Positions 1 through 64,000 of a DNA stretch of 64,000 nucleotides are shown in pieces. Source of the stretch: Candidatus Aminicenantota bacterium (GTDB lineage: Bacteria > Acidobacteriota > Aminicenantia > Aminicenantales > UBA8522); contig JAFNEO010000036.1 of the NCBI GenBank assembly GCA_017886205.1, positions 284-64,283 of the forward strand. Reading direction: 5' to 3'. Position 1 is the stretch's first letter, and each line of letters starts with the position of its first letter. The notes below the pieces were generated by a model. It was not told the origin of the DNA. It saw nothing but the letters and a program-made list of their open reading frames with translations, and searched no databases. Position numbers and translations under genes: made by a program.

Positions 1-344
<344 letters not shown>

Positions 345-345
345 T

Positions 346-369
346 AAAAGAACTCTTGCGAGTTCTTTT
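346..369 (-). repeat. Perfect inverted repeat at the 16S leader/mature junction
   Basis: AAAAGAACTC (346-355) and GAGTTCTTTT (360-369) are perfect complements separated by four bases. In the rRNA precursor this forms a 10 bp hairpin just upstream of the mature 16S 5' end. It may be a processing or leader structure. The 345-645 interval has no gene and holds only this hairpin, the rRNA leader and the rRNA promoter. Confidence 0.6.
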
Positions 370-537
370 CGTTCTGAAGTCTTGGCAAATTGGATCAATC
401 AAAGTCGCTCCGCTTTTTTTTTCAAAGAACTGGTTCTTTCTAACCCGAGAAAGAAACTCAAACCAACATAAAAAGATCAAATTATCAACCGGTTAGGTTG
501 TTTGATACTTCTGACGTTATAGCCAGAAGGCGAACCT

Positions 538-566
538 AATATAGGCGTATTTCCGAAAATTGTCAA
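538..566 (-). promoter_or_regulatory. rRNA promoter, sigma-70 type
   Basis: On the minus strand TTGACA (561-566) and TATATT (538-543) are separated by exactly 17 bases. The predicted start near 531 leaves a leader of about 190 bases before the 16S gene. This is a near-consensus promoter, as expected for an rRNA operon. Confidence 0.8.
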
Positions 567-645
567 GAGCCGCAAGGATATTTTTCATAAATTTCTTCCG
601 GACGCCCTTCTGACCCCGGGACCCCTGGGGAGATCGGGGAGGAAC

Positions 646-3600
646 TCAGGGCCTAGTTTTTTCCAAGGCGGCCAGGCGTTTCCTGGTGTCTTCGACTTCA
701 GGCTGGCCGGGGTCCGCGTCTTTCCAGAGGTTGAGGAAGCGCTGGTATTGAACCGCCGCTTTCGCCTTTAGGCCTTTCTGCTCGTACAATTTAGCCAGCC
801 TGTAATGATATCTGGGATGGATGAGGAAGCGCGATGGATTTTTCGGGTCAAAGGTGATCAGCCGCTCGTATTCGACTATGGCTTTGTCCAGGTCCCCCAT
901 CTTTACATAAGCCCTGGCCAAGATATCTTTGAGGAAAGGCGTGTTATAAAATAGGCCAAATACTTCGTTCGGATAAGCCGAAGGAGCCGCTGGAGGCAAG
1001 GCTTTTCCGAAAATGTCTATGACTTTCCTGGGAAATCCTTCTGCCAGCGAAACTTCTGAAATCAGGAGATTGCGATAGAATCCCATCTCCTCTTTTTGTC
1101 TCAGGTTTAGCCCAGGCAAAACAGATTCTATCTCTCTCCATCTGCTCTTGGCTGAATCTAACTTCCCTTTTTCTAGTTCTATTAGGCCTGAAGCGAATTT
1201 GTAGCTGGCTTCATGATAGATTTTGTTTTCCGGATCATCTTCTATAAAAACACTCAGCCAGGCCTCATTATATTTCTGGCTGAGTTCGATCTCGTGCCGA
1301 TCATAATAAATCCATGATTTGAGCCTGTTCACAGACGCTTTCTGCCGTTTATTGCCTATGGCGTCTGCTAGGTCTTCGGCTCTCTGAAGATAGCTCAGCG
1401 ACTTTTCCAGGCTGCTAAGCCACGAACTATAGAATCCTTTCTCGATATAGCCAATGAGCTTAACACCCGAGGACGGGGCAACTTCAATATATTTGTCAAG
1501 CCATTTTGAGGCTTCAGAATAATCCTCCTTTAAAGCTCTGACGTAGGCGAGTATATCCATTGACAGATAAAAATCAGGCTTGATCTCCAAGGCTTTTTGG
1601 TAATTTTCTATAGCCTCGTCAAGTTTTCCCATCCGGAAATAGGCTTCAGCCAAAGAATCGAGGGGGTTGGGTGTTCCGGGCAATAGAGCTGCATATCTCT
1701 TGAGATATTCAATGGCCTTCTCAAAGTTCTTTATGTACATATAGGCATAGGCACCACCATTAAGGGCATCGGCGTAGTTGGGATCGAGGTTCAAGGCTTT
1801 GTTGTACTCCGCGATGGATTGCTCGTGCATTTCTTTTAAACTATAAGACTCCCCAAGAAAACAATGCGCTTCTTTATATTTAGGATACTTTTCGGCGACT
1901 TCTTTGAGGATCTGTAGAGATTTCTCGGGATTTTTTTCTATCCAATCGGCGTACACGGCTTCTATCAAAAGCCTCTCTTTTTCGGTGGCTTTTTTGGAAA
2001 AATTCCAAGCTTTTTTAATCGCTTCGTCTCTCTCCCGGGCATTATTCAATACAGTCTGGACCCAACCAAGGCGCAAATAGGCTGAAGCAAAGGTCGGATC
2101 GAGTTCGATGGCTTTCTCATAAGATTGTCTGGCCCCATCCCAGTCAAAATTTATCCGCTCCTCCATTCCCCTCAAATAATAGTTATAAGCTTCTATTGAA
2201 CTCGTCGTCACATCGCGAATCTGCATCTTGCCGGTTTCTACTCTGCGCTCAGAAAGACCAGCGCTCTTGGCGATCTGCCTGCTTAGCTCATCGATCTGCC
2301 TACTGAGAACGGAGTCGGGTCCTTCACCTCTGGAGCTTGCGGTTCCAAGCAGATTTTTTGTCCGGACATCCAGAACCTTCGCATCCGTGACAAAAATATT
2401 GCCTGCTTTGGCGAAACTCCCCAGGACGATGGCGCTGACGCCATCCATCCGGCAAAGCTCAAAGCCAAGGTCAGGCCCAATGAACTCGACATCTCCCTTG
2501 CCCATTTGCTTGAGCAGGTCCCGAAGCCTTTCCCAGGTGGCGACATAAAAGTAGCCTGATTGCTCAAGGTCTGTGATCAGGAGATTCTGAATGACCTTAC
2601 CCAGATTGTCGTAAGCCTTGTCGCCGGTCTGGTTCTCAAAGCTGATGACGGCAATGGAGTGCTTTTGCTCGGGGAGGAGGGGCACTTCCTTTTTAAGAAA
2701 GGCAAACCAGATGACTGCGGCAACAGCGACCAAAGCCATGACCAGTGTCGGGATGAGCACTTTTTTCCGGCTCAAGGTCACGGTTATTGGCTTTGAGGTG
2801 ACGGTCTTCCTCTTTGGGACCGGACGTTCTGTGGTCGGGACCCCCTTTTCGATTTTTTCAAGGTGGGCTTCGAGCTCCACTGCGCTCTGATACCGCTTTT
2901 CTTTGTCTTTCTCCAGGCATTTGAGGACCAGGCGGTTGAGGTCTTGGGGAATCTGGGTGTTTAGCTCCCTGGGGTCTTTGGGGATTTCGCTCTTGTGTTT
3001 GACGCCGATGGTGAACGGCGTATCTCCCTCAAACGGCACCTGCCCAGTCAGCATTTCATAGAGGATAATGCCCAGCGAATAGAGATCCGAGCGCTGATCG
3101 ACCTCTTTTCCTTCCACCTGCTCGGGGGACATGTATTCGGGAGTGCCGATCATGACTCCGGCGCCCGTGATTCCCTTGACCGAAATAGACCGGGCAATCC
3201 CAAAATCCATGATCTTGGCATTGCCCTCCCGGTCGATCATGATGTTGCCCGGCTTGAGATCCCGGTGGACAACTCCCAGCCGGTGAGCCTCGGCCAGCCC
3301 ATCGCAGATCTGCTTGGCAATGAAAATGGCCGTTCCCACTACAAGCTGCTTTGACCTCCGGATAAAGCTCTTGAGGTCTTCTCCGGACACGTACTCCATG
3401 GTGATGAAGTAGTTGCCGGCTTCCTTGCCCAGGTCATACATCCGGCAGATATTCTTATGAGAAATATCCCGGGCAATCTTGAGTTCATTCCGGAAGCGAT
3501 CGATGGTGCTCTTATCAACAGAGACCTCGGGCTTGATGAGCTTCAGGGCCATCTTGGCCTGGACTTCCTGGTCGAAGACCTTATAAACCTTGCCCATGCC

Positions 3601-3828
3601 TCCCTTGCCCAGCTCCTCGATAATCTGGTACCGGTTGGCGAAGGTCGAGCCGGTGGTTAATTCTTGGATAGGCGCTTGGAGAGTTTCTGTTGGCAAGTTC
3701 GGGGACACGATACCGAATTCATGAGAATTCGGTTCATGTCCCCGAATGAGCTGCGTTCCGCAATCCGCGCAGAAGCGAGACGTTCCGGGATTATCGGTCT
3801 GACACTTGGGGCACTTCATTGACTCCAT
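646..3828 (-). CDS. Receptor-like Ser/Thr protein kinase with zinc ribbon, TolB/FlgO-like domain and TPR repeats
   Basis: The protein has 1060 residues. It begins with a CPKC...CADC zinc ribbon (about 6-23), followed by a complete Hanks-type kinase domain: glycine loop GKGGMG at 74-79, catalytic K96, HRD at 188-190, DFG at 208-210 and [10 protein letters not shown] at 228-237. One membrane segment lies near 358-378. The outer part starts with a TolB/FlgO-like alpha/beta domain (about 390-530) and continues with many TPR repeats to about 1050. The layout implies a cytoplasmic kinase controlled by an extracytoplasmic TPR sensor. Its substrate is unknown. A second ATG three codons in (3819) has better spacing from the AGGGG upstream and could be the true start. 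A good promoter lies at 3850-3878. The gene is divergent from the pseudopilin operon. Confidence 0.93.
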
Positions 3829-3849
3829 CCCCTATCTTGAGCTGGGGAA

Positions 3850-3878
3850 ATAATATCAGCCGATGAAAAAAGAGTCAA
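3850..3878 (-). promoter_or_regulatory. Promoter of the Ser/Thr kinase gene
   Basis: On the minus strand TTGACT (3873-3878) and TATTAT (3850-3855) are spaced by 17 bases, with the predicted start about 20 bases ahead of the kinase start codon. Confidence 0.65.
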
Positions 3879-3901
3879 ATTCACAAGCGAGCGAAGCTAA
3901 G

Positions 3902-3939
3902 GCGCTGAACAAGTAGACTTCGGTTTACTCAAAGAGCGC
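3902..3939. other. Two-tier hairpin with UUCG loop in divergent intergenic region
   Basis: AGTAGAC (3912-3918), TTCG (3919-3922) and GTTTACT (3923-3929) make a 7-pair stem (one G-U) closed by C(UUCG)G. It is enclosed by an outer stem GCGCT (3902-3906) with AGCGC (3935-3939) across a 5 by 5 internal loop. There is no U-tract, so it is not an obvious terminator. It may be a leader structure or small RNA element between the kinase and pseudopilin genes. Confidence 0.35.
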
Positions 3940-4053
3940 ATCAACTCCCTCTTTATTAAATCTCGGTTGACGCGTCTATGGTGGAAGGCGCCATTCTCCC
4001 CTTAAGCCCAAGCTTCCAACATGTGGCACGTCTCTGGCAAAACAAACCATCCT

Positions 4054-4446
4054 ATGAGCCCAAGAAAGAGAAGACCGGGATTCAGCCTGATCGAGCTTCT
4101 CATCTCCTCCTCGCTTATCCTCTTCCTGATCGCCGGGACAGCCCAGCTCTTGGGGCTTTCTCTCACCGCAAAAAGAAACGCGGACTTCCACTTCCGGGCC
4201 GCCCGCCTGGCCTCCTCGCGGCTGGAGCATCTCAAGTCCCTCCCTCATGACAGCGCCGACCTCGAAGCGGGAAATCATGAGGAAGACTTCAACGACCCGT
4301 CAGCTCCGGAGAGGTACCGGATAGCCTGGCGGGTCGAGGACCTGGACCAAAACTTGAAGAAGGTCGTCCTCGACTTTTTTTCGCCGAATAAGCCCCGGAG
4401 GAAAGCGGTCTTCTGTCTCCTCCTCTGCCGGGAACTGGAGTTCTGA
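4054..4446 (+). CDS. Minor pseudopilin, PilV/GspI-like
   Basis: This is a small type IV pilin-like protein of about 130 residues. It has a short basic leader, the prepilin peptidase site G/FSLIE with glutamate at +5, and a hydrophobic N-terminal helix (LLISSSLILFLIAGTAQLL). The rest is a short globular domain typical of minor pilins or type II secretion pseudopilins. It is the first of four such genes in one operon; the next starts 3 bases after its stop. I chose the ATG at 4054 because it gives a normal short leader. An upstream in-frame ATG at 4021 would add 11 residues, and neither has a clear ribosome binding site. The assignment to PilV/GspI rather than another minor pilin rests on gene order and is tentative. 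Confidence 0.75.
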   Translation: MSPRKRRPGFSLIELLISSSLILFLIAGTAQLLGLSLTAKRNADFHFRAARLASSRLEHLKSLPHDSADLEAGNHEEDFNDPSAPERYRIAWRVEDLDQNLKKVVLDFFSPNKPRRKAVFCLLLCRELEF

Positions 4447-4449
4447 GAG

Positions 4450-5154
4450 ATGAGAAACAAAGGATTCTCCCTAATTGAGATGCTTCTCGTCCTGGGGCTG
4501 TCTCTTCTTGTTTTTCTGGCCGCCTTCGAGTTCTTCGGCATCACCCGGAGCCTTTTTTTCAAGCTCAAGGACGCCGAGGAGGACAACCTGGCCGTCCAGG
4601 CTGCGCTCGACAAGCTGCGGATCGACCTCCTCCGGGCAGGCTTCGGCCTGGAGCTGGCGATCCGGGCCGGCGTCGTCGAAGGCATCGCCGCCGGCGGCTC
4701 TCTCGTCATCCTCAGCCAGGAGGCAAGGTACGCCCTCGCCGGGGACTGCTCTTCCGGAGAGACGAGGGTCACCCTGGAGAAAACGTCCGGGCTCAGCGCC
4801 GGAGGCCGGGTCTGCCTGGCCGACGAGGAGAAGGCGGAGCGACACATAATCGCCGCGCTCGAGGGCAACACGGTCGTTCTTTCCGAGCCTCTCGAAAACT
4901 CCTTCGACGCGCCGGCAGCCCAGCTTTTGCTTCTCGAAGAGGTCACCTATTTCCTCGACGAAAGGACCGCCGTCCTCCGGCGGAAGGTCAACGCCAGCCC
5001 GGCCCAGCCGCTCCTCGATAACGCCGGCCTGTTCGAATTCTCCTATCTCAAGGAAGACAACCTGGTCAGGGTCAAGCTGGCCGATAAAAAAAACATGGAG
5101 AAGGCGCATGAACTATCGGTTTTCCCCAAGAACCTCGGGCTCATCCTCCCTTGA
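4450..5154 (+). CDS. Minor pseudopilin, PilW/GspJ-like
   Basis: This 234-residue protein starts MRNKGFSLIEMLLVLGLSLL, a textbook class III signal peptide with cleavage after the glycine and glutamate at +5. A long hydrophobic helix follows. The soluble part is rich in beta-strand sequence and of the size typical of PilW/GspJ. It lies 3 bases after the previous gene, and its 3' end overlaps the next gene by 47 bases, so translation is probably coupled. It would be processed by a prepilin peptidase encoded elsewhere; no peptidase, secretion ATPase or secretin gene is present here. Confidence 0.82.
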   Translation: MRNKGFSLIEMLLVLGLSLLVFLAAFEFFGITRSLFFKLKDAEEDNLAVQAALDKLRIDLLRAGFGLELAIRAGVVEGIAAGGSLVILSQEARYALAGDCSSGETRVTLEKTSGLSAGGRVCLADEEKAERHIIAALEGNTVVLSEPLENSFDAPAAQLLLLEEVTYFLDERTAVLRRKVNASPAQPLLDNAGLFEFSYLKEDNLVRVKLADKKNMEKAHELSVFPKNLGLILP

Positions 5155-6703
5155 GCACGATAAGAATAAAAGGCGAGGGACGGTCCTCATTGTGACCATC
5201 TTCCTGTTCTTGGCCTTCAGTACCCTTGCCCTCGGAATGATTTATCTTTCCCAGGTCTATCTTCAAATCGGCGGTTACGAGAAGAACTCATCCCGTCTGG
5301 ACTATTGCTCGGAGAACGGAATCAAAGAAGGGTTCCATCATCTCGCCGCGGCCATCGGAAGCGCGCCCTCTCCGGCCGTGATATCAGAAGAGAGGTACAT
5401 CGAATTGAGGGATGACGCCCGGGGTCTGGGCAACCGTCTCCTCGAAGAAGCGGCGGGCGTCCTCTTCCCGGTCCAAATCCAAGCCCAGGAAGAAACGATG
5501 ATCTGGCAGAGCCGGACGGATTGCCTGCTCGAGAGGGTCGTGGAAAGAGGCGACTTTTTCCTGGCCGTGTACAGCCTGCCCGTACAGGCAGAGGGACGGC
5601 TCAGGAGCCTGCCCTTCCGGCGGCCCACATCCCTGCAGGCGAGAGCGGAGGTCCTGGCCGGGCGGATCCCTCTCTCGGCCCTTCCTTTTCTGCTCAACAA
5701 GACGCTCAGCCCGGAGGAGCGCCGGGATTTCGTCGAGGAAAACGATATTACCCTGTTGCCATCTTCCCGGCAAATCCTGCCGCCCCAGGTGAGCTTCGCC
5801 GACGCACCGCTCATCCCGCAGAGCGCGGCTCCCTTTCTCGAAAAGGCCCTCGATATCGAGATCTTCCGGCCCCAGGACATAACGGCCGCCAAGCTCCGCT
5901 CCGTGCTCGGCCTGGAGGAGTCCCAGGATCCGGTGCCCGAGGGCGTCTATCTCATCCGGAACGACCTGGGGTTGGCCGGAATCTATGTCCAGGGAGACGT
6001 TCAGGAAATGGTCGCCGCTGTCGAGGGAAGCTTTCAGGTCATCTCGTTCCGCCTGGAGGATGGCGTCTGGGTCCTGAGATACAGCCCGGCGGAGAGCAAG
6101 ACGTCCTTCCTCTCACCGCAGGGCGAGGAGATTTTCGACCTCGTTCCCCTGGGTTTGATCATCATCAGCGGGGAGGTCTTGTCTCTCGGCGGCGGTGTCG
6201 TCGAAGCAGGGGGAGAGGTCCGCCTCGTCGCCGACCGGGAAGTCCCTTCCATCCTGCCGGGAGTCAACCTCACTCTGGTCGCCTCTGGGAAGATCACTCT
6301 CACCTCACATCTCATCCAGCAGGGACTCAGCTGGCAGGAAGGCATCCCCTATTTGAAAAGCGAGCAGGCGCAGCTGGTCATCTTCTCCACTGGTCGAGAC
6401 CTTTGGACAGAGAAGGCCGACGAGGGCGGGATCGTCATCGCCCAGGGTGCTCCGCAAGACCTCAAGGTCCAGGCAGAGCTGACGGCGGGTGGCGAGGGTC
6501 TCAAGGTCGAAGGAGAGAACAAGGCTCTCCGGGTTCTGGGGAGCATCCAGACGACCGCCTACTCGTCGTCGGGCAACCAGTTGAGTCTGACGCCCTGGAC
6601 CCCGAGGCCTGACTCGGAAAACACTTCACTCCTGGCGCCGCGCGCCGCACAGCCGGTCCTTCTTATCACCCGGTTCGGCGCCTCCGAGTGGAAGGAATAC
6701 TAA
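5108..6703 (+). CDS. Large pilus-assembly/minor pseudopilin-like protein (PilX/GspK position)
   Basis: This 531-residue protein has a basic N-terminus and one long hydrophobic segment (GTVLIVTIFLFLAFSTLAL, about residues 24-42), followed by a long extracytoplasmic region. The segment resembles the PilX type, RGxxLIVxxxxLL, which lacks the glutamate at +5 seen in the neighbouring pilins. It occupies the PilX/GspK slot in the operon but is far longer than PilX (about 170-200 residues). I recognise no domain in the remainder. The ATG at 5108 follows a GAGAAGG element and overlaps the upstream gene by 47 bases; the next gene starts on the base after its stop. A role as a tip or adaptor subunit is inferred from position. 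Confidence 0.7.
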   Translation: MNYRFSPRTSGSSSLEHDKNKRRGTVLIVTIFLFLAFSTLALGMIYLSQVYLQIGGYEKNSSRLDYCSENGIKEGFHHLAAAIGSAPSPAVISEERYIELRDDARGLGNRLLEEAAGVLFPVQIQAQEETMIWQSRTDCLLERVVERGDFFLAVYSLPVQAEGRLRSLPFRRPTSLQARAEVLAGRIPLSALPFLLNKTLSPEERRDFVEENDITLLPSSRQILPPQVSFADAPLIPQSAAPFLEKALDIEIFRPQDITAAKLRSVLGLEESQDPVPEGVYLIRNDLGLAGIYVQGDVQEMVAAVEGSFQVISFRLEDGVWVLRYSPAESKTSFLSPQGEEIFDLVPLGLIIISGEVLSLGGGVVEAGGEVRLVADREVPSILPGVNLTLVASGKITLTSHLIQQGLSWQEGIPYLKSEQAQLVIFSTGRDLWTEKADEGGIVIAQGAPQDLKVQAELTAGGEGLKVEGENKALRVLGSIQTTAYSSSGNQLSLTPWTPRPDSENTSLLAPRAAQPVLLITRFGASEWKEY

Positions 6704-7126
6704 ATGGACAGGGGATATTCGCTCCTCGAAACAATCATCGTGCTGGCCTTAGTCTCTCTGGTCATCTACGGCGCCTCAAACGCCTTCCTGGGACACGCGC
6801 CGAAGCACCGCCTCAACAAGGCGGCCTGGGAGGTCCAGACGCGGTTGAACTACGCCCGCCATAAAGCGGTCTTCGAGGGCCATCCCTTCCGGGTCAGGTT
6901 CAGACCGACGGGATATATCGTCGAAGAGTTCGACGGCGTTATCAATGGCTGGCGTCCGGAGGCGAGCGGCACTTGCGAGGGCGTGACGATCGACGCCAAC
7001 AACAGCCCGACCTTCCATCCGGAGGGCACCGTCTCCAACCTGGCGACGATCACAATCTCCAACGCGGCGGGAAGTTGCCGGATTACGCTGGCCATCTCGG
7101 GAAGGATCCGGGTGGTGATGCTGTGA
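6704..7126 (+). CDS. Minor pseudopilin, GspH/FimT-like
   Basis: This 140-residue protein begins MDRGYSLLETIIVLALVSLV, a prepilin signal with cleavage after Gly4 and glutamate at +5. It continues with the GspH/FimT pattern, in which a helix containing LNYARHKAVFEGHPFRVRF leads into a small beta domain. Length and pattern fit GspH/FimT. Its ATG directly follows the TAA of the preceding gene, with no spacer. It closes the four-gene operon and converges on the double-receiver gene, 13 bases away. Confidence 0.82.
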   Translation: MDRGYSLLETIIVLALVSLVIYGASNAFLGHAPKHRLNKAAWEVQTRLNYARHKAVFEGHPFRVRFRPTGYIVEEFDGVINGWRPEASGTCEGVTIDANNSPTFHPEGTVSNLATITISNAAGSCRITLAISGRIRVVML

Positions 7127-7139
7127 CGGGGGGCGCCGG

Positions 7140-7883
7140 CTATGTGCCGGCCTCTTCTTTGATCTTGCGCAGGACGTCGTCGAGGTCGGAGGCGGAGGAG
7201 ATATAGTCCTTGGCCCCCCAGCGGGTGACGGCCGACTCTAAGGCCTCTTTTCCCGATTGGGGCGAGAAAAGGATAATCGGAATGTCCTTCGTTGCCGTAG
7301 ACTTCCCGAGTTCCTCGAAGACCATGGCCACATGCTTTTCCGGCAGCGAAACATCCAGGAGGATCGCGTCCGGCCTGTCCTCGGCTAGACGTCCGAGGGC
7401 GCTCTTGGCGCCGGCAAAGGTATCGACCTGATGGCCCTGCCGGACTAGCCTCATCTCGACCATCGTCGCCAGCCGGGAGGCGCCGGCGACCATCATGATC
7501 CTGGAGACCCTCTTTTCCGGCTTCCCCACGATCCTCTCCACGCTCTCCAACAGGACCTTGGGGTCGTACGGTTTCTTGACGTAGCCGATAATACCCGCCC
7601 GGTAGCATTCCTGGACGAACTTCGGCGAGCTCATGATGGTCAGGGCCACGATCGGGATGTCCATGGTCACCGGATCTTCCTTCAATTTGATGGTGGCTTC
7701 CAGGCCGTGCATTCCGGGCATGATCATGTCCATCAGAATCAGGTCAGGCTTCCCTTCGCGGGCCAGCTTGATCCCCTCTTGGCCGTTCTTGGCATTGACG
7801 ACGACGTGTCCCTGCGGTTCAAGGTGCTTTTTGATCAGCTCGATCTGAATCGCGTCATCTTCTATGAGCAATATCTTGGCCAT
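7140..7883 (-). CDS. Double-receiver response regulator without output domain
   Basis: The 247 residues form two CheY-like receiver domains in series and nothing else. The first (about 1-120) has all key residues: acidic pair D9-D10, phospho-acceptor D52, T82 and the KK pair at 103-104. The second (about 126-245) keeps D177 in LLDVSLP but has VAGAS where the acidic metal-binding pair should be. It may therefore not be phosphorylated normally and may act as a protein-binding domain. With no DNA-binding or enzymatic output, the protein probably works as a phospho-relay or by protein contact, for example with the pilus machinery encoded next to it on the other strand. No kinase gene adjoins it. 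A loose promoter (TTGAAC with AATAAT or TAATAT) lies just upstream. Confidence 0.88.
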   Translation of the reverse strand: MAKILLIEDDAIQIELIKKHLEPQGHVVVNAKNGQEGIKLAREGKPDLILMDMIMPGMHGLEATIKLKEDPVTMDIPIVALTIMSSPKFVQECYRAGIIGYVKKPYDPKVLLESVERIVGKPEKRVSRIMMVAGASRLATMVEMRLVRQGHQVDTFAGAKSALGRLAEDRPDAILLDVSLPEKHVAMVFEELGKSTATKDIPIILFSPQSGKEALESAVTRWGAKDYISSASDLDDVLRKIKEEAGT

Positions 7884-8048
7884 CTCTCGCCTCGCCGTCT
7901 CAGCTCATATTATTCGGCAATTTACAAATTTGTTCAAGCTAAAAGTTCATCTCACCGTACTGCCCTATGACCGGGGCGAGGAGCCGACTCCCCATGCTTC
8001 GGGATTATATTTTTATCCAACCCTCCTGTCAAAAGAAAAAAACGCCGT

Positions 8049-8091
8049 TTGAAAAGCCCCTCCGATTCATATATAAAAAGCCCTTAAGGGC
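8049..8091 (+). promoter_or_regulatory. Promoter plus 12-base palindrome ahead of the S9 peptidase
   Basis: TTGAAA (8049-8054) and TATAAA (8072-8077) are spaced by 17 bases. Immediately after the -10 box is the perfect palindrome GCCCTTAAGGGC (8080-8091), covering the predicted transcription start. It could be a repressor operator or a 5' hairpin that stabilises the message. A strong AGGAGG follows before the TTG start at 8109. Confidence 0.6.
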
Positions 8092-8108
8092 CCTTTAGGA
8101 GGAATAAA

Positions 8109-10505
8109 TTGAAAAAAAAGCTATTCGTGTTCTTAGTGGCCGTAGCCATCTTGGCCATCTTTACGTCCGGGCAGGCCCCGTACAAGCTTCCACCCAAGGA
8201 AGTCATCGACATACTCGACGCCCCGCCGTTCCCGCGGGCTGTGCTGAGTCCGAAAGGCGACCTGATGCTCCTGGCAGAATATCAGACCATGCCGCGGATT
8301 TCCGATCTGGCTCAGCCTCTTCTCCGGATCGCCGGGCTGCGGATAACGCCCCGGACCAACGGCCGTCAGCAGCTGATGTTTCATACGGCGCTCTCGCTCG
8401 TCTCCCTCCGGGACGGGAAAACCCGCAGGGTCGCTCTTCCCGAGGCCGTCAAAATGGGTTTCCCGCAGTGGTCCCATGACGGCCGTTGGATCGCGTTCGC
8501 CAGGTACAAAGAGGACGGAGCCGAGCTTTGGGTCGTCAATGCCGCAACGGCCGAAGCCAAGCCGCTGACTCCGGCCATCCTGAATTCCGTCTTAGGCTCC
8601 GGGTTAGGCTGGCTGCCCGACAGCCGGCATCTTCTCGTCCACTCCATCGTCGAGGGCCGGGGAAACCCTCCCCAGCCGCCTGCTGTCCCGGTCGGACCGG
8701 TGATCGAGGAGACCTACGGGAAGGTCTCCAAGGTCGCGACTTACCAGGACCTCCTCAAATCCACCTATGATGACTCCCTCTTCGAGTATCACGCGACCTC
8801 CCAGCTCGTCGAGGTCGACGCGGCCAGCGGAGCCACACGCAAGATCGGCCCGCCGGGAATTTCCCTATTCGCCGACCCTTCACCGGACGGAAAGTATCTC
8901 CTCGTGCGCCGGATCAAGAAGCCGTTCTCGCACAGCGTCCCCTTCTTCAACTTTGCCCACACGCTGGAGGTCTGGAACAAAGACGGAGAGCTCATCAAGG
9001 TCCTGGCTGACCTCCCCGCCGCCGAGGAGGTCCCGCTCAACGGCGTCCCCACCGGCCCGCGTTCTCCTGAATGGCAGCCCCTCAGGCCGTCCACGCTGGT
9101 CTGGGTAGAAGCGCTCGACGGCGGAGACCCGGAGAAGGAGGTGCCTTTCAGAGATAGACTCCTGGCGCTGGCAGCCCCGTTTAGCTCAGAGCCTCAGGAA
9201 GCGCAGAAAACCCAGCACCGCTATGGAGGCGTTGAATGGCTGGCCACTCCGGGGACCGCCTTGATTTCGGAGTTTGATTGGAAAAAAAGATGGCAGACGA
9301 CCCAGCTGATTGACATCGAGAACCCCCAGGCTGCGCCCCGGAAGATCTTCGACCTGAGCAGCCAGGATGACTACGCCGACCCGGGGAATGTGGTCATGAC
9401 GACGACGCTGTCAGGGGAGCAAGTCGCCCTCCAGGATAAAGACTGGGTCTATCTCCGCGGAGCCGGCGCCTCTCCCCAGGGCAACCGTCCGTTCCTGGAC
9501 AAGATGAACCTTCAGACCTTGGAGAAAAAACGGCTTTTCTCCTGCCCCGAGGGGAGATACGAGGCCTTCGTGGCCTTCCCCGGCCAGTCGCGCGACCGGA
9601 TCCTCATCAGCTCCGAATCGCCGAGCGAGCCGCCCAATTACTACTTATCCGATCTGAAAAGTAAGAAAAAAGCGGCCCTGACCGACTTCAAGGACCCGGC
9701 TCCCCAGCTCACCGGGCTGAAAAAGGAACTGATCAAGTACAAGCGGGCGGACGGCGTCGAGCTTTCGGGCACGCTCTATCTTCCCCCCGGCTACACGCCC
9801 GGCGTGCGCCTGCCGGTCGTCATCTGGGCCTATCCCCTGGACTACAGCGACCCCCGGACCGCCGGGCAGGTCAGGGACTCACCATATCGGTTCACTTTTC
9901 TTCGAGGATCGTCTCAGCTCTTTTTCCTCACCCAGGGATATGCCGTCCTGGACGGGGCCCAGATGCCGGTCATCGGCGATCCCAAAACGATGAACGATAC
10001 CTTCGTCGAACAGATTGTCTCCAATGCTCAGGCGGCCATCGACGTCCTGGACAAAATGGGCGTCGGCGACCCGAAGCGGGTTGGTGTCGGCGGGCACAGC
10101 TATGGCGCTTTCATGACCGCCAACCTGCTGGCCTACTGCGATCTGTTCGCCGCCGGGATCGCCCGGAGCGGAGCCTACAACCGGACGCTGACCCCCTTCG
10201 GATTCCAGAGCGAGCGTCGGACTCTCTGGGAAGCCCGCGACAGCTATATCAACATGTCACCCTTTATGCACGCCGACAAAATCAATGAACCCATTCTCCT
10301 TATTCACGGTGAAGCCGATAACAATTCGGGGACCTTTCCGATTCAATCCGAACGCCTCTTCGCCGCCCTTAAGGGGTTCGGAGGGACGGCCCGCCTGGTC
10401 ATGCTTCCCTGCGAGAGCCACGGCTACAGCGCCCGCGAGAGCATCCTCGATGTCCTGGCCGAGATGTTCGAATGGTTCGATAAATACGTTAAGAACAAGA
10501 AATAG
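8109..10505 (+). CDS. Exported S9-family (prolyl oligopeptidase-like) peptidase
   Basis: This 798-residue serine peptidase has a signal peptide (basic start, hydrophobic stretch to about residue 22), an N-terminal beta-propeller-like region with PDGR-type repeats, and a C-terminal alpha/beta hydrolase domain. The catalytic triad is legible: S664 in GGHSYGA, D737 in HGEADNN and H771 in ESHGYSA. Sequence style fits the acylaminoacyl-peptidase/dipeptidyl-peptidase branch. It probably degrades peptides outside the cytoplasm. The start codon is TTG, supported by AGGAGG six bases upstream. A clear promoter and palindrome precede it, and an exported SurE gene follows 33 bases after the stop, so the two may be co-transcribed. 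Confidence 0.93.
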   Translation: MKKKLFVFLVAVAILAIFTSGQAPYKLPPKEVIDILDAPPFPRAVLSPKGDLMLLAEYQTMPRISDLAQPLLRIAGLRITPRTNGRQQLMFHTALSLVSLRDGKTRRVALPEAVKMGFPQWSHDGRWIAFARYKEDGAELWVVNAATAEAKPLTPAILNSVLGSGLGWLPDSRHLLVHSIVEGRGNPPQPPAVPVGPVIEETYGKVSKVATYQDLLKSTYDDSLFEYHATSQLVEVDAASGATRKIGPPGISLFADPSPDGKYLLVRRIKKPFSHSVPFFNFAHTLEVWNKDGELIKVLADLPAAEEVPLNGVPTGPRSPEWQPLRPSTLVWVEALDGGDPEKEVPFRDRLLALAAPFSSEPQEAQKTQHRYGGVEWLATPGTALISEFDWKKRWQTTQLIDIENPQAAPRKIFDLSSQDDYADPGNVVMTTTLSGEQVALQDKDWVYLRGAGASPQGNRPFLDKMNLQTLEKKRLFSCPEGRYEAFVAFPGQSRDRILISSESPSEPPNYYLSDLKSKKKAALTDFKDPAPQLTGLKKELIKYKRADGVELSGTLYLPPGYTPGVRLPVVIWAYPLDYSDPRTAGQVRDSPYRFTFLRGSSQLFFLTQGYAVLDGAQMPVIGDPKTMNDTFVEQIVSNAQAAIDVLDKMGVGDPKRVGVGGHSYGAFMTANLLAYCDLFAAGIARSGAYNRTLTPFGFQSERRTLWEARDSYINMSPFMHADKINEPILLIHGEADNNSGTFPIQSERLFAALKGFGGTARLVMLPCESHGYSARESILDVLAEMFEWFDKYVKNKK

Positions 10506-10538
10506 CCAAGAGGCCAGAAGGACAGCCAGGAGGAAGCC

Positions 10539-11402
10539 ATGCGTATCGCCAGAGGTTCTCAGCCCGGCCGATGCATCCTTGTCGCCCTTGTCCTTGTGCT
10601 CATAAGCCTTTCCCAGAGCACCTTCCCAGCTCAGCAGCCGTACCGCATCCTGATCTCAAACGACGACGGATTCCAGGCGCCCGGAATCAAAGCGCTCTTT
10701 AACAGGCTCAAGTCTCTGGGTGAAGTGACGGTGGCGGCGCCAGCCGCCAACCAGAGCGGCGTCGGACACGCTCTTACCTTAGGGAGGCCGATAGCCGTCG
10801 AATCCTGGGAGGCCGAGGGCAGTCGATGGTTCGCCATAACCGCGACACCGGCGACCTGCGTCCGGATGGCCCTCACCTCCCTTCTGCCTCAGCTTCCGGA
10901 TGTTGTCGTCTCCGGGATCAACAAGGGAGAGAACCCGGGTGTTGTGACCTTCTCTTCCGGCACCGTGGCCTGTGCCCGTGAGGCCGCATTCCGGGACATC
11001 CCAGCTATCGCCGTGTCCCTGGAGGAGGGAGCTCACATGGATTACGCGGCGGCCGCCGAGTTCACCGCCCGACTGCTCCTCGAGGTGCGGAAAAGGGGCC
11101 TTCCACGGGGGACATACCTCAATATCAATTTTCCGGCCCGTCAAACCGACCAAATCAAGGGAGTGCTCGTGACCCGACAGGACAAGCGCCCGGCTGATGA
11201 ACATTATGCGAAAAAGACTTCGCCCGAGGGGAAGACGGAATATTGGTCCGTCTACCGGCCGCTCACGGGGGGAGACAAGGACAGCGACACCTGGGTCTTG
11301 ACCCAGGGGTATATCTCGATAACTCCCATGTCGATCGACCAAACACTGCCGGAGCTGGGGGTCGCCCTCCGAAAATGGGACATTATGAAGGCGAAGAAGT
11401 AG
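10539..11402 (+). CDS. surE: SurE-type 5'/3'-nucleotidase with signal peptide
   Basis: The 287 residues contain the SurE metal site: NDDG at 41-44 (D42, D43), NQSG at 71-74 and N127 in SGINKG. SurE proteins are divalent-metal phosphatases acting on nucleoside monophosphates. Here the domain is preceded by about 30 residues with a hydrophobic core (ILVALVLVLISLS), which looks like a signal peptide or membrane anchor. Most SurE proteins are cytoplasmic, about 250 residues, and begin almost directly at the NDDG strand. This copy may therefore recover phosphate or nucleosides outside the cytoplasm. A strong AGGAGG precedes the ATG. The gene lies 33 bases after the S9 peptidase. Confidence 0.92.
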   Translation: MRIARGSQPGRCILVALVLVLISLSQSTFPAQQPYRILISNDDGFQAPGIKALFNRLKSLGEVTVAAPAANQSGVGHALTLGRPIAVESWEAEGSRWFAITATPATCVRMALTSLLPQLPDVVVSGINKGENPGVVTFSSGTVACAREAAFRDIPAIAVSLEEGAHMDYAAAAEFTARLLLEVRKRGLPRGTYLNINFPARQTDQIKGVLVTRQDKRPADEHYAKKTSPEGKTEYWSVYRPLTGGDKDSDTWVLTQGYISITPMSIDQTLPELGVALRKWDIMKAKK

Positions 11403-11417
11403 GCCCGGCGGCCGAGG

Positions 11418-11445
11418 TTGATTTTTATCCGGGCCATGATAGAAT
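11418..11445 (+). promoter_or_regulatory. Promoter of the exported GyrI-like gene
   Basis: TTGATT (11418-11423) and TAGAAT (11440-11445) are 16 bases apart, between the surE stop and the next start codon. Confidence 0.55.
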
Positions 11446-11489
11446 CTTATAAAGTGGATGGATAGAAACCATCCGGGGAGGTTAAGTCC

Positions 11490-12047
11490 ATGAAAAAGAA
11501 CACTACGGCAATCGGACTGTGGCTTATCTGCGCCTTTTCAGGCTTTACTCTGTCCGGCGGGTCGAGCGCCGCCCAGGACATCACCGTCAGCATCCAGACA
11601 ATCGAGCCTTTCGTCTATTTTTGCATAGAATATAAGGGGCCGTTCACCCAGATCCAGGAGGCGATTGCCAGGATGGCGGAGGAAGCGCAAGGCCAAAACG
11701 CCGCGCCCGGCGGACCCCTGATGGGCATATACTACAACAGCCCGGATAACGTAGGTACCCAGGAGTTGCAATGGGAGGTCGGTTTCCCAATGACTCCCCA
11801 AACCTTGATCCAACCACCGCTGACGAAGAAAGAGTGGAACTACACCCAGGTCGCCGTCTGCCTGCACCAGGGCGCCTATGAAGACACCGGTGATACCATC
11901 ATCAAGATGGTCGATTGGATGAGAGAAAATGGTTACGTTCGGGCCGGTCCGACCATGGAGCGCTACCTGGATATGAACCCGGCCGAACTCAAGCCGGAGC
12001 AACGAAAAACCGAAATTTGGATCCCCTGCCAGAAAAAGACGGAATAG
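11490..12047 (+). CDS. Exported GyrI-like/effector-binding domain protein
   Basis: This 185-residue protein has a signal peptide (cleavage probably after SSAAQ, about residue 29) followed by one GyrI-like effector-binding domain. Typical elements are the FVYFCIEYKGPFTQI strand-helix, MGIYYNSPDN and the terminal strand EIWIPC. In cytoplasmic relatives this fold binds small hydrophobic or cationic ligands, either as a gyrase inhibitor or as the ligand module of AraC/MerR regulators. An exported stand-alone form suggests ligand capture or envelope sensing. It has its own promoter and a GGGGAGG ribosome site. It converges on the membrane protein gene, with 7 bases between the stops. Confidence 0.75.
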   Translation: MKKNTTAIGLWLICAFSGFTLSGGSSAAQDITVSIQTIEPFVYFCIEYKGPFTQIQEAIARMAEEAQGQNAAPGGPLMGIYYNSPDNVGTQELQWEVGFPMTPQTLIQPPLTKKEWNYTQVAVCLHQGAYEDTGDTIIKMVDWMRENGYVRAGPTMERYLDMNPAELKPEQRKTEIWIPCQKKTE

Positions 12048-12054
12048 CTGCTGG

Positions 12055-12801
12055 TCAGATCCAGCCGAGTTCGCTGAACTCAGTGAACCCCGGGTGGGCG
12101 ATCCCCCAGTAAGCGAACAGCAGCGCGCTCAGGAGAAAACCCATCAGGAAGAAAAGGGCGGCCGCATTATGCTCCCGGCGCCGGCGTCCCCTCCCGTAAA
12201 TCCAGAGGCAGATCAAGGCCATCAGGACGGCCGCTGGGAAGGTGAGGACAACGGTCTGTCCCTCGATGGCGTTGACGGCATAGGAGAACCCGAAGCAGGC
12301 GGCTCCTCCGCCAAGAAACGCCCATTGGGCCCAAGAGAGCCGGGGGAAATGGACTCTGGTTCCCGCCAGGATCAGCCCGGCGACGATGATCAGAACGCCG
12401 CTGTCCCATATGAAATGGCTTATCACCTCGTCATAGATATAGACGGACTGGTGCAGGGCCGTGTTCTCCTGGCCGCCGAGCAGGCGGTCGATGGCATTGG
12501 CCGAAAGATGGAGGCCGTGGCCCTCGACATAGCAGATCAGGCCGAGGACGAAGACGGCGACGGACCATTTCGAGGACCGGGATGAACCCCGGCCTTCCGT
12601 CTCTGCCGCCTTCCTCAGGTTATAAAAAACTGCCAGGGCTACGGGGATTACGGCCAGGGGCGTCAAAAAATCGAAGGCATCGCCCCGGCTCACCGGCCCG
12701 GCGAAGTGGCCGGGGATGAAGGCGGGCATGATTTGGAAAAACGCATAGACAAAGCCGTACATAAAGAGCCAGCGACATATGTCCATGGTGCTACTCTTCA
12801 C
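12055..12801 (-). CDS. Polytopic membrane protein with His/Asp/Glu motifs, unknown function
   Basis: This 248-residue protein has about seven or eight hydrophobic segments. I do not recognise the family. Two polar clusters sit inside membrane segments: EGHGLHLSAN and, about 20 residues later, YDEVISHFIWDSG. Paired His, Asp and Glu residues in a membrane protein suggest a metal site and possible hydrolase activity, but this is speculation. It is the last gene of an operon: its GTG start overlaps the stop of the response regulator by 4 bases (GTGA). Coupling to the two-component system implies that it is its target or accessory sensor. An internal ATG at residue 6 is an alternative start. Confidence 0.7.
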   Translation of the reverse strand: MKSSTMDICRWLFMYGFVYAFFQIMPAFIPGHFAGPVSRGDAFDFLTPLAVIPVALAVFYNLRKAAETEGRGSSRSSKWSVAVFVLGLICYVEGHGLHLSANAIDRLLGGQENTALHQSVYIYDEVISHFIWDSGVLIIVAGLILAGTRVHFPRLSWAQWAFLGGGAACFGFSYAVNAIEGQTVVLTFPAAVLMALICLWIYGRGRRRREHNAAALFFLMGFLLSALLFAYWGIAHPGFTEFSELGWI

Positions 12802-13481
12802 CGCTGAAATTTGTAGCCGGACCAGGGAACGGTCAGGAGATGCCGGGGGCGGGAGGGATCTTTCTCCACCTTGTACCGCAGATTATGGATGAAGGTATCG
12901 ACCGTCCTCGTCGTCGGGTACTTTTCATAACCCCAGACTTCATTCAGGATGGTATTCCTGCTGATCACTTCGCCCTCATGGGAGATCAGCAGTTTCAGCA
13001 GGCCGAATTCTTTGGCCGTGAGGCGAAGAATCTTTTTTCCCTTGGCCGCCGTCTGCGTCTTGAAATTGACCGTGACATCCCCGAAAGAGGACTCTTCCAG
13101 CTCGACGGGCCCGGGCCGGCTCCGGCGCAGGATAGCCCTGACTCTGGCCAGGAATTCCCGCGGGCCAAACGGTTTGAGGAGATAGTCGTCGGCCCCCAGC
13201 TCCAGCCCCAGGACCTTGTCCACCTCCTCCTTCTTTATGCCGGACAGCATGATGATCGGCGTCATGACCTTCTTTTCGCGGAGTTCCCGGCAGACCTCCA
13301 GGCCGCCCAAGGAAGGCAGGACCATATCGAGAGCGATCAGGTCCGCTTTTTCTTTTAGCCCCAGGTTCAGCCCCTGCCGGCCGTCCGCCGTGGAGACGAC
13401 GGAAAAACCCTCCGCCTCCAGGGCGATGGTCAGGGTCTGGCGCAGGGCCTCATCGTCTTCGATCAGCAAGATCCGTTTCAT
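12798..13481 (-). CDS. OmpR/PhoB-family response regulator
   Basis: This 227-residue regulator has an N-terminal receiver with E8-D9-D10, phospho-acceptor D52 (IALDMVLP), a serine in the switch position (IIMLSG) and the conserved lysine in LLKPFGP. A linker leads to a C-terminal winged helix (about 130-225) ending in the typical TRTVDTFIHNLRYKVE and SGYKF elements. It is the middle gene of the kinase, regulator and membrane protein operon, overlapping both neighbours by 4 bases, so it is the partner of the upstream histidine kinase. Confidence 0.95.
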   Translation of the reverse strand: MKRILLIEDDEALRQTLTIALEAEGFSVVSTADGRQGLNLGLKEKADLIALDMVLPSLGGLEVCRELREKKVMTPIIMLSGIKKEEVDKVLGLELGADDYLLKPFGPREFLARVRAILRRSRPGPVELEESSFGDVTVNFKTQTAAKGKKILRLTAKEFGLLKLLISHEGEVISRNTILNEVWGYEKYPTTRTVDTFIHNLRYKVEKDPSRPRHLLTVPWSGYKFQR

Positions 13482-15862
13482 GTTCGTTGATCCTCCGGAA
13501 AGATGAGCCGAAACGTACTTCCCCGATCGGGCCGGCTCTCGACGCGGACGTCTCCGCGGTGAGCGTCCATGATGTGCTTGACGATCTTCAGGCCGAGGCC
13601 GACCCCCTTTGGGTTAACCAGGGTCGCTTCTGGTGCGCGATAGAATTTGTCGAAGATCCTGTCCTTTTGCTCGGGATGAATGCCGATCCCCCGATCGCTG
13701 ACCTGGATCTCTACCTCACCGGATCTGGACAAAACCTGAATCTCAATCGCCTTGTCTTCCGGCGAGTATTTCATAGCATTGTCGATGAGGTTAATCAACA
13801 CCTGTTTGACCGCATCCCGGTCGACGGTTAAAAAGACAGCGTTCGGCGGGATTTTCAATCGCAGCTTGAAGCCCGCCTCCTCCAACCGATGGCGCAAAAC
13901 CATGACCGCCTCCTCGACGAGCGGCCCGGCTTCGGTCCTTTCGAAATGATACACCCTCGTCTGCTGCTCGATTTTCCCGAAATCGAGGATGTTGTGGATG
14001 AGCCTGGATAGTCGGCCGCTCTCCGAGGCCAAAACATCGAGAAGCTCCTCCCTCTTGGCTCTGTCCTTGACCTTCCCCTCCTGGAGGAGCTCGGTCAGCC
14101 CCTGGATCGAGCTCATCGGGGTCCGCAGCTCATGGGAAACCGTGGAGATGAACTCCGTTTTGAGCCGATTGAGCTCGTCCAGTTTCTCCTTGGAGGCCCG
14201 CTCATATATGACCTCCTCCTGGAGTCGCAGCATCTCCAGGCTCAGGGCGAGTTCGCCGGCCAGAGTCGAGAGGAGGTCGATGTCGTCCCGGGAATATTTC
14301 TGGCCCGACCGTTTCTTCCCCAGGGCCAGGAATCCCTTGAGGGCGGGCGACTGGAAAGGCAAGGGAAAGACGATATCGGCCGAGCTCCGCGACAGAAGGT
14401 CATCCCGGGAAAAATCAACCCCTTCCTCCGTGCGAGTCGCGCCGCGCCGGGCCCAGATATGGCCGGAGGGCCAGCCCAGGAAGCCCGAAGGGTCTTCCCC
14501 GTCCCTTAAGCCCCGCGAATAGAGCGGGCGATGGCCCTCCGGCCCGACCTCATCCACTACAACTGCCAGCCGCTCCATCGGGATGACGGTTTCGATGCAC
14601 CCGGAAAATTCAGCGATCAGGGCCTGCCCGCTTACCGCTTTCTGGCTCATCTCGCTGAACTGGAGGATGGTTCTCCTGTAATCGTAGCTCTGGCGGAAAA
14701 ACGACTTGTCGACAAATTCCTGGGTTTTCCGCCGAGCCGGATGAAAGGCCAGGGCCGCCAGAAGAGCGCTTCCCAAAGAGATAAACGTCTCCCGGACAAC
14801 GAAAACTCTGGAAAAAAGGTCCTGCAGCACGCGGACGGAAAAGAGGTAGAGGCTGACCGTGAAGATCGTCAGCAGAGAATAGACCAGGCTGCGGTTGATG
14901 ACGACTTCCACATCGAGGAGCCGGAACCGGAGTATAGAGAGAGCAAAAGCGAGGGGGATGAAGATGAAGAAAACCGATGACGCCTCCTCATTGAGGAGGG
15001 GCTTGAGCCTGAGGACGGCGGGGATCTGGTAGATAAAAATAAAAGGGCTGAGACCAAACAGAAGGCCCAGGAAAACCCATTTGATTTGGGCCCTATTCTC
15101 CTCCAGGGCGGCGCGGCGATAGGCCAGGATGAAATGAAAGATGGCCAGAAGAAGGACGATGATCATGTAGGAGCGAAAGACTTGAAAGACCGCGATATAA
15201 ATCCGGAAGATGGAGAGCGATGACTTGAGGGTGGCGGTCAGCACGGCTGCGACGAAGAAGACGCCGAAGACAAGCGAAAGGAGATAGATCAGATGGGGCC
15301 CGCGGCGCCACCTCCGGGAGGAAAAAGAGAGGGAAAAATGGAACAGGAGAGCCGGGGCCAGAGGATAAAAAAGGTAGAAGAAGACGACGGGAATATAGGA
15401 GAACCAGCCGTGACCCAGGATGTAGGTTCCGCCGCTCACGATCAGGGGATAGGCAAAGATCAAAGCCAGCCAATAGAGAAGGCGCGCCTTGGGATCTTCC
15501 CATCTCAGGATGAAGACGGTGAACCCGATGAGATAACAGGACAGGCCGATGAAAAGATAGATTAAGGGGAAGGGCACTTTGCTGTAGAAACCGATGAACT
15601 GGGCGCGCACGGATTCAACACTCCCGTTGCGGCGGAGCACGAAGGTCGCCGAATCGTCGATCTTCTTTTGAGCCAGGACGAACTCGATGTCTTTCGGCTT
15701 TTGGATCTCGATATCATCGACCCGGACGAGGTCTTGGGCTTGGATCCCATCGGGAAGGCCGGGCCTGGAGCGAAGCAGGAAGAACCCATAGAGGCTGAGC
15801 GCTGCCAGGATCAGTCCGGCCGAAAGGGAAAGAGCGACGAAGAACGGAGGTTTCTGCCTCAT
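13478..15862 (-). CDS. Membrane histidine kinase with PDZ-like outer region, multiple TM segments and GAF-like domain
   Basis: The protein has about 794 residues. After a first membrane segment, a short extracytoplasmic stretch (GIQAQDLVRVDDIEI, then VLRRNGS) resembles a PDZ-like fold. Six to eight further membrane segments follow. The cytoplasmic part has a GAF-like domain (LIAEFSGCIETVIPMERLAV onward), a coiled linker, a HisKA domain with the phospho-histidine at about residue 577 (TVSHELRTP), and an HATPase domain with N box INLIDNAMKY and G box DRGIGIHPEQ. I chose the ATG at 15862 because a promoter (15881-15910) would leave the longer reading frame's start inside the -35 box. It is the first gene of the operon with the following regulator and membrane protein. 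Confidence 0.93.
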   Translation of the reverse strand: MRQKPPFFVALSLSAGLILAALSLYGFFLLRSRPGLPDGIQAQDLVRVDDIEIQKPKDIEFVLAQKKIDDSATFVLRRNGSVESVRAQFIGFYSKVPFPLIYLFIGLSCYLIGFTVFILRWEDPKARLLYWLALIFAYPLIVSGGTYILGHGWFSYIPVVFFYLFYPLAPALLFHFSLSFSSRRWRRGPHLIYLLSLVFGVFFVAAVLTATLKSSLSIFRIYIAVFQVFRSYMIIVLLLAIFHFILAYRRAALEENRAQIKWVFLGLLFGLSPFIFIYQIPAVLRLKPLLNEEASSVFFIFIPLAFALSILRFRLLDVEVVINRSLVYSLLTIFTVSLYLFSVRVLQDLFSRVFVVRETFISLGSALLAALAFHPARRKTQEFVDKSFFRQSYDYRRTILQFSEMSQKAVSGQALIAEFSGCIETVIPMERLAVVVDEVGPEGHRPLYSRGLRDGEDPSGFLGWPSGHIWARRGATRTEEGVDFSRDDLLSRSSADIVFPLPFQSPALKGFLALGKKRSGQKYSRDDIDLLSTLAGELALSLEMLRLQEEVIYERASKEKLDELNRLKTEFISTVSHELRTPMSSIQGLTELLQEGKVKDRAKREELLDVLASESGRLSRLIHNILDFGKIEQQTRVYHFERTEAGPLVEEAVMVLRHRLEEAGFKLRLKIPPNAVFLTVDRDAVKQVLINLIDNAMKYSPEDKAIEIQVLSRSGEVEIQVSDRGIGIHPEQKDRIFDKFYRAPEATLVNPKGVGLGLKIVKHIMDAHRGDVRVESRPDRGSTFRLIFPEDQRT

Positions 15863-15880
15863 TCCCTCATTCCGGCCCAA

Positions 15881-15910
15881 ACTATAGCACCAACGAAGAA
15901 GACATTTCAA
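15881..15910 (-). promoter_or_regulatory. Promoter of the histidine kinase operon
   Basis: On the minus strand TTGAAA (15905-15910) and TATAGT (15881-15886) are 18 bases apart. The predicted start lies about 12 bases before the ATG at 15862, so the leader is short. Confidence 0.6.
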
Positions 15911-15928
15911 CGCAGCAGAGGATTGGTC

Positions 15929-16606
15929 CTAATCGAACGGCGGGCGGCAGGCTTTGACGCAGACACCGCAGATGAACTGACCGACAATGCCCGAACGCCT
16001 GAATTCCTTGAGCTTTTCAAAACAGGCACGGTGGTCGAAATCTTCCGGGTCCGGCCGGATCGCGGCCGCCGGACAGCCGGCCAGGCAATTGAAACAGCCG
16101 CCGCAATCCCTGTCTAGAGCTTGATCGGGCTCGAGGGGCATGTCGGTGAGGACCGTGGCCAGCCGGAACTGGGAGCCGTATTCCGGATGGACCAGGAGGT
16201 TGTTGCGGCCGATCCAGCCCAACCCGGCCAGCCGGGCTACTTTTTTGTGCGAGAGATGGGCCCGCTGGTTTTCCCAATCGACGATTTGAGAGGCCGCGAT
16301 CGGAAGGGCCCTGAAACCCCGATCCCGGATGAATACGGCCAGACGGAGAGCGGCCCGGTCGAGAAAAAAGTTGAGCTGGCGGTAGTGATGGAGATAGAGG
16401 GCTGTCGGACGGTCGTCGATATCAGCGAGAACTGTATCCAAGACCCTCTTGCCGAGGGCGATGCCCCGATGGAAACCGGATTTGAGCTCCTCTTTGAGCA
16501 GGAATTCTCCGCGAATCGGGGCGATATCGGCGACGCCAAAAAGCTCGACCCCGATATCGAGCGAGAACTCTCTCAAGGCTTCCTTGTGCTCGGCCCCGTT
16601 TTTCAC
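15929..16606 (-). CDS. QueG-like protein with two [4Fe-4S] clusters
   Basis: About 225 residues from a GTG at 16606. The segment containing LAGLGWIGRNNLLVHPEYGSQFRL is the hallmark of the epoxyqueuosine reductase (QueG) superfamily, which uses cobalamin and Fe-S clusters. The C-terminus carries two cluster motifs: C168-x2-C171-x2-C174-x3-C178-Pro and C195 with C213-x2-C216-x3-C220. True QueG proteins are around 310-380 residues, so this is a shorter relative and may be an electron-transfer or reductase protein of another function. The longer reading frame up to 16816 was rejected because its first 70 residues overlap the ndk promoter and start. No queuosine gene is adjacent. Confidence 0.8.
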   Translation of the reverse strand: MKNGAEHKEALREFSLDIGVELFGVADIAPIRGEFLLKEELKSGFHRGIALGKRVLDTVLADIDDRPTALYLHHYRQLNFFLDRAALRLAVFIRDRGFRALPIAASQIVDWENQRAHLSHKKVARLAGLGWIGRNNLLVHPEYGSQFRLATVLTDMPLEPDQALDRDCGGCFNCLAGCPAAAIRPDPEDFDHRACFEKLKEFRRSGIVGQFICGVCVKACRPPFD

Positions 16607-16648
16607 CGGTCCATTGTAGCGGCGCGCGGGTTGGGGTGTCAACGCGGG

Positions 16649-16677
16649 TTGACTCTGCCTCCGGATTGGGATATACC
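16649..16677 (+). promoter_or_regulatory. Promoter of ndk
   Basis: TTGACT (16649-16654) and TATACC (16672-16677) are 17 bases apart. The predicted start falls near 16684, upstream of the ATG at 16710 and just past the first in-frame ATG at 16683, which supports the shorter protein. Confidence 0.6.
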
Positions 16678-16709
16678 AAACCATGAATTCGGACGACAGA
16701 GGAGCGATC

Positions 16710-17114
16710 ATGACCGAAAAGACCCTGGCCATAATCAAGCCCGATGCCGTCAAGAAGAAGGTGGTGGGCAAGATCATCCAGCGGATCGAGGATGAGGGCT
16801 TCGAGATCCGGAGCATGAAGATGCTTCACCTTACGAAGGAAGAAGCCAAGGGATTCTATATCGTTCATAAAGACAAGAAATTCTATAACAGCCTGACGGA
16901 CTTCATGTCGTCCGGCGAAATCGTGGTCATGCTCTTGGAACAGGAGAATGCTATCGCCCACTGGCGGGAGGTGATGGGGGCGACCGACCCCGCGCTGGCC
17001 ACACCGGGGACGATCCGGCACGGCTTCGGGTTTTCCGTGGAAAGGAATGCGGTCCACGGGTCGGATGGTCAGGCGACAGCGGAGTGGGAGATTAATTATT
17101 TTTTCAAGGAGTGA
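16710..17114 (+). CDS. ndk: Nucleoside diphosphate kinase
   Basis: The protein has 134 residues from MTEKTLAIIKPDAV, close to the family's usual length of about 140. It transfers the terminal phosphate of ATP to nucleoside diphosphates through a phospho-histidine. The active-site histidine is H116 in NAVHGSDG. Other family elements are the N-terminal IIKPDAV, the HWREVMGATDP stretch and GTIRHGFG (normally RGDFG). The ATG at 16710 has AGGAG at good spacing; an upstream ATG at 16683 lies at the predicted transcription start. It is a single-gene unit divergent from the QueG-like gene. Confidence 0.97.
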   Translation: MTEKTLAIIKPDAVKKKVVGKIIQRIEDEGFEIRSMKMLHLTKEEAKGFYIVHKDKKFYNSLTDFMSSGEIVVMLLEQENAIAHWREVMGATDPALATPGTIRHGFGFSVERNAVHGSDGQATAEWEINYFFKE

Positions 17115-17235
17115 TGCTGGCGGAGGCAAGACTACAACATATAGTATCTGCTGATATGGCCCATCAATATAAAGCGCCTTGGGGGAGCTGAAAACCTGGC
17201 TCGACCATGCCTAGTGTTTAGTTCAAAAAAAACGC

Positions 17236-17264
17236 TTGACTTTAAGGCCGCGATTCCTTAGATT
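17236..17264 (+). promoter_or_regulatory. Promoter of the small exported protein
   Basis: TTGACT (17236-17241) and TAGATT (17259-17264) are spaced by 17 bases. A leader of roughly 95 bases follows before the start codon at 17368. Confidence 0.65.
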
Positions 17265-17367
17265 GATAGTACGCCTTGGATGAGAATGATGGATTTGTGT
17301 CCGGACCGCCGTTTTATTTTTCCCCATCGTTCTGCAAGGCGTGCCTAGTCTTTCGAAGGAGGCACCT

Positions 17368-17643
17368 ATGCACAAGAAACTTATGAAGACCGCGGCCTTC
17401 ATCGCTCTGTTTGCTTTCCTTTTTCTTCTCGCTCCCGCACTATCCAACGCAAAACCCGCCAAGTTCGACATCAGGCTTCTGATCAAGAAGCCGGCGATGT
17501 GGATCTCGTCCTTCTGGAACATCATCACCCCCATTTTTGACGGTGGGAATGACGGCGTCAAGGCTATTGTTCCCGGTGATTCCGCAGCCAAGATTAAGCC
17601 GCTAACTGAATCGGTTTCCGTCAAGCCCAGTAAGGGCGATTAA
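17368..17643 (+). CDS. Small exported protein, unknown function
   Basis: This is a 91-residue protein with a textbook signal peptide: basic start MHKKLMK, hydrophobic core AFIALFAFLFLLAPALS, and probable cleavage after SNA near residue 28. The mature part is about 63 residues, basic, with an aromatic-rich stretch (MWISSFWNIITPIF) and a glycine/aspartate turn; it has no cysteines. I recognise no family. Start choice is firm, with AGGAGG just upstream, and a good promoter precedes it. Strong signals on such a short isolated gene suggest high expression. Confidence 0.75.
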   Translation: MHKKLMKTAAFIALFAFLFLLAPALSNAKPAKFDIRLLIKKPAMWISSFWNIITPIFDGGNDGVKAIVPGDSAAKIKPLTESVSVKPSKGD

Positions 17644-17730
17644 CCTGTAGGTTTTTCCTAAACTCCGGGTTTTTTCTTTTATTTTTTCTAATCAAGAAAA
17701 GAAAATATGTTGGATTTCCATAATCATCGC

Positions 17731-17756
17731 TTTTCTCACCTATAGGGGTGAGAAAA
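17731..17756 (+). repeat. Perfect 10 bp inverted repeat, possible terminator or leader hairpin
   Basis: TTTTCTCACC (17731-17740) and GGTGAGAAAA (17747-17756) are perfect complements with a 6-base loop, followed by four T. It lies between the small exported protein and the TPR-CHAT gene. It could terminate the former or shape the leader of the latter. Confidence 0.45.
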
Positions 17757-17873
17757 TTTTCGCGAATTCACCCCCAAGCTCATCTTGAGGGGCGATTGAC
17801 CGGCCCCCCTCTTCCGGGCAAAATCGGGCCGAGACCGGGATATCTGTATCTCGGTCGGCACTCGAGAAAGACT

Positions 17874-20800
17874 ATGGCCGGTTCAAAGCTTCGCCGCCCC
17901 TTTTTGCTGGGCATCCAAACGATCTTTCTTTTCCTGCTCATTATTCCCATTCTGGGCTTCCCTCAAGAAAAAACGGCGAGAAACACTCGGCCTCGCTCTC
18001 CTCGAATCCAGCTCGCAGAAGTAGTTGTGGAAGCAGAAAAGGCCGTCTACGAAGGCAAATTCGAAGAAGCCCTGGAACTTTTTTCTCAGGCTTTCTCGAT
18101 CGCCCAAAAAACCAGGGATGAAGAGGGCGAGATGGTCTCCCTTGTCCAGCAGGGATTCCTGTATTGGAACCTCGGCCGGATGAAGGACTCCTCGGAGGCC
18201 TTTGCCCGCGCCCTGCCGATCGCCGAAAGACTCCAAGTCCCTGATAAGCAGAATACATGTTCCGTCTCCCTGGAAATCTACGACCTCTATGTCCAGGGAA
18301 AGGAACGCCGCGACTCTGGGGACCACCAGGCGTCGATCGAGAAATTCAAGCGGGCTGTCGACCTCGCCAAAACCATCCAGGGCAAAGGGCAGGAGCTCAA
18401 GTGTCTTCGCCAGTTGAGCCTCAACTACTGGGAGCTCAAGGACTTTCAGGAATTCTTCCTCCTGAACAAGAGAGGATTGGCAATCGCTCAGGAGATCAAG
18501 CACAAGCAAGAGGAAGGCCGGTGTCTCAACAATATCGGCCTTTTCTACTGGCAAGTTGACAATTACACAGAAGCGCTCAGCAACTACGAGAAAGCACTTG
18601 AGATAGCACGCTCAGGTAATAATCTAGAAGAAGAGAACAACTGCCTAACTAATATCGCTGCAATATACATGGACTTAGGCAATTACGATCGAGCGCTTGA
18701 ATACTCCATTCAGGCACTTGACTCCGATAGAAAACTCATGGATCCGGTCAATACGTCAAAGGACTTAAACAATATTGGCACGATCTTCATAAAAAGGGGA
18801 ACGACTTCTGAGCAGAAGGAAAGTTTGCGTGTAGCTCTGAAGTACTACAACGAATCCCTGGAGATCGCGACTGCGATCAAGGAAACCGCCACTGAAATCA
18901 AGGTGCTGAATAACATCGGCTCGGTATATTCCTATCTGAGCGAGTATGCCAAGTCCCTAGATTATTTCCAGTTGGCGCTTAAGAAAGCACAAGAAGCACA
19001 GGATGCGGAAGAGATGAGCATCATCCTTAACAACATCGGGATCGTCTATTCCCACCTGGGGAATTTCGAAGAATCCACCCGCTACTACCAAAGGGTGATC
19101 GACCTCGCTTCCGAGATCAAAGGGATAAAAGTGCTCTGGGAAGCCTATTCTGAGATCGCCAACGCCTACAAAAGCCGGAACCTGCTTCCCGCGGCACTAG
19201 AAAATTATCGGAAGTCCATCTCGGTGATCGAGAACATCCGCTCTTCCATCAACCTGGAGGAGCTCAGGGCGACCTATCTCGGGACCGACAAGAGGATCGA
19301 TGCCTATCATAACCTTATCGATCTCTTCATCCGGCTCTATAAAGAGAGTCACGAGTCAAGATATGCCGCAGACGCTTTCCGTTACCTCGAAAAGGCCAAG
19401 GCCAGGGCGTTTCTGGACAGCATCGAAGTCTCCAAGCTCGACCTGTCCAAGGGGATCAGCCAACAGCTGCTGAACAAAGAGACGGACCTGATGAACGAGA
19501 TATCACAGCTCCATACCAAGCTTCTTGTCCTGCAGCTGTCTCAAGCCCAAAGGGACCAGATCGATCAGGAATTGGCCAGGCGCGAGGAGCAGCTCGAATC
19601 CCTCAGGCGAGAAGTCAGAGAAGTCAGTCCCGCATACGCAAACCTCAGGTTCCCCAGAACTTTGACCCTCCAAGAAGCCCAGAGCGAAATCCTGGACGAG
19701 GAGACCGCCTGCTTTGCGTATTTGCTGGCCAAGGAGAAGTCCTACGGCTTCGCGATCACGCGGAGAAACATCAAGATATTCCCACTCCCGGGCAAAAAAG
19801 AAATCCAGAAGATGGTCCAGGAATATTTAAAGGCGATCACGGATGTGACCAATCAGGACTTCCGCCTCGGCCACGAGCTATTTGAAGCTCTCATCCAGCC
19901 GGGGCTCAGCGGCAGGGCCCGGCGCCTGATCCTCGTCCCGGATGACGTCCTTTACTTCCTGCCGTTTGAGACTCTCTTGAGCAAGAACAAAGGAAGGGAC
20001 TGGCTGATCAAGGACTACACCATCGCCTATGCTCCTTCACTCTCCTCTTTAAGGGAACTCGTCGTGCGCAAGAGGGCGAACGGCCGTAAGGCAGCCAAGG
20101 ATATCCTCGCCGTGGGGGATCCTTCCTATGGAGCCAACGAGGTCGAACCGGCGGCCGGCGACGGCTCAGGGCCTCTGCAGGAAAGCAGCTCTCCGGCCGA
20201 GGCCAAGTTCTTCCGGCTAAAATTCAGCGGCCAGGAAATCGAGAAGATCAGCGCGTTGTTCAAGCCCGGCCGAAGGGACACTCTCTTGAGGAGCAGAGCG
20301 TCCGAGGAGAATTTCAAACACCAAAACCTGGCGGACTACCGCATCATCCACTTTGCTACTCACGCTTTCATCGATGACAATAAGCCGGCCCGGTCGGCCA
20401 TCGTGCTTTCCCTGGACCAGGATCCCAAAGAGGACGGCTTTCTTCAGATGAGGGAGGTCTTCAACCTGAAACTCAAGGCGGACTTGGTCGTCCTATCGGC
20501 CTGTCAGACCGGACTCGGGCAGCTCATCCGGGGAGAAGGGATCGAGGGGTTGAGCCGGGCGTTCTTCTATGCCGGAGCATCGTCGGTCCTGCTGAGTTTG
20601 TGGGCGATCAATGACCAGGCCTCCTATCAGCTCCTGGAAAGGTTTTATGTCCACCTTCGCTCGGCCAACCCGGTGATGGATTCACTGCGCCGGGCCAAAC
20701 TCGAGCTGATCGATTCCGGGGTTCTTGCCCATCCCTACTATTGGGCCGGGTTTGTTGTCGCCGGCAACGCCGATACAGTGATATTCCCCAGAAGCCTGAA

Positions 20801-20918
20801 CAAGTGGATGCTCGTCACGCTCTCTTTGTGTGCCGGGCTGGCCATCCTCCTCCTGGTTATAAACCGGGAAAAACCGTCTTCTTCACGTCCGCAGAGATCG
20901 TCACGCCGCCGGTTCTAG
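17874..20918 (+). CDS. TPR-CHAT protein 1, exported or membrane-anchored caspase-like protease
   Basis: About 1014 residues from the ATG at 17874. An N-terminal hydrophobic segment (LLGIQTIFLFLLIIPIL) acts as signal or anchor. About ten TPR repeats follow (to about residue 490), then a coiled-coil linker, then a C-terminal CHAT domain. The clan CD catalytic pair is present: H830 in HFATHAF and C877 in LSACQTG. The ending FYAGASSVLLSLWAI is typical of CHAT. A last hydrophobic segment (LVTLSLCAGLAILLLVI) precedes a basic tail, so the protease may be held at the membrane by both ends. The longer frame from 17748 starts inside an inverted repeat and is less likely. It converges on the GT2 gene with a 4-base overlap. 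Its paralogue lies at 23762-26692. Confidence 0.9.
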   Translation: MAGSKLRRPFLLGIQTIFLFLLIIPILGFPQEKTARNTRPRSPRIQLAEVVVEAEKAVYEGKFEEALELFSQAFSIAQKTRDEEGEMVSLVQQGFLYWNLGRMKDSSEAFARALPIAERLQVPDKQNTCSVSLEIYDLYVQGKERRDSGDHQASIEKFKRAVDLAKTIQGKGQELKCLRQLSLNYWELKDFQEFFLLNKRGLAIAQEIKHKQEEGRCLNNIGLFYWQVDNYTEALSNYEKALEIARSGNNLEEENNCLTNIAAIYMDLGNYDRALEYSIQALDSDRKLMDPVNTSKDLNNIGTIFIKRGTTSEQKESLRVALKYYNESLEIATAIKETATEIKVLNNIGSVYSYLSEYAKSLDYFQLALKKAQEAQDAEEMSIILNNIGIVYSHLGNFEESTRYYQRVIDLASEIKGIKVLWEAYSEIANAYKSRNLLPAALENYRKSISVIENIRSSINLEELRATYLGTDKRIDAYHNLIDLFIRLYKESHESRYAADAFRYLEKAKARAFLDSIEVSKLDLSKGISQQLLNKETDLMNEISQLHTKLLVLQLSQAQRDQIDQELARREEQLESLRREVREVSPAYANLRFPRTLTLQEAQSEILDEETACFAYLLAKEKSYGFAITRRNIKIFPLPGKKEIQKMVQEYLKAITDVTNQDFRLGHELFEALIQPGLSGRARRLILVPDDVLYFLPFETLLSKNKGRDWLIKDYTIAYAPSLSSLRELVVRKRANGRKAAKDILAVGDPSYGANEVEPAAGDGSGPLQESSSPAEAKFFRLKFSGQEIEKISALFKPGRRDTLLRSRASEENFKHQNLADYRIIHFATHAFIDDNKPARSAIVLSLDQDPKEDGFLQMREVFNLKLKADLVVLSACQTGLGQLIRGEGIEGLSRAFFYAGASSVLLSLWAINDQASYQLLERFYVHLRSANPVMDSLRRAKLELIDSGVLAHPYYWAGFVVAGNADTVIFPRSLNKWMLVTLSLCAGLAILLLVINREKPSSSRPQRSSRRRF

Positions 20919-22300
20919 CGCGTCAGCCAGGACTGGTTCTTGAGCGTCAAGGCAGAAAAGGGGACAATCCACCAGAGAAAAAAAGCGGTGATCAAAGCAT
21001 AGGGAATTCCATACAGGAAGGCCAGGCTCCGGCTAGTGCGGAGATAGTAGAGGGAAAGGAAAAAAGAGAGGATGACTAAAAAGGCTAGATGGCGCAAGAT
21101 GAAAATCGGATGGGCGATAAACGAATAACTGATCAAGCCGATGGCGAAAAGGTGGAAGGGATGAAGAAGGTTGAGGAAGAAAAAGTCCAGGATGGGAAGG
21201 ATACGGCGCTTCGTCCTGTAGGGCGAGAACATAAAGCGCGAGAAGAGGATAGACTCCCGGATGTAGCTCCTTGTCCATCGGACATACATCCTGTTCATCT
21301 GCCGAAATCGTGACGGGACTTTGCTGTAGACTACGGCATTCGATTGATACTTGGTTAGGTGGCCCGACCTCAGAATATAGGTCGTGAGAGAACGGTCCTC
21401 GCCATGAAGACAGGGGATTTTCATGAACTTCTGATTGACCCACTCCTTGAGGAACGGGCCAAGGGCCACCTTCCTGTAGGCGGTCAGAGCGCCCGGGCAG
21501 ACCTGGACCGTCCCAAAGACGCTTTGGTATGCACGACCGAAATCAAAGGACACGGCATAGCGGACCGACAGCATCCGGGTCAGAAAATTGTCCCGCTCGT
21601 TGAGCACGGCTACACGACCGGCGACCGCGGCCACTTCCGGGTCCTTGATCAGGGGGACGACCAGATTGCGGATGGCGCTTCGCCCGATCTTGCCGTCCGT
21701 ATCGATAGTGACGATGATCTCACCCCGCGCTATCTTCATCCCCGAGTAAAGCGCTCTCCTCTTACCCAGGTTTCTCTCGAAGCTGATGACCCGCAGCTTT
21801 TCCCCGTATCGTCTCTTCGCCCTCTGCATGTAGAGGAGGGTCATATCCTCTGAGCCGTCGTTGACGGCGATCACTTCGAGTTTATCCTGCGGATAGTTAA
21901 CGGCAAAGATAGAGTCGATAGCCTTGGCGATCAGCTCTTCCTCATTGTAGGCGGGCATGATGACTGTAATCGACGGCCAAACCGCTCCCGCAAGGGAGTC
22001 GGCCGTCTCCGGTCTGTAGCGGAGCCAGAGTACAGTCCGGAAGAGGGTTCCGGAGACGAATATAAAAGCCAGGATGATCAGCAGATAGCCGGAAATCCTC
22101 AAGGCCGAGCTGCTCTTCAGGAACTCGATCCAGAGCGGGAGCAGGCGGAACTTGACGGCGATGATGACGACTGTGGCACCGCCGGTTACGATCAAAAAGA
22201 CGGCGATCGGGTCAATCTTGTCTTTAAAATAGGGGAGCGTGAGGCGGAAGCCGCGGGGCCGGCTTTCCAGTTCGATCTCTTCGTAGGCTTCTTCCCGCAT
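20915..22300 (-). CDS. Processive-type family 2 glycosyltransferase, membrane-bound
   Basis: This 461-residue protein has two N-terminal membrane segments, a GT-A catalytic domain (about 105-330) and several C-terminal membrane segments, the layout of hyaluronan, chitin and poly-N-acetylglucosamine synthases. Visible motifs are MPAYNEEE, AVNDGSE (nucleotide site), DTDG (metal-binding DxD), GEDRSL (catalytic base region) and RMYVRWTRS, a variant of Q/RxxRW. It probably polymerises a sugar from a UDP-sugar donor across the membrane; the sugar cannot be read from the sequence. Its stop overlaps the convergent TPR-CHAT gene by 4 bases, and its start faces the ECF sigma gene. Confidence 0.88.
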   Translation of the reverse strand: MREEAYEEIELESRPRGFRLTLPYFKDKIDPIAVFLIVTGGATVVIIAVKFRLLPLWIEFLKSSSALRISGYLLIILAFIFVSGTLFRTVLWLRYRPETADSLAGAVWPSITVIMPAYNEEELIAKAIDSIFAVNYPQDKLEVIAVNDGSEDMTLLYMQRAKRRYGEKLRVISFERNLGKRRALYSGMKIARGEIIVTIDTDGKIGRSAIRNLVVPLIKDPEVAAVAGRVAVLNERDNFLTRMLSVRYAVSFDFGRAYQSVFGTVQVCPGALTAYRKVALGPFLKEWVNQKFMKIPCLHGEDRSLTTYILRSGHLTKYQSNAVVYSKVPSRFRQMNRMYVRWTRSYIRESILFSRFMFSPYRTKRRILPILDFFFLNLLHPFHLFAIGLISYSFIAHPIFILRHLAFLVILSFFLSLYYLRTSRSLAFLYGIPYALITAFFLWWIVPFSALTLKNQSWLTR

Positions 22301-22484
22301 GGCGGATTTCGCCCCCTTTATACCTTAAGAGCCGGAGTCAAGCAAGTAGAATAATTCCGTCCCGCGGTTTATAATCCTACGGTAAGTCCAGAACTTATCG
22401 AACACCTAGTGAGAAAAAAAAGCCAGATCTTGCTTCTATTACTATTGAGACTCCCGTCTTTCCAATATGAGGTAGCCAGCGGAG

Positions 22485-23030
22485 ATGGACTGGAATAAGA
22501 AAAAGGAAGATGAGCTCAGGTCGATCCTGGACAGGTTTTCTGGTCTTATTAGGGTCCACATTATCAAGTTCAACCCCCAAAGGTTCGGCATCGATCCCGA
22601 CGACATCTCTCAAGAGATCAGGATCAAGATCTGGCGTCTTCTCCATCATGAGAAAAATATCAAGAACTATGCGTCTTATATTAAGAAGATCGTGAATTCA
22701 TCGGTGATCGACGTTCTTCGAAAATGGAAGCGTGACGAAGGAATTATGCTCCTGGAAAAACAAAAGAAAGTCTCCGAGATAAAAAGGGATTATCGCGCCG
22801 CCCTATCGCTCGAGGAAAACCTGAGAGACACAGTGGCTCAAGCGGTCGATTCGTTGATCGAGTCCCGCCGCAAGGTAGTCAGGCTGTACCTGCTGGACAT
22901 GACGATCGAAGAGATATCCGCCTTCTACAACTGGAGCACGAATAAAACACGGAATCTTCTTTACAGGGGACTGGCCGACCTGAAAAGCATCCTGAAAAAC
23001 AAGGACGTCGATTATGAAGATAACGTATGA
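22485..23030 (+). CDS. ECF-type RNA polymerase sigma factor
   Basis: This 181-residue sigma-70 family factor has only regions 2 and 4. Region 2 (about 20-85) contains DPDDISQEIRIKIW and the -10 recognition helix YIKKIVNSSVIDVLRKWKR. Region 4 (about 115-175) contains TIEEISAFYNWSTNKTRNLLYRGL, the -35 recognition helix-turn-helix. It overlaps the anti-sigma gene by 17 bases. The pair is flanked on both sides by TPR-CHAT protease genes, which suggests envelope-stress control. Its target promoters are unknown; no second copy of a distinctive -35/-10 pair was recognised. Confidence 0.9.
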   Translation: MDWNKKKEDELRSILDRFSGLIRVHIIKFNPQRFGIDPDDISQEIRIKIWRLLHHEKNIKNYASYIKKIVNSSVIDVLRKWKRDEGIMLLEKQKKVSEIKRDYRAALSLEENLRDTVAQAVDSLIESRRKVVRLYLLDMTIEEISAFYNWSTNKTRNLLYRGLADLKSILKNKDVDYEDNV

Positions 23031-23757
23031 TGACCTGAAGAGAGCCTACAAGTCTCATATCCGTAGACGCATTCCTTCGTCCCGGGAGGGGTGTCCTCCT
23101 GCCGAAAAGATCTTCAGCGTGTTCGATAAATCCACATCCCCTGCGGACAAGGAGAAGATCATCGATCATGTGACGGGCTGTTCCTATTGTCTGCAGGAAT
23201 TCGAGCTCATGCAGGGCTTTGTCCGGGAAGAAGAAAAAGCGGTTGGAGATATCGCTAGCTATCTTAGAACGACGGACGGGAGTACAAGAATTCCGGGCAA
23301 AAGGCCCAAAATCTTGGAGATCCTGTTGGGTTCGAGAGTCCAGGCCCGGGCTTTATGGAGATTGGCGGCCGCATCCCTTTTCGTCATCATCATCATCACC
23401 GGCCTATTCCTGATCGGGACCAGGTCGCTCTTCAGAACGCCAGAGGACAGGCAGAGGGGAAGGTTGCCTGGACAAGTCCATCTCATCTCGCCGATTCGGG
23501 GACACAAGATCGATACGCCCCTGCTCTTCCGTTGGGAAGGAACTTCCAACGCAGAATACTATCAACTTGAGATCTTCGATGAATCTCTTCTCCCGATATG
23601 GAAGAGCTCCCGGATCGAGGGGGTTTATTATGAGCTCTCCCCGCAGGCTGCGGATCTCATCAAGCAAAACAAGGCCTATTTTTGGACGATTACCGCTTGG
23701 CTCATCGACGGGACGAAGAGGGAATCTCCACTAGAAGAGTTCACTCTCAGAGAGTGA
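23014..23757 (+). CDS. Membrane anti-sigma factor with zinc-finger domain
   Basis: This 247-residue protein has an N-terminal zinc-binding anti-sigma motif (C27, H52, C56, C59; spacing C-x24-H-x3-C-x2-C), a single membrane helix (about 115-136) and an outer domain of about 100 residues with a beta-sandwich look (HLISPIRGHKIDTPLLFRWEG, then YYQLEIFD), similar to fibronectin-type or Ig-like folds. In known systems such proteins hold the sigma factor at the membrane until they are cleaved. The 17-base overlap with the sigma gene supports the pairing. The adjoining gene at 23762 (minus) converges within 5 bases and encodes a TPR-CHAT protein, a candidate for the cleaving protease. Confidence 0.85.
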   Translation: MKITYDDLKRAYKSHIRRRIPSSREGCPPAEKIFSVFDKSTSPADKEKIIDHVTGCSYCLQEFELMQGFVREEEKAVGDIASYLRTTDGSTRIPGKRPKILEILLGSRVQARALWRLAAASLFVIIIITGLFLIGTRSLFRTPEDRQRGRLPGQVHLISPIRGHKIDTPLLFRWEGTSNAEYYQLEIFDESLLPIWKSSRIEGVYYELSPQAADLIKQNKAYFWTITAWLIDGTKRESPLEEFTLRE

Positions 23758-23761
23758 ATTC

Positions 23762-26692
23762 TTAGCGGCCAGCCGAGAGATAGTCTCCGTTTAGTACGAA
23801 TGCCGCCCAATAAAACGGGTGCGAATACCGGGACTTCAGCACGTTCAGCTTGGCAAGACGCAGCGATCTGGCTTTGTTATTGCCCGCCGCCAGATAGCGA
23901 TAGAATTTAGGCATGATCTCCGAGGTGGACTTGTCATTAATCTTCCAGAGAGACGAGATCGTCGAACGGGCCCCCGCGTAGAAAAAGGTGCGGGGTAAAC
24001 CGAGGACCCATTCGGCGTTCTCTAACCGTCCCTTCCCTGTCTGACAGGCAGAGAGCACAACCAGATCGGCGTCCAGCCGCAGGTTGGAGATCTCCCGTGC
24101 CTGAAGAAAACCGTCCTCTTCTGAATCATCGTCCAGAGTCAAGACCAGGGCCGAGCGCATCGGCGTTTTTTCGTCCAAAAATCCATGGCAGGCAAAATGG
24201 ATGATCCGATATTCTTCCAAAGCCCTACTTTTTATGCCCTCTTCCTTGGCCTGGGATTTCAAGAGCACCTCGACTTCATCATCGGGAAAACAGCGAGCAA
24301 CGCGGTCAACTTCTCTTTCGCTATAAGGAAGCGAGGAAAGTTCGAAACCGTCGTTCAGGTAGATATCTCGAAGGGCATCTTCATGTCTATCCCTGCCTTT
24401 GGGCATCTTGCTGTTCCTGGAGAGATAGACGGGATCACCCACAGCCAATAGCGTCTTCTTATGTTGTCCCAGCCGCTCCTTCTCCATCAGATACACCAGA
24501 GAAGATGCCGAGGGCGCGTAGGATATATCATAAAGTTCTATGAGATACCTGAGCTCAGCAGTTTTCGTATCATCCCGCACCAGCGCTTCAAACGGCAGAT
24601 AATGAAGAATCCCGTCCGGGATGATGATCAGATGGTCAATAGACTGAGAGAGAGTGTCTTCAAACGGATAGATAAGGTCCTTGTAGATCCGCCGTCCGGC
24701 AGGGACTCCCCGAAAACTCGTTTGCGGCGGCGTGGAAAGTAGCATCAAATAGGCCCTGAGGGAATTTTCGATCTCCGCTCGAGAGGGAAGGGCCCTCAGG
24801 ATAAGGCCATCGCGGGTCAGGAGAATGCCCAAAGACCTCTTTTCGCCCAGGTAGTATTCAAGAATGGCCGACCTTTTGTCGAGATGCTGTTTTTGTATCC
24901 TATGGGCGGATATCGCCTGGGGAAATGCGAGCTGGGAATATTCAGTCGTCTCTGTTTTTATCCGGTTGAGGAGGCTGGTGTATACATCTTCTTCCAGTTC
25001 CAGTTTGGCCAGCAAATTTTTCCTTCGCGCCTCTCCGAGATCAGGACGGATGAGCTCAGAGATGGTAAAGGAGATTTTCTTTGAAAGAGACGCCTCTTCG
25101 TTTCTATATTCATTATCTGCTGGGTCCTGAGCCGATCTCCCTGCCTGGCCCAATTCTTCGAGGAATGACCTGGCTTTAGCTCTTTCCACGATCGCGAATA
25201 TCTGCCCGTCATAGCTGGATGTTTTTTCTTTTTCTTTCCGGTCGTATAAAAGGCTAAGAAGGGCTTCATAAGCTTTCATCTTATCGCGAATAAAGCCAAC
25301 CTTATAATCATCCAATGCCACCCGGCTTCGCATGACTTCGATGACATCGATTGCCTTTCTATAACTGACTATCGCGAATTCGTCTTTCCCTTCTTTTTCA
25401 AGACATTGCCCAAAGCCAAAATAGATTTCCCAAAGCACGTCGTCTCTTCCCGTCTTGAGGACGAGCTCAAGCCCCTTCCCAAAACAGCCTTCTGCTTCTT
25501 GATATTCTCCCCTCTCGAGTAAAACAAATCCCATATTACTGCAGACATTACAGGCCTCAGAGAAATATTCAATTAACTCAGCTTTTTTAATAGCTAATCG
25601 AAAATATTTCAAAGCCTGAGTATGGTTGCCGATTGTAGCATAAAGTAATCCAATATTATTCATTGCAGCGATTTCAGATTTCTGATTTTTTGTTTTCTTT
25701 GCCATTTCTAAAGACTTCAAATTGTAGTCTAAGGACAGATAGAAATCATTTTGGCTTCTAGAATAAATCCCTTTTCGTCTATAAGTAGCCGCTAGACTGC
25801 TCAATTCGACTGAAATTCCTTCTTCATCATTAAGCGAGTAGTCAATTTCAAGTGCATGTTTTGTATATGCCAGTGCTTTTTCATAATCGCCCAAATCTCT
25901 GTAAATGGCACCAATATTATTTAGAAACGCAGATAAATCGACGTCTTTTTCGACATTATCCGCTATTAAGCATAAGGCTTCACTATAATAACTTAGAGCC
26001 TTCGAATAGCTGCTTTTTTCGTAATAATATATGCCGATATTATTGAGGCATCTGGCTTGTTCCCTCCTATGATTCAAATTTATTGCTATCGCTAGGGCTT
26101 TATTATTCAAAGACGAAAATTCTGCATACTTTTTCGTCTGATGATAATTCAGACTCATCTGTCGAAGGCATTTTAGCTCATGCTCCGGACTCTTTATTTT
26201 TCTCGCTAGATCAATGGCCGTATTGAATTGGGCAATGGACAGCTGATGCAAACCTGCTGAGCACGCCTCTTTCCCTCGGACATAGGCCTCAAAGATCTTA
26301 AGATAGGTGGCGCATTGCGCTTCCCGATCTTTTAGACCGAGTTTCTGGCTCAAGGACAGCGCCTGGCGGTAGATCTCATTCGAGTCTTTGACCTGCCCAA
26401 TATCCCACATCAGGATTCCCAGATTCATGAGGCATTCGATCTGAGCACTGGCATCGTCACAGACCCGGGCAAGGCGTAAGGCATCATTGAACACCGTAAT
26501 AGCCTGATGGAATTCGCCCTGTTGCCTTAGAATACTTCCCTGGTTGGTTTTGTTCTTGAGGGCAGAATCAGACTGCGATCTCCCGGTCGCCATTAAGCCG
26601 CAAACATCTAGAATACAAAGAATAAAAAATAGGGCCACAGCACACCGGATCTTGCGGTTGAACGTCACCTTGGCCGTCCCATGGAAGTGCAA
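23762..26692 (-). CDS. TPR-CHAT protein 2, exported caspase-like protease
   Basis: This 976-residue paralogue of the protein at 17874-20918 has an N-terminal signal or anchor (CAVALFFILCILDVCGL), about ten TPR repeats, a linker helix region and a C-terminal CHAT domain with H836 in HFACHGF and C883 in LSACQTG. Unlike the first copy it has no C-terminal membrane helix and ends soon after the CHAT fold, so it may be free or anchored only at the N-terminus. The TPR part is noticeably more AT-rich than its surroundings. The start is uncertain: TTG at 26692 has AAGGAG at long spacing, while GTG at 26668 fits the promoter at 26696-26724 better. Confidence 0.88.
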   Translation of the reverse strand: MHFHGTAKVTFNRKIRCAVALFFILCILDVCGLMATGRSQSDSALKNKTNQGSILRQQGEFHQAITVFNDALRLARVCDDASAQIECLMNLGILMWDIGQVKDSNEIYRQALSLSQKLGLKDREAQCATYLKIFEAYVRGKEACSAGLHQLSIAQFNTAIDLARKIKSPEHELKCLRQMSLNYHQTKKYAEFSSLNNKALAIAINLNHRREQARCLNNIGIYYYEKSSYSKALSYYSEALCLIADNVEKDVDLSAFLNNIGAIYRDLGDYEKALAYTKHALEIDYSLNDEEGISVELSSLAATYRRKGIYSRSQNDFYLSLDYNLKSLEMAKKTKNQKSEIAAMNNIGLLYATIGNHTQALKYFRLAIKKAELIEYFSEACNVCSNMGFVLLERGEYQEAEGCFGKGLELVLKTGRDDVLWEIYFGFGQCLEKEGKDEFAIVSYRKAIDVIEVMRSRVALDDYKVGFIRDKMKAYEALLSLLYDRKEKEKTSSYDGQIFAIVERAKARSFLEELGQAGRSAQDPADNEYRNEEASLSKKISFTISELIRPDLGEARRKNLLAKLELEEDVYTSLLNRIKTETTEYSQLAFPQAISAHRIQKQHLDKRSAILEYYLGEKRSLGILLTRDGLILRALPSRAEIENSLRAYLMLLSTPPQTSFRGVPAGRRIYKDLIYPFEDTLSQSIDHLIIIPDGILHYLPFEALVRDDTKTAELRYLIELYDISYAPSASSLVYLMEKERLGQHKKTLLAVGDPVYLSRNSKMPKGRDRHEDALRDIYLNDGFELSSLPYSEREVDRVARCFPDDEVEVLLKSQAKEEGIKSRALEEYRIIHFACHGFLDEKTPMRSALVLTLDDDSEEDGFLQAREISNLRLDADLVVLSACQTGKGRLENAEWVLGLPRTFFYAGARSTISSLWKINDKSTSEIMPKFYRYLAAGNNKARSLRLAKLNVLKSRYSHPFYWAAFVLNGDYLSAGR

Positions 26693-26695
26693 AGG

Positions 26696-26724
26696 AATAT
26701 AATCTCCTTAATTCGCAAAGTCAA
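26696..26724 (-). promoter_or_regulatory. Possible promoter of TPR-CHAT gene 2
   Basis: On the minus strand TTGACT (26719-26724) and TATATT (26696-26701) are 17 bases apart. If used, transcription starts at or just inside the TTG at 26692 and favours the GTG start at 26668. Confidence 0.5.
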
Positions 26725-26856
26725 CGACTTCGCTTTCTCTCCTAGATCAGCCTGACAAGAGAAGAAGACGCCTGTCTGCATGGTCATTTTCTCACTCGCC
26801 GGAAATATTTCTCCGCTTTCTGATAGAATATAGGAATCCTTCCCATGGAGGTTTCG

Positions 26857-27600
26857 ATGAAAAAGACATCATCGCTCGACATCCTGGCAGGAATCTGCCT
26901 CTCCCTGGCCTCAAGCATGCTCCTCCTGAGCCTGCCCGCCTTCTCACAAGAGCCGGAAGTCAAGCCCGCTCTGCTCGAAGAGCCCATGGCGGACTTCACC
27001 CTCCTCACTTTTCAGGGAGGAAGCGTGACCCTCTCTTCACTCAAGGGAAAGAACGTCCTGATCGTCTTCCCGCGGGGCTTCGCCGCCGAGGGCCGCTGGT
27101 GCACGATCTGCAACTACAAGTACGCCGACCTGATTGACGTGGAAAAGACCGAGCAGCTAAGGAAGAAATTCGACCTCGAGATCCTGTATGTCTTCCCCTA
27201 CGGAAAGGAAACCGTCCAACAGTGGCTGGACGCCCTGCCGGAGCAATTGGACAAGATCAAGACCTGGAAGAACCCGCCCGAGCCCGACAAGATAGACGAA
27301 AAAGGCAAAGCCCGGATGGAGATGGCCCAGAAGGGGTTCCCCAAGGACCTGAGCGCCGAGAAAGGGAATGTCCCTGCCCCCTTCCCCATCCTCATCGACG
27401 AGGATAAGAAGGTGACCAAAGGGCTGGGCCTCTTCACGACAGATTGGAACGGGAGCAAGGTCGAGCAGCTCATCCCCAGCGTTTTCGTCGTCGACAAGCA
27501 GGGGATTCTCCGGTTCAAGTACATCGGCCAGAATACCTGGGACAGACCGAGCTGGGAATACATGAAGAAGGTCCTGGAGGCCACCACCGCCGCGAAATAG
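26857..27600 (+). CDS. Exported redoxin (AhpC/TSA-thioredoxin fold)
   Basis: About 247 residues from the ATG at 26857, which has GGAGG at good spacing; an in-frame ATG four codons earlier is less likely. A signal peptide is followed by a peroxiredoxin/thioredoxin-like fold: FTLLTFQGGSVTLSSLKGKNVLIVF, then W-C82-T-I-C85, a CxxC pair in the position of the peroxidatic cysteine region, and near the end PSVFVVDKQGILRFKYIG. It probably acts as an extracytoplasmic thiol reductase or peroxidase. A 60-residue insertion between strands carries many charged residues. The gene is free-standing. Confidence 0.85.
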   Translation: MKKTSSLDILAGICLSLASSMLLLSLPAFSQEPEVKPALLEEPMADFTLLTFQGGSVTLSSLKGKNVLIVFPRGFAAEGRWCTICNYKYADLIDVEKTEQLRKKFDLEILYVFPYGKETVQQWLDALPEQLDKIKTWKNPPEPDKIDEKGKARMEMAQKGFPKDLSAEKGNVPAPFPILIDEDKKVTKGLGLFTTDWNGSKVEQLIPSVFVVDKQGILRFKYIGQNTWDRPSWEYMKKVLEATTAAK

Positions 27601-27629
27601 CGCCTTAGCCGCGGCCCTAAGGGTCCGCC

Positions 27630-28130
27630 TCACTTGGCCGAGGTCAAAGCCGCATAGGTATAATCTCTGAAGCGCTCGACGATATCGTTGAGCAGTTCCT
27701 CTTTGCCGATCTTCATCACCCTGTCCGGCGGGACCTTCTCCATGAAAGCCTCTTCGGACTCCTCGAGCGGCGCCTTGGGTAACTTCCGCCCCCTGATTTG
27801 AAGGCGCAGCCTCATCTGCAAGGAATTCTTCGGCAGGGAGATGATGTAGTGAAACCTGTCCACCCCTGAGCCCGGAAAATCAAACTCGATCCCGATGGAC
27901 TTCCCCTTTTGGGTCCACAACTTGCACTTGATCTTGTATTCCTTCATCTCTTCGGCCAGGGCTTCGAAGGCCGGCTCGACGATGAATTCGCAGAATTGCA
28001 CGAAGTTCACCCGGGTCTCCACCTTGCAGCGTTCCAGGACATCGATGCTCTCGAAGAAAATCCGCAGGCTGCCTTTCCAGTCGTCGGCTGTCATTTTTTT
28101 CCACTCCGTGGAGTTTTTTGATGATAGCAC
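27630..28130 (-). CDS. Conserved-looking cytoplasmic protein, unknown function
   Basis: This is a protein of up to 166 residues, or 154 if it starts at the ATG at 28094, which has GGAG ten bases upstream. There is no signal peptide or membrane segment. The sequence is a balanced mix of helix and strand (FVQFCEFIVEPAFEALAEEMKEY, then a strand-rich part around FHYIISLPKNSLQMRLRLQIRG) with an acidic C-terminal helix. I do not recognise a family. It is followed on the same strand by nothing coding and preceded by a 159-base gap after the GT9 gene. Confidence 0.6.
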   Translation of the reverse strand: MLSSKNSTEWKKMTADDWKGSLRIFFESIDVLERCKVETRVNFVQFCEFIVEPAFEALAEEMKEYKIKCKLWTQKGKSIGIEFDFPGSGVDRFHYIISLPKNSLQMRLRLQIRGRKLPKAPLEESEEAFMEKVPPDRVMKIGKEELLNDIVERFRDYTYAALTSAK

Positions 28131-28289
28131 ACTCAGAGAAAATTGGAAACGGATTACTTTTCCTCAACCTGAAAAATATCCTCACCCCCCCTATCTCGCG
28201 TCCTTGTAGCGAGATATAGAAGTCCTTTAACAGGACTGTGAATATCCCCGTGAATCCCTTGTGACTATCTTCTCTAACTTGCTGAAACG

Positions 28290-29222
28290 CTAGCAATTCT
28301 GGCTATCTGCACTGAAATTGGGCAGCCGGGAGGCGACTGTTTTCCAGACGGACTCCAGGCCGATCTCGCCGAGCGAAGCGGCGATGTGCAGATGAACGCG
28401 GCCGAGCGGCCTCCAGGCGGACGCGAACTCCCGCCTGAAGAGGGCTACGACCTCGGCACCGCAGGCAGCCGCTAGATGGGTGACTCCGGAGTCGTTGCCG
28501 AGGTAGAGCCCGGCTTCGCTCAAGAGAGAGGCGAGCGTTGTCAGGCGGGGTCGCCTGACCCAGGTCCAGTTGTGAGGGAGGACAGTTTTCTCGATCTCGG
28601 CCTCCATCCTCTCTTCCGCCTCGCCGGTCACCAGCGCGCCCGCGACACCGCGCTCTTCGAGCCGGCCGATGACCTGCAGAAAATTCTCCAACGGCCAGCG
28701 CTTGCTCTCGCTTCCGCTTCCGGGATGGACGACGGCCCCGCGCTTTTTCTTAATCCCGCCGACGATGCCCTCCGAACCGTCGGCCATCTGCAGCCGGCCG
28801 GTCGGAAGCCGGGCCCATTCGTCGATGGAGAGAGCCCCGCTCTCGCCGATCGCTTCCGCCGTCTTCCGGAAGAAAAACCGGCTCAACGGCTCCGATTCCC
28901 GGGGGCCGGCATGGATGAAGCGGAATAAGGAATTTTCTTTTTGGCCGTGGGTCCAGCCCATGATCATATCGAATGGCCCCAGCCGGCCGGAGAGCTCCGT
29001 CTCTGCCGCCGGCGCCTCGGAAAACAGAGGCAGAAGCCTAGGACTGTCTTCCGGTATGATTTCATCGACGACTCCCGTCTCCCGGAGGTGAGCGCCGTAT
29101 TCCCCCCGGCAGGTCAGGGTCAGGCGGGCATCCGGATATTTCCCGCGGATGAGGCGGATGGAAGGCAGCGCGACCAGGAGGTCGCCGAGCCCCCCGAACC
29201 GGACGAGAAGCGCCTTCTTCAT
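28290..29222 (-). CDS. Family 9 glycosyltransferase (heptosyltransferase-like)
   Basis: This 310-residue GT-B enzyme has the family 9 signatures: N-terminal VRFGGLGDLLVALPSI, HPGSGSESKRWPLENF in the donor-binding half, and the closing GNDSGVTHLAAACG. Relatives transfer ADP-heptose to lipopolysaccharide inner core. This supports a cell envelope with LPS-like glycans, although the exact acceptor and donor are inferred. It has its own promoter at 29362-29389 with a leader of about 130 bases. Confidence 0.88.
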   Translation of the reverse strand: MKKALLVRFGGLGDLLVALPSIRLIRGKYPDARLTLTCRGEYGAHLRETGVVDEIIPEDSPRLLPLFSEAPAAETELSGRLGPFDMIMGWTHGQKENSLFRFIHAGPRESEPLSRFFFRKTAEAIGESGALSIDEWARLPTGRLQMADGSEGIVGGIKKKRGAVVHPGSGSESKRWPLENFLQVIGRLEERGVAGALVTGEAEERMEAEIEKTVLPHNWTWVRRPRLTTLASLLSEAGLYLGNDSGVTHLAAACGAEVVALFRREFASAWRPLGRVHLHIAASLGEIGLESVWKTVASRLPNFSADSQNC

Positions 29223-29361
29223 CCTTTCCTCTATACGGCCATCAATACGGCGGAGTCAAGGCCGCGCACAGGAATCTGCCGGCTGTTTTCAGCAGAAAAG
29301 GGAAAATGTTTATTTAGGTGGGCAGAAGTTTTCTCCAGCCGGCTAAAGAAAACTTGAATTT

Positions 29362-29389
29362 ATTATAGCAGAAAAAAAAGTGAAATCAA
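29362..29389 (-). promoter_or_regulatory. Promoter of the GT9 gene
   Basis: On the minus strand TTGATT (29384-29389) and TATAAT (29362-29367) are 16 bases apart, in the gap between the flavodiiron gene and the GT9 gene. Confidence 0.65.
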
Positions 29390-29402
29390 ATTTTTCCCGC
29401 GC

Positions 29403-30611
29403 TCAGCCGCCCGACTTGATCCGCTCGGCGAACCGCCGTCCAAACTCCTGCCCTTTGACCAAGTCTTCCCGCTTCGGGCTGCCGATGAACTCAAAGGTCT
29501 CGCCGAGCTCCCACTTGGCCGGTTCAATGATCCGCTTGACCTCTTTGAGCGCCCCGCCGCTCCAGCCGTAGCTCCCGAAGTAGGCGGCCTTCCGGCTCAG
29601 GACTCTTTTGCTTACGGCCATGGTCAGGACTTCGGCCATCGGGGGGAAGAGCTTGACCTCGTAGGTGGGCGCGCCGATCATGACGCCCGCCCTTGTCCAG
29701 AGAGGGGGCAGGATGTAGCTCACGTGAGTCCTGCCCACGTCAAACACCTCGAAGGGTACACCCGCTTGGGAAATCCCCACGGCCACGGCGTTCATCATCC
29801 GCTCCGTGTTCCCGTACATGGACCCGTAGATGAGCGTCACGCCGGGCTCCGTCTTCCCGGAGGCGCACTCGGCCCAGCGGCGGTAGAGGTCGACGATGCG
29901 CTGGGGGCTGCGGCGCCAGACCAAACCATGGGAAGGAGCGACGATGTCCACGGGCAGGTTGGCTATTTTAGCGATGGCATCCAGGACGCGGGCGCTGTAG
30001 TTGGCGACGATATTGGCGTAATAGCGCAGCGCTTCTTTTTCATAAAAATCAGGCTGCGTACACTCGTCATCGAAAATCGTCCCCCGGAGCGCCCCGTAGC
30101 CGCCGAAGGCGTCGCAGGAGAACAGGATCTTCTGGCTCTCCTCGTAGGTCATGATTGTCTCCGGCCAGTGAACAAAGGGCGTGGACAGGAACTTCAGCGT
30201 GGCGCCACCCAAGGAGAGCGTTTCGCCGTCGGCGACGACGTGGACGCCGTCCTCAATGCCGGAAAAGCCGCGCAGCATCTCCTTGGTCTTAGCGGACCCG
30301 AGGATGACGGCCTGGGGCGCCAGCTTCCGGAAGAGCCGGAGGAGCCCGGTGTGGTCGGGCTCCATGTGGTTGATGACGACGAAGTCGATCTTGGCAACAT
30401 CCGTGAGCTCCTCGATCTGCGACAGGTACTCTTCGGCCTTGATGGATTTGGTTAGGTCAATGAGCGCCGTCTTCTCTCCTTTGACCAGGTAGGAATTATA
30501 GGTGACGCCCTCTTGGGTGATCGGCCAAAGGCCTTCGAAGAGGTCCGTCGTCCGGTCGTTGACGCCGACCCAGAAGATCCCGGGCTTGAGCTCGCGTGCG
30601 GGCATGATCAT
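29403..30611 (-). CDS. Flavodiiron protein (oxygen or nitric oxide reductase)
   Basis: This 402-residue protein has an N-terminal metallo-beta-lactamase-like diiron domain with H82-x-E84-x-D86-H87 (HMEPDHTG), further ligand regions around STPFVHWPETI and CDAFGGYG, and SHG near the end of the domain. A flavodoxin domain (about 255-400) begins VTLIYGSMYGNTERM and binds FMN. Class A flavodiiron proteins reduce oxygen to water or NO to N2O and are typical of anaerobes facing air exposure. GGAGGTGA precedes the ATG. An extended -10 box sits inside the end of the upstream glycerate kinase gene. Confidence 0.94.
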   Translation of the reverse strand: MIMPARELKPGIFWVGVNDRTTDLFEGLWPITQEGVTYNSYLVKGEKTALIDLTKSIKAEEYLSQIEELTDVAKIDFVVINHMEPDHTGLLRLFRKLAPQAVILGSAKTKEMLRGFSGIEDGVHVVADGETLSLGGATLKFLSTPFVHWPETIMTYEESQKILFSCDAFGGYGALRGTIFDDECTQPDFYEKEALRYYANIVANYSARVLDAIAKIANLPVDIVAPSHGLVWRRSPQRIVDLYRRWAECASGKTEPGVTLIYGSMYGNTERMMNAVAVGISQAGVPFEVFDVGRTHVSYILPPLWTRAGVMIGAPTYEVKLFPPMAEVLTMAVSKRVLSRKAAYFGSYGWSGGALKEVKRIIEPAKWELGETFEFIGSPKREDLVKGQEFGRRFAERIKSGG

Positions 30612-30648
30612 TCACCTCCAGGGGGATCAAGAGAGGGTTTAGGCCGAT

Positions 30649-30657
30649 ATTATAGCA
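30649..30657 (-). promoter_or_regulatory. Extended -10 box ahead of the flavodiiron gene
   Basis: On the minus strand TGCTATAAT, an extended -10 element, lies about 38 bases before the flavodiiron start codon. No clear -35 box is present. The flavodiiron gene could also be read from the glycerate kinase promoter. Confidence 0.45.
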
Positions 30658-30663
30658 TGAACT

Positions 30664-32046
30664 TCAGTCGGCGGCCTGGCCGAGAAGGATGAGCCGCAGG
30701 TCCATGACGTTGGTCCGGGTCGGGCCGGTGATGATCAGACCGCCCGCTTTCCTGAAAAAACTGTAGGAATCGTTTCTCTCCAGGTATTCCTCGGCCGATA
30801 GGCCGCGCTTCGCCGCCCGGAGGGCTGTGGCCGCATTGGCCCAGGCGCCGGCAGCGTCGGTCGGCCCGTCCCGGCCGTCCGTCCCCAGGCTGGCGACGAG
30901 GAAGTTCCAGGCGTGCGGAACCGCCTTGGTCGAACTGAAAGGCGGTCTCTTCATGAACTCAAGGAGGGCCGCTAGGGCAAATTCTGTATTCCGGCCTCCC
31001 CTCCCCTTTCCCTTGACCGTCACCGTCAACTCGCCGCCCGCCAGGAGGCAGAGCGGCGCTCTTCTATTTTTTCCCGAGCGCACGATCTCGTCCGCGGCCG
31101 AGGCATATTTCCTGGCCGCCTCACGGGCTTCTCCGGAATCGCCCGCGCAGAGGATGACCGGCTGAAAACCCAGCGCCTTAGCCCGGGCAGCCGCAGCCAT
31201 CAAAGCCGTCCCGTTATCGCCGATTACGAAGGTTGTGACTTTCCGGAAAATGGGGTCGCCTTCTTTTAGTGTTTCAGGGATTCGGCCGGAGAGCCCCGCC
31301 TCAATCACCGTCCAAACAGAGGCGGGCGCCTTGGTCCATAGACCGTACTTTTTCAGGACGCGGCGCGCGTCCGCGAAGGTCGTGGAGTCCCAGTGAGTCG
31401 GCCCGGAGGCGATGCTCTCCAGGTCGTTCCCGAGGACATCAGAGATGACAAGGTTGACGACGGAAGCCGGATAGGCGGCCGCAGCCAGCCGGCCTCCCTT
31501 GACCTCAGAAAGATGCTTCCGGGCGGTGTTCAGCTCGACAATGTCGGCCCCTGCGCGGAGAAGCGCGTCTGTCACCCATCTTTTGGAGGCCAGGGTCGCC
31601 GGCCGGCGGGGCAGGCAGACCTGAGCGGACGCTCCGCCTGAGATGAGCACGAACACGAGGTCGTTTGGACCTGCTTTTTGAGCCAGAGAAACAATCCTTC
31701 TCGCCGCCCGGACGCTTCTCTCGTCCGGCAGAGGATGGGCCGCCGGAAGGCAGATGATTTTTTCCGATGAAATTCTCTGCCCGGGACGGCAAACGGCTAT
31801 TCCCTCAGACAACCGGCTGCCCAAGATCCTCGCCAGGCTCTCCGCCATGAACGGCGCGGCCTTGCCGATGGCGACGAGAAAGACGCGTTCATATGAGTCC
31901 AGGTCGAACACTCTGCCCTGGATGCTGAGCTTCGCGCCTTGGCGGCGGACGCCCTCGCGGATGAGCCGGTCTGCGGCTACTTCTCTCAGCGCCGTCCCGA
32001 AAATTTTTCGGGCCTCAACTGGAAGATCATGTTGCCCGTGCCTCAT
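30664..32046 (-). CDS. Glycerate 2-kinase, MOFRL/GckA type
   Basis: About 460 residues from the ATG at 32046, which has AGGA nine bases upstream; a longer frame begins at 32112. The N-terminal half matches the glycerate kinase fold (FLVAIGKAAPFMAES, then AAHPLPDERS, FVLISGGASAQ and NTARKHLSEVKGGRLA). The C-terminal MOFRL domain includes LLAGGELTVTVKGKGRGGRNTEFALAALL and ASLGTDGRDGPTDAAGA. The enzyme phosphorylates D-glycerate, feeding it into glycolysis. It lies upstream of the flavodiiron gene on the same strand and divergent from cassette A. Confidence 0.9.
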   Translation of the reverse strand: MRHGQHDLPVEARKIFGTALREVAADRLIREGVRRQGAKLSIQGRVFDLDSYERVFLVAIGKAAPFMAESLARILGSRLSEGIAVCRPGQRISSEKIICLPAAHPLPDERSVRAARRIVSLAQKAGPNDLVFVLISGGASAQVCLPRRPATLASKRWVTDALLRAGADIVELNTARKHLSEVKGGRLAAAAYPASVVNLVISDVLGNDLESIASGPTHWDSTTFADARRVLKKYGLWTKAPASVWTVIEAGLSGRIPETLKEGDPIFRKVTTFVIGDNGTALMAAAARAKALGFQPVILCAGDSGEAREAARKYASAADEIVRSGKNRRAPLCLLAGGELTVTVKGKGRGGRNTEFALAALLEFMKRPPFSSTKAVPHAWNFLVASLGTDGRDGPTDAAGAWANAATALRAAKRGLSAEEYLERNDSYSFFRKAGGLIITGPTRTNVMDLRLILLGQAAD

Positions 32047-32138
32047 TTTCATCATTCCTAATATACTCGATTCCCTTCTTGGCTTCACGCAATCTTCACC
32101 TTTCCTTGACACCGCCTCTCGGCCGGCGATATGCTGGG

Positions 32139-32171
32139 CTTAACCGAATCTTGACCGAATCTTGACCCGCC
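32139..32171 (+). promoter_or_regulatory. Cassette A operator upstream of the kinase: three 11-base repeats
   Basis: CTTAACCGAAT, CTTGACCGAAT and CTTGACCCGCC begin at 32139, 32150 and 32161, exactly 11 bases apart, as in PhoB-type boxes. A related CTTGAC lies at 32105. A possible -10 is TATCCT at 32181. The same CTTGACCGAA and CTTGACCCG words recur upstream of this cassette's PD40 gene. Confidence 0.7.
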
Positions 32172-32211
32172 GAGGAGTGCTATCCTCCGCGGTGAGGTGT
32201 TAATCTAAACG

Positions 32212-34254
32212 ATGGGTGACCGAATGCCGAATTCTCCGGTCCGCCGTCCGGCCCGGCGGCGCTTCTTCCTGGGGCCGAGCCAAAGACTTGTCGGAGTCTT
32301 CGTCCTCTTCATCCTGCTTCCGGGTGCGTTCCTCGGCGTTTTCGCGCTGCGGGTGTTGAGGCAGGAAGGCCAGCTCGCCCGACAGCGCACGCGCGAGCGC
32401 CTGGAAAGAACGGCCGAAGAAATCGGCCGCGACCTGAATTCCGAGTTCCGGCGGTGGACTGATGCGGCCCGGACGGCGGCCGGGGTGAAGACATTTGACG
32501 AGGGTTCCTTTCCCGATATCGTCCGCCTGGCTCTCCTGGAACCGGGCGGCGGCGTCTATTTGACCGTATCCGAAAAACGTCTCGAGGCGTTCCCCGCCGG
32601 GGCTTTGCTGTATGCCCCGCCGGGCATGGTGCCGGCTCGAACCTCGCCAGGCCAATTTCCCGCCGGGCTGGCCGAAGCCGAATCCCTGGAAATAGCCCGG
32701 GAAGATTACCCGAACGCCATCCGCGCTTACCGAAACCTGCTCGATTCGGCCGACGCCGGGCTGCGGCCGCTGATCCTCCAGCGCCTCGCCCGGACGCTCC
32801 GCAAGGCCGGAAAGCCCGAAGAGGCCGCCGGAGCTTACCGGGAACTCCGGCGCCTGGATGCGGTTTGGATCGGGGGGCTGCCTTCGGACCTCATCGCCCA
32901 ATCCGAACTCTGCTCCCTTGCCGCCGAGCGCGGCGATTCGGCTGGACTGTCTCAAACGGCCCTGGCCTTTTATCGCGATCTGACGGCGGGGAAATGGCTT
33001 CTCGACAAACCTCGGTATCTCTTCTATTCCGACCGCTGCCGGACCTGGTGCCGGGAGAGCCTGGCCGCGCCGGACGAATTCGACCGCGTCCAAACGACGG
33101 AGGAGCGAAAGCTCGTCCTCTCCCGGGCAGCCGAGGACTTGCTCGGCCAACCCCAAGGTATACTTTCCGGCGAACACAATGCGCACCTCGCCTTCTGGAA
33201 TACCGATCCGTTTGCCATGGTTGTCCTTTCCGCCGACTTCCTGGAATCGCGTTGGTGGCCCCAACTCCTCTCAACCCGGGGGGAAGACCTCGAGGGGACT
33301 CTGTCCACTCCTGACGGTCATACGGTTATCGGATCGCCTCCCTCGGAGACGCCTCCTCTCGCGGTGACCTACGACTTCCGGATCGACGACACACCGTGGC
33401 TCCTGCAGGTTTGGCCCGGCCGGCCGGAGGCGATTTACGCGGATATCAGGCAAAGACAGGCGCTCTCCGTGGCGATGCTCGGGTTCGTCGCGGTGCTTCT
33501 GGCCTTCGGAAGCTACATCACGGTCCGGATCGTGAGACGGGAACTCGAGATCGCCAGGCTGAGGGCGGATTTCGTCTCGACGGTCTCCCACGAATTCCGC
33601 TCCCCCCTGACGGGGATTCGACAACTTGGTGGGATGCTGCTCGATGGGCGCGTGACCGACCCGGTGAAACAGCGGGGCTATTTCAGGATGATCGTTCAGG
33701 AGAGCGACCGGCTGGCCCGCCTCGTCGAAAACATCCTCGACTTCTCGCGCATGGAAGAAGGCCGCAGGGAGTACCGGTTTGAGCCGCTCGACCTAACCCC
33801 ATGGCTGCGAAAGCTGGCCGCCGATTTCGAGGCGGAAATCGCGGTGACCGGAGCGGGGGTCGAAGCGGACATCCCGGACGGGCTTCCCGCCATATCGGCC
33901 GACCGCGAAGCGCTGGGATCAGCGGTCCGCAACCTCCTCGACAACGCCGTGAAGTACTCTCCCGGGGCGAAGACGGTTTGGCTCGACACCTTGGCCGAGG
34001 GCGGCGAAATCAGGATCGCCGTCCGCGACCGGGGAGTCGGGATTTCCGAGCAAGACCGGAAGCATATCTTCGACCGGTTCTATAGGGCCGATGGAGAGAT
34101 TTCGAAGCGGGTCAAGGGAGCGGGGCTCGGGCTCAGCCTGGTCAGGTACATTGTGACGGCCCATGGGGGCACGGTCGAATGCCAGAGCCGGGTCGATGAG
34201 GGCAGCACCTTCACGATCCGGCTTCCGATCACGCCGGTCACAGGAGGAGGTTGA
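32212..34254 (+). CDS. Cassette A histidine kinase with TPR-like extracytoplasmic domain
   Basis: The 680 residues comprise a first membrane helix at about 25-48, an outer region to about 415 and a second helix at 416-438. A HisKA domain with phospho-histidine H460 (TVSHEFRSP) and an HATPase domain (NLLDNAVKYS, then DRGVGISEQD and GAGLGLSLV) follow. The outer region contains TPR-like helices (DYPNAIRAYRNLL, then GKPEEAAGAYREL) and, at W262, the WLLDKPRYLFY motif shared with the kinases of cassettes B to E. The signal is unknown. The response regulator starts 1 base after the stop. Eleven-base repeats upstream suggest that the cassette's own regulator activates it. Confidence 0.94.
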   Translation: MGDRMPNSPVRRPARRRFFLGPSQRLVGVFVLFILLPGAFLGVFALRVLRQEGQLARQRTRERLERTAEEIGRDLNSEFRRWTDAARTAAGVKTFDEGSFPDIVRLALLEPGGGVYLTVSEKRLEAFPAGALLYAPPGMVPARTSPGQFPAGLAEAESLEIAREDYPNAIRAYRNLLDSADAGLRPLILQRLARTLRKAGKPEEAAGAYRELRRLDAVWIGGLPSDLIAQSELCSLAAERGDSAGLSQTALAFYRDLTAGKWLLDKPRYLFYSDRCRTWCRESLAAPDEFDRVQTTEERKLVLSRAAEDLLGQPQGILSGEHNAHLAFWNTDPFAMVVLSADFLESRWWPQLLSTRGEDLEGTLSTPDGHTVIGSPPSETPPLAVTYDFRIDDTPWLLQVWPGRPEAIYADIRQRQALSVAMLGFVAVLLAFGSYITVRIVRRELEIARLRADFVSTVSHEFRSPLTGIRQLGGMLLDGRVTDPVKQRGYFRMIVQESDRLARLVENILDFSRMEEGRREYRFEPLDLTPWLRKLAADFEAEIAVTGAGVEADIPDGLPAISADREALGSAVRNLLDNAVKYSPGAKTVWLDTLAEGGEIRIAVRDRGVGISEQDRKHIFDRFYRADGEISKRVKGAGLGLSLVRYIVTAHGGTVECQSRVDEGSTFTIRLPITPVTGGG

Positions 34255-34255
34255 G

Positions 34256-34939
34256 ATGAACGAACGTATCCTTGTTGTGGAGGACGAACCGACGATCGCG
34301 ACGGGCCTTCGGGACGACCTGGAACTCGAGGGATTCGCTGTGGAGGTCGCCGACGACGGCATCGCGGCCTTGAGCCGGATCCTCGAGGGAAAGTTCGACC
34401 TCATCCTGCTTGACTTGATGCTGCCCGGGATGGACGGTCTCGACGTCTGCCGCCAAGCCCGTTTGAAGGGCGACCGCACTCCGATCATCATGCTCACGGC
34501 CAAGGGGCAGGAGGTGGACAAGGTCGTGGGCCTCGAGCTCGGGGCGGACGACTACGTCACCAAGCCCTTCAGCCGGCGCGAGCTCCTCGCCCGGATCAAG
34601 GCCGTGCTGCGCCGCGCCCAAGACGGTCCGGTGCAGAGCGGGATTTATCGCTTCGGCGACGTCACCGTCGACACCGGCCGGTGTGAGGTCTCACGGGAGG
34701 GCGAGAAGATCGACCTAACTGCCATGGAGTTTAAGCTCCTGCGGGTTTTCCTGGAACACCGCGGCCGGGTCTTGACGATCGACGAATTGATGCAGGAGGG
34801 CTGGGGCTCCGATGCCGTCCTGACGGACCGGGTGATCTACACACATGTCAGCAACCTCCGCAACAAATTGGAGGAGAATCCTCAAAAACCGCGTTTTCTG
34901 GTTGGCGTCCGGGGTATCGGATACCGGTTCGACGGGTAG
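34256..34939 (+). CDS. Cassette A OmpR/PhoB-type response regulator
   Basis: The 227-residue regulator has a receiver domain (E9-D10-E11, phospho-acceptor D53 in LLDLMLPGMDG, switch threonine in MLTAK, lysine in TKPFS) and a C-terminal winged helix (about 130-225, with LTAMEFKLLRVFLEHRGRVLT and the terminal GIGYRF). The ATG at 34256 follows AGGAGG and lies 1 base after the kinase stop (TGAGATG), so the two are co-translated. It is the natural binder of the repeats at 32139 and 34964. Confidence 0.95.
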   Translation: MNERILVVEDEPTIATGLRDDLELEGFAVEVADDGIAALSRILEGKFDLILLDLMLPGMDGLDVCRQARLKGDRTPIIMLTAKGQEVDKVVGLELGADDYVTKPFSRRELLARIKAVLRRAQDGPVQSGIYRFGDVTVDTGRCEVSREGEKIDLTAMEFKLLRVFLEHRGRVLTIDELMQEGWGSDAVLTDRVIYTHVSNLRNKLEENPQKPRFLVGVRGIGYRFDG

Positions 34940-34963
34940 AGGTGTTCACGCGGGAGCGGTGAC

Positions 34964-35029
34964 CTTGACCGAAACTTGGATAAGGCTTGACCCGAGCTTG
35001 GAGCAAAGAAGATGCACTTTCCTTATGAT
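34964..35029 (+). promoter_or_regulatory. Cassette A operator upstream of the PD40 gene: four 11-base repeats and -10 box
   Basis: CTTGACCGAAA, CTTGGATAAGG, CTTGACCCGAG and CTTGGAGCAAA start at 34964, 34975, 34986 and 34997, each exactly 11 bases from the last. A -10 box TATGAT (35024-35029) begins 27 bases after the last repeat starts. No separate -35 is seen; the repeats fill that position, as in PhoB-activated promoters. Confidence 0.75.
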
Positions 35030-35053
35030 GTCATTGAAGTCGGGAGGTGCAAG

Positions 35054-37162
35054 ATGAAAAAATCAAGTTGGCTTTCGCTCTTCGCTCTCGTCCTGGCCGT
35101 CTCTCTGCTGCCGGCGGGTCAAACGGCGCAGAAATCCCAGTCGGCGGACGTCCTTCTCGGCGCCGCGCTTCATCAAGAAGAAGTGGAGGGGAACCTCGAG
35201 GCGGCGATCAAGATCTACCAGAAGCTTCTCGCGGATTTCCCCGGGAACCGGCCGCTGGCCGCCCAGGCCCATTTCCGCATCGGGATGTGCTACGAGAAAC
35301 TGGGCCGGGAAGGGGCCCAAAAAGCCTATCAAACAGTTATCCAGGACTATGGCGAACAAAAAGATATTGTAGCTAAAGCCCAAGAGCGGCTCTCGAAATT
35401 AAAAATACCAGGCGGAAAATCTGAAGAGCCGGAGGGAATTAGAATCAAACAAGTCTGGAAAAAACCTTTAACCGATTTTTTGGGGTCCGTATCTCCCGAT
35501 GGACGCTTTCTCGCTTGTGTCTATTGGGGAGAAGGAGACCTGGCCATCCATGACTTAATAAGCGGGGAAGACAAGATCCTCACCCATGAGGCAGACTTAG
35601 CAAAGGGGGGTTTTGCCATGACCCCGATGTTTTCTAAGAACGGCAGGCAAATCGCCTACTCCTGGTGGAACACCAACCATACTTACGACCTGCTTCTCCT
35701 TGATGTGGATAATCCATCACCCCGCAAGCTTTACCGCCGCGAAGGTGAACATGTGCATCCTGCGGCCTGGCTTTCGGATGAAGAGCTTATTTTCGAAAGG
35801 TACAACTATGCGACAAAAGTGGCTCAATTCTGCTCCCTCAGGATTTCGGATGGGACAATACGCGAGCTGAAGGCATTCGATGTCAGAAAATGGCCCCGGG
35901 TGTCCTGTTCTCCGGATGAAAAATACATCGCTTGTGATTTTTCTAACGAAACCGACGGCGGGAAATTTGATATCAATCTATTGACGATGGAGGGGGGAAG
36001 CGAAATTTCCCTGGTCAAACATCCGGCCAACGACAGGGTGCTCGGCTGGGTCCCCGGAAGAAAAGAGTTCCTGTTCTTGAGCGATCGTTCAGGGACATGG
36101 GACCTGTGGGCGATACCTGTTGACGGAGGGAAGCCATCCGGACCGGAAAAGCGGATATATACGGATATCGGTGAAATCCAACCAGTGGGTTTTGTTCAAA
36201 ACGGGAACTGCTTTTTCGGGTTTAACAGGCGCAATTTCAATGCTTATATTGCGCCATTCAATGCCGAGACGGGTCAGCTGGATGAGAAATCGGGCAAAAC
36301 CTTGTTGGGTTCGAAGATCTGGATGAGATGGTCTCCCGATGGACAATATTTATCCTATATTGAGGAGAAATCCGGAGCCGATAACCCCCTGCAGCTCTTT
36401 GTTCAGGACCTGAAAACCGCCGAAGAACGGAGACTTGCGGACAATTTGCACGCCACGTCGTCCTGCTGGTCTCCGGACGGCAATTCGATCTCGGTTGCCG
36501 GCTATGAAAAAAGCAATCGCGCAAAAAGCGCGGGCATTTACACCGTTGATGTAAGAACAGGCCAAACGACCCAAATTGTGAATTTATGGGACTATAAAGG
36601 CAAAATTAATCCGCCAGGCGACGATGCCTTTCCCCTCTCCGATGTCGAGTGGTCTGTGGATGGAAAGAGTATCTTCTTTTTGTTTTTTACAGACCGGCTT
36701 GTCAAGCGTGATCTGGCAACCGGGGAAGATACAGTCCTGTACAAAAACTCTCGGTTTGAAAGGAGCGTCTTGAGACTTTCCCCTGACGGCAAAAGCCTGC
36801 TTTTTGGAGTACGGGATCTAGAAGGAAAGAAAAGCCGTCTCTACACAATCTCTGTGCAAGGCGGGCCGGAAAAAGAATTGTGCGCTCCCCAGGAATCGGC
36901 CGGTTTTGGAATGGCGATGTGGTCTCCCGATGGAAAATATGTATATTTTACCGAGTTGAAAGATGGAACCAGTCTGTGGCGCATGCCTGCCGAAGGAGGA
37001 ATTCCTCAAAAGGTCTGGCACTCAAAAAACTGGGCTGATGTCTTTGGTATACATCCTGATGGAAAGCAAATCGCGTTTGCCATCCGTGAACTGGAGATGG
37101 AAATCAGAGTGATTGAGAACTTGGCTCAAGAACTTGAAAAAATTTATAGCACAACTAAATGA
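35054..37162 (+). CDS. Cassette A exported TPR plus PD40 beta-propeller protein
   Basis: This 702-residue protein has a signal peptide (MKKSSWLSLFALVLAVSLL), then two TPR-like repeats (EGNLEAAIKIYQKLLADFPGN, then FRIGMCYEKLG), then repeated PD40/WD40-like blades marked by SPDGR, SEDG and related turns through to the C-terminus. The fold resembles TolB and DPP-type propellers but no peptidase domain follows. It probably binds a ligand or protein in the periplasm. It ends EIRVIENLAQ, a diverged form of the WVMENFLP ending of its paralogues. The ATG at 35054 has GGGAGG upstream. The central and 3' parts are more AT-rich than the kinase and regulator genes. Confidence 0.9.
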   Translation: MKKSSWLSLFALVLAVSLLPAGQTAQKSQSADVLLGAALHQEEVEGNLEAAIKIYQKLLADFPGNRPLAAQAHFRIGMCYEKLGREGAQKAYQTVIQDYGEQKDIVAKAQERLSKLKIPGGKSEEPEGIRIKQVWKKPLTDFLGSVSPDGRFLACVYWGEGDLAIHDLISGEDKILTHEADLAKGGFAMTPMFSKNGRQIAYSWWNTNHTYDLLLLDVDNPSPRKLYRREGEHVHPAAWLSDEELIFERYNYATKVAQFCSLRISDGTIRELKAFDVRKWPRVSCSPDEKYIACDFSNETDGGKFDINLLTMEGGSEISLVKHPANDRVLGWVPGRKEFLFLSDRSGTWDLWAIPVDGGKPSGPEKRIYTDIGEIQPVGFVQNGNCFFGFNRRNFNAYIAPFNAETGQLDEKSGKTLLGSKIWMRWSPDGQYLSYIEEKSGADNPLQLFVQDLKTAEERRLADNLHATSSCWSPDGNSISVAGYEKSNRAKSAGIYTVDVRTGQTTQIVNLWDYKGKINPPGDDAFPLSDVEWSVDGKSIFFLFFTDRLVKRDLATGEDTVLYKNSRFERSVLRLSPDGKSLLFGVRDLEGKKSRLYTISVQGGPEKELCAPQESAGFGMAMWSPDGKYVYFTELKDGTSLWRMPAEGGIPQKVWHSKNWADVFGIHPDGKQIAFAIRELEMEIRVIENLAQELEKIYSTTK

Positions 37163-37274
37163 ATCCGTATAGATAACCATGGATGCGGCTTGTATTGGCC
37201 GCAGGCGTATTCTAGAATAGGGGCAAATCATCAGGCGCGGGCAAGGGTCCGCGTGACCGTCTGGTGAAAGGCCG

Positions 37275-39404
37275 ATGCAGAAACGCCGGCGGATCGTTCT
37301 TCTTTTCGGGCTCGGGATCGTCCTGCCCAGCCTGCTCCTTGGATATCTGGCCTTCCGGGGCATTCAGAATGACCGGGCCTTGGTCGAGAAGGAGCGGCTC
37401 GAAGATACCCGGCGGGCCGCCGACCGGGTCACCCGCGCGGTCGATGACGCGATAACGTTAGTCGAGGAAGCGCTGGCAAAGACGTTCGCGTATCAAATCG
37501 AAAAGCCATCCGCGGAGTCAGCGTCAGCGCTGGAGAAGCTGGCAGCCGGGAACCCGCTTATCGAGCAGGTCTTTTATCTCAAGGACTTCAAGGAGGTTCG
37601 TCTCCCCCTCGCAAAATTGCTGTACGTGGCAGACGGAAGCCGGGAAGCCAACTCCTCCTCTCCTGCCGGCCTGGGCAATTCAGCCGAAATCCAAGCTGCT
37701 CAACGGCTGGAGTTCCAGCAGAAAGACTATCCGGGGGCTCTGGCCGGTTATCGGCAGGCTCTTAAACACGTGAACGATCCTCGCCTCGAAGGTTTGGTCC
37801 TGAACGCCATCGCCAGGGTCCAGAGGAAATCCGGACTTCTCAAAGAGGCGGTCTCGACTTATGAAAACATCGTTCGAGGGCACAGCGCGATCATCATTCC
37901 GGGAGGGATGCCGCTGGGCCCGTCCGCAAGCCTGGAAATCTGCCTATTGTCCCGCGAACTCAAGGATTTCGCGAAGTCTCTCCAAACATCCCTCGGACTG
38001 TATAAGTCTCTTCTCGGCCGGGAGTGGACGCTGGAAAGGGCCGAATTCGACTTTTTCGTCCAGCGCGCCAAGACCCTCATCGAAGAGGTTTTGGCCGGGC
38101 AGCCGCCCGGTCTCGACCTCGCGCCTGTCCGAGGTGACTTCCAGAGTCTACGAGCCGAGGAGGCGGAGCAAAGAAATAAAACGGAGAGGATGATCGCCTT
38201 CGAGCAGGGCGCGGCCCCGGCCCTTGAGGCCAAGCTCCGAGGCGGTACGGATGAAACGAATCGGTCCTTTTCAAGGCTCGCCTTCGACATCGGGAGTCAC
38301 TCCTATTTCGTCTCGATAGTGAGGCCAACCACGCCGCCAGGTGGCGCGTCGGATGCGGCCTGGGGGATCATCATCGACGCTGAACAACTCAGGGAGAATG
38401 CCCTCCGCCCGGCCCTGCGCGATTATTTCCCATCCGGGGAGACGGCATGGGCTATAAAAGGAAATGACGGCGCAGTCTTGCTGTCATCGGAAAACCCGCC
38501 CGCGGGTCCCGTGACACTCAGGACGAGCTTCGTCTCAGATACTCCGGACTGGAACCTGGAATTCCACCAGCCGCCGCCCCGGCTCATCAGGACGTTTCTT
38601 CTGTCGCGACGGGGCCTCTACTCTTTCGTGTTCCTCCTCATCGCCGGAATCCTCGTCTTCGGCCTGGCCCTGACCATCCGCTCCGTCTCCCACGAGCTGG
38701 AGCTGGCCCGGATGAAGTCGGACTTCGTCTCGACAGTGTCCCATGAGTTCAAAAGCCCCCTGACCTCGATCCGGCAGCTCGCCGAGATGCTCCAGTCCGG
38801 CAGGGTGCCGTCCGAGGAGCGCCGGCAGCAGTATTACGATGTCCTGCTCGAGCAGAGCGAGCGGCTGGCGCTGCTCACGGACAACATTCTCAGCCTGGCC
38901 AAGATCGAGGAGGGCCGGGCGGAATTCGCGTTCGAGACGACGGATATATTCGCCCTGTTGAGCAGCGTCGTCTCCTCTTTCCAGGAACGGGTGCGCCATG
39001 AAGGATTCGACATCGAATTGAAAGCCCAGAGCCCGATTCCCCTCGTTGCAGTGGACCGAACCGCGCTATCGCAAGCCATCACCAACCTGATCGACAACGC
39101 TATCAAGTATTCGGGGGATTCAAGAAAAGTAGTGGTCGGCGCCTCCGTCGAGGAGCAGTTCCTGGCCATCGCCGTGCGGGACTTCGGCGTCGGCATCAAT
39201 AAGGAAGACATCGACAGGGTGTTCGAGCGCTTCTTCAGGGGCGGCGACGAACTGACGCGGACGGTCAAAGGGAGCGGCCTGGGATTGACGCTGGTCAAGG
39301 AAATCGTCGAGGCCCACCGGGGGAGAATCCAGGTCGAAAGCGAGCCGGGAAAAGGCAGCGTGTTTTCGATCCGCCTGCCGCTTGCACAGGGAAAGGGGAG
39401 CTGA
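37275..39404 (+). CDS. Cassette B histidine kinase with TPR-like extracytoplasmic domain
   Basis: The 709 residues have membrane helices at about 6-30 and 448-468. The outer region holds TPR-like helices (DYPGALAGYRQAL, then GLLKEAVSTYENIV) and the shared motif WTLERAEFDFF beginning at W251. HisKA has H490 (TVSHEFKSP); the HATPase has NLIDNAIKYS, DFGVGINKED and GSGLGLTLV. Architecture equals cassette A. The upstream gap (37163-37274) has a good -10 TAGAAT (37213-37218) inside the palindrome TATTCTAGAATA. Only one weak CATGGA match (37178) to this cassette's repeat is visible, so its regulation is less clear than in the other cassettes. Confidence 0.93.
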   Translation: MQKRRRIVLLFGLGIVLPSLLLGYLAFRGIQNDRALVEKERLEDTRRAADRVTRAVDDAITLVEEALAKTFAYQIEKPSAESASALEKLAAGNPLIEQVFYLKDFKEVRLPLAKLLYVADGSREANSSSPAGLGNSAEIQAAQRLEFQQKDYPGALAGYRQALKHVNDPRLEGLVLNAIARVQRKSGLLKEAVSTYENIVRGHSAIIIPGGMPLGPSASLEICLLSRELKDFAKSLQTSLGLYKSLLGREWTLERAEFDFFVQRAKTLIEEVLAGQPPGLDLAPVRGDFQSLRAEEAEQRNKTERMIAFEQGAAPALEAKLRGGTDETNRSFSRLAFDIGSHSYFVSIVRPTTPPGGASDAAWGIIIDAEQLRENALRPALRDYFPSGETAWAIKGNDGAVLLSSENPPAGPVTLRTSFVSDTPDWNLEFHQPPPRLIRTFLLSRRGLYSFVFLLIAGILVFGLALTIRSVSHELELARMKSDFVSTVSHEFKSPLTSIRQLAEMLQSGRVPSEERRQQYYDVLLEQSERLALLTDNILSLAKIEEGRAEFAFETTDIFALLSSVVSSFQERVRHEGFDIELKAQSPIPLVAVDRTALSQAITNLIDNAIKYSGDSRKVVVGASVEEQFLAIAVRDFGVGINKEDIDRVFERFFRGGDELTRTVKGSGLGLTLVKEIVEAHRGRIQVESEPGKGSVFSIRLPLAQGKGS

Positions 39405-39405
39405 G

Positions 39406-40086
39406 ATGGCTAAAATCCTGATTATCGAAGACGAGGAAAGCATCCTCATGCCCTTGGAGGATAACCTCAAGCTCGAAGGATACGAGGTCTCGAGCGCGAA
39501 GGACGGACTGCAGGGCCTGTCCCTGGCCGCCGGGCATCCTTATGACCTCATCGTCCTCGACATCATGCTGCCGAAAATGGACGGGTTCGAGGTCTGCAGG
39601 CGGCTGCGCCAGGACCGGGTGATGACGCCGATCCTGATGTTGACCGCCAAGAGCCAGGAGGTCGACAAGGTGCTCGGGCTGGAGCTCGGAGCCGATGATT
39701 ATGTCACCAAACCGTTCAGCTCCCGGGAGCTTCTGGCCCGCATCAAGGCCATCCTTAGGAGGGCGAACGAGCCGCTCCGGGGTATCGATTTTTACCGCTT
39801 CGGTGATATCGAGCTGGATTTCGTTAAGTACGAGGCGAAGAAGGGAGGCCGGCCGGTCCCCCTGACCGCGCTCGAGTTCTCGCTTCTCCATTTTCTCGTC
39901 CAGAACAGGGGGCGTGTCGTCCACCGGAATGAAATCTTGGACAGCGTCTGGGGCAAGGATGTCTATGTCGACGCCCGGACCGTCGACAAGCACGTCTCCC
40001 TTCTCCGAAAAAAATTTGAGGACGACCCCCAGGAGCCGAAATTTATACTTGGAGTCAGGGGGATCGGCTACAAGTTCACGGGATGA
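39406..40086 (+). CDS. Cassette B OmpR/PhoB-type response regulator
   Basis: This 226-residue receiver plus winged-helix regulator has E8-D9-E10, phospho-acceptor D52 (VLDIMLPKMDG), MLTAK and TKPFS in the receiver, then LTALEFSLLHFLVQNRGRVVH and GIGYKF in the DNA-binding domain. The ATG at 39406 is 1 base past the kinase TGA, the same TGAGATG junction as in cassette A. Confidence 0.95.
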   Translation: MAKILIIEDEESILMPLEDNLKLEGYEVSSAKDGLQGLSLAAGHPYDLIVLDIMLPKMDGFEVCRRLRQDRVMTPILMLTAKSQEVDKVLGLELGADDYVTKPFSSRELLARIKAILRRANEPLRGIDFYRFGDIELDFVKYEAKKGGRPVPLTALEFSLLHFLVQNRGRVVHRNEILDSVWGKDVYVDARTVDKHVSLLRKKFEDDPQEPKFILGVRGIGYKFTG

Positions 40087-40092
40087 CCGCTG

Positions 40093-40157
40093 TTCACGGA
40101 ATCTTCATGGAAGAGGCGCAAAGCCTTCATGAAAACGACACGGCGTCCGCTTATATT
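40093..40157 (+). promoter_or_regulatory. Cassette B operator upstream of the PD40 gene: TTCA(C/T)GGA repeats and -10 box
   Basis: TTCACGGAATC (40093), TTCATGGAAGA (40104) and TTCATGAAAAC (40126) fall on an 11-base register, the 40115 position being degenerate. The -10 box TATATT (40152-40157) begins 26 bases after the last repeat. The repeat word differs from that of the other cassettes. Confidence 0.65.
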
Positions 40158-40192
40158 TCCTCATGGAGAAAAAACATGAGGAGGCACAAACA

Positions 40193-42304
40193 ATGAAACC
40201 AAAAGCGATCGTTTGCGCTGGATTGGCATTGATAGTTGCTTTTGTTTTGGCGGGCGCCGGCCAGCAGAATGCCGAGCAGCTCTACAAGACCGGCCTGTAT
40301 GAAGAGGAAGTGGGCGGAAACCTGCAAAAAGCCATCGAAATCTACCAGGACATCCTGCAGCGCTTCCCGGATAACCGTGAAATCGCCGCAAAGGCCCAGC
40401 TCCATATCGGCCTGTGCTACGAGAAGCTCGGGCTCAAGGAGGCAGAGAGAGCTTTCCAGAAGGTCATCGCGGATTATCCGGAACGATTAGAGGAAGTGAA
40501 AACCGCGAAAGAAAAGCTGTCCTTCATTCTCAGAACCCGATCCATCACCGGCGTGGCCGATAAGGGTCTGAGCGTCCGGTTACTATGGTCGGGACCTGAC
40601 GCGGATAGCGTGGGCAAGGCCTCCCCGGACGGGATGTTCTTGTCTTTTATTGACAAAGAAACGGCAAACCTCAGTATCAAGGAGCTCGCCTCCGGGAAAA
40701 CGAGCATTGTCACGAACAAAGAGCCGTGGGGAAAATCGTATGAATTCGCCGTTAACTCATGCTGGTCTCCTGACGGGAAGGAGCTCGCTTATGGCTGGTT
40801 CAACAAGGATAATTCCATAGAATTGCGGACAGTCGACACCGATGGATCGAACGTCCGGGTCCTCTATCAACAGAAGAATGAAATGGCGTTTCCTGTAGCC
40901 TGGTCTCCGGACGGCATGTCCATTGCGGTCACTCTTATAAAGGATTTCTACACGAGCTACAATTTGAGTTTGATATCCGTCGAAGACGGTTCCTTGAAGA
41001 TCCTCAAAACGGCCAAACTGCTCAAGACGGCACCCAAGAACATGACCTTCACGCCCGACGGACGCTACCTTGTTGTCGACCTTCCACAAAAAGATGACGA
41101 TCCGAAACACGACATCTTCGCCCTCTCGGTCGACGGCCAGAAGGAGATACGGATCGCCGAGCATCCGGCGGACGATTCCGTGCTCGATTGGATCCCGGGT
41201 TCAGATGATCTTCTTTTTTTGAGCGACCGGACAGGAACGCAGGATGCCTGGGCGGTCGCGTTCGCGGACGGCCAGACTCGCGGGGAGCCCCGCCTGGTGA
41301 GGAAGGACCTGGGGCAGGCCACTCCTCTCGGGCTCAGCCGCGAGGGTTCCTTTTTCTATCGCCTGGGATCGGAGATGACGGACATCGTCATCGCCTCGAT
41401 CGACCTGGAAAAACAGACCTTGATTGAACCGCCGAAAATACTGCCCTTGCCCGTCGTCGGCGCCAACTACCAGCCGCAATGGTCACCGGATGGAAAATAC
41501 CTCGCTTATCTCTCGAACCCGAGGTCGGGACCCGGCGGAGAAAGCAAGCCGGCTCTCTGGATCCGGTCCGCTGATACGGGCGAAGCGCGTGAGATCACAA
41601 CCAATCTCCAGAGCATCGCCCGTCCGTCCTGGGCTCCAGACGGTCGCTCGCTCTTCATTGTTGGAAACGATGGTAAAACGTTTCTGGCTCTCTATCAGGT
41701 CGATGTCCAAACGGGGAGAACAACCTTCCTTATTGACAGCGAACCGGGAGCGAACATCAAGTTTATTGCCCCGGCTCAAGACGGAAAGTCCGTTTATTAC
41801 ACCTATTTTGAATTCGCCAAAAAGCGATGCCGCATCATGAGCATCGGTCTGTCAAACCGGGAGATCCGTGAGCTCTATCGGCAAGAGGCCCCGCCGGACA
41901 TTGGGGGTTTGCGTGTTTCTCCTGACGGGAAGAGCCTGATTTTCGGGACGATAGTAGCGGATGGTTCCTGGGTTCTGAAAGCCATCCCCCTGCCGGGCGG
42001 ACCGCCTCGCGAGATTTTCAAGCCGAAGGCAAGTGCTTCCGGGATCAGGGCCTCGTCCTTTTGGTCTCCGGACGGAAAGCGGATCTTTTTCTTTATGGAC
42101 GCCTCGAAAGGAAAGGACAAGAGAAGCGAACTCTGGTCTGTGCCTGCGGAGGGAGGAGAGCCACAGAGCCTTGGCCTGAGCATCAACATGAATCCCACAT
42201 CCGTCAGCCTCCATCCCGATGGCCGGCGCCTGGTTTTCTCTATCAGCCAGCCGAGCGCCGAGGTCTGGGTCATGGAGAATTTTCTGCCCGTCGAAAAGAA
42301 ATAA
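40193..42304 (+). CDS. Cassette B exported TPR plus PD40 beta-propeller protein
   Basis: The 703 residues start MKPKAIVCAGLALIVAFVLA, a signal peptide. Residues about 30-105 form the conserved TPR pair (GGNLQKAIEIYQDILQRFPDN, then LHIGLCYEKLG). The rest is a series of PD40 blades (SPDGMFLSF, SPDGKELAY, SPDGKYLAY and others). The protein ends in VWVMENFLPVEKK, the family's C-terminal signature. It has no hydrolase domain, so a binding or scaffold role is likely. The ATG at 40193 has AGGAGG; the longer frame from 40163 is not supported. Confidence 0.91.
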   Translation: MKPKAIVCAGLALIVAFVLAGAGQQNAEQLYKTGLYEEEVGGNLQKAIEIYQDILQRFPDNREIAAKAQLHIGLCYEKLGLKEAERAFQKVIADYPERLEEVKTAKEKLSFILRTRSITGVADKGLSVRLLWSGPDADSVGKASPDGMFLSFIDKETANLSIKELASGKTSIVTNKEPWGKSYEFAVNSCWSPDGKELAYGWFNKDNSIELRTVDTDGSNVRVLYQQKNEMAFPVAWSPDGMSIAVTLIKDFYTSYNLSLISVEDGSLKILKTAKLLKTAPKNMTFTPDGRYLVVDLPQKDDDPKHDIFALSVDGQKEIRIAEHPADDSVLDWIPGSDDLLFLSDRTGTQDAWAVAFADGQTRGEPRLVRKDLGQATPLGLSREGSFFYRLGSEMTDIVIASIDLEKQTLIEPPKILPLPVVGANYQPQWSPDGKYLAYLSNPRSGPGGESKPALWIRSADTGEAREITTNLQSIARPSWAPDGRSLFIVGNDGKTFLALYQVDVQTGRTTFLIDSEPGANIKFIAPAQDGKSVYYTYFEFAKKRCRIMSIGLSNREIRELYRQEAPPDIGGLRVSPDGKSLIFGTIVADGSWVLKAIPLPGGPPREIFKPKASASGIRASSFWSPDGKRIFFFMDASKGKDKRSELWSVPAEGGEPQSLGLSINMNPTSVSLHPDGRRLVFSISQPSAEVWVMENFLPVEKK

Positions 42305-42361
42305 GTCAAAATCATCACAATTCCGTGACACATTCCGGCCGCCGGACAGATCTTCTATTCT

Positions 42362-42414
42362 CAACCCAATCGCAACGTCTTCTTAAGGCATCCTCCCGAT
42401 ATTTTCTCTAGAAT
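42362..42414 (+). promoter_or_regulatory. Cassette C operator upstream of the kinase: CAAC repeats and -10 box
   Basis: CAACCCAATCG (42362) and CAACGTCTTCT (42373) are 11 bases apart, with a third register position at 42384 (TAAGG). The -10 TAGAAT (42409-42414) begins 25 bases after it. The word AATCGCAAC followed five bases later by CTTA is also present upstream of this cassette's PD40 gene. A second in-register pair, TCACAATTCCG (42315) and TGACACATTCC (42326), lies further up. Confidence 0.65.
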
Positions 42415-42518
42415 ATCGCGTGTCCTGAGCGGTAAGGGCTCGGTCCCCTTATCGGGAGCGGGTTGACTCGCGGTGTTCCCGGGTATAACCTTCCTATCAG
42501 CCAGAGGTGACAAGCGTC

Positions 42519-44675
42519 ATGAGGCTTGATTGGCAAAGACGGGCGGTCATTCTCTTCGCCGCGTCTCTCCTGATCTTGAGCGTCGTCCTCGTTTTTTTCG
42601 CCATCCGGGAGGCCGAAAGGGAGAAACTGCTCAAGGAGAGGGAGATCGAGGGAGCGCGGCAACGGCTCGTCGAGACGATCGACGGCCGGGCGAGATCGCT
42701 GATCAGCGAAGCCGAGAATCGCGTTCTTGAAGCCGTAAAAAAGGCGCGGGCCGGCGCCGAACCCGCCCAGGCGGCTGCCGCCTTGAAAGGTCCGCTTGCT
42801 GACATTCCCCTCGTATCCGAGGTCTTTCTCGCCGATGACGAAGACCAAGTCGTTTTTGTCAACGCCAGGCCGCTTTTTCTCTTCCCGGGAGAAAAGCAGA
42901 GATCGAGGGAAATCGCGCGCTCTTTGGAAAACGATGAGCGCTGGAAGCGCGCGGAGGCGGCGGAGTTCCGTCTGAGCGATTATTCCCTGGCCGCCGCTCT
43001 TTATCAGGACTTGGCGGCCGGGACCGCCGACCCAGCCTTGGATGCCCTTCTCCTAAACCGGCTGGCCAGGTGCTACACGAAATCGGGGCAGCACGAAAAA
43101 GCCCTCGCCGCGTACAGGCGGCAGCTCCAAATCGGCCTTTCCGACCTCGCTTCCGAGGGGATTCCGCTCGAAATCACCGCTTTGTACCAGATCGGGAATA
43201 TCCATCTCCAAAGAGGGCAGAGAGCGGAAGCGGCCGGGGCCTTTCTCAATCTCTATCAGGGCCTCCTGGATTCGAGGTGGACTCTGGCCAAGGATCAATT
43301 CGTATCTTTTAGGAAATTGGCGGAGGACCGGTTCCGGACGGCTGTCGGAGCGTTAGATGCGGCTCTCCGGGCGGACTGGGACCGCCGGCTTGAGGAGTTA
43401 AAAAAAATCGAGGGAGAACGGCTGGCCAAGACGGGGATTCTGGAGAAGGTCCGCGAACGGATCATCCCGAGAATGCGGCTGGAATCCCGCGAGATGGATG
43501 CGGACTCCGGAAGAATCCTGCGCATCGCCGAGCCGACCGATTCCGGCCTTCTTCTGGCCTCCTTTTTCTCATTGGACAAAAACACCATGCTCGGCCTGCT
43601 CCTCGATCCCCAGGCTTTGGCCAGCGGGCTTTTCCCGCCAAGCTCCGGCAAACCTGAGCCTGACGAGGGCTGGTCGGTGGCGATCGTCGATGAATCCGGG
43701 AAGGTCGTCATCGGCCAAGGACTTATCTCCCCGGAAGCGCCGGAGAAAAGCGGGGTGCCAAAGCGCGTCTTCACGGGCGCATTCGCCGACTCCTTTCCGC
43801 CTTGGGCGATCGAAATCTACCAGAGCGGTGCCGGCGCCGCGGAGAGACAGTTCCGGTTGCGAAGGACTATCTACGTCCTGTCTCTCGCCGCCGTCATCGC
43901 GGCCCTCTTTTTCGGCGGCTTCTTGGCCATCCGGAGCACGGCCAAGGAGTTGAAACTGGCCAAGCTGAAATCGGATTTCACGGCGACTGTTTCCCACGAG
44001 TTCCGGACGCCCCTGACGTCCATCCGCTACCTGGCCGAACTCCTGCAGAGAGGCCGTGTCCTCGATGAGGCGAGGAAACAACAGTACTATGAAACGATCA
44101 CGGGTGAAAGCGAGCGGCTGAGCCGGCTCGTCGAGAATCTCCTCGATTTCTCCAAGATCGAAGCGGGCGTGAAGGAATACAGAATGGAGGAGACGGACAT
44201 CGCGGTCCTGGCGGCCGACGTGGCCGGCCGGTTCCGTCAGCAGGCGGCCTTCAAGGATTTCACCCTGGAGACGGAGATCGAGGACGGCCTGCCTGTCATC
44301 CATGCTGACAAGGATTCTCTCGCCAGGGCGGTATTCAATCTGCTCGACAACGCCGTGAAGTATTCGGGCCAAAACCCCCGAGTCGTTCTGCATGCCTGGT
44401 CCGGGGAGGATGCCGTCAATCTCCAGGTCGAGGATCATGGAATCGGCATCAGCAAGCCCGAGCAGAAGAAAATCTTCGAAACGTTCTACAGGTCCGAGAG
44501 CGCCCTGGAGAGCGATGTCAAGGGAAGCGGAATTGGACTTCCCCTGGTAGAGCACGTCGTCCGGGCGCACGGAGGAAAGGTCCTTCTCGAGAGCGAACCG
44601 GGTAAAGGGACACGCGTGACGATCAGGCTTCCAGTCAGGCGGCCCGAAGTAAAGAAGGAGGGCGGAAATGGATAA
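42519..44675 (+). CDS. Cassette C histidine kinase with TPR-like extracytoplasmic domain
   Basis: About 718 residues from the ATG at 42519; a GTG at 42507 is possible. Membrane helices lie at about 7-29 and 449-471. The outer region has TPR-like helices (DYSLAAALYQDLA, then GQHEKALAAYRRQLQ) and the shared motif WTLAKDQFVSF at W254. HisKA has H493 (TVSHEFRTP); the HATPase has NLLDNAVKYS, DHGIGISKPE and GSGIGLPLV. The regulator gene begins inside its last codons (8-base overlap). Confidence 0.94.
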   Translation: MRLDWQRRAVILFAASLLILSVVLVFFAIREAEREKLLKEREIEGARQRLVETIDGRARSLISEAENRVLEAVKKARAGAEPAQAAAALKGPLADIPLVSEVFLADDEDQVVFVNARPLFLFPGEKQRSREIARSLENDERWKRAEAAEFRLSDYSLAAALYQDLAAGTADPALDALLLNRLARCYTKSGQHEKALAAYRRQLQIGLSDLASEGIPLEITALYQIGNIHLQRGQRAEAAGAFLNLYQGLLDSRWTLAKDQFVSFRKLAEDRFRTAVGALDAALRADWDRRLEELKKIEGERLAKTGILEKVRERIIPRMRLESREMDADSGRILRIAEPTDSGLLLASFFSLDKNTMLGLLLDPQALASGLFPPSSGKPEPDEGWSVAIVDESGKVVIGQGLISPEAPEKSGVPKRVFTGAFADSFPPWAIEIYQSGAGAAERQFRLRRTIYVLSLAAVIAALFFGGFLAIRSTAKELKLAKLKSDFTATVSHEFRTPLTSIRYLAELLQRGRVLDEARKQQYYETITGESERLSRLVENLLDFSKIEAGVKEYRMEETDIAVLAADVAGRFRQQAAFKDFTLETEIEDGLPVIHADKDSLARAVFNLLDNAVKYSGQNPRVVLHAWSGEDAVNLQVEDHGIGISKPEQKKIFETFYRSESALESDVKGSGIGLPLVEHVVRAHGGKVLLESEPGKGTRVTIRLPVRRPEVKKEGGNG

Positions 44676-45348
44676 GATCCTCGTCGTCGAGGACGATAAG
44701 GCCATCCTCATGGGCCTCAAGGACGACCTCGAATTCGAGGGCTATGAAGTCGCCACGGCCGCCGACGGTAAAGACGGCCTGAAGCAGGCCTTGGGCGGGG
44801 GCTTTCAGCTCGTCGTCCTGGACATCCTCCTGCCGGGGCTCAACGGGTTCGAGGTCTGCAAGAAGCTCAGGGAGGCGGGCGTCAAAACGCCCATCCTCAT
44901 GGTGACCGCGGCCAAAACGGAAGAGATGGACAAGGTGGTTGGATTGGAGCTCGGGGCCGATGATTATGTCACCAAGCCCATCGGCTCGCGAGAGCTCGTT
45001 GCCCGGGTGAAGGCCATCCTGAGGCGCGCCCGAAAAGAAGACGACCCGGGTGATGCCTTTAAATTCGGCGACGTCGAGGTCGACTTCAAGAGCCATGAAG
45101 TCTTCAAGCGGGGCAAGGAGCTTCACCTGACCGCCCTGGAATTCAACCTGCTCCGGTTTTTGATCGCCCGCCGGGGCCAGGTCGTGACCAGGGACCAGAT
45201 TCTGGACGAGGCCTGGGGGGAGGCCGTCGTCGCCTGCCGAACCATCGACCCGCACATCGCCCACCTGAGGAAGAAAATCGAGGACAACCCGGGCCGTCCG
45301 GTTCATATACTCGGCGTCAGGGGTGTCGGGTACAGATTCGCGGAGTGA
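44668..45348 (+). CDS. Cassette C OmpR/PhoB-type response regulator
   Basis: This 226-residue regulator has E8-D9-D10, phospho-acceptor D52 (VLDILLPGLNG), MVTAA in the switch region and TKPIG at the lysine loop, followed by a winged helix with LTALEFNLLRFLIARRGQVVT and GVGYRF. TKPIG and MVTAA are small departures from its paralogues. Its ATG overlaps the kinase end by 8 bases, so translation is coupled. Confidence 0.95.
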   Translation: MDKILVVEDDKAILMGLKDDLEFEGYEVATAADGKDGLKQALGGGFQLVVLDILLPGLNGFEVCKKLREAGVKTPILMVTAAKTEEMDKVVGLELGADDYVTKPIGSRELVARVKAILRRARKEDDPGDAFKFGDVEVDFKSHEVFKRGKELHLTALEFNLLRFLIARRGQVVTRDQILDEAWGEAVVACRTIDPHIAHLRKKIEDNPGRPVHILGVRGVGYRFAE

Positions 45349-45367
45349 ACGCGCGGCCATGAAAGCT

Positions 45368-45420
45368 CATTGGAATCGCAACACAAGCTTAGCCACCGGG
45401 CTCAAGATATGGCTTATCTT
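45368..45420 (+). promoter_or_regulatory. Cassette C operator upstream of the PD40 gene
   Basis: CATTGGAATCG (45368), CAACACAAGCT (45379) and TAGCC (45390) lie 11 bases apart. The shared cassette C word AATCGCAAC, then CTTA five bases later, is present. A -10 box TATCTT begins at 45415, 25 bases after the third register, the same geometry as upstream of the cassette C kinase. Confidence 0.6.
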
Positions 45421-45453
45421 ATCCCTGTGTTATTACCACAGGGAGGTAAGGAA

Positions 45454-47625
45454 ATGAACAGGAAAAAAGTTTTCATGGGAGTCATGGGGCTGGCCGTGGC
45501 ATTCTTGGTCAGCGCGTTGGCCGCCAACAATGCTTCGCCCGGACTCTCCCAGCAGTCGGCCGAAGACCTCTACCAGGCCGCCCTTTTGAAGAAAGAGGCG
45601 GAGGGAGACCTGAGCGGGGCCATCAAGATATTTCAGGATATTCTGACGAAGTTCCCGGACAAACGGGACGTCGCGGCCAAGGCCCAGCTTCAGATTGGTG
45701 TCTGCCACGAGAAACTGGGCACTGCCGAGGCGGAAAAGGCCTTTCAGAAGGTGATCGACAATTACCCGGAGCAGTCGGAAGCGGTCGGGGAGGCCAAAGA
45801 GAAGCTCTCACTTCTCCTTAGGGCCCGAGCTCTTGTTAAGACGGGAAATTCTGAATTCCGCCTCCGCCAAGTATGGTCCGGGGCCGGAGTGGATATCATG
45901 GGGGCTGTCTCCCCCGACGGCCGGTATCTCTCCTTTGTGGATTGGATGACGGGAGACCTGGCTATAAGAGACCTGGCTTCAGGAAAAAACCGGCGCCTAA
46001 CAAATAAGGGTTCTTGGCAGCAATCGTCGGAATTCGCCATGTTCTCGGAATGGGCCCCTGACAGTCGGCGGATCGTCTATCAGTGGTACAACAAGGACGA
46101 GACATTTGAATTGCGCGTCATTGATATCCAGGATCCAAAACCTCACGTTCTTTATCTGCCCCCCAAAAAAGATGACTATGTCCAGCCTTTTGACTGGTCT
46201 CCTGACGGAAGATCCATTTTGGCAGGTTTCTATAGCGGAACAGATCAAGCGGACGAAATGAAAGGTGGGCTGGGCTTGATCTCAGTCGAGGAAGGTTCGG
46301 TGAGGATTCTCAAAACTCAAATCGGAGGTCATTCGGGAATCCCCGGAGAATGGGGATTCGTGTTCTCGCCGGACGGGAAATATATCGCCTACGACATTTC
46401 AGAAGAAGACGCAGCGCATCAAAAGCGGGATATTCGCTTGCTGGCGGTCGATGGAGGCGCAGAAATTTCTTTGATCGCGCATCCAGCCCTCGATACAGTC
46501 ATCGACTGGACTGCGGGTGGAGAGGGGCTACTTTTCAACAGCGACCGGACGGGCACACCGGACATGTGGTTCGTTCGCGTCACCGGAGGCAAACCCCAGG
46601 GAGACCCCCAGTTGTTGAAACCCAGCGTCGGCCGTATGGAACCGATGGGTGTCACGTCCCGCGGGGCTCTATTTTACGGGATCTCCGGCGGCGGCACCGA
46701 TGTGTACGAGGTCGGGATCGACCCTCAAACGGGAAAGATCTCGAGCCCGGCCAAGAAGGCGATTTTGCTTAACGAGGGGCACAACGCCCACCCTGATTAT
46801 TCTCCTGATGGGAAGCTATTAGCTTATATCTGCAGCCCGGGCATGCCGACACTTCAGCCTCAGAAGTTCCTGGGTATTCTCTCTCTGGAAACAGGCCAGA
46901 TTCGTGAGCTGCGTCCCGATCTCGATCTCTTGACGTTTGGCTATCCGATATGGGCACCCGACGGGCGCTCCATATCTGTAGAGGGATCCGGCAGGGATGG
47001 CCGTAAGGGTATCTACCGGGTCGATATTCAGTCGGTCGACGTTGTCCCCATTGTGCTGATGGACAAAGGAAAGGAGATATACTCACACCGTTGGTCCAAG
47101 AACGGGAAGGCTGTGTTTTACTCGACCGGCGATCGGGCCGGTAAAACAGGTTCGATTTTCGTCCACAATTTTGAAACGGGTCAGGAAGAGCCGATTGCCG
47201 GCTCGCCTTCCAATGCACAGTTTTTCGACATCTCCCCGGACGGTAAATGGCTGGCTCTGTTAAATCGAGACGCTCAAAGGGTGATCAGCATCATGCCGAC
47301 GTCGGGCGGCGAGCCTCGGGAGATCTACAGGTTCGAGCAAGGAGGGAATTCTGCCATCTCGCCGGCCTGGAGCGCCGATGGACACTATATCTATTTCTCC
47401 AAATTGCAGAAACCCCAAGGAGAGGGAAATGTTTGGGACCTCTATCGTGTCTCCGTAGATAGAGGCGAAGCACAAAACCTAAACCTCAACATGGCCCAGC
47501 TCCGCTATTACAGTCCCCATCCCGACGGGCAGCGCATCGCCTTTTCGTCTATGGGCGCGAATCCCGAGCAATCCCAGGTCTGGGTCATGGAGAATTTCCT
47601 GCCCGCGGACAGGGCCAAAAAGTAG
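45454..47625 (+). CDS. Cassette C exported TPR plus PD40 beta-propeller protein
   Basis: About 723 residues from the ATG at 45454 (GGGAGG upstream; the frame is open from 45370 but without support). It has a signal peptide (VFMGVMGLAVAFLVSALA), the conserved TPR pair (EGDLSGAIKIFQDILTKFPDK, then LQIGVCHEKLG) and PD40 blades (SPDGRYLSF, SPDGRSILA, SPDGKYIAY, SPDGKLLAY and more). It ends VWVMENFLPADRAKK. There is no enzymatic domain. It closes a cluster of three cassettes in direct succession. Confidence 0.91.
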   Translation: MNRKKVFMGVMGLAVAFLVSALAANNASPGLSQQSAEDLYQAALLKKEAEGDLSGAIKIFQDILTKFPDKRDVAAKAQLQIGVCHEKLGTAEAEKAFQKVIDNYPEQSEAVGEAKEKLSLLLRARALVKTGNSEFRLRQVWSGAGVDIMGAVSPDGRYLSFVDWMTGDLAIRDLASGKNRRLTNKGSWQQSSEFAMFSEWAPDSRRIVYQWYNKDETFELRVIDIQDPKPHVLYLPPKKDDYVQPFDWSPDGRSILAGFYSGTDQADEMKGGLGLISVEEGSVRILKTQIGGHSGIPGEWGFVFSPDGKYIAYDISEEDAAHQKRDIRLLAVDGGAEISLIAHPALDTVIDWTAGGEGLLFNSDRTGTPDMWFVRVTGGKPQGDPQLLKPSVGRMEPMGVTSRGALFYGISGGGTDVYEVGIDPQTGKISSPAKKAILLNEGHNAHPDYSPDGKLLAYICSPGMPTLQPQKFLGILSLETGQIRELRPDLDLLTFGYPIWAPDGRSISVEGSGRDGRKGIYRVDIQSVDVVPIVLMDKGKEIYSHRWSKNGKAVFYSTGDRAGKTGSIFVHNFETGQEEPIAGSPSNAQFFDISPDGKWLALLNRDAQRVISIMPTSGGEPREIYRFEQGGNSAISPAWSADGHYIYFSKLQKPQGEGNVWDLYRVSVDRGEAQNLNLNMAQLRYYSPHPDGQRIAFSSMGANPEQSQVWVMENFLPADRAKK

Positions 47626-47649
47626 CCGCTGCTGCCGCTTAACGAAGAC

Positions 47650-47683
47650 TTGACAATTTTAAAGTCTTAGTTTAATATTGTCA
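47650..47683 (+). promoter_or_regulatory. Promoter with inverted repeat for a probably leaderless gene
   Basis: TTGACA (47650-47655) and TAATAT (47673-47678) are 17 bases apart, placing the transcription start at about 47685, the first base of the ATG. Perfect arms TGACAAT (47651-47657) and ATTGTCA (47677-47683) span the promoter and could be an operator. A second pair, AAGACTT and AAGTCTT (47645-47668), overlaps the -35 box. Confidence 0.6.
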
Positions 47684-47684
47684 C

Positions 47685-48857
47685 ATGCGTTACATCCCCC
47701 GCTCCCTGACAAGGCCGCTCCGGGAGGCGGCGAGCGCTTTCCCCGCCCTCATATTGACCGGCCCGAGGCGCTCCGGCAAGACGACGCTCCTCTGTCGCTG
47801 TTTCGCTGGAGCCTCATACCATCTGCTGGAGGATCCGGATACTATTGCCCGGATTCGAAGCGACCCTCGCTCTTTCCTTGACTCGGTGCGGCTGCCCGCT
47901 ATCCTTGACGAGATTCAACACACGCCCGAACTCCTGAACTATATCCGCGCCCGGATTGACCTGTCCGGGAAGAAAGGAAGGGGCTGGTATCTGACCGGAT
48001 TCCAGGAATCTGCTCTAATGAAAGGCGTTACAGAATCCATGGCCGGCCGGGCGGCCGTTTTCCATCTCCTTCCCTTGTCGCTGGCGGAATCTCCCCGGGT
48101 CTCCCTGGCTCGGGGTGGATTTCCTGAAGTCGTGGCGCGGCCGAAGGCGTCGGAGGTCTGGTTCCGCTCCTATATCCAAACATATCTGGAGCGCGATGTC
48201 CGTTCCCTCACTGTGATTCGCGATTTGGCCACTTTCCGAAGGTTTCTTTCGCTGGTCGCCAGCCGGGTCGGCCAAGTTCTCAACCGGAGTGACCTGGCCG
48301 CACCTCTCGGGGTTTCGGTCCCCACGATTTCCGAATGGCTCAACATCCTCGAGGCCACTCATCTGATCCTTCTCGTCCCGCCCTATTTCGAAAATTTCGG
48401 GAAGCGCCTGATCAAATCCCCCAAGCTTTACTTCGCCGACACCGGCTTGGCCGCTCATCTGCTCGGGCTTGAGACTGAAGCAAGCCTGGCCAAGTCGACA
48501 TTTCATGGGCCGCTGTTCGAAAGCTTCGTCGCGTCCGAGATCGTCAAGACCCAGGTCCACGCCGGGAAAAGACAGGAGATCTATTTTTTCCGGGACCGCC
48601 AAGGCCTCGAGGTGGATTTTCTTGTTCCGGCAGGCGGTCGCCGGCTATTCCTCGTTGAGGCTAAAGCGACCCGGACTGTCCGTCCGCAAGCGGCCGAAGC
48701 GCTGGACCGCCTGAAAAAAGCTATTTCAGGCTATACTGTCGACGGCATCATGGTCCATCTGCCGATTCGTTCCGGGGCCTCCTTCGCTGCCCTTCGTCCG
48801 GGGATCCGGGCGATGACCCTTCCGGACCTCTGCCGCCTGATCCGGGCGCAAAAATAG
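47685..48857 (+). CDS. AAA+ ATPase with DUF4143 domain
   Basis: The 390 residues have an N-terminal AAA_14-type ATPase with Walker A GPRRSGKT (26-33) and Walker B LPAILDEIQ (D75, E76), a central winged-helix-like part (LNRSDLAAPLGVSVPTISEWLNIL) and a C-terminal DUF4143 domain with a nuclease-like core (EVDFLVPAGG, then VEAKAT) resembling PD-(D/E)xK folds. Family members are common, mobile and mostly uncharacterised; roles in defence or stress are suspected. The mRNA looks leaderless. The gene separates cassettes C and D and is probably an acquisition. Confidence 0.88.
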   Translation: MRYIPRSLTRPLREAASAFPALILTGPRRSGKTTLLCRCFAGASYHLLEDPDTIARIRSDPRSFLDSVRLPAILDEIQHTPELLNYIRARIDLSGKKGRGWYLTGFQESALMKGVTESMAGRAAVFHLLPLSLAESPRVSLARGGFPEVVARPKASEVWFRSYIQTYLERDVRSLTVIRDLATFRRFLSLVASRVGQVLNRSDLAAPLGVSVPTISEWLNILEATHLILLVPPYFENFGKRLIKSPKLYFADTGLAAHLLGLETEASLAKSTFHGPLFESFVASEIVKTQVHAGKRQEIYFFRDRQGLEVDFLVPAGGRRLFLVEAKATRTVRPQAAEALDRLKKAISGYTVDGIMVHLPIRSGASFAALRPGIRAMTLPDLCRLIRAQK

Positions 48858-49029
48858 CCCCAGCCGGCGCAGCAATAAGAAGAGCCTTATATCCTTATGC
48901 TATGGCCATTGCTTATGGTGGGAAACTCCAATAAAATACATTTTTTTTACGCCTCCTCGTTGAGATTGACCTGACATTGGATGATTTATCAATCGCTCGT
49001 GATTGAATAAAACAGAAAAGGACATTTCC

Positions 49030-51153
49030 ATGCTAAACGTCCGCCGTCTCAAACCCAAAGCGGCTTTCCTGGCCGCCCTGTTCGTCGTTGTGCCGGCCCT
49101 CGCTCAGGAGGCCCTACAACCGCCGCTGGCCGAGAAGATCCGCAAGGAGCTGACCATCCACGGCCAGACCCGGGTCGACGATTACTACTGGCTCAAAGAG
49201 CGGTCCAACCCCAAGGTCGTCGAGTACCTCAAGGCCGAGAATGCCTACGCCGATGCCCTGATGAAGCCGACCGAGCCCCTCCAGGAAAAGCTCTACAACG
49301 AGATGGTCAGCCGGATCAAGCAGACGGATATGTCAGTCCCCTATTTCGACAACGGCTATTGGTACTACACCCGTTTCGAGGCCGGGAAGGACTATCCCGT
49401 CACCTGCCGCAAGGCCAAGACGCTCAAGGCCAGGGAGGAAATCCTGCTGGACGGGAACAAGATGGCCGCCGGGCACAGCTATTTCAACATCGGCGGCTGG
49501 GCGGTCAGCCCGGACAACACGGTCCTCGCCTACGGCGTCGACACGGTTTCGCGGCGCCAGTACAAGCTCCACTTCAAGAACCTCAAGTCGGGAAAGCTCT
49601 ATCCCGAAGTCATTCCCATGACGGCCGGTTTTGCGGTCTGGGCCAAAGACAACAAGACCGTCTTTTACCCGGTCATCGACGAATCGCTCCGTCTCTACAA
49701 GATCTTTCGCCACACGCTCGGGACGCCGGCCGAGAGCGACGTCGAAGTCTACCACGAGAAGGACGAAACCTTCAGCGTCGCCGTCAACTCCAGCCGCTCC
49801 CGGAAATACATCTTCATCTTCTCGTTCAGCACCCTGACGACCGAGAGCCGCTACCTTGACGCCTCTGAGCCCCTGGGCGAGTTCAAGGTCTTCCAGCCCC
49901 GCGTTCGCGGCCTGGAGTACCAGCCCGACCACTTGGGGGGCAAGTTCTACATCCGGACCAACGACGGCGCGCCCAATTACAAGCTCATGGAGGCCGAGCC
50001 CGGCCGGACAACCAAGGAGGACTGGAAGGAGGTCGTTCCCCACCGCTCCGACATCTATCTCCAGAGATTCGCGCTCTTCAAGGATTTTCTCGTGCTGAGC
50101 GAGCGCAAGGACGGGCTCAGCCAGATCCGCGTCATCCCCTGGGGCGAGAAGGACGGCCACTACATCGAGTTCAACGACAAGGCCTACGTGGCCTTTCCGA
50201 CACCCACGCCCGAAGTGGAAACCGGGCTTCTCCGCTACACTTATCAATCGCTGACGACGCCCTCAACCATCTATGAATACGACATGACGACGCGTCAGCA
50301 GGCCGTGCTCAAACAGCAGGAGGTGCCGGGCGGCTATCGGCCCGAGGACTATGCGACCGAGCGGCTGGCCGCGCCCGGCTACGACGGGACGCTCGTCCCT
50401 ATCTCCGTTGTTTACCGCAAGGGCGCCCGCGATAAGGGACCTGCTCCGCTTCTCCTTTACGGGTACGGCTCCTACGGCGCCTCGACCGATCCCGGCTTCA
50501 ATGTCATGCGGATTTCCCTGCTGGACCGAGGCTTTGTCGTCGCTCTCGCCCATATCCGGGGCGGCTCCGAGATGGGACGGGCCTGGTACGAGGCCGGCAA
50601 GCTCTTCAAGAAGATAAACACCTTCACCGACTTCATCTCCTGCGGCGAGTGCCTGGTCCGTCACGGCTACACGGTTCCTGAAAAGCTTTTCGCCCAGGGC
50701 GGAAGCGCCGGCGGACTCCTCATGGGCGCCGTCGTCAACCTGAGGCCCGACCTGTTCAGGGGCGTCATCGCCGCCGTCCCCTTCGTCGATGTCGTGACCA
50801 CCATGCTCGACCCGTCCATCCCGCTGACGACGTCCGAGTACGACGAGTGGGGCAATCCCAACGACCCAGCTTATTACGAATACATGATGTCTTATTCGCC
50901 CTACGACAACGTACGGCCCAAGGCCTACCCGGCGCTCCTCGTGACGACCGGTCTCCACGACTCCCAGGTTCAGTATTGGGAGCCGGCCAAGTGGGTCGCC
51001 CGGCTCCGCGTCACCAAGACGGACAGAAACCCGCTCATCCTCAAGACAAACCTTGAGGCCGGACACGGCGGCGCGTCAGGCCGCTTCCGGCGCCTGAAAG
51101 AAACGGCCCTCCAATACGCCTTCATCCTCGACCTGGCCGGAATCAAAGAATAG
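49030..51153 (+). CDS. Exported prolyl oligopeptidase (S9A)
   Basis: About 707 residues from the ATG at 49030. It has a signal peptide (AAFLAALFVVVPALAQ), the N-terminal DYYWLKER segment typical of S9A, a seven-bladed propeller region and a C-terminal hydrolase domain with catalytic S559 (GGSAGGLLMG), D644 (LHDSQV) and H679 (GHGGASG). It resembles oligopeptidase B and prolyl oligopeptidase and likely cleaves short peptides in the periplasm. Codon composition is strongly GC-rich. A TTG at 49003 would add nine residues but lacks a ribosome site. It converges on the toxin-antitoxin pair. Confidence 0.94.
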   Translation: MLNVRRLKPKAAFLAALFVVVPALAQEALQPPLAEKIRKELTIHGQTRVDDYYWLKERSNPKVVEYLKAENAYADALMKPTEPLQEKLYNEMVSRIKQTDMSVPYFDNGYWYYTRFEAGKDYPVTCRKAKTLKAREEILLDGNKMAAGHSYFNIGGWAVSPDNTVLAYGVDTVSRRQYKLHFKNLKSGKLYPEVIPMTAGFAVWAKDNKTVFYPVIDESLRLYKIFRHTLGTPAESDVEVYHEKDETFSVAVNSSRSRKYIFIFSFSTLTTESRYLDASEPLGEFKVFQPRVRGLEYQPDHLGGKFYIRTNDGAPNYKLMEAEPGRTTKEDWKEVVPHRSDIYLQRFALFKDFLVLSERKDGLSQIRVIPWGEKDGHYIEFNDKAYVAFPTPTPEVETGLLRYTYQSLTTPSTIYEYDMTTRQQAVLKQQEVPGGYRPEDYATERLAAPGYDGTLVPISVVYRKGARDKGPAPLLLYGYGSYGASTDPGFNVMRISLLDRGFVVALAHIRGGSEMGRAWYEAGKLFKKINTFTDFISCGECLVRHGYTVPEKLFAQGGSAGGLLMGAVVNLRPDLFRGVIAAVPFVDVVTTMLDPSIPLTTSEYDEWGNPNDPAYYEYMMSYSPYDNVRPKAYPALLVTTGLHDSQVQYWEPAKWVARLRVTKTDRNPLILKTNLEAGHGGASGRFRRLKETALQYAFILDLAGIKE

Positions 51154-51181
51154 GAAGCCAACCGAAGACTTGGCGGACGCG

Positions 51182-51400
51182 TTATCTTTTCCGGGTTTCC
51201 CGGATGATGCCGACAATCTCTTTGGCGGAGAGACCGAGGTCTATTCCCTGGACGTCCAGCGGGAGCTCTTTTCTCGGCACCGGCTGGATCTCGAACATGG
51301 TTCCGTCCCTGCGGGTGATCAATACCCCTCCCTCAGCCTTCGCCTTTTCGAGAACGGCGGCGAAATTCTGCCGCGCTTCGGAAAATGTATAGGATGTCAT
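51182..51400 (-). CDS. Phd/YefM-type antitoxin
   Basis: The 72 residues begin MTSYTFSEARQNFAAVLEKAK, the Phd/YefM DNA-binding fold, followed by a short C-terminal tail that would wrap the toxin. Its ATG overlaps the toxin stop by 4 bases (ATGA). It lies downstream of the toxin, the reverse of the usual order. Confidence 0.85.
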   Translation of the reverse strand: MTSYTFSEARQNFAAVLEKAKAEGGVLITRRDGTMFEIQPVPRKELPLDVQGIDLGLSAKEIVGIIRETRKR

Positions 51401-51795
51401 GGCCGCACCTTTATGATGGATACTCCCGACTTCTCCGCCGCGAAAAGCAGAGCATCATCCAAGGAAAGCAATGGGGACTTGAGCCGAAGCGCGCAGGCGA
51501 TAAAGTAAGCGTCATAGGCATAGAGGTTCGCCTTCACGCACAGACTCAAAGTTTCCTGGAGGTTGACTTCGTAGAACCTGATGGCTATCCCCGCATAGGC
51601 CGCTAGCGCTCTGCAGGCCTGTTCGAGTGTGATCCTCTTTTTTTTCAGCATCGCGGAGAATGCATTCCCCACTTCCCAATGCAAAGATGCCGGGGCGACA
51701 AGATCACCTCCCTTGCTCAGTTCAACCAGGCGCTGTTTGTGTTTTTCGTTGGTCAGGACAGCAATGATGACCGAAGTGTCGATGACGATTTTCAT
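51397..51795 (-). CDS. VapC-type PIN-domain toxin
   Basis: About 132 residues starting MKIVIDTSVIIAVL, with PIN-domain acidic residues in IDTSV, HWEVGNAF, YDAYFIACAL and SLDDALLFAA. PIN toxins are metal-dependent ribonucleases that often cleave tRNA or rRNA. I chose 51795 because the promoter at 51819-51847 puts transcription start after the longer frame's ATG at 51816. It is the first gene of the pair, with the antitoxin second. Confidence 0.88.
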   Translation of the reverse strand: MKIVIDTSVIIAVLTNEKHKQRLVELSKGGDLVAPASLHWEVGNAFSAMLKKKRITLEQACRALAAYAGIAIRFYEVNLQETLSLCVKANLYAYDAYFIACALRLKSPLLSLDDALLFAAEKSGVSIIKVRP

Positions 51796-51801
51796 TTTAA
51801 T

Positions 51802-51847
51802 TGCACAATTGTACATCTATATTATCCCTTGGAAAAACTAATGTCAA
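51802..51847 (-). promoter_or_regulatory. Toxin-antitoxin promoter with palindromic operator
   Basis: On the minus strand TTGACA (51842-51847) and TAATAT (51819-51824) are 17 bases apart. The near-perfect palindrome TGCACAATTGTACA (51802-51815) covers the predicted transcription start and fits an autoregulatory operator for the antitoxin. Confidence 0.65.
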
Positions 51848-51960
51848 TACAAAGGCCTTCAGGATAAGAGACGATACTTAACGAGCGCTTTTATCAATCC
51901 GCGCAAGAGCTTCAGTTGGAATGAAGGCGCAGCACGAAATCGACGCCAAGAAGAAAATTT

Positions 51961-52003
51961 TTTTACAATTCTTTGACAATTTGACCGGGCGTTTTGTTAG
52001 AAT
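51961..52003 (+). promoter_or_regulatory. Cassette D operator upstream of the kinase
   Basis: TTTTACAATTC (51961) and TTTGACAATTT (51972) are 11 bases apart; a TTTGACC at 51980 is out of register. A -10 box TAGAAT (51998-52003) begins 26 bases after the second repeat. TTTGACA recurs upstream of this cassette's PD40 gene. Confidence 0.6.
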
Positions 52004-52047
52004 GAAAATGAAATCACCCGGATCGAGAATCGATCGCGGGGTCAGCA

Positions 52048-54204
52048 ATGAAGTTTTTTGCCCAGGGACTTCTGGCCCGCCGGAAAATCGTCCTCATTTT
52101 TATCCTGGCCATCCTGCTTCCTGCGCTTGTCGTCGGCTATTTGAGCTTAAGTGCCTTTTCCAAAAGGCGGGAAGCCGTGCGGAGGCTTCTCGAATCGAAC
52201 CTGCTCGTCTCCGGCGAATCCACTCTCCAGGCCGTCGAGGCGGCGCTCCTCGAGCGTGAAAAAGATGCGCTGCAGGCGGGAAATTTCGCGCGTCTGGGCG
52301 GACCGAAAAGTCCGGGTCTTCGGGACGAGCACCTGCCCGCCGGTGACGCAGTAGACTCTGCGCAATTTCCAGGCGCGCCATTCCTCCTTGACGGCGAATA
52401 CCGGATCGTGTTCCCCATGATTGGAAGCGATAGGCTGCCCGTACCATCAGCTGGGGAGATCGTCCCGGAGAGCGACTTCTCCAAAGGCTTCCGAAGAGCG
52501 GAAACCTATGAGTATTCCCGGAAGGACTTCGTCCGGGCGGCCCAGGCCTACCGGGAATCCCTGGCCCGTGCTCCGTCAGACCGGGACAGGGCGATGGCCC
52601 TGGAGGCGTTAGGCCGCTGCCTGATAGCCGCCGGAAACCTGAATGAAGCCTTCAAAGTCTACTCTGAACTGGGCGATAAGTGCGGCCGGCTCCAGGACCA
52701 GGCCGGGCATTTCTTTGGCCTGACGGCCAGCCTACAAATCCATGAAATCGAGAAGCGCCGGAAACGGGAAGATGCCGGCCTGCGGGCCCTGCTCGATGTC
52801 TATCAAAGCCTCAAGGATGGGTACTGGCCGGTCAGCCTTCCCGAGTATGATTTTTTTACTTCGGAAATTCGATCCCTGATCGAGACCGATCTCCGGGAGG
52901 GCAGAGCCCCGGAGATCGAGAGGGCTTATCAGGCTCTCAAGGAGCGCCCCTCCCCATATCTCAAGGCGTTGAATTTCACGGAATTCCTGAAGAGAGATGT
53001 CGTGCCGGAAATCAAGGAAAGGATGGGCGTTTCGGCGCTCCGCGGGAGCGTTCAGCTTCAACCCGACCACCTGCTCGCCAATCGGGACGAGGGGTACTGC
53101 CTCGTCTCGTATACTGCGCTCCCGAACTTCGATGAGCGCAGCATGTACTGCGGCGGCTTTTGCTGGGACCTTGAATTGCTGAAAAAGGAGATCCTTCCGG
53201 GGATCTTCGGGAAGATATCGAAAGAGACCGGCCTGGCCCTCGAAAACGTCGAGGAGAACCGCCCTGGAACGCCGGCTGCTGCCGGAGGGACGACGGCGGA
53301 GGATTCTCTCCTTCTCCCCTACCGCCAGTTCCCCCTTCCCTGGAGGCTCCTCGTGATCCAGCCCCAGCTGGATGAGCTCGAGCGGACCGCCCGCCGGGAG
53401 AATTTCCTCTACGGAACGCTCCTGGCGTTCATCGTCGTCCTCATGCTTCTCGGGGCGTTCCTCATGGGCCGCGACATCTCCCGCGAGGCGGAAACGACGC
53501 GCCTCAAGACCGAGTTCGTCCACAACATCTCCCACGAATTGAAAACTCCCCTGACCCTCATCCGCCTTTACGGGGAAACCCTCCAGCGAAAGGAGAACCT
53601 CACGGACGAGCAGAGACGGGAGAGCTACGAAATCATCACCAAAGAGAGCGAGCGCCTGTCGCACCTCATCAACAACGTGCTCGATTTCTCCAGGATCGAC
53701 ATGGGCCGGAAGGAATTCAGCTTCACAAAAGGTTCCCTGTCGCGGGTCGTTCAGGAAACTCTCGATTCCTACCGGTATCACCTTGAAAAGAAAGGCTTCG
53801 AAGTCCGGGAGGAAATCGCGCCGGACCTGCCTGAAATGATGTTTGACAGAGAGGCCGTGGCCAGTGCCCTGATCAACCTCCTGAGCAATTCCATGAAGTT
53901 TTCGCCCGAGCGGAAAGAAGTCACGGTGAGGCTTTTCAGGAGGAACGGCCTGGCCGTCATCCAGGTCGAAGACAAAGGGATCGGAATCTGCAGGGAGGAC
54001 CTTGCGGGAATCTTCCAGCGCTTTTACCGGGCGAAAAGCAGCCTTGTCTCCGAAACCCGGGGAAGCGGCCTCGGCCTGACCCTGGTCAAACACACGGCCG
54101 AAGCCCACGGCGGAAGTGTCGAAGTCGAGAGCGAACCGGGAAAGGGCAGCGTTTTCTCCATCATCTTGCCGGTCTCAGGGCCTAAAAAGGGTGAAGCGAA
54201 ATGA
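52048..54204 (+). CDS. Cassette D histidine kinase with TPR-like extracytoplasmic domain
   Basis: The 718 residues have membrane helices at about 13-35 and 456-475. The outer region has TPR-like helices (DFVRAAQAYRESLA, then GNLNEAFKVYSEL) and the shared motif WPVSLPEYDFF at W260. HisKA has H496 (NISHELKTPLTLIR, of the ResE/PhoR type); the HATPase has NLLSNSMKFS, DKGIGICRED and GSGLGLTLV. It differs from A, B, C and E in the H box and N box, making it the most diverged catalytic core of the five. Its stop overlaps the regulator start by 4 bases. Confidence 0.94.
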   Translation: MKFFAQGLLARRKIVLIFILAILLPALVVGYLSLSAFSKRREAVRRLLESNLLVSGESTLQAVEAALLEREKDALQAGNFARLGGPKSPGLRDEHLPAGDAVDSAQFPGAPFLLDGEYRIVFPMIGSDRLPVPSAGEIVPESDFSKGFRRAETYEYSRKDFVRAAQAYRESLARAPSDRDRAMALEALGRCLIAAGNLNEAFKVYSELGDKCGRLQDQAGHFFGLTASLQIHEIEKRRKREDAGLRALLDVYQSLKDGYWPVSLPEYDFFTSEIRSLIETDLREGRAPEIERAYQALKERPSPYLKALNFTEFLKRDVVPEIKERMGVSALRGSVQLQPDHLLANRDEGYCLVSYTALPNFDERSMYCGGFCWDLELLKKEILPGIFGKISKETGLALENVEENRPGTPAAAGGTTAEDSLLLPYRQFPLPWRLLVIQPQLDELERTARRENFLYGTLLAFIVVLMLLGAFLMGRDISREAETTRLKTEFVHNISHELKTPLTLIRLYGETLQRKENLTDEQRRESYEIITKESERLSHLINNVLDFSRIDMGRKEFSFTKGSLSRVVQETLDSYRYHLEKKGFEVREEIAPDLPEMMFDREAVASALINLLSNSMKFSPERKEVTVRLFRRNGLAVIQVEDKGIGICREDLAGIFQRFYRAKSSLVSETRGSGLGLTLVKHTAEAHGGSVEVESEPGKGSVFSIILPVSGPKKGEAK

Positions 54205-54899
54205 ACGAAAAAAAGAGAGAAAAGATATTGATCATCGAGGACGAGGCCGACCTGGTGAAGGGGCTCGAACTCAACCTCGCTGACGAAGGGTACGAGGTGG
54301 GCTGGGCGGCCGACGGACGGGAAGGCCTGCGCCGGGCCCTGGAGGAAGCGCCCGACCTCATCATCCTCGATATCATGCTGCCCGGGATGAACGGACTGGA
54401 GGTCTGCCGGGAGCTCCGCCAGAAAAAAGCCAATATCCCCGTCATCATGCTCACGGCCAAGAGCGAAGAGGTGGACAAGGTTGTAGGGCTCGAGATCGGG
54501 GCTGACGACTACATCACCAAGCCGTTCAGCGTACGCGAGCTCCTGGCCCGGATCAAGGCGCATCTGCGCCGCGAAAAGATGGAGCCACGGACAGTTCCCA
54601 GGACTTTTGCCTTCGGAGACGTCGAGGTCGATTTCGTCCATTTCAAAGTCAAGCGCGCGGGGAGGGAATTTGACCTGACGTCCCTTGAAGTCGATATCCT
54701 GAAATACCTCGTTGCCCACAAAGGCGAAGTGGTCTCCCGGGAGGCGCTCCTCGACAAGGTCTGGGGATACGACAAATTCCCCACGACCCGGACCATCGAC
54801 AACCACATTCTGAAGCTGAGGAAGAAAATCGAGGAAGACCCGTCCCGGCCCCGGCATATCTTTTCCATCTACGGAGAAGGATACCGGTTCATGGACTGA
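54201..54899 (+). CDS. Cassette D OmpR/PhoB-type response regulator
   Basis: This 232-residue regulator has a slightly longer start (MNEKKREKILIIEDEADL), phospho-acceptor D57 (ILDIMLPGMNG), MLTAK and TKPFS, and a winged helix (LTSLEVDILKYLVAHKGEVVS, then GEGYRF). The ATGA overlap with the kinase stop implies translational coupling. Confidence 0.95.
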   Translation: MNEKKREKILIIEDEADLVKGLELNLADEGYEVGWAADGREGLRRALEEAPDLIILDIMLPGMNGLEVCRELRQKKANIPVIMLTAKSEEVDKVVGLEIGADDYITKPFSVRELLARIKAHLRREKMEPRTVPRTFAFGDVEVDFVHFKVKRAGREFDLTSLEVDILKYLVAHKGEVVSREALLDKVWGYDKFPTTRTIDNHILKLRKKIEEDPSRPRHIFSIYGEGYRFMD

Positions 54900-54961
54900 T
54901 GACAATCTTTGACATTCTTTTACTTTCATTTGACACAACACAACGCGGAAAAAGCTACATT
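54900..54961 (+). promoter_or_regulatory. Cassette D operator upstream of the PD40 gene
   Basis: TGACA words start at 54900, 54910 and 54931, with TTTTACTTTC near 54918 filling the gap, giving a 10- to 11-base phase. TTTGACA appears at 54908 and 54929. A -10 box TACATT (54956-54961) begins 27 bases after 54929. TTTGACA and TTTTAC also make up the site ahead of the cassette D kinase. Confidence 0.65.
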
Positions 54962-54999
54962 CTGGGTGAATGAAAAATCCACCCAAGGGAGGCAGCGTT

Positions 55000-57177
55000 A
55001 TGAGACACGAGAGATCCGAGACGAAACTGACAAAGTCTTTTATTCCGATGGCCGTCGCCATAGGCCTTACGGTCGCCGTCTGCGCGGCTGCCGCCCTCCA
55101 GAATTCCTCCGATCATAAGGTCCTCTTCGAAAAGGCCAAGTTCACGATGGAGACCAAGGGCGACCTCAAAGGCGCCATCCAGCTCTTCGAGGAGATCATC
55201 AAGAAGTATCCGAACGAGAGGGATTACGCGGCCAAATCCCAGCTTTACATCGGCATGTGTTACGAGAAGTTGGGACAGGAACAGGCAAGCCAGGCCCAAA
55301 AGGCTTTCGAAAAAGTCGTAAAGAATTATCCTGAACAGGCGGAAGCCGTCAAAGTGGCCAACGAAAAACTTACCGTGATTCAAAGAAGCCGGGCCATCGC
55401 CGAGACCGGCGATCAGGGATTCAACATGCGGATGGTTTGGGATGGCGGTAAGGCAAGCCTTCAAGGTGCCGAGGCCCTCTCGCCGGACGGCCGATATATT
55501 TCTTTTCTCGATTGGGAGACGGGAGACCTCGCGACCTATGAGATCGCGACGGGAAAAATCCGCTATTTGACCAATAAAGGGCTATGGGATAAATCAAATG
55601 AATTCGCCCAGGAGCACACCTGGTCTCCGGATAGCCGGGAGATCGCTTATGTCTGGTATATAGGAGATAAGGCCGTTGAGATCAGAATCATCAGCCTCGA
55701 CGGAACAAAGCCGAGGACGCTTTTTAGCCCCGGTGAAGGAGGCTGGACCGAAGTCTGCGATTGGTCGCCGGACAAAAAGGAAATCCTGGCCTATGCCGGA
55801 GAAAAGGACAAGAAATCCAAGCTTGTCGCGATCTCGGTGGCCGACGGTTCTCTTCGTTCAATCGAGATGAAAGGGAATAGGTGGCCGGGCAACCCCCGCT
55901 TCTCGCCGGACGGACGTTATGTCGTTTACCATTCCGAGCAGACGGAAAAGACGACCGATCGGGATATCTTTCTGCTCAAGAGCGATGGAAAAGAAGACCT
56001 CCCACTCGTCGAGCATTCGGCTGATGATTATGTCATCGGTTGGACCCCGGACGGCAAAGGAGTCCTTTTCGGAAGCGACCGGACAGGCACTTTCGATTTG
56101 TGGCTTTTGCCTGTCGCCGAAGGACGGGCCTTGGGGAATCCCCAATTTGTCAGGTCGAATATCGGCCGCGTCTATTCCCTTGGGATTACTAAACACGGTA
56201 CCTATTACTACGCCGTCCCACGCCGAAACTTATGGGATGTCTATACGGCCAAGTTGAACGCTCCCTCGGGGAACATTATGGAGCCCCCTCAAAAACTCCG
56301 TACGCGTTTCGAAGGCACCAATGTTTTACCCCAGTATTCCCCCGACGGGAAATACCTGGCCTATATCTCCGTGGAGCGAACGAGCGGGAAAAGCCCTGCC
56401 GTAATTTGTCTCCTGTCCCTGGAAACGGGGAAGGTCCGGGAGATTCCCACGAATTTTAACCCAGCCATGTGGCCCCGATGGTCTTCCGACGGCCGTTATC
56501 TCCTTCTCAGCGCCAGGACAGATGATGAAAAGAACCGTGACGGCTCACTGTATCAGCTCGATACGCGAGACGGATCCGCAAAGGTCTTGGTCCGGAATGA
56601 CCTCGAGAATACGAACGTCGTAACTCCATGGTCGAGAATCAAGGGGGAATGGTCTCCGGACGGGAAGGGTTTATTTTATATTCTCACCGACAGGCCTGCG
56701 AATAAAAGTACTCTCCTTTATCGAGATCTGCCGAGCGGCGGCGACACTGAACTCTATCGGACTTCCTTGGATAGCCATATCTCTATGTCCCTTTCGCCGG
56801 ACGGCCGCCGGATCGCTCTGTCGATCCAAGAGGATGGAAAAAGATCTCTGCGGCTTATGCCGGCTACAGGGGGAGAGATGAGCGAACTCTGCAGCTTCGA
56901 AGACAAGAGCAACCACTATCCTTCGATGGTCTGGACGCCTGACGGAAAATATATCTACTTCGAGAGACGGCTCGGAGAGGAAAGTTGCAGCGTTTGGCGG
57001 ATACCCGCGGCGGGTGGGGAGCTCCAAAAGCTTGGATTGAGCATGCCATACCTGACAGGACTGACCCTTCATCCGGATGGAACACAAATCGCTTTTTTTA
57101 CTTGGACCATGGCGGGCAAATGCGATGAAATCTGGGTCATGGAGAACTTTCTTCCGAAATCCGCCGGCACCAAGTAA
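55000..57177 (+). CDS. Cassette D exported TPR plus PD40 beta-propeller protein
   Basis: About 725 residues from the ATG at 55000 (GGGAGG upstream). A signal peptide (SFIPMAVAIGLTVAVCAAAA) is followed by the TPR pair (KGDLKGAIQLFEEIIKKYPNE, then LYIGMCYEKLG), PD40 blades (SPDGRYISF, SPDSREIAY, SPDGRYVVY, TPDGKGVLF and more) and the ending IWVMENFLPKSAGTK. No catalytic domain is visible. It is the last intact gene before the toxin-antitoxin pair that borders the PD40 remnant. Confidence 0.91.
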   Translation: MRHERSETKLTKSFIPMAVAIGLTVAVCAAAALQNSSDHKVLFEKAKFTMETKGDLKGAIQLFEEIIKKYPNERDYAAKSQLYIGMCYEKLGQEQASQAQKAFEKVVKNYPEQAEAVKVANEKLTVIQRSRAIAETGDQGFNMRMVWDGGKASLQGAEALSPDGRYISFLDWETGDLATYEIATGKIRYLTNKGLWDKSNEFAQEHTWSPDSREIAYVWYIGDKAVEIRIISLDGTKPRTLFSPGEGGWTEVCDWSPDKKEILAYAGEKDKKSKLVAISVADGSLRSIEMKGNRWPGNPRFSPDGRYVVYHSEQTEKTTDRDIFLLKSDGKEDLPLVEHSADDYVIGWTPDGKGVLFGSDRTGTFDLWLLPVAEGRALGNPQFVRSNIGRVYSLGITKHGTYYYAVPRRNLWDVYTAKLNAPSGNIMEPPQKLRTRFEGTNVLPQYSPDGKYLAYISVERTSGKSPAVICLLSLETGKVREIPTNFNPAMWPRWSSDGRYLLLSARTDDEKNRDGSLYQLDTRDGSAKVLVRNDLENTNVVTPWSRIKGEWSPDGKGLFYILTDRPANKSTLLYRDLPSGGDTELYRTSLDSHISMSLSPDGRRIALSIQEDGKRSLRLMPATGGEMSELCSFEDKSNHYPSMVWTPDGKYIYFERRLGEESCSVWRIPAAGGELQKLGLSMPYLTGLTLHPDGTQIAFFTWTMAGKCDEIWVMENFLPKSAGTK

Positions 57178-57214
57178 GGGATTGTTTCCCCCTCCGGATC
57201 ATCTATCTTGCCGC

Positions 57215-57328
57215 TTATTTCTTGCTGCTTCTGTCCGGCAGGAAATTCTCCATCACCCAGAGTTCCGGAGTTTTCCGGGAAGGGCCGTAAGAGCTGAAGG
57301 CGAGCCGGGTCCCGTCGGGGCTGACGGA
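57215..57328 (-). pseudogene. Orphan 3' end of a PD40 gene
   Basis: Read on the minus strand, 57325 to 57215 encodes VSPDGTRLAFSSYG followed by PSRKTPELWVMENFLPDRSSKK and a stop. This is a last PD40 blade plus the exact C-terminal signature of the cassette PD40 proteins. There is no start: two codons further upstream is a stop (57332-57334), and the PIN toxin gene ends at 57343. The remaining body of this gene is absent from the interval, so it is a truncated relic of a PD40 gene in reverse orientation. Confidence 0.8.
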
Positions 57329-57342
57329 CAATTAGCAAAGAA

Positions 57343-57747
57343 TCAACTATGGTTCGAGAGGAATTCGGAAACCCGGACGATCCGAATCCCCCGAAATTCT
57401 TTCAGACTCAGGAGATGGTGGTCGCCTGAGATGATCCACTCCGCGTGGCCCTCAACAGCACATTCCAGCACTCGATTATCAGCGTCGTCCTCGAGGACTC
57501 GTAGCCGCATTCCCGGCTTGACGAGCTCAGCATGCCGGGCGAGGACCATCAGGGCTTCGCGGATGTCCTCGTCATCCCACGCGAATCTACTTTTCAGGAT
57601 CGAGGCCAACTCGGCCAGGATGGAAGTGGAAACGATCAGTTGAATGCTGCCGGCCCGGACCATCTCAAAAACGACTTCGAGTTTCCCGCCAAAGGTGAAC
57701 GCCGAAAGGAAGATATTCGTATCAAAGACAACGCGCCGACCGCTCAA
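57343..57747 (-). CDS. PIN-domain toxin (COG1569-like family)
   Basis: This 134-residue PIN protein starts VVFDTNIFLSAF, with further acidic residues in STSILAELASIL, DDADNRVLECA and WIISGDHHLL. These correspond to the catalytic cluster of PIN ribonucleases of the putative toxin component family. It overlaps the upstream ribbon-helix-helix gene by 4 bases, in the usual antitoxin-first order. Its 3' end abuts a truncated PD40 gene. Confidence 0.88.
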   Translation of the reverse strand: MSGRRVVFDTNIFLSAFTFGGKLEVVFEMVRAGSIQLIVSTSILAELASILKSRFAWDDEDIREALMVLARHAELVKPGMRLRVLEDDADNRVLECAVEGHAEWIISGDHHLLSLKEFRGIRIVRVSEFLSNHS

Positions 57748-58001
57748 TCTCGAATTCCACGGGCTTCATGGATCAGCTTTTCAATATCCCGGTCGGAAGT
57801 CAGTCGATACTTTCTTGCCGTCGCCCGGCCGAGGCGGCGGAGCCTTTTCCAACGGTCTTCGTCGAGATGATCTTCATAGACCTTGACCATATCACGAAAA
57901 AGCTCGCTCTTGGTTTTTCTTTCCAGCGCGGCCAGCCTTTCGATTTCCTCATAAATCTGGGGCGGAAGAGAGACAGTCAATGTCTTGGTAGTCCTTCCCA
58001 T
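57744..58001 (-). CDS. Ribbon-helix-helix (CopG-like) antitoxin
   Basis: The 85 residues start MGRTTKTLTVSLPPQIYEEI, the DNA-binding strand and first helix of a ribbon-helix-helix dimer (LERKTKSELFRDMVKVY continues the helix pair). A basic C-terminal half would contact the PIN toxin. AGGAG precedes the ATG, and a repeat-rich promoter lies just upstream. Confidence 0.88.
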   Translation of the reverse strand: MGRTTKTLTVSLPPQIYEEIERLAALERKTKSELFRDMVKVYEDHLDEDRWKRLRRLGRATARKYRLTSDRDIEKLIHEARGIRD

Positions 58002-58017
58002 AAAAAGCTCCTGTTGA

Positions 58018-58062
58018 GTCTTACTATGTCTTACTATAGCCGTACTCGAGTCACTATGTCAA
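58018..58062 (-). promoter_or_regulatory. Antitoxin-toxin promoter with 10-base operator repeats
   Basis: On the minus strand TTGACA (58057-58062) and TATAGT (58033-58038) are 18 bases apart. The plus-strand word GTCTTACTAT occurs at 58018 and 58028, back to back, with a related GAGTCACTAT at 58048. The 10-base phase fits cooperative binding by ribbon-helix-helix dimers. Confidence 0.65.
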
Positions 58063-58109
58063 CAGAAAAATATTTATGGCGAGAAAAATCTCAGTGGCGA
58101 AATCTCATT

Positions 58110-58175
58110 TTGACAGAAACTTGACATACTCTTGACATGATCTTGATTGAAAAATCGTCCAGTTAAAGATAAAGT
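58110..58175 (+). promoter_or_regulatory. Cassette E operator upstream of the kinase: four TTGA repeats and -10 box
   Basis: TTGACAGAAAC, TTGACATACTC, TTGACATGATC and TTGATTGAAAA start at 58110, 58121, 58132 and 58143, exactly 11 bases apart. A -10 box TAAAGT (58170-58175) begins 27 bases after the last. It is the clearest array in the window. Confidence 0.75.
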
Positions 58176-58189
58176 AAAGTCGGGTTGGG

Positions 58190-60160
58190 ATGAAAATGGC
58201 GTCGCTCCGGTTCCGGAGGCATCCTTCTCGAAACACGGCGATTCTCTTCTTGGGCGTCGCGGCCGTTTCGGTCGCCGCGCTGGTCTGGATGGGTGTGCGT
58301 CTCGTGAAGCAGGATCGCGCGCTTGAAGCCACACAACTTCAAGAACGGCGGGAGGCCGCCGCAGATCGCCTGATCGCATCCTTGGAGCAAGTCCTCTCGG
58401 ATGAGGAAAGCAAACTGGCCGACCTCCCAAATGTGGATTTCCATCCGTCGGCAGATGATGTTGTTTTGATACTCGCCGGTTCCTCGGGCTCCTCTGAAGT
58501 CCGGGTCTGGCCGGATAACGCCCTTCTCTATTATCCGGCGATTCCTCCCCAGAGAGAGGCGTCCTCCAGCCTTTTTGCCGACGCCGAAAAATCCGAATTC
58601 CTTGATCATGACTACAGCCGCGCTGTCCTTGACCTCCTCCCCTTCTCCAAAGCCGTAGATCCGGCCGTTAGGATCGGCGCGCAGCTCCGGCTAGCGCGGA
58701 ACCTCAGAAAGGCCGGCAACCTTGAATCAGCCCTAAAAATCTATGATGAGATGGCCAGGTCCTCCGATCAAGGAGTCTCGCTCTCGGGAGTGCCCGCCGG
58801 CCTTGCGGCACGCCGCGCCCTCTGTTCGCTGCTGGAGGAACTCGGCCGCCGGGCGGAGCTACAACCGGAAGCCCAGAGTCTCTGCGATGATTTAATGGGC
58901 AGGCGCTGGCGTCTCGACCGGGCATCCTACCTTTATTACCGCGACCAGGCGGCGCAGTGGCTCAGCCAGGCGCCGGGATCCGACGCCGAACAGCAGGCCC
59001 TGGCGGATGCTGTTATCTGGCTTTGGGAGAATCGCCAAGCCATCGCCGGTGTCGAGCGGGGTTCCGCCGGCCGCAGGTCGTTTCGCCTTAACGGCACGCC
59101 CGTCACCGTCCTCTGGCGGCTGTCGAAAGAAGGGCTGGCGGCTGTCGTCGCCGGCCCCGGCTATCAGCGGAGCCGATGGTTTGATCCGCTCCTCGGAGGA
59201 GCCGACTTCAGCGGCGTTCGCGTCGGCATTCGTGATTCGGACAAGGCGCTGGTTTACGGAAGCGAGCCAGTCGCCGCCAGTCCCGTCGCATCTCGTCTCG
59301 CTTCCGTCACCGACCTGCCCTGGGATATCGCCATAGTCAATGCCGACCCGGAAACGGTCCTCAACCAGTTCGCCCAGCGCCGGCGGCTTATGCTGATGGG
59401 CCTGGCGATGCTGGCCCTTCTCGTTATCGCCGCGAGCTATCTCATCGGCCGTGCCGTCTCCCGGGAACTGGCAGCGGCGCGGCTCCAGTCGGACTTCGTC
59501 TCCGCCGTCTCTCACGAGTTCCGGACTCCTCTCACCTCGATGCGGCAGTTCACCGAGATGCTGGTTGAAGACGAGAGCCTCCCGGCGGAGAAGCGCCGGG
59601 CATTTTACGACGCCCAGGAACGGGCCACTCGCCGGCTCTCCAGGCTCGTGGAATCGCTGCTGGATTTCGGCCGCATGGAGGCCGGTGCCAGGCCTTACCG
59701 GCTCGAACGAGTGGACGCCGGCCGGCTGATCAAGGCAACAGTGGAGGAGTTCAAACAGGAGACAAATCCTACCAATCTGGTGATGGAATGCATCGTTCCG
59801 GCCGAAGGCCCCATGGTGAAAGCCGACCGGGAGGCACTCGCCCAGGCCCTGTGGAATCTCCTGGATAACGCGGTGAAGTACTCCGGCGACAGCCCTGTCG
59901 TTCATATCGAAGTGGAAGCTGGAAACCCGGTTGCCATTCGGGTGGGAGACCAGGGATTCGGCATTTTGCCCTCGGAGAGAAATCGGATACTCCGCAAGTT
60001 TGTTCGCGGTTCCAGCGCCAAGGCGTCAGGCGTCAAGGGCACGGGTATCGGGCTGGCCATGGTCAAGCACATCGTGGACGCCCACGGCGGGAAAGTCCTC
60101 GTCGAGAGCGAGCCCGGCAAGGGCAGCACTTTCACCATCCTGCTGCCCTTAGGAGAATAA
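58190..60160 (+). CDS. Cassette E histidine kinase with TPR-like extracytoplasmic domain
   Basis: The 656 residues make this the shortest of the five. Membrane helices lie at about 17-39 and 400-420. The outer region has TPR-like helices (DYSRAVLDLLPF, then GNLESALKIYDEM) and the shared motif WRLDRASYLYY at W240. HisKA has H442 (AVSHEFRTP); the HATPase has NLLDNAVKYS, DQGFGILPSE and GTGIGLAMV. Start choice between ATG 58190 and ATG 58196 is open; no clear ribosome site is seen. The regulator starts 4 bases after the stop. Confidence 0.93.
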   Translation: MKMASLRFRRHPSRNTAILFLGVAAVSVAALVWMGVRLVKQDRALEATQLQERREAAADRLIASLEQVLSDEESKLADLPNVDFHPSADDVVLILAGSSGSSEVRVWPDNALLYYPAIPPQREASSSLFADAEKSEFLDHDYSRAVLDLLPFSKAVDPAVRIGAQLRLARNLRKAGNLESALKIYDEMARSSDQGVSLSGVPAGLAARRALCSLLEELGRRAELQPEAQSLCDDLMGRRWRLDRASYLYYRDQAAQWLSQAPGSDAEQQALADAVIWLWENRQAIAGVERGSAGRRSFRLNGTPVTVLWRLSKEGLAAVVAGPGYQRSRWFDPLLGGADFSGVRVGIRDSDKALVYGSEPVAASPVASRLASVTDLPWDIAIVNADPETVLNQFAQRRRLMLMGLAMLALLVIAASYLIGRAVSRELAAARLQSDFVSAVSHEFRTPLTSMRQFTEMLVEDESLPAEKRRAFYDAQERATRRLSRLVESLLDFGRMEAGARPYRLERVDAGRLIKATVEEFKQETNPTNLVMECIVPAEGPMVKADREALAQALWNLLDNAVKYSGDSPVVHIEVEAGNPVAIRVGDQGFGILPSERNRILRKFVRGSSAKASGVKGTGIGLAMVKHIVDAHGGKVLVESEPGKGSTFTILLPLGE

Positions 60161-60164
60161 GCCA

Positions 60165-60848
60165 ATGCCGAAGATTCTGATCGTCGAAGACGACCGGGAC
60201 ATCGCTTTCGGTCTCGAGGAAGACCTCACCCGTCACGGTCACCAGGTCGAAACGGTCGGCGACGGCGAACAGGCCGTGCGCCGCGGCAGAGAGGAAGGTT
60301 GGGACCTTATTATCCTCGACCTCATGCTGCCGCAAAAAGACGGGTTCGAGGTCTGCCGGGAGCTGCGCCAGGCCGGCCTTAGGACGCCGATCATCATGCT
60401 GACGGCCAAGACGCACGAAGCCGAGAAGATTCTTGGCCTAGAGCTTGGAGCCGACGACTACATCACCAAGCCGTTTAGCCCGAGAGAGCTGCGCGCCCGG
60501 ATCCAGGCCGTGCTCCGCCGGACGACTGAGGAATCCCAGGGTGTTTATCGGTTTGGGGACTGCGAGGTCGATTTTGACCGCGGCGAAGTCCGCCGCAGCG
60601 GGGTGCCCATAAACACAAGCGCCCTGGAATTCCGGTTATTGGCGGCTTTCGTGCGCCACCGGGGCCGGGTGCTGAGCCGGGATCAGTTGATCGACGCCGC
60701 CTGGGGGCCGGAGACCATCGTCACCGACAGGGTGGTGGACACCCACATCCTCAACCTGCGCAAGAAAATCGAGCCAAAGCCGGCGAAGCCGCGCTACATC
60801 CGCAGCGTGCGCGGCATGGGCTACCGCTTCGAGGGCGAGCAATCTTGA
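60165..60848 (+). CDS. Cassette E OmpR/PhoB-type response regulator
   Basis: This 227-residue regulator has E8-D9-D10, phospho-acceptor D52 (ILDLMLPQKDG), MLTAK and TKPFS in the receiver, and a winged helix with TSALEFRLLAAFVRHRGRVLS and GMGYRF. The operator for the downstream PD40 gene begins inside its last codons (60845). Confidence 0.95.
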   Translation: MPKILIVEDDRDIAFGLEEDLTRHGHQVETVGDGEQAVRRGREEGWDLIILDLMLPQKDGFEVCRELRQAGLRTPIIMLTAKTHEAEKILGLELGADDYITKPFSPRELRARIQAVLRRTTEESQGVYRFGDCEVDFDRGEVRRSGVPINTSALEFRLLAAFVRHRGRVLSRDQLIDAAWGPETIVTDRVVDTHILNLRKKIEPKPAKPRYIRSVRGMGYRFEGEQS

Positions 60849-60898
60849 CAGACTCTGGATACAACCTGGATATGATTTGGATATCGGACCATTATTAT
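60845..60898 (+). promoter_or_regulatory. Cassette E operator upstream of the PD40 gene
   Basis: TTGACAG (60845) is followed by CTGGATACAAC (60855), CTGGATATGAT (60866) and TTGGATATCGG (60877); the last three are exactly 11 bases apart. A -10 candidate TATTAT lies at 60893-60898, 27 bases after the 60866 repeat. The site overlaps the regulator stop codon. Confidence 0.65.
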
Positions 60899-60919
60899 GA
60901 GGTCAGGAGGTAAGGTCCG

Positions 60920-63028
60920 ATGAAGATCAACACAGTAAAATTGATTGCGGTCATTTTTCTAATCGCAATTTTGGGAGCTCTCGTGTCCATCGCGGGAAGC
61001 GCCCGGCAGGCCGAAGATCCCGGGGTGCTGCTCCGGACGGCCATCGAAAAGGAAGAGGTCGACGGCGACCTTCAGGGGGCCATCGATCTGTACAAGCAAA
61101 TTGTCGCCAAATACGCCGACAACCGCGCCATTGCCGCGAAGGCGCTTCTTCGCCTCGGCGGCTGTTACGAGAAATTGGGGGAGGAACAGGCCAGCCTTGC
61201 CCAAAAGGCTTTCGAGACGATCGTCGAAAACTATCCGGATCAAACGGAAGCTGTCAACCTGGCCAAGGAAAAGCTCTCCGTGATTTTCCGAGCCCGGGTT
61301 CCTGTCGAGAAAAGCGATAGAGAATTCAAAATCACCAAGATCCATACGGAGAAAAGCAGAGGAGGCTATTTTTCTCCAGACGGAAAAAAATTGGTTTTGA
61401 TTGATCAGAAGGAAAACACCCTGAATTTATGCCTCAGGGAGATCGCCAGCGGCAAGGAAGTCCGTATCCTGAGCACCCCGGGTGATCTTCATGACTGTTT
61501 TTGGTCTCCGGACAGTCGATGGATTGCCTATCTCACCGGCATAGGCGTCAACGTTATCTCCGTAGAAGGAGGACAGCCCAAGACGATCATTGAAGTCGAT
61601 CCCAAGGCCCAAAAAGCGGGTGATTATGTCTGGCCTATGGGCTGGACTCCGGACAGCAAGAAACTCATAGTCCAAGATACAACCAAGGGTCTATTTGCAG
61701 TTCCGGCCTGGGGAGGAGAGTGGGAGGAAATATTCAGGTTTCAGGATCCCAAAAAGGCGAAAGAACAAGACGAAGCGATGACCTTGTCTCCCGATGGAAA
61801 ATTTATTGCCTTCCAGTCAACACAAGGCGGCAATCAGGATATTTATGTCATGCCTGTCCGGGGAGGCGAGCCTGTGCGGATTACCGATGATCCGGCCAGA
61901 GACAACGGGCCTCTGTGGTCTTATGACCGCCAATGGCTGGCGTTTGATTCGACCAGAACCGGCCGCTCTGAAACCTGGGTGATCAGGATAACGCCGGACG
62001 GCCGGCCCGGAAGCCAGCCCATTCAGGCGACTCGGGGAGGAGGAGGGGGAGTTTGGACGCAGGACGGCAAGATCGCCTACTCGACAAGCAAACGGGCTGT
62101 CCATGTTTTCGTGGCCAATGCCGACGGCAGCGGCGAAGTTCAACTGACGAAATTTAACAATTCGAATGTGGAGCCCCGCTGGTCCCCCGACGCCAAAAAT
62201 CTCGCCTTCGTTGCCCCCTATGGAGAAGAAGGGCGAACAGCTGTCTGGACAGTGCGTTCGAGCGGTGGAGAGGAAAAATTGTTGGCTCCTGGGGATTCTC
62301 CCGCCTGGTCTTCGGACGGAAGGAAGATCGCTTTTAGTGTCGGAACACGTCGTCCCCCGGCTACGGCGAAAATATCCATCATCCCGGCGGAGGGGGGAGA
62401 GACCAAAGAACTGATGAACTATGATGGAGCTATGACGAACCTGGATTGGTCACCGGATGGCCGGTCTATAGCCTTTTCTTATTCAAGGGGGAATGACGCC
62501 AAGAATCCCATTCCGGATTCGCGGATGGAGATTGAAGATATCTACATCATTTCCGCGAGTGGTGGCGAACCGAAAAGATTGACCCAAATGGACAAAAAAG
62601 GATTTCGCTTCACTTCCCCCCGCTGGTCTCCCGACGGAAAAAAGATTGCCTTTAGATCCCTTGATTATGAAGGGTGGGAAAAGGGACATCAAAGCGAAGC
62701 CATTGGTATCTATACAATTGATATTGGAGGGGGGGAGCCGAAGCTCGTCACCAATGAATTCGGTCACTGGTGGTTTTGCTGGTCTCCCGACGGCAAGAAC
62801 ATCATTATCCCCAAACAGGAAAAGGATTCACCCGGGCCTTATGGCGCGGACCGCAGGCTCTATAAGGTTTCTGCAGAAGGAGGAACTCCTGAAAGATTGA
62901 ATATTATGGGGATGATGCCGGATTTCTCTCCAGATGGAAAAAAAATAGCCTATTCCAGGCTTTCAGATTACAGCATTGAATTCTGGATGGCGGAAAATTT
63001 CCTGCCGTTCGATAACAAAAAGAAATAA
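60920..63028 (+). CDS. Cassette E exported TPR plus PD40 beta-propeller protein
   Basis: The 702 residues have a signal peptide (LIAVIFLIAILGALVSIA), the TPR pair (DGDLQGAIDLYKQIVAKYADN, then LRLGGCYEKLG) and PD40 blades (SPDGKKLVL, SPDSRWIAY, SPDGKFIAF, SPDAKNLAF, SPDGRSIAF and others). It ends FWMAENFLPFDNKKK, a variant of the family's C-terminal signature. AGGAGG precedes the ATG. It converges on another PD40 gene, 36 bases away. Confidence 0.91.
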   Translation: MKINTVKLIAVIFLIAILGALVSIAGSARQAEDPGVLLRTAIEKEEVDGDLQGAIDLYKQIVAKYADNRAIAAKALLRLGGCYEKLGEEQASLAQKAFETIVENYPDQTEAVNLAKEKLSVIFRARVPVEKSDREFKITKIHTEKSRGGYFSPDGKKLVLIDQKENTLNLCLREIASGKEVRILSTPGDLHDCFWSPDSRWIAYLTGIGVNVISVEGGQPKTIIEVDPKAQKAGDYVWPMGWTPDSKKLIVQDTTKGLFAVPAWGGEWEEIFRFQDPKKAKEQDEAMTLSPDGKFIAFQSTQGGNQDIYVMPVRGGEPVRITDDPARDNGPLWSYDRQWLAFDSTRTGRSETWVIRITPDGRPGSQPIQATRGGGGGVWTQDGKIAYSTSKRAVHVFVANADGSGEVQLTKFNNSNVEPRWSPDAKNLAFVAPYGEEGRTAVWTVRSSGGEEKLLAPGDSPAWSSDGRKIAFSVGTRRPPATAKISIIPAEGGETKELMNYDGAMTNLDWSPDGRSIAFSYSRGNDAKNPIPDSRMEIEDIYIISASGGEPKRLTQMDKKGFRFTSPRWSPDGKKIAFRSLDYEGWEKGHQSEAIGIYTIDIGGGEPKLVTNEFGHWWFCWSPDGKNIIIPKQEKDSPGPYGADRRLYKVSAEGGTPERLNIMGMMPDFSPDGKKIAYSRLSDYSIEFWMAENFLPFDNKKK

Positions 63029-63064
63029 CTCAATATCGAAAATAGAAATAAGGCGAACCTATCG

Positions 63065-64000
63065 TTATTTCTTTTCCTTGATGAGGTCCTCCACCTTGAC
63101 CTCCCAGATCGTCTCGCTCGGACGGGCTTTGACCCATTCCTCGGTGACATAGGAAATCCACTTGCCGTCGGGAGAGGGGTAGATCCAGTCCTTCATGGTG
63201 CGGTCATCGGAGGCCAGTTCGGTCAAACCCCCTCCGGTAGCAGAGACCAGAAAAACCCGATTGGTCCAACCGTCTGAGGTCATGAAGGCGAGCTTCTTAC
63301 CATCCGGGATCCAACACAGCCCCTGGACCGATTTGGGATCTTCTTTCAAGCCTTCCTTTTTGAGGTCGAGGACGAGCCGGGATTTTCCACCGGAAAGGGG
63401 GACGGCGTGGATGAATCCTTCCGAAACGACCAGGATTTCTTTTCCGTCGAGGGACCAAGTGAAACCCTCTTTATCGCAATCAGCCCAAATTTTTTGGCGC
63501 TCTCCGCCCGAACTCGAAACGACATAGAGCGGTTGACCGCCACGCACGATGTTCTTTCTTTCGATAAAGGCGATGTTTTTCCCATCCGGAGACCACACAG
63601 GAAAGGTTTCGTTGGCCGGGTCCTTTGTGATCCGGACGGAATTGTCCTTCTCTGCCGATGCCACCCAGATGTCCCCTTCGTGGACAAGGGCCAGCCGCTT
63701 CCCGTCGGGCGCCCAGTCCCACTCGTCGATTTTCCCGTATCCAACAGGTTTCTTATCCCTGCCGCTGAAAACCTTGACGGCGGGGCCGGTCGTCCGGCCC
63801 TCCTCGAGCGAAAGAGAAGCGACATAGAGGTCTTCCTTCCCTTTTCCCTGAGGGATGAACATGAGCAGTCTTTTTCCGTCGGGGGAGACGGACCTAGGCT
63901 GGATTTCATTTTCATCGGAGAAATCAAGCTTTATGGTAGCCGATTGGCCCCCGGAAATCGGGATCATGAAGAGGTCCCGGTCGTTCAGACTCCCGCCGCT
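63065..64000 (-). CDS. PD40 beta-propeller protein, C-terminal part (runs off the edge)
   Basis: At least 312 codons on the minus strand, with the frame open through the right edge, so the N-terminus is missing. The visible part is a run of PD40 blades (SPDGKRLLM, APDGKRLAL, SPDGKNIAF, SLDGKEILV, IPDGKKLAF, SPDGKWISY). It ends KVEDLIKEKK rather than in the WVMENFLP signature, so it belongs to a different PD40 subgroup from the cassette proteins. Whether a peptidase or sensor domain precedes it cannot be seen. Confidence 0.88.
   Translation of the reverse strand, partial: SGGSLNDRDLFMIPISGGQSATIKLDFSDENEIQPRSVSPDGKRLLMFIPQGKGKEDLYVASLSLEEGRTTGPAVKVFSGRDKKPVGYGKIDEWDWAPDGKRLALVHEGDIWVASAEKDNSVRITKDPANETFPVWSPDGKNIAFIERKNIVRGGQPLYVVSSSGGERQKIWADCDKEGFTWSLDGKEILVVSEGFIHAVPLSGGKSRLVLDLKKEGLKEDPKSVQGLCWIPDGKKLAFMTSDGWTNRVFLVSATGGGLTELASDDRTMKDWIYPSPDGKWISYVTEEWVKARPSETIWEVKVEDLIKEKK

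Follow-up and report, generated by a model that had tools for sequence, protein, structure and literature searches.

A conserved gene neighbourhood of TPR-CHAT proteins and an ECF-type sigma/anti-sigma pair in Candidatus Aminicenantes suggests a proteolytic envelope switch

Results

Gene layout of the locus

The window, by which we mean the whole 64,000-nucleotide stretch of DNA that was analysed, comes from Candidatus Aminicenantes (Acidobacteriota). Two genes for TPR-CHAT proteins with predicted export, here called CHAT-A and CHAT-B, flank a gene pair encoding an ECF-type sigma factor and a membrane anti-sigma factor. The features of the locus are as follows.

17874..20918, + strand: CHAT-A, 1014 aa from ATG; a signal-like start, TPR repeats and a CHAT domain (H830/C877), then a TM helix and a basic tail at the C-terminus
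20915..22300, - strand: membrane glycosyltransferase of family GT2, NodC/PgaC-like; convergent with CHAT-A, which it overlaps by 4 bases
22410..22441, + strand: candidate ECF-like promoter for the sigma operon, TGAGAA-N17-CTTCTATTA; differs at one position from the family form TGAGAA-N17-CATCTATTA
22485..23030, + strand: ECF-type sigma factor, 181 aa
23014..23757, + strand: membrane anti-sigma factor, 247 aa; zinc-binding-type N-terminus (C27, H52, C56, C59), followed by a TM helix, a flexible linker containing R148-G149 and an outer domain resembling FN3
23762..26692, - strand: CHAT-B, 976 aa; a signal-like start, a TPR superhelix and a CHAT domain (H836/C883), with no TM helix at the C-terminus; convergent with the anti-sigma gene
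26765..26794, - strand: candidate ECF-like promoter of CHAT-B, TGAGAA-N18-CGTCTT
26845..27600, + strand: AhpC/TSA-like exported redoxin, divergent from CHAT-B; a neighbour kept in some relatives

The original prediction described a sigma/anti-sigma gene pair overlapping by 17 bases between two TPR-CHAT genes with intact His/Cys residues, and every position it gave was borne out. The CHAT gene that it placed 5 bases from the anti-sigma gene end is CHAT-B (23762-26692 vs 23014-23757). CHAT-A could also start earlier, at an in-frame GTG (position 17748). An inverted repeat, CTCACC...GGGTGAG, lies upstream of this gene at window 17731-17756 and recurs in about one third of CHAT-A genes; in several relatives it is found near a sigma70-like promoter and is possibly a terminator or an attenuator. 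Further along the window, between 32212 and 63028, sets of genes for a histidine kinase, a response regulator and a TPR/WD40-like (PD40) beta-propeller protein recur, and a prolyl oligopeptidase is encoded in the same region at 49003-51153. Of the window proteins that went through a Pfam or PADLOC scan, none was CRISPR-like.

Domains and predicted topology of the encoded proteins

CHAT-A and CHAT-B matched the Pfam CHAT model above its curated cut-off (E values of 7e-70 and 2e-75, respectively), and each has the His/Cys dyad and the preceding region of many TPRs that define a TPR-CHAT peptidase. Both catalytic residues are kept in 57/57 context-assigned CHAT-A/B domains. The two proteins are non-equivalent. 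CHAT-A is monophyletic in the CHAT-domain tree (support 1.0), apart from the remaining CHATs, and a C-terminal TM helix is present in 20 of the 22 full-length CHAT-A proteins and absent from other CHATs. A signal-like hydrophobic N-terminal segment, called by hydropathy only, was predicted in all 22 CHAT-A and in 27 of the 32 non-A CHATs, in agreement with the export signals claimed earlier for both proteins. The structure model of CHAT-B (mean pLDDT 88, pTM 0.86) predicts a TPR superhelix that occupies about half of the protein. With this model, Foldseek returned the type III-E CRISPR protein Csx29 as the best match (E = 2.6e-16) and DdvA as the second, with separase after further Csx29 entries; against the NCBIfam Csx29 model, CHAT-B scored 26.1 bits, far from the cut-off of 300 for membership in that family. 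The CHAT-B of this genome has W895 at a position 12 residues past the catalytic Cys, where 97% of its CHAT-B relatives have Gly.

The sigma factor scored 25.5 bits for Pfam region 4 (cut-off 25.7), 20.3 bits for region 2 (cut-off 24) and 39.8 bits for the NCBIfam sigma70-ECF model (cut-off 42.9). The ECF layout of regions 2 and 4 is kept in an alignment of 35 sigma homologues. With both regions, a length of about 180 aa and scores just under the curated cut-offs, it is on sequence grounds a divergent ECF sigma factor. The anti-sigma factor gave no Pfam match. Among 38 aligned homologues, C27, C56, C59 and W174 are invariant and H52 is present in at least 90%, and an N-terminal His/Cys motif combined with one TM helix places the protein among ZAS-type membrane anti-sigma factors, with putative zinc binding. 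Its model (mean pLDDT 85) predicts that the Cys/His motif lies in a helical N-terminal part, which is followed by a TM helix within residues 108-139, a low-confidence linker at about 140-150 and a beta domain matching FN3 domains. Because CHAT-A and most CHAT-B proteins start with a signal-like segment, the CHAT domains and the FN3 domain of the anti-sigma factor are both predicted to lie outside the membrane. Placement on opposite sides, on which the original prediction was to fall, is not what the models and hydropathy predict.

Conservation of the neighbourhood

The host genome contains only three CHAT genes. Each of them is next to a sigma/anti-sigma pair, including the third, which lies on a different contig and is likewise arranged tail-to-tail, so the arrangement is not due to chance. 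Our comparison covered 59 genomes of the order, counting the one that holds the window, and these contain 94 CHAT domains in all. Within this set, 71 of the 94 domains are encoded within 4 kb of an anti-sigma homologue, and 43 of those 71 are tail-to-tail with it and abutting. The convergent anti-sigma/CHAT pair occurs in 16 genera of the order, with 3' ends overlapping or nearly touching in many loci, and CHAT genes stand on both sides of the anti-sigma gene at 18 loci in 9 genera. The anti-sigma factors of these CHAT loci share only 18-37% identity with that of the window, and a scan of the genome contigs with only the anti-sigma factor as query gave no matches. Relatives beyond the class were retrieved by sigma alignment; outside the order, the tail-to-tail anti-sigma/CHAT arrangement was found in several Gemmatimonadota and one deltaproteobacterial MAG, whereas in Chloracidobacterium the two genes are co-directional rather than convergent. 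The neighbourhood, whose lack of conservation had been set in advance as grounds for rejecting the proposal, is therefore strongly conserved, across 16 genera of the order and in other phyla. The anti-sigma/CHAT arrangement is real and conserved, and it is probably functional.

The constant companion of the anti-sigma factor is CHAT-B rather than CHAT-A. After review of five unassigned CHATs and one sigma gene truncated at a contig end, CHAT-B was counted in 36 of 38 genomes with the sigma factor versus 2 of 21 without it, in counts that ignore phylogeny and include many incomplete genomes. Genomes in which CHAT-B is not adjacent usually carry it at another place, and two such copies stand behind the same promoter type. 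CHAT-A is found upstream of the sigma gene or beside GT2.

The order also has a conserved second sigma/anti-sigma pair with no CHAT gene nearby, whose anti-sigma factor has a VRG motif and a similar outer domain. In some relatives, the sigma gene is divergent from a gene for a sigma-54-type activator that lacks a receiver domain. A 653-aa anti-sigma "fusion" in one relative locus was discarded because its reading frame crosses masked bases into FtsH.

Promoter motifs and the GT2 gene

Promoter motifs were called from sequence alone. Upstream of the sigma gene, TGAGAA-N16/17-CATCTAT was found in its strict form in 26/60 loci (shuffled mean 0.09), and TGAGAA-N16/18-CGTCTT precedes CHAT-B in 15/43 cases (shuffled mean near 0.1). 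The -10 element of the CHAT-B promoter thus differs from that of the sigma-operon promoter. In ten relatives the motif gave 40 hits, compared with 4 when the pattern was reversed; the motif hits that were examined include comM, usp and cysS genes besides sigma and CHAT-B. In the host genome there were 9 hits, versus none with the reversed pattern, and they showed no evident theme. Three of the seven other hits in the host genome precede genes that by eye only look toxin-antitoxin-like, and in two genomes small exported-looking peptides with paired Cys stand behind a TGAGAA-CGTCT promoter. Upstream of the CHAT-free sigma paralogue no motif was found, except one imperfect match seen in two genomes. 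The CATCTAT form occurs mostly at the sigma gene, whereas the CGTCT form is spread genome-wide, also in genomes without this sigma factor. For this reason we dropped the shared TGAGAA promoter as proof of sigma control over CHAT-B, which may belong to another regulon.

No ECF-like promoter was found upstream of CHAT-A, nor upstream of GT2 (0/24). GT2 stays beside CHAT-A also in genomes in which no sigma factor of this kind was found. The gene thus follows CHAT-A and not the sigma factor, and GT2 is probably not the sigma's output; the suggestion that it is a regulated output of the switch did not gain support.

A candidate cut site in the anti-sigma linker

In most anti-sigma homologues the linker carries an Arg followed by Gly or another small residue, and in the model of the window's anti-sigma factor R148-G149 lies in or beside the low-confidence linker. 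Arg-Gly was present in the linkers of 47% of 49 CHAT-near anti-sigma factors, against 14% after shuffling. However, it was also present in 84% of the CHAT-free anti-sigma paralogues, including those of genomes without any CHAT match, and we therefore dropped it as a CHAT-specific cut site; this conserved juxtamembrane Arg-Gly is only a candidate. In separase, the P1 Arg is bound by D2151, and a Lys takes the place of this residue in TPR-CHAT (PMC9729208). The equivalent position, located by residue count from the catalytic Cys (C+41), is non-acidic in CHAT-A and mostly Ala or Ser in CHAT-B.

Discussion

Proposed proteolytic sigma release and its alternatives

We consider proteolytic sigma release, in a switch of the envelope-stress type, to be the best explanation of the locus and give it a probability of roughly 50%. 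Gene order and its conservation, the co-occurrence and the intact catalytic residues were observed directly, and topology and folds were predicted by computation; from these we infer the signal, the cleavage and its site, the steps that follow and the regulon. The anti-sigma factor would tether the sigma factor to the membrane on its inner side. CHAT-B would be an exported separase-like protease whose TPR sensor arm recognises a periplasmic signal, and it would cut the outer part of the anti-sigma factor; the flexible linker that joins the TM helix to the FN3 domain is the probable place of the cut. A site-2 (M50) protease, for which the host genome has four candidates, would then complete the degradation of the anti-sigma factor, and the released sigma factor would probably activate its own operon. 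CHAT-A, predicted to be tethered to the membrane by its C-terminus, may act on that face as another protease or sensor and is probably tied to the neighbouring polysaccharide synthase. The conserved abutting gene pair, the co-occurrence of sigma factor and CHAT-B, the retained His and Cys, the predicted common membrane side, the M50 candidates and the position of R148-G149 count for this mechanism, as do two fold relatives of CHAT-B: Csx29, which links CHAT to sigma release, and DdvA, in which a CHAT domain is fused to an anti-sigma factor. The Arg-Gly of CHAT-free anti-sigma factors, the C+41 position (non-acidic in CHAT-A, mostly Ala or Ser in CHAT-B) and the CHAT-B promoter type in sigma-less genomes count against it. 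The earlier proposal of a proteolytic switch thus stands in part, in its conserved neighbourhood and its predicted shared membrane side, and has lost GT2 as the output.

It is possible, but unlikely, that CHAT-B is instead an output of the system, in which case a stress sigma would induce an exported caspase-like protease directed at other envelope proteins and another site-1 protease would open the anti-sigma factor. The ECF-type promoter at 15/43 CHAT-B genes, and also at two unlinked copies, would fit this role, as would the same promoter type in front of comM, usp and cysS genes and an Arg-Gly in anti-sigma factors that is independent of CHAT. However, targets of a sigma factor often lie far away, yet the border between the CHAT and anti-sigma genes is kept across phyla; DdvA combines an anti-sigma factor and a CHAT domain in one chain, and the -10 elements of the CHAT-B and sigma-operon promoters are not the same.

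We regard as improbable a role of CHAT-B as a non-proteolytic sensor arm, in which its TPR region would bind the FN3 domain of the anti-sigma factor and pass on a conformational signal like a split DdvA, with CHAT as a ligand-binding or self-processing module. The single chain of DdvA and the share of the TPR superhelix in CHAT-B (about half) are consistent with such a role, but the His and Cys found in every context-assigned A/B domain argue for catalysis. Finally, it is very improbable that nothing but common descent, or antisense regulation of the overlapping 3' ends, connects these genes, with no direct relation between the proteins: synteny can be inherited within one order and convergent 3' ends do overlap or nearly touch in many loci, but the anti-sigma factors of these loci have diverged to 18-37% identity with that of the window, and the module recurs in other phyla and is co-directional in Chloracidobacterium.

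Comparison with known systems

The proteolytic release proposed here would resemble the DegS/RseA/RpoE pathway of E. coli in a site-1 cut of a membrane anti-sigma factor on the outer face, followed by a site-2 protease. It would differ in the type of the first protease: DegS is a serine protease of the trypsin type, whereas a caspase-like cysteine protease would make the first cut at this locus.

The link between CHAT, a sigma factor and its inhibitor is already known from type III-E CRISPR systems (PMC10028731, PMC9729208). As the original prediction stated, the TPR-CHAT protease of these systems, Csx29, cuts a sigma-factor inhibitor, Csx30 (PMC10028731). The present locus shares with Craspase the TPR-CHAT fold and a CHAT protease encoded with an ECF sigma factor and an inhibitor. 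In contrast to Csx29, which is bound to gRAMP/Cas7-11 and activated by RNA, the CHAT proteins here are predicted to be exported, and the inhibitor is a membrane anti-sigma factor of the Cys/His type.

In the ECF54 sigma group, CHAT, subtilase or carboxypeptidase genes occur in the gene context and proteolytic control has been proposed (PMC8999054). CHAT genes are conserved near ECF sigma genes in both cases; unlike ECF54, which was described without an anti-sigma factor (PMC8999054), the locus studied here has a conserved membrane anti-sigma factor. A literature search that covered few subscription journals found no paper describing this arrangement.

The transmembrane anti-sigma factor DdvA of the ECF sigma factor DdvS in Myxococcus xanthus (PDB 8rot, 8rw5, 8rlz) likewise brings an anti-sigma factor and a CHAT domain into one pathway. 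Its residues 855-976 match the CHAT profile of this analysis with both His and Cys present, and its anti-sigma domain aligns weakly with the anti-sigma factor of the window over the HxxxCxxC motif (E = 0.11). DdvA is a single chain of 991 aa, whereas here the anti-sigma factor, which has an FN3 domain of its own, and one or two CHAT proteins are encoded by separate genes, CHAT-B and the anti-sigma factor on opposite strands. The island under DdvS control is an anti-phage one and includes a CRISPR-Cas system (PMC12288465); no island of that kind was seen here. By analogy, the locus likely represents a DdvA split in two, and since DdvA holds both parts in one chain, a functional link between the anti-sigma and CHAT genes is supported.

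We tentatively suggest, as a possibility that we hold with less than even confidence, a widespread, CRISPR-independent family of envelope switches that extends over Acidobacteriota, Gemmatimonadota and a deltaproteobacterial lineage. In these switches a separase-like protease, exported and equipped with a TPR sensor, would cut the membrane anti-sigma factor and so free an ECF sigma factor, and Craspase and the fused DdvA would both derive from this older arrangement. If this is true, CHAT proteases, known mainly from CRISPR and cell death, would enter everyday envelope signalling, the opening of DdvA-type anti-sigma factors would become testable with separate, small parts, and an origin of the Craspase logic would be suggested.
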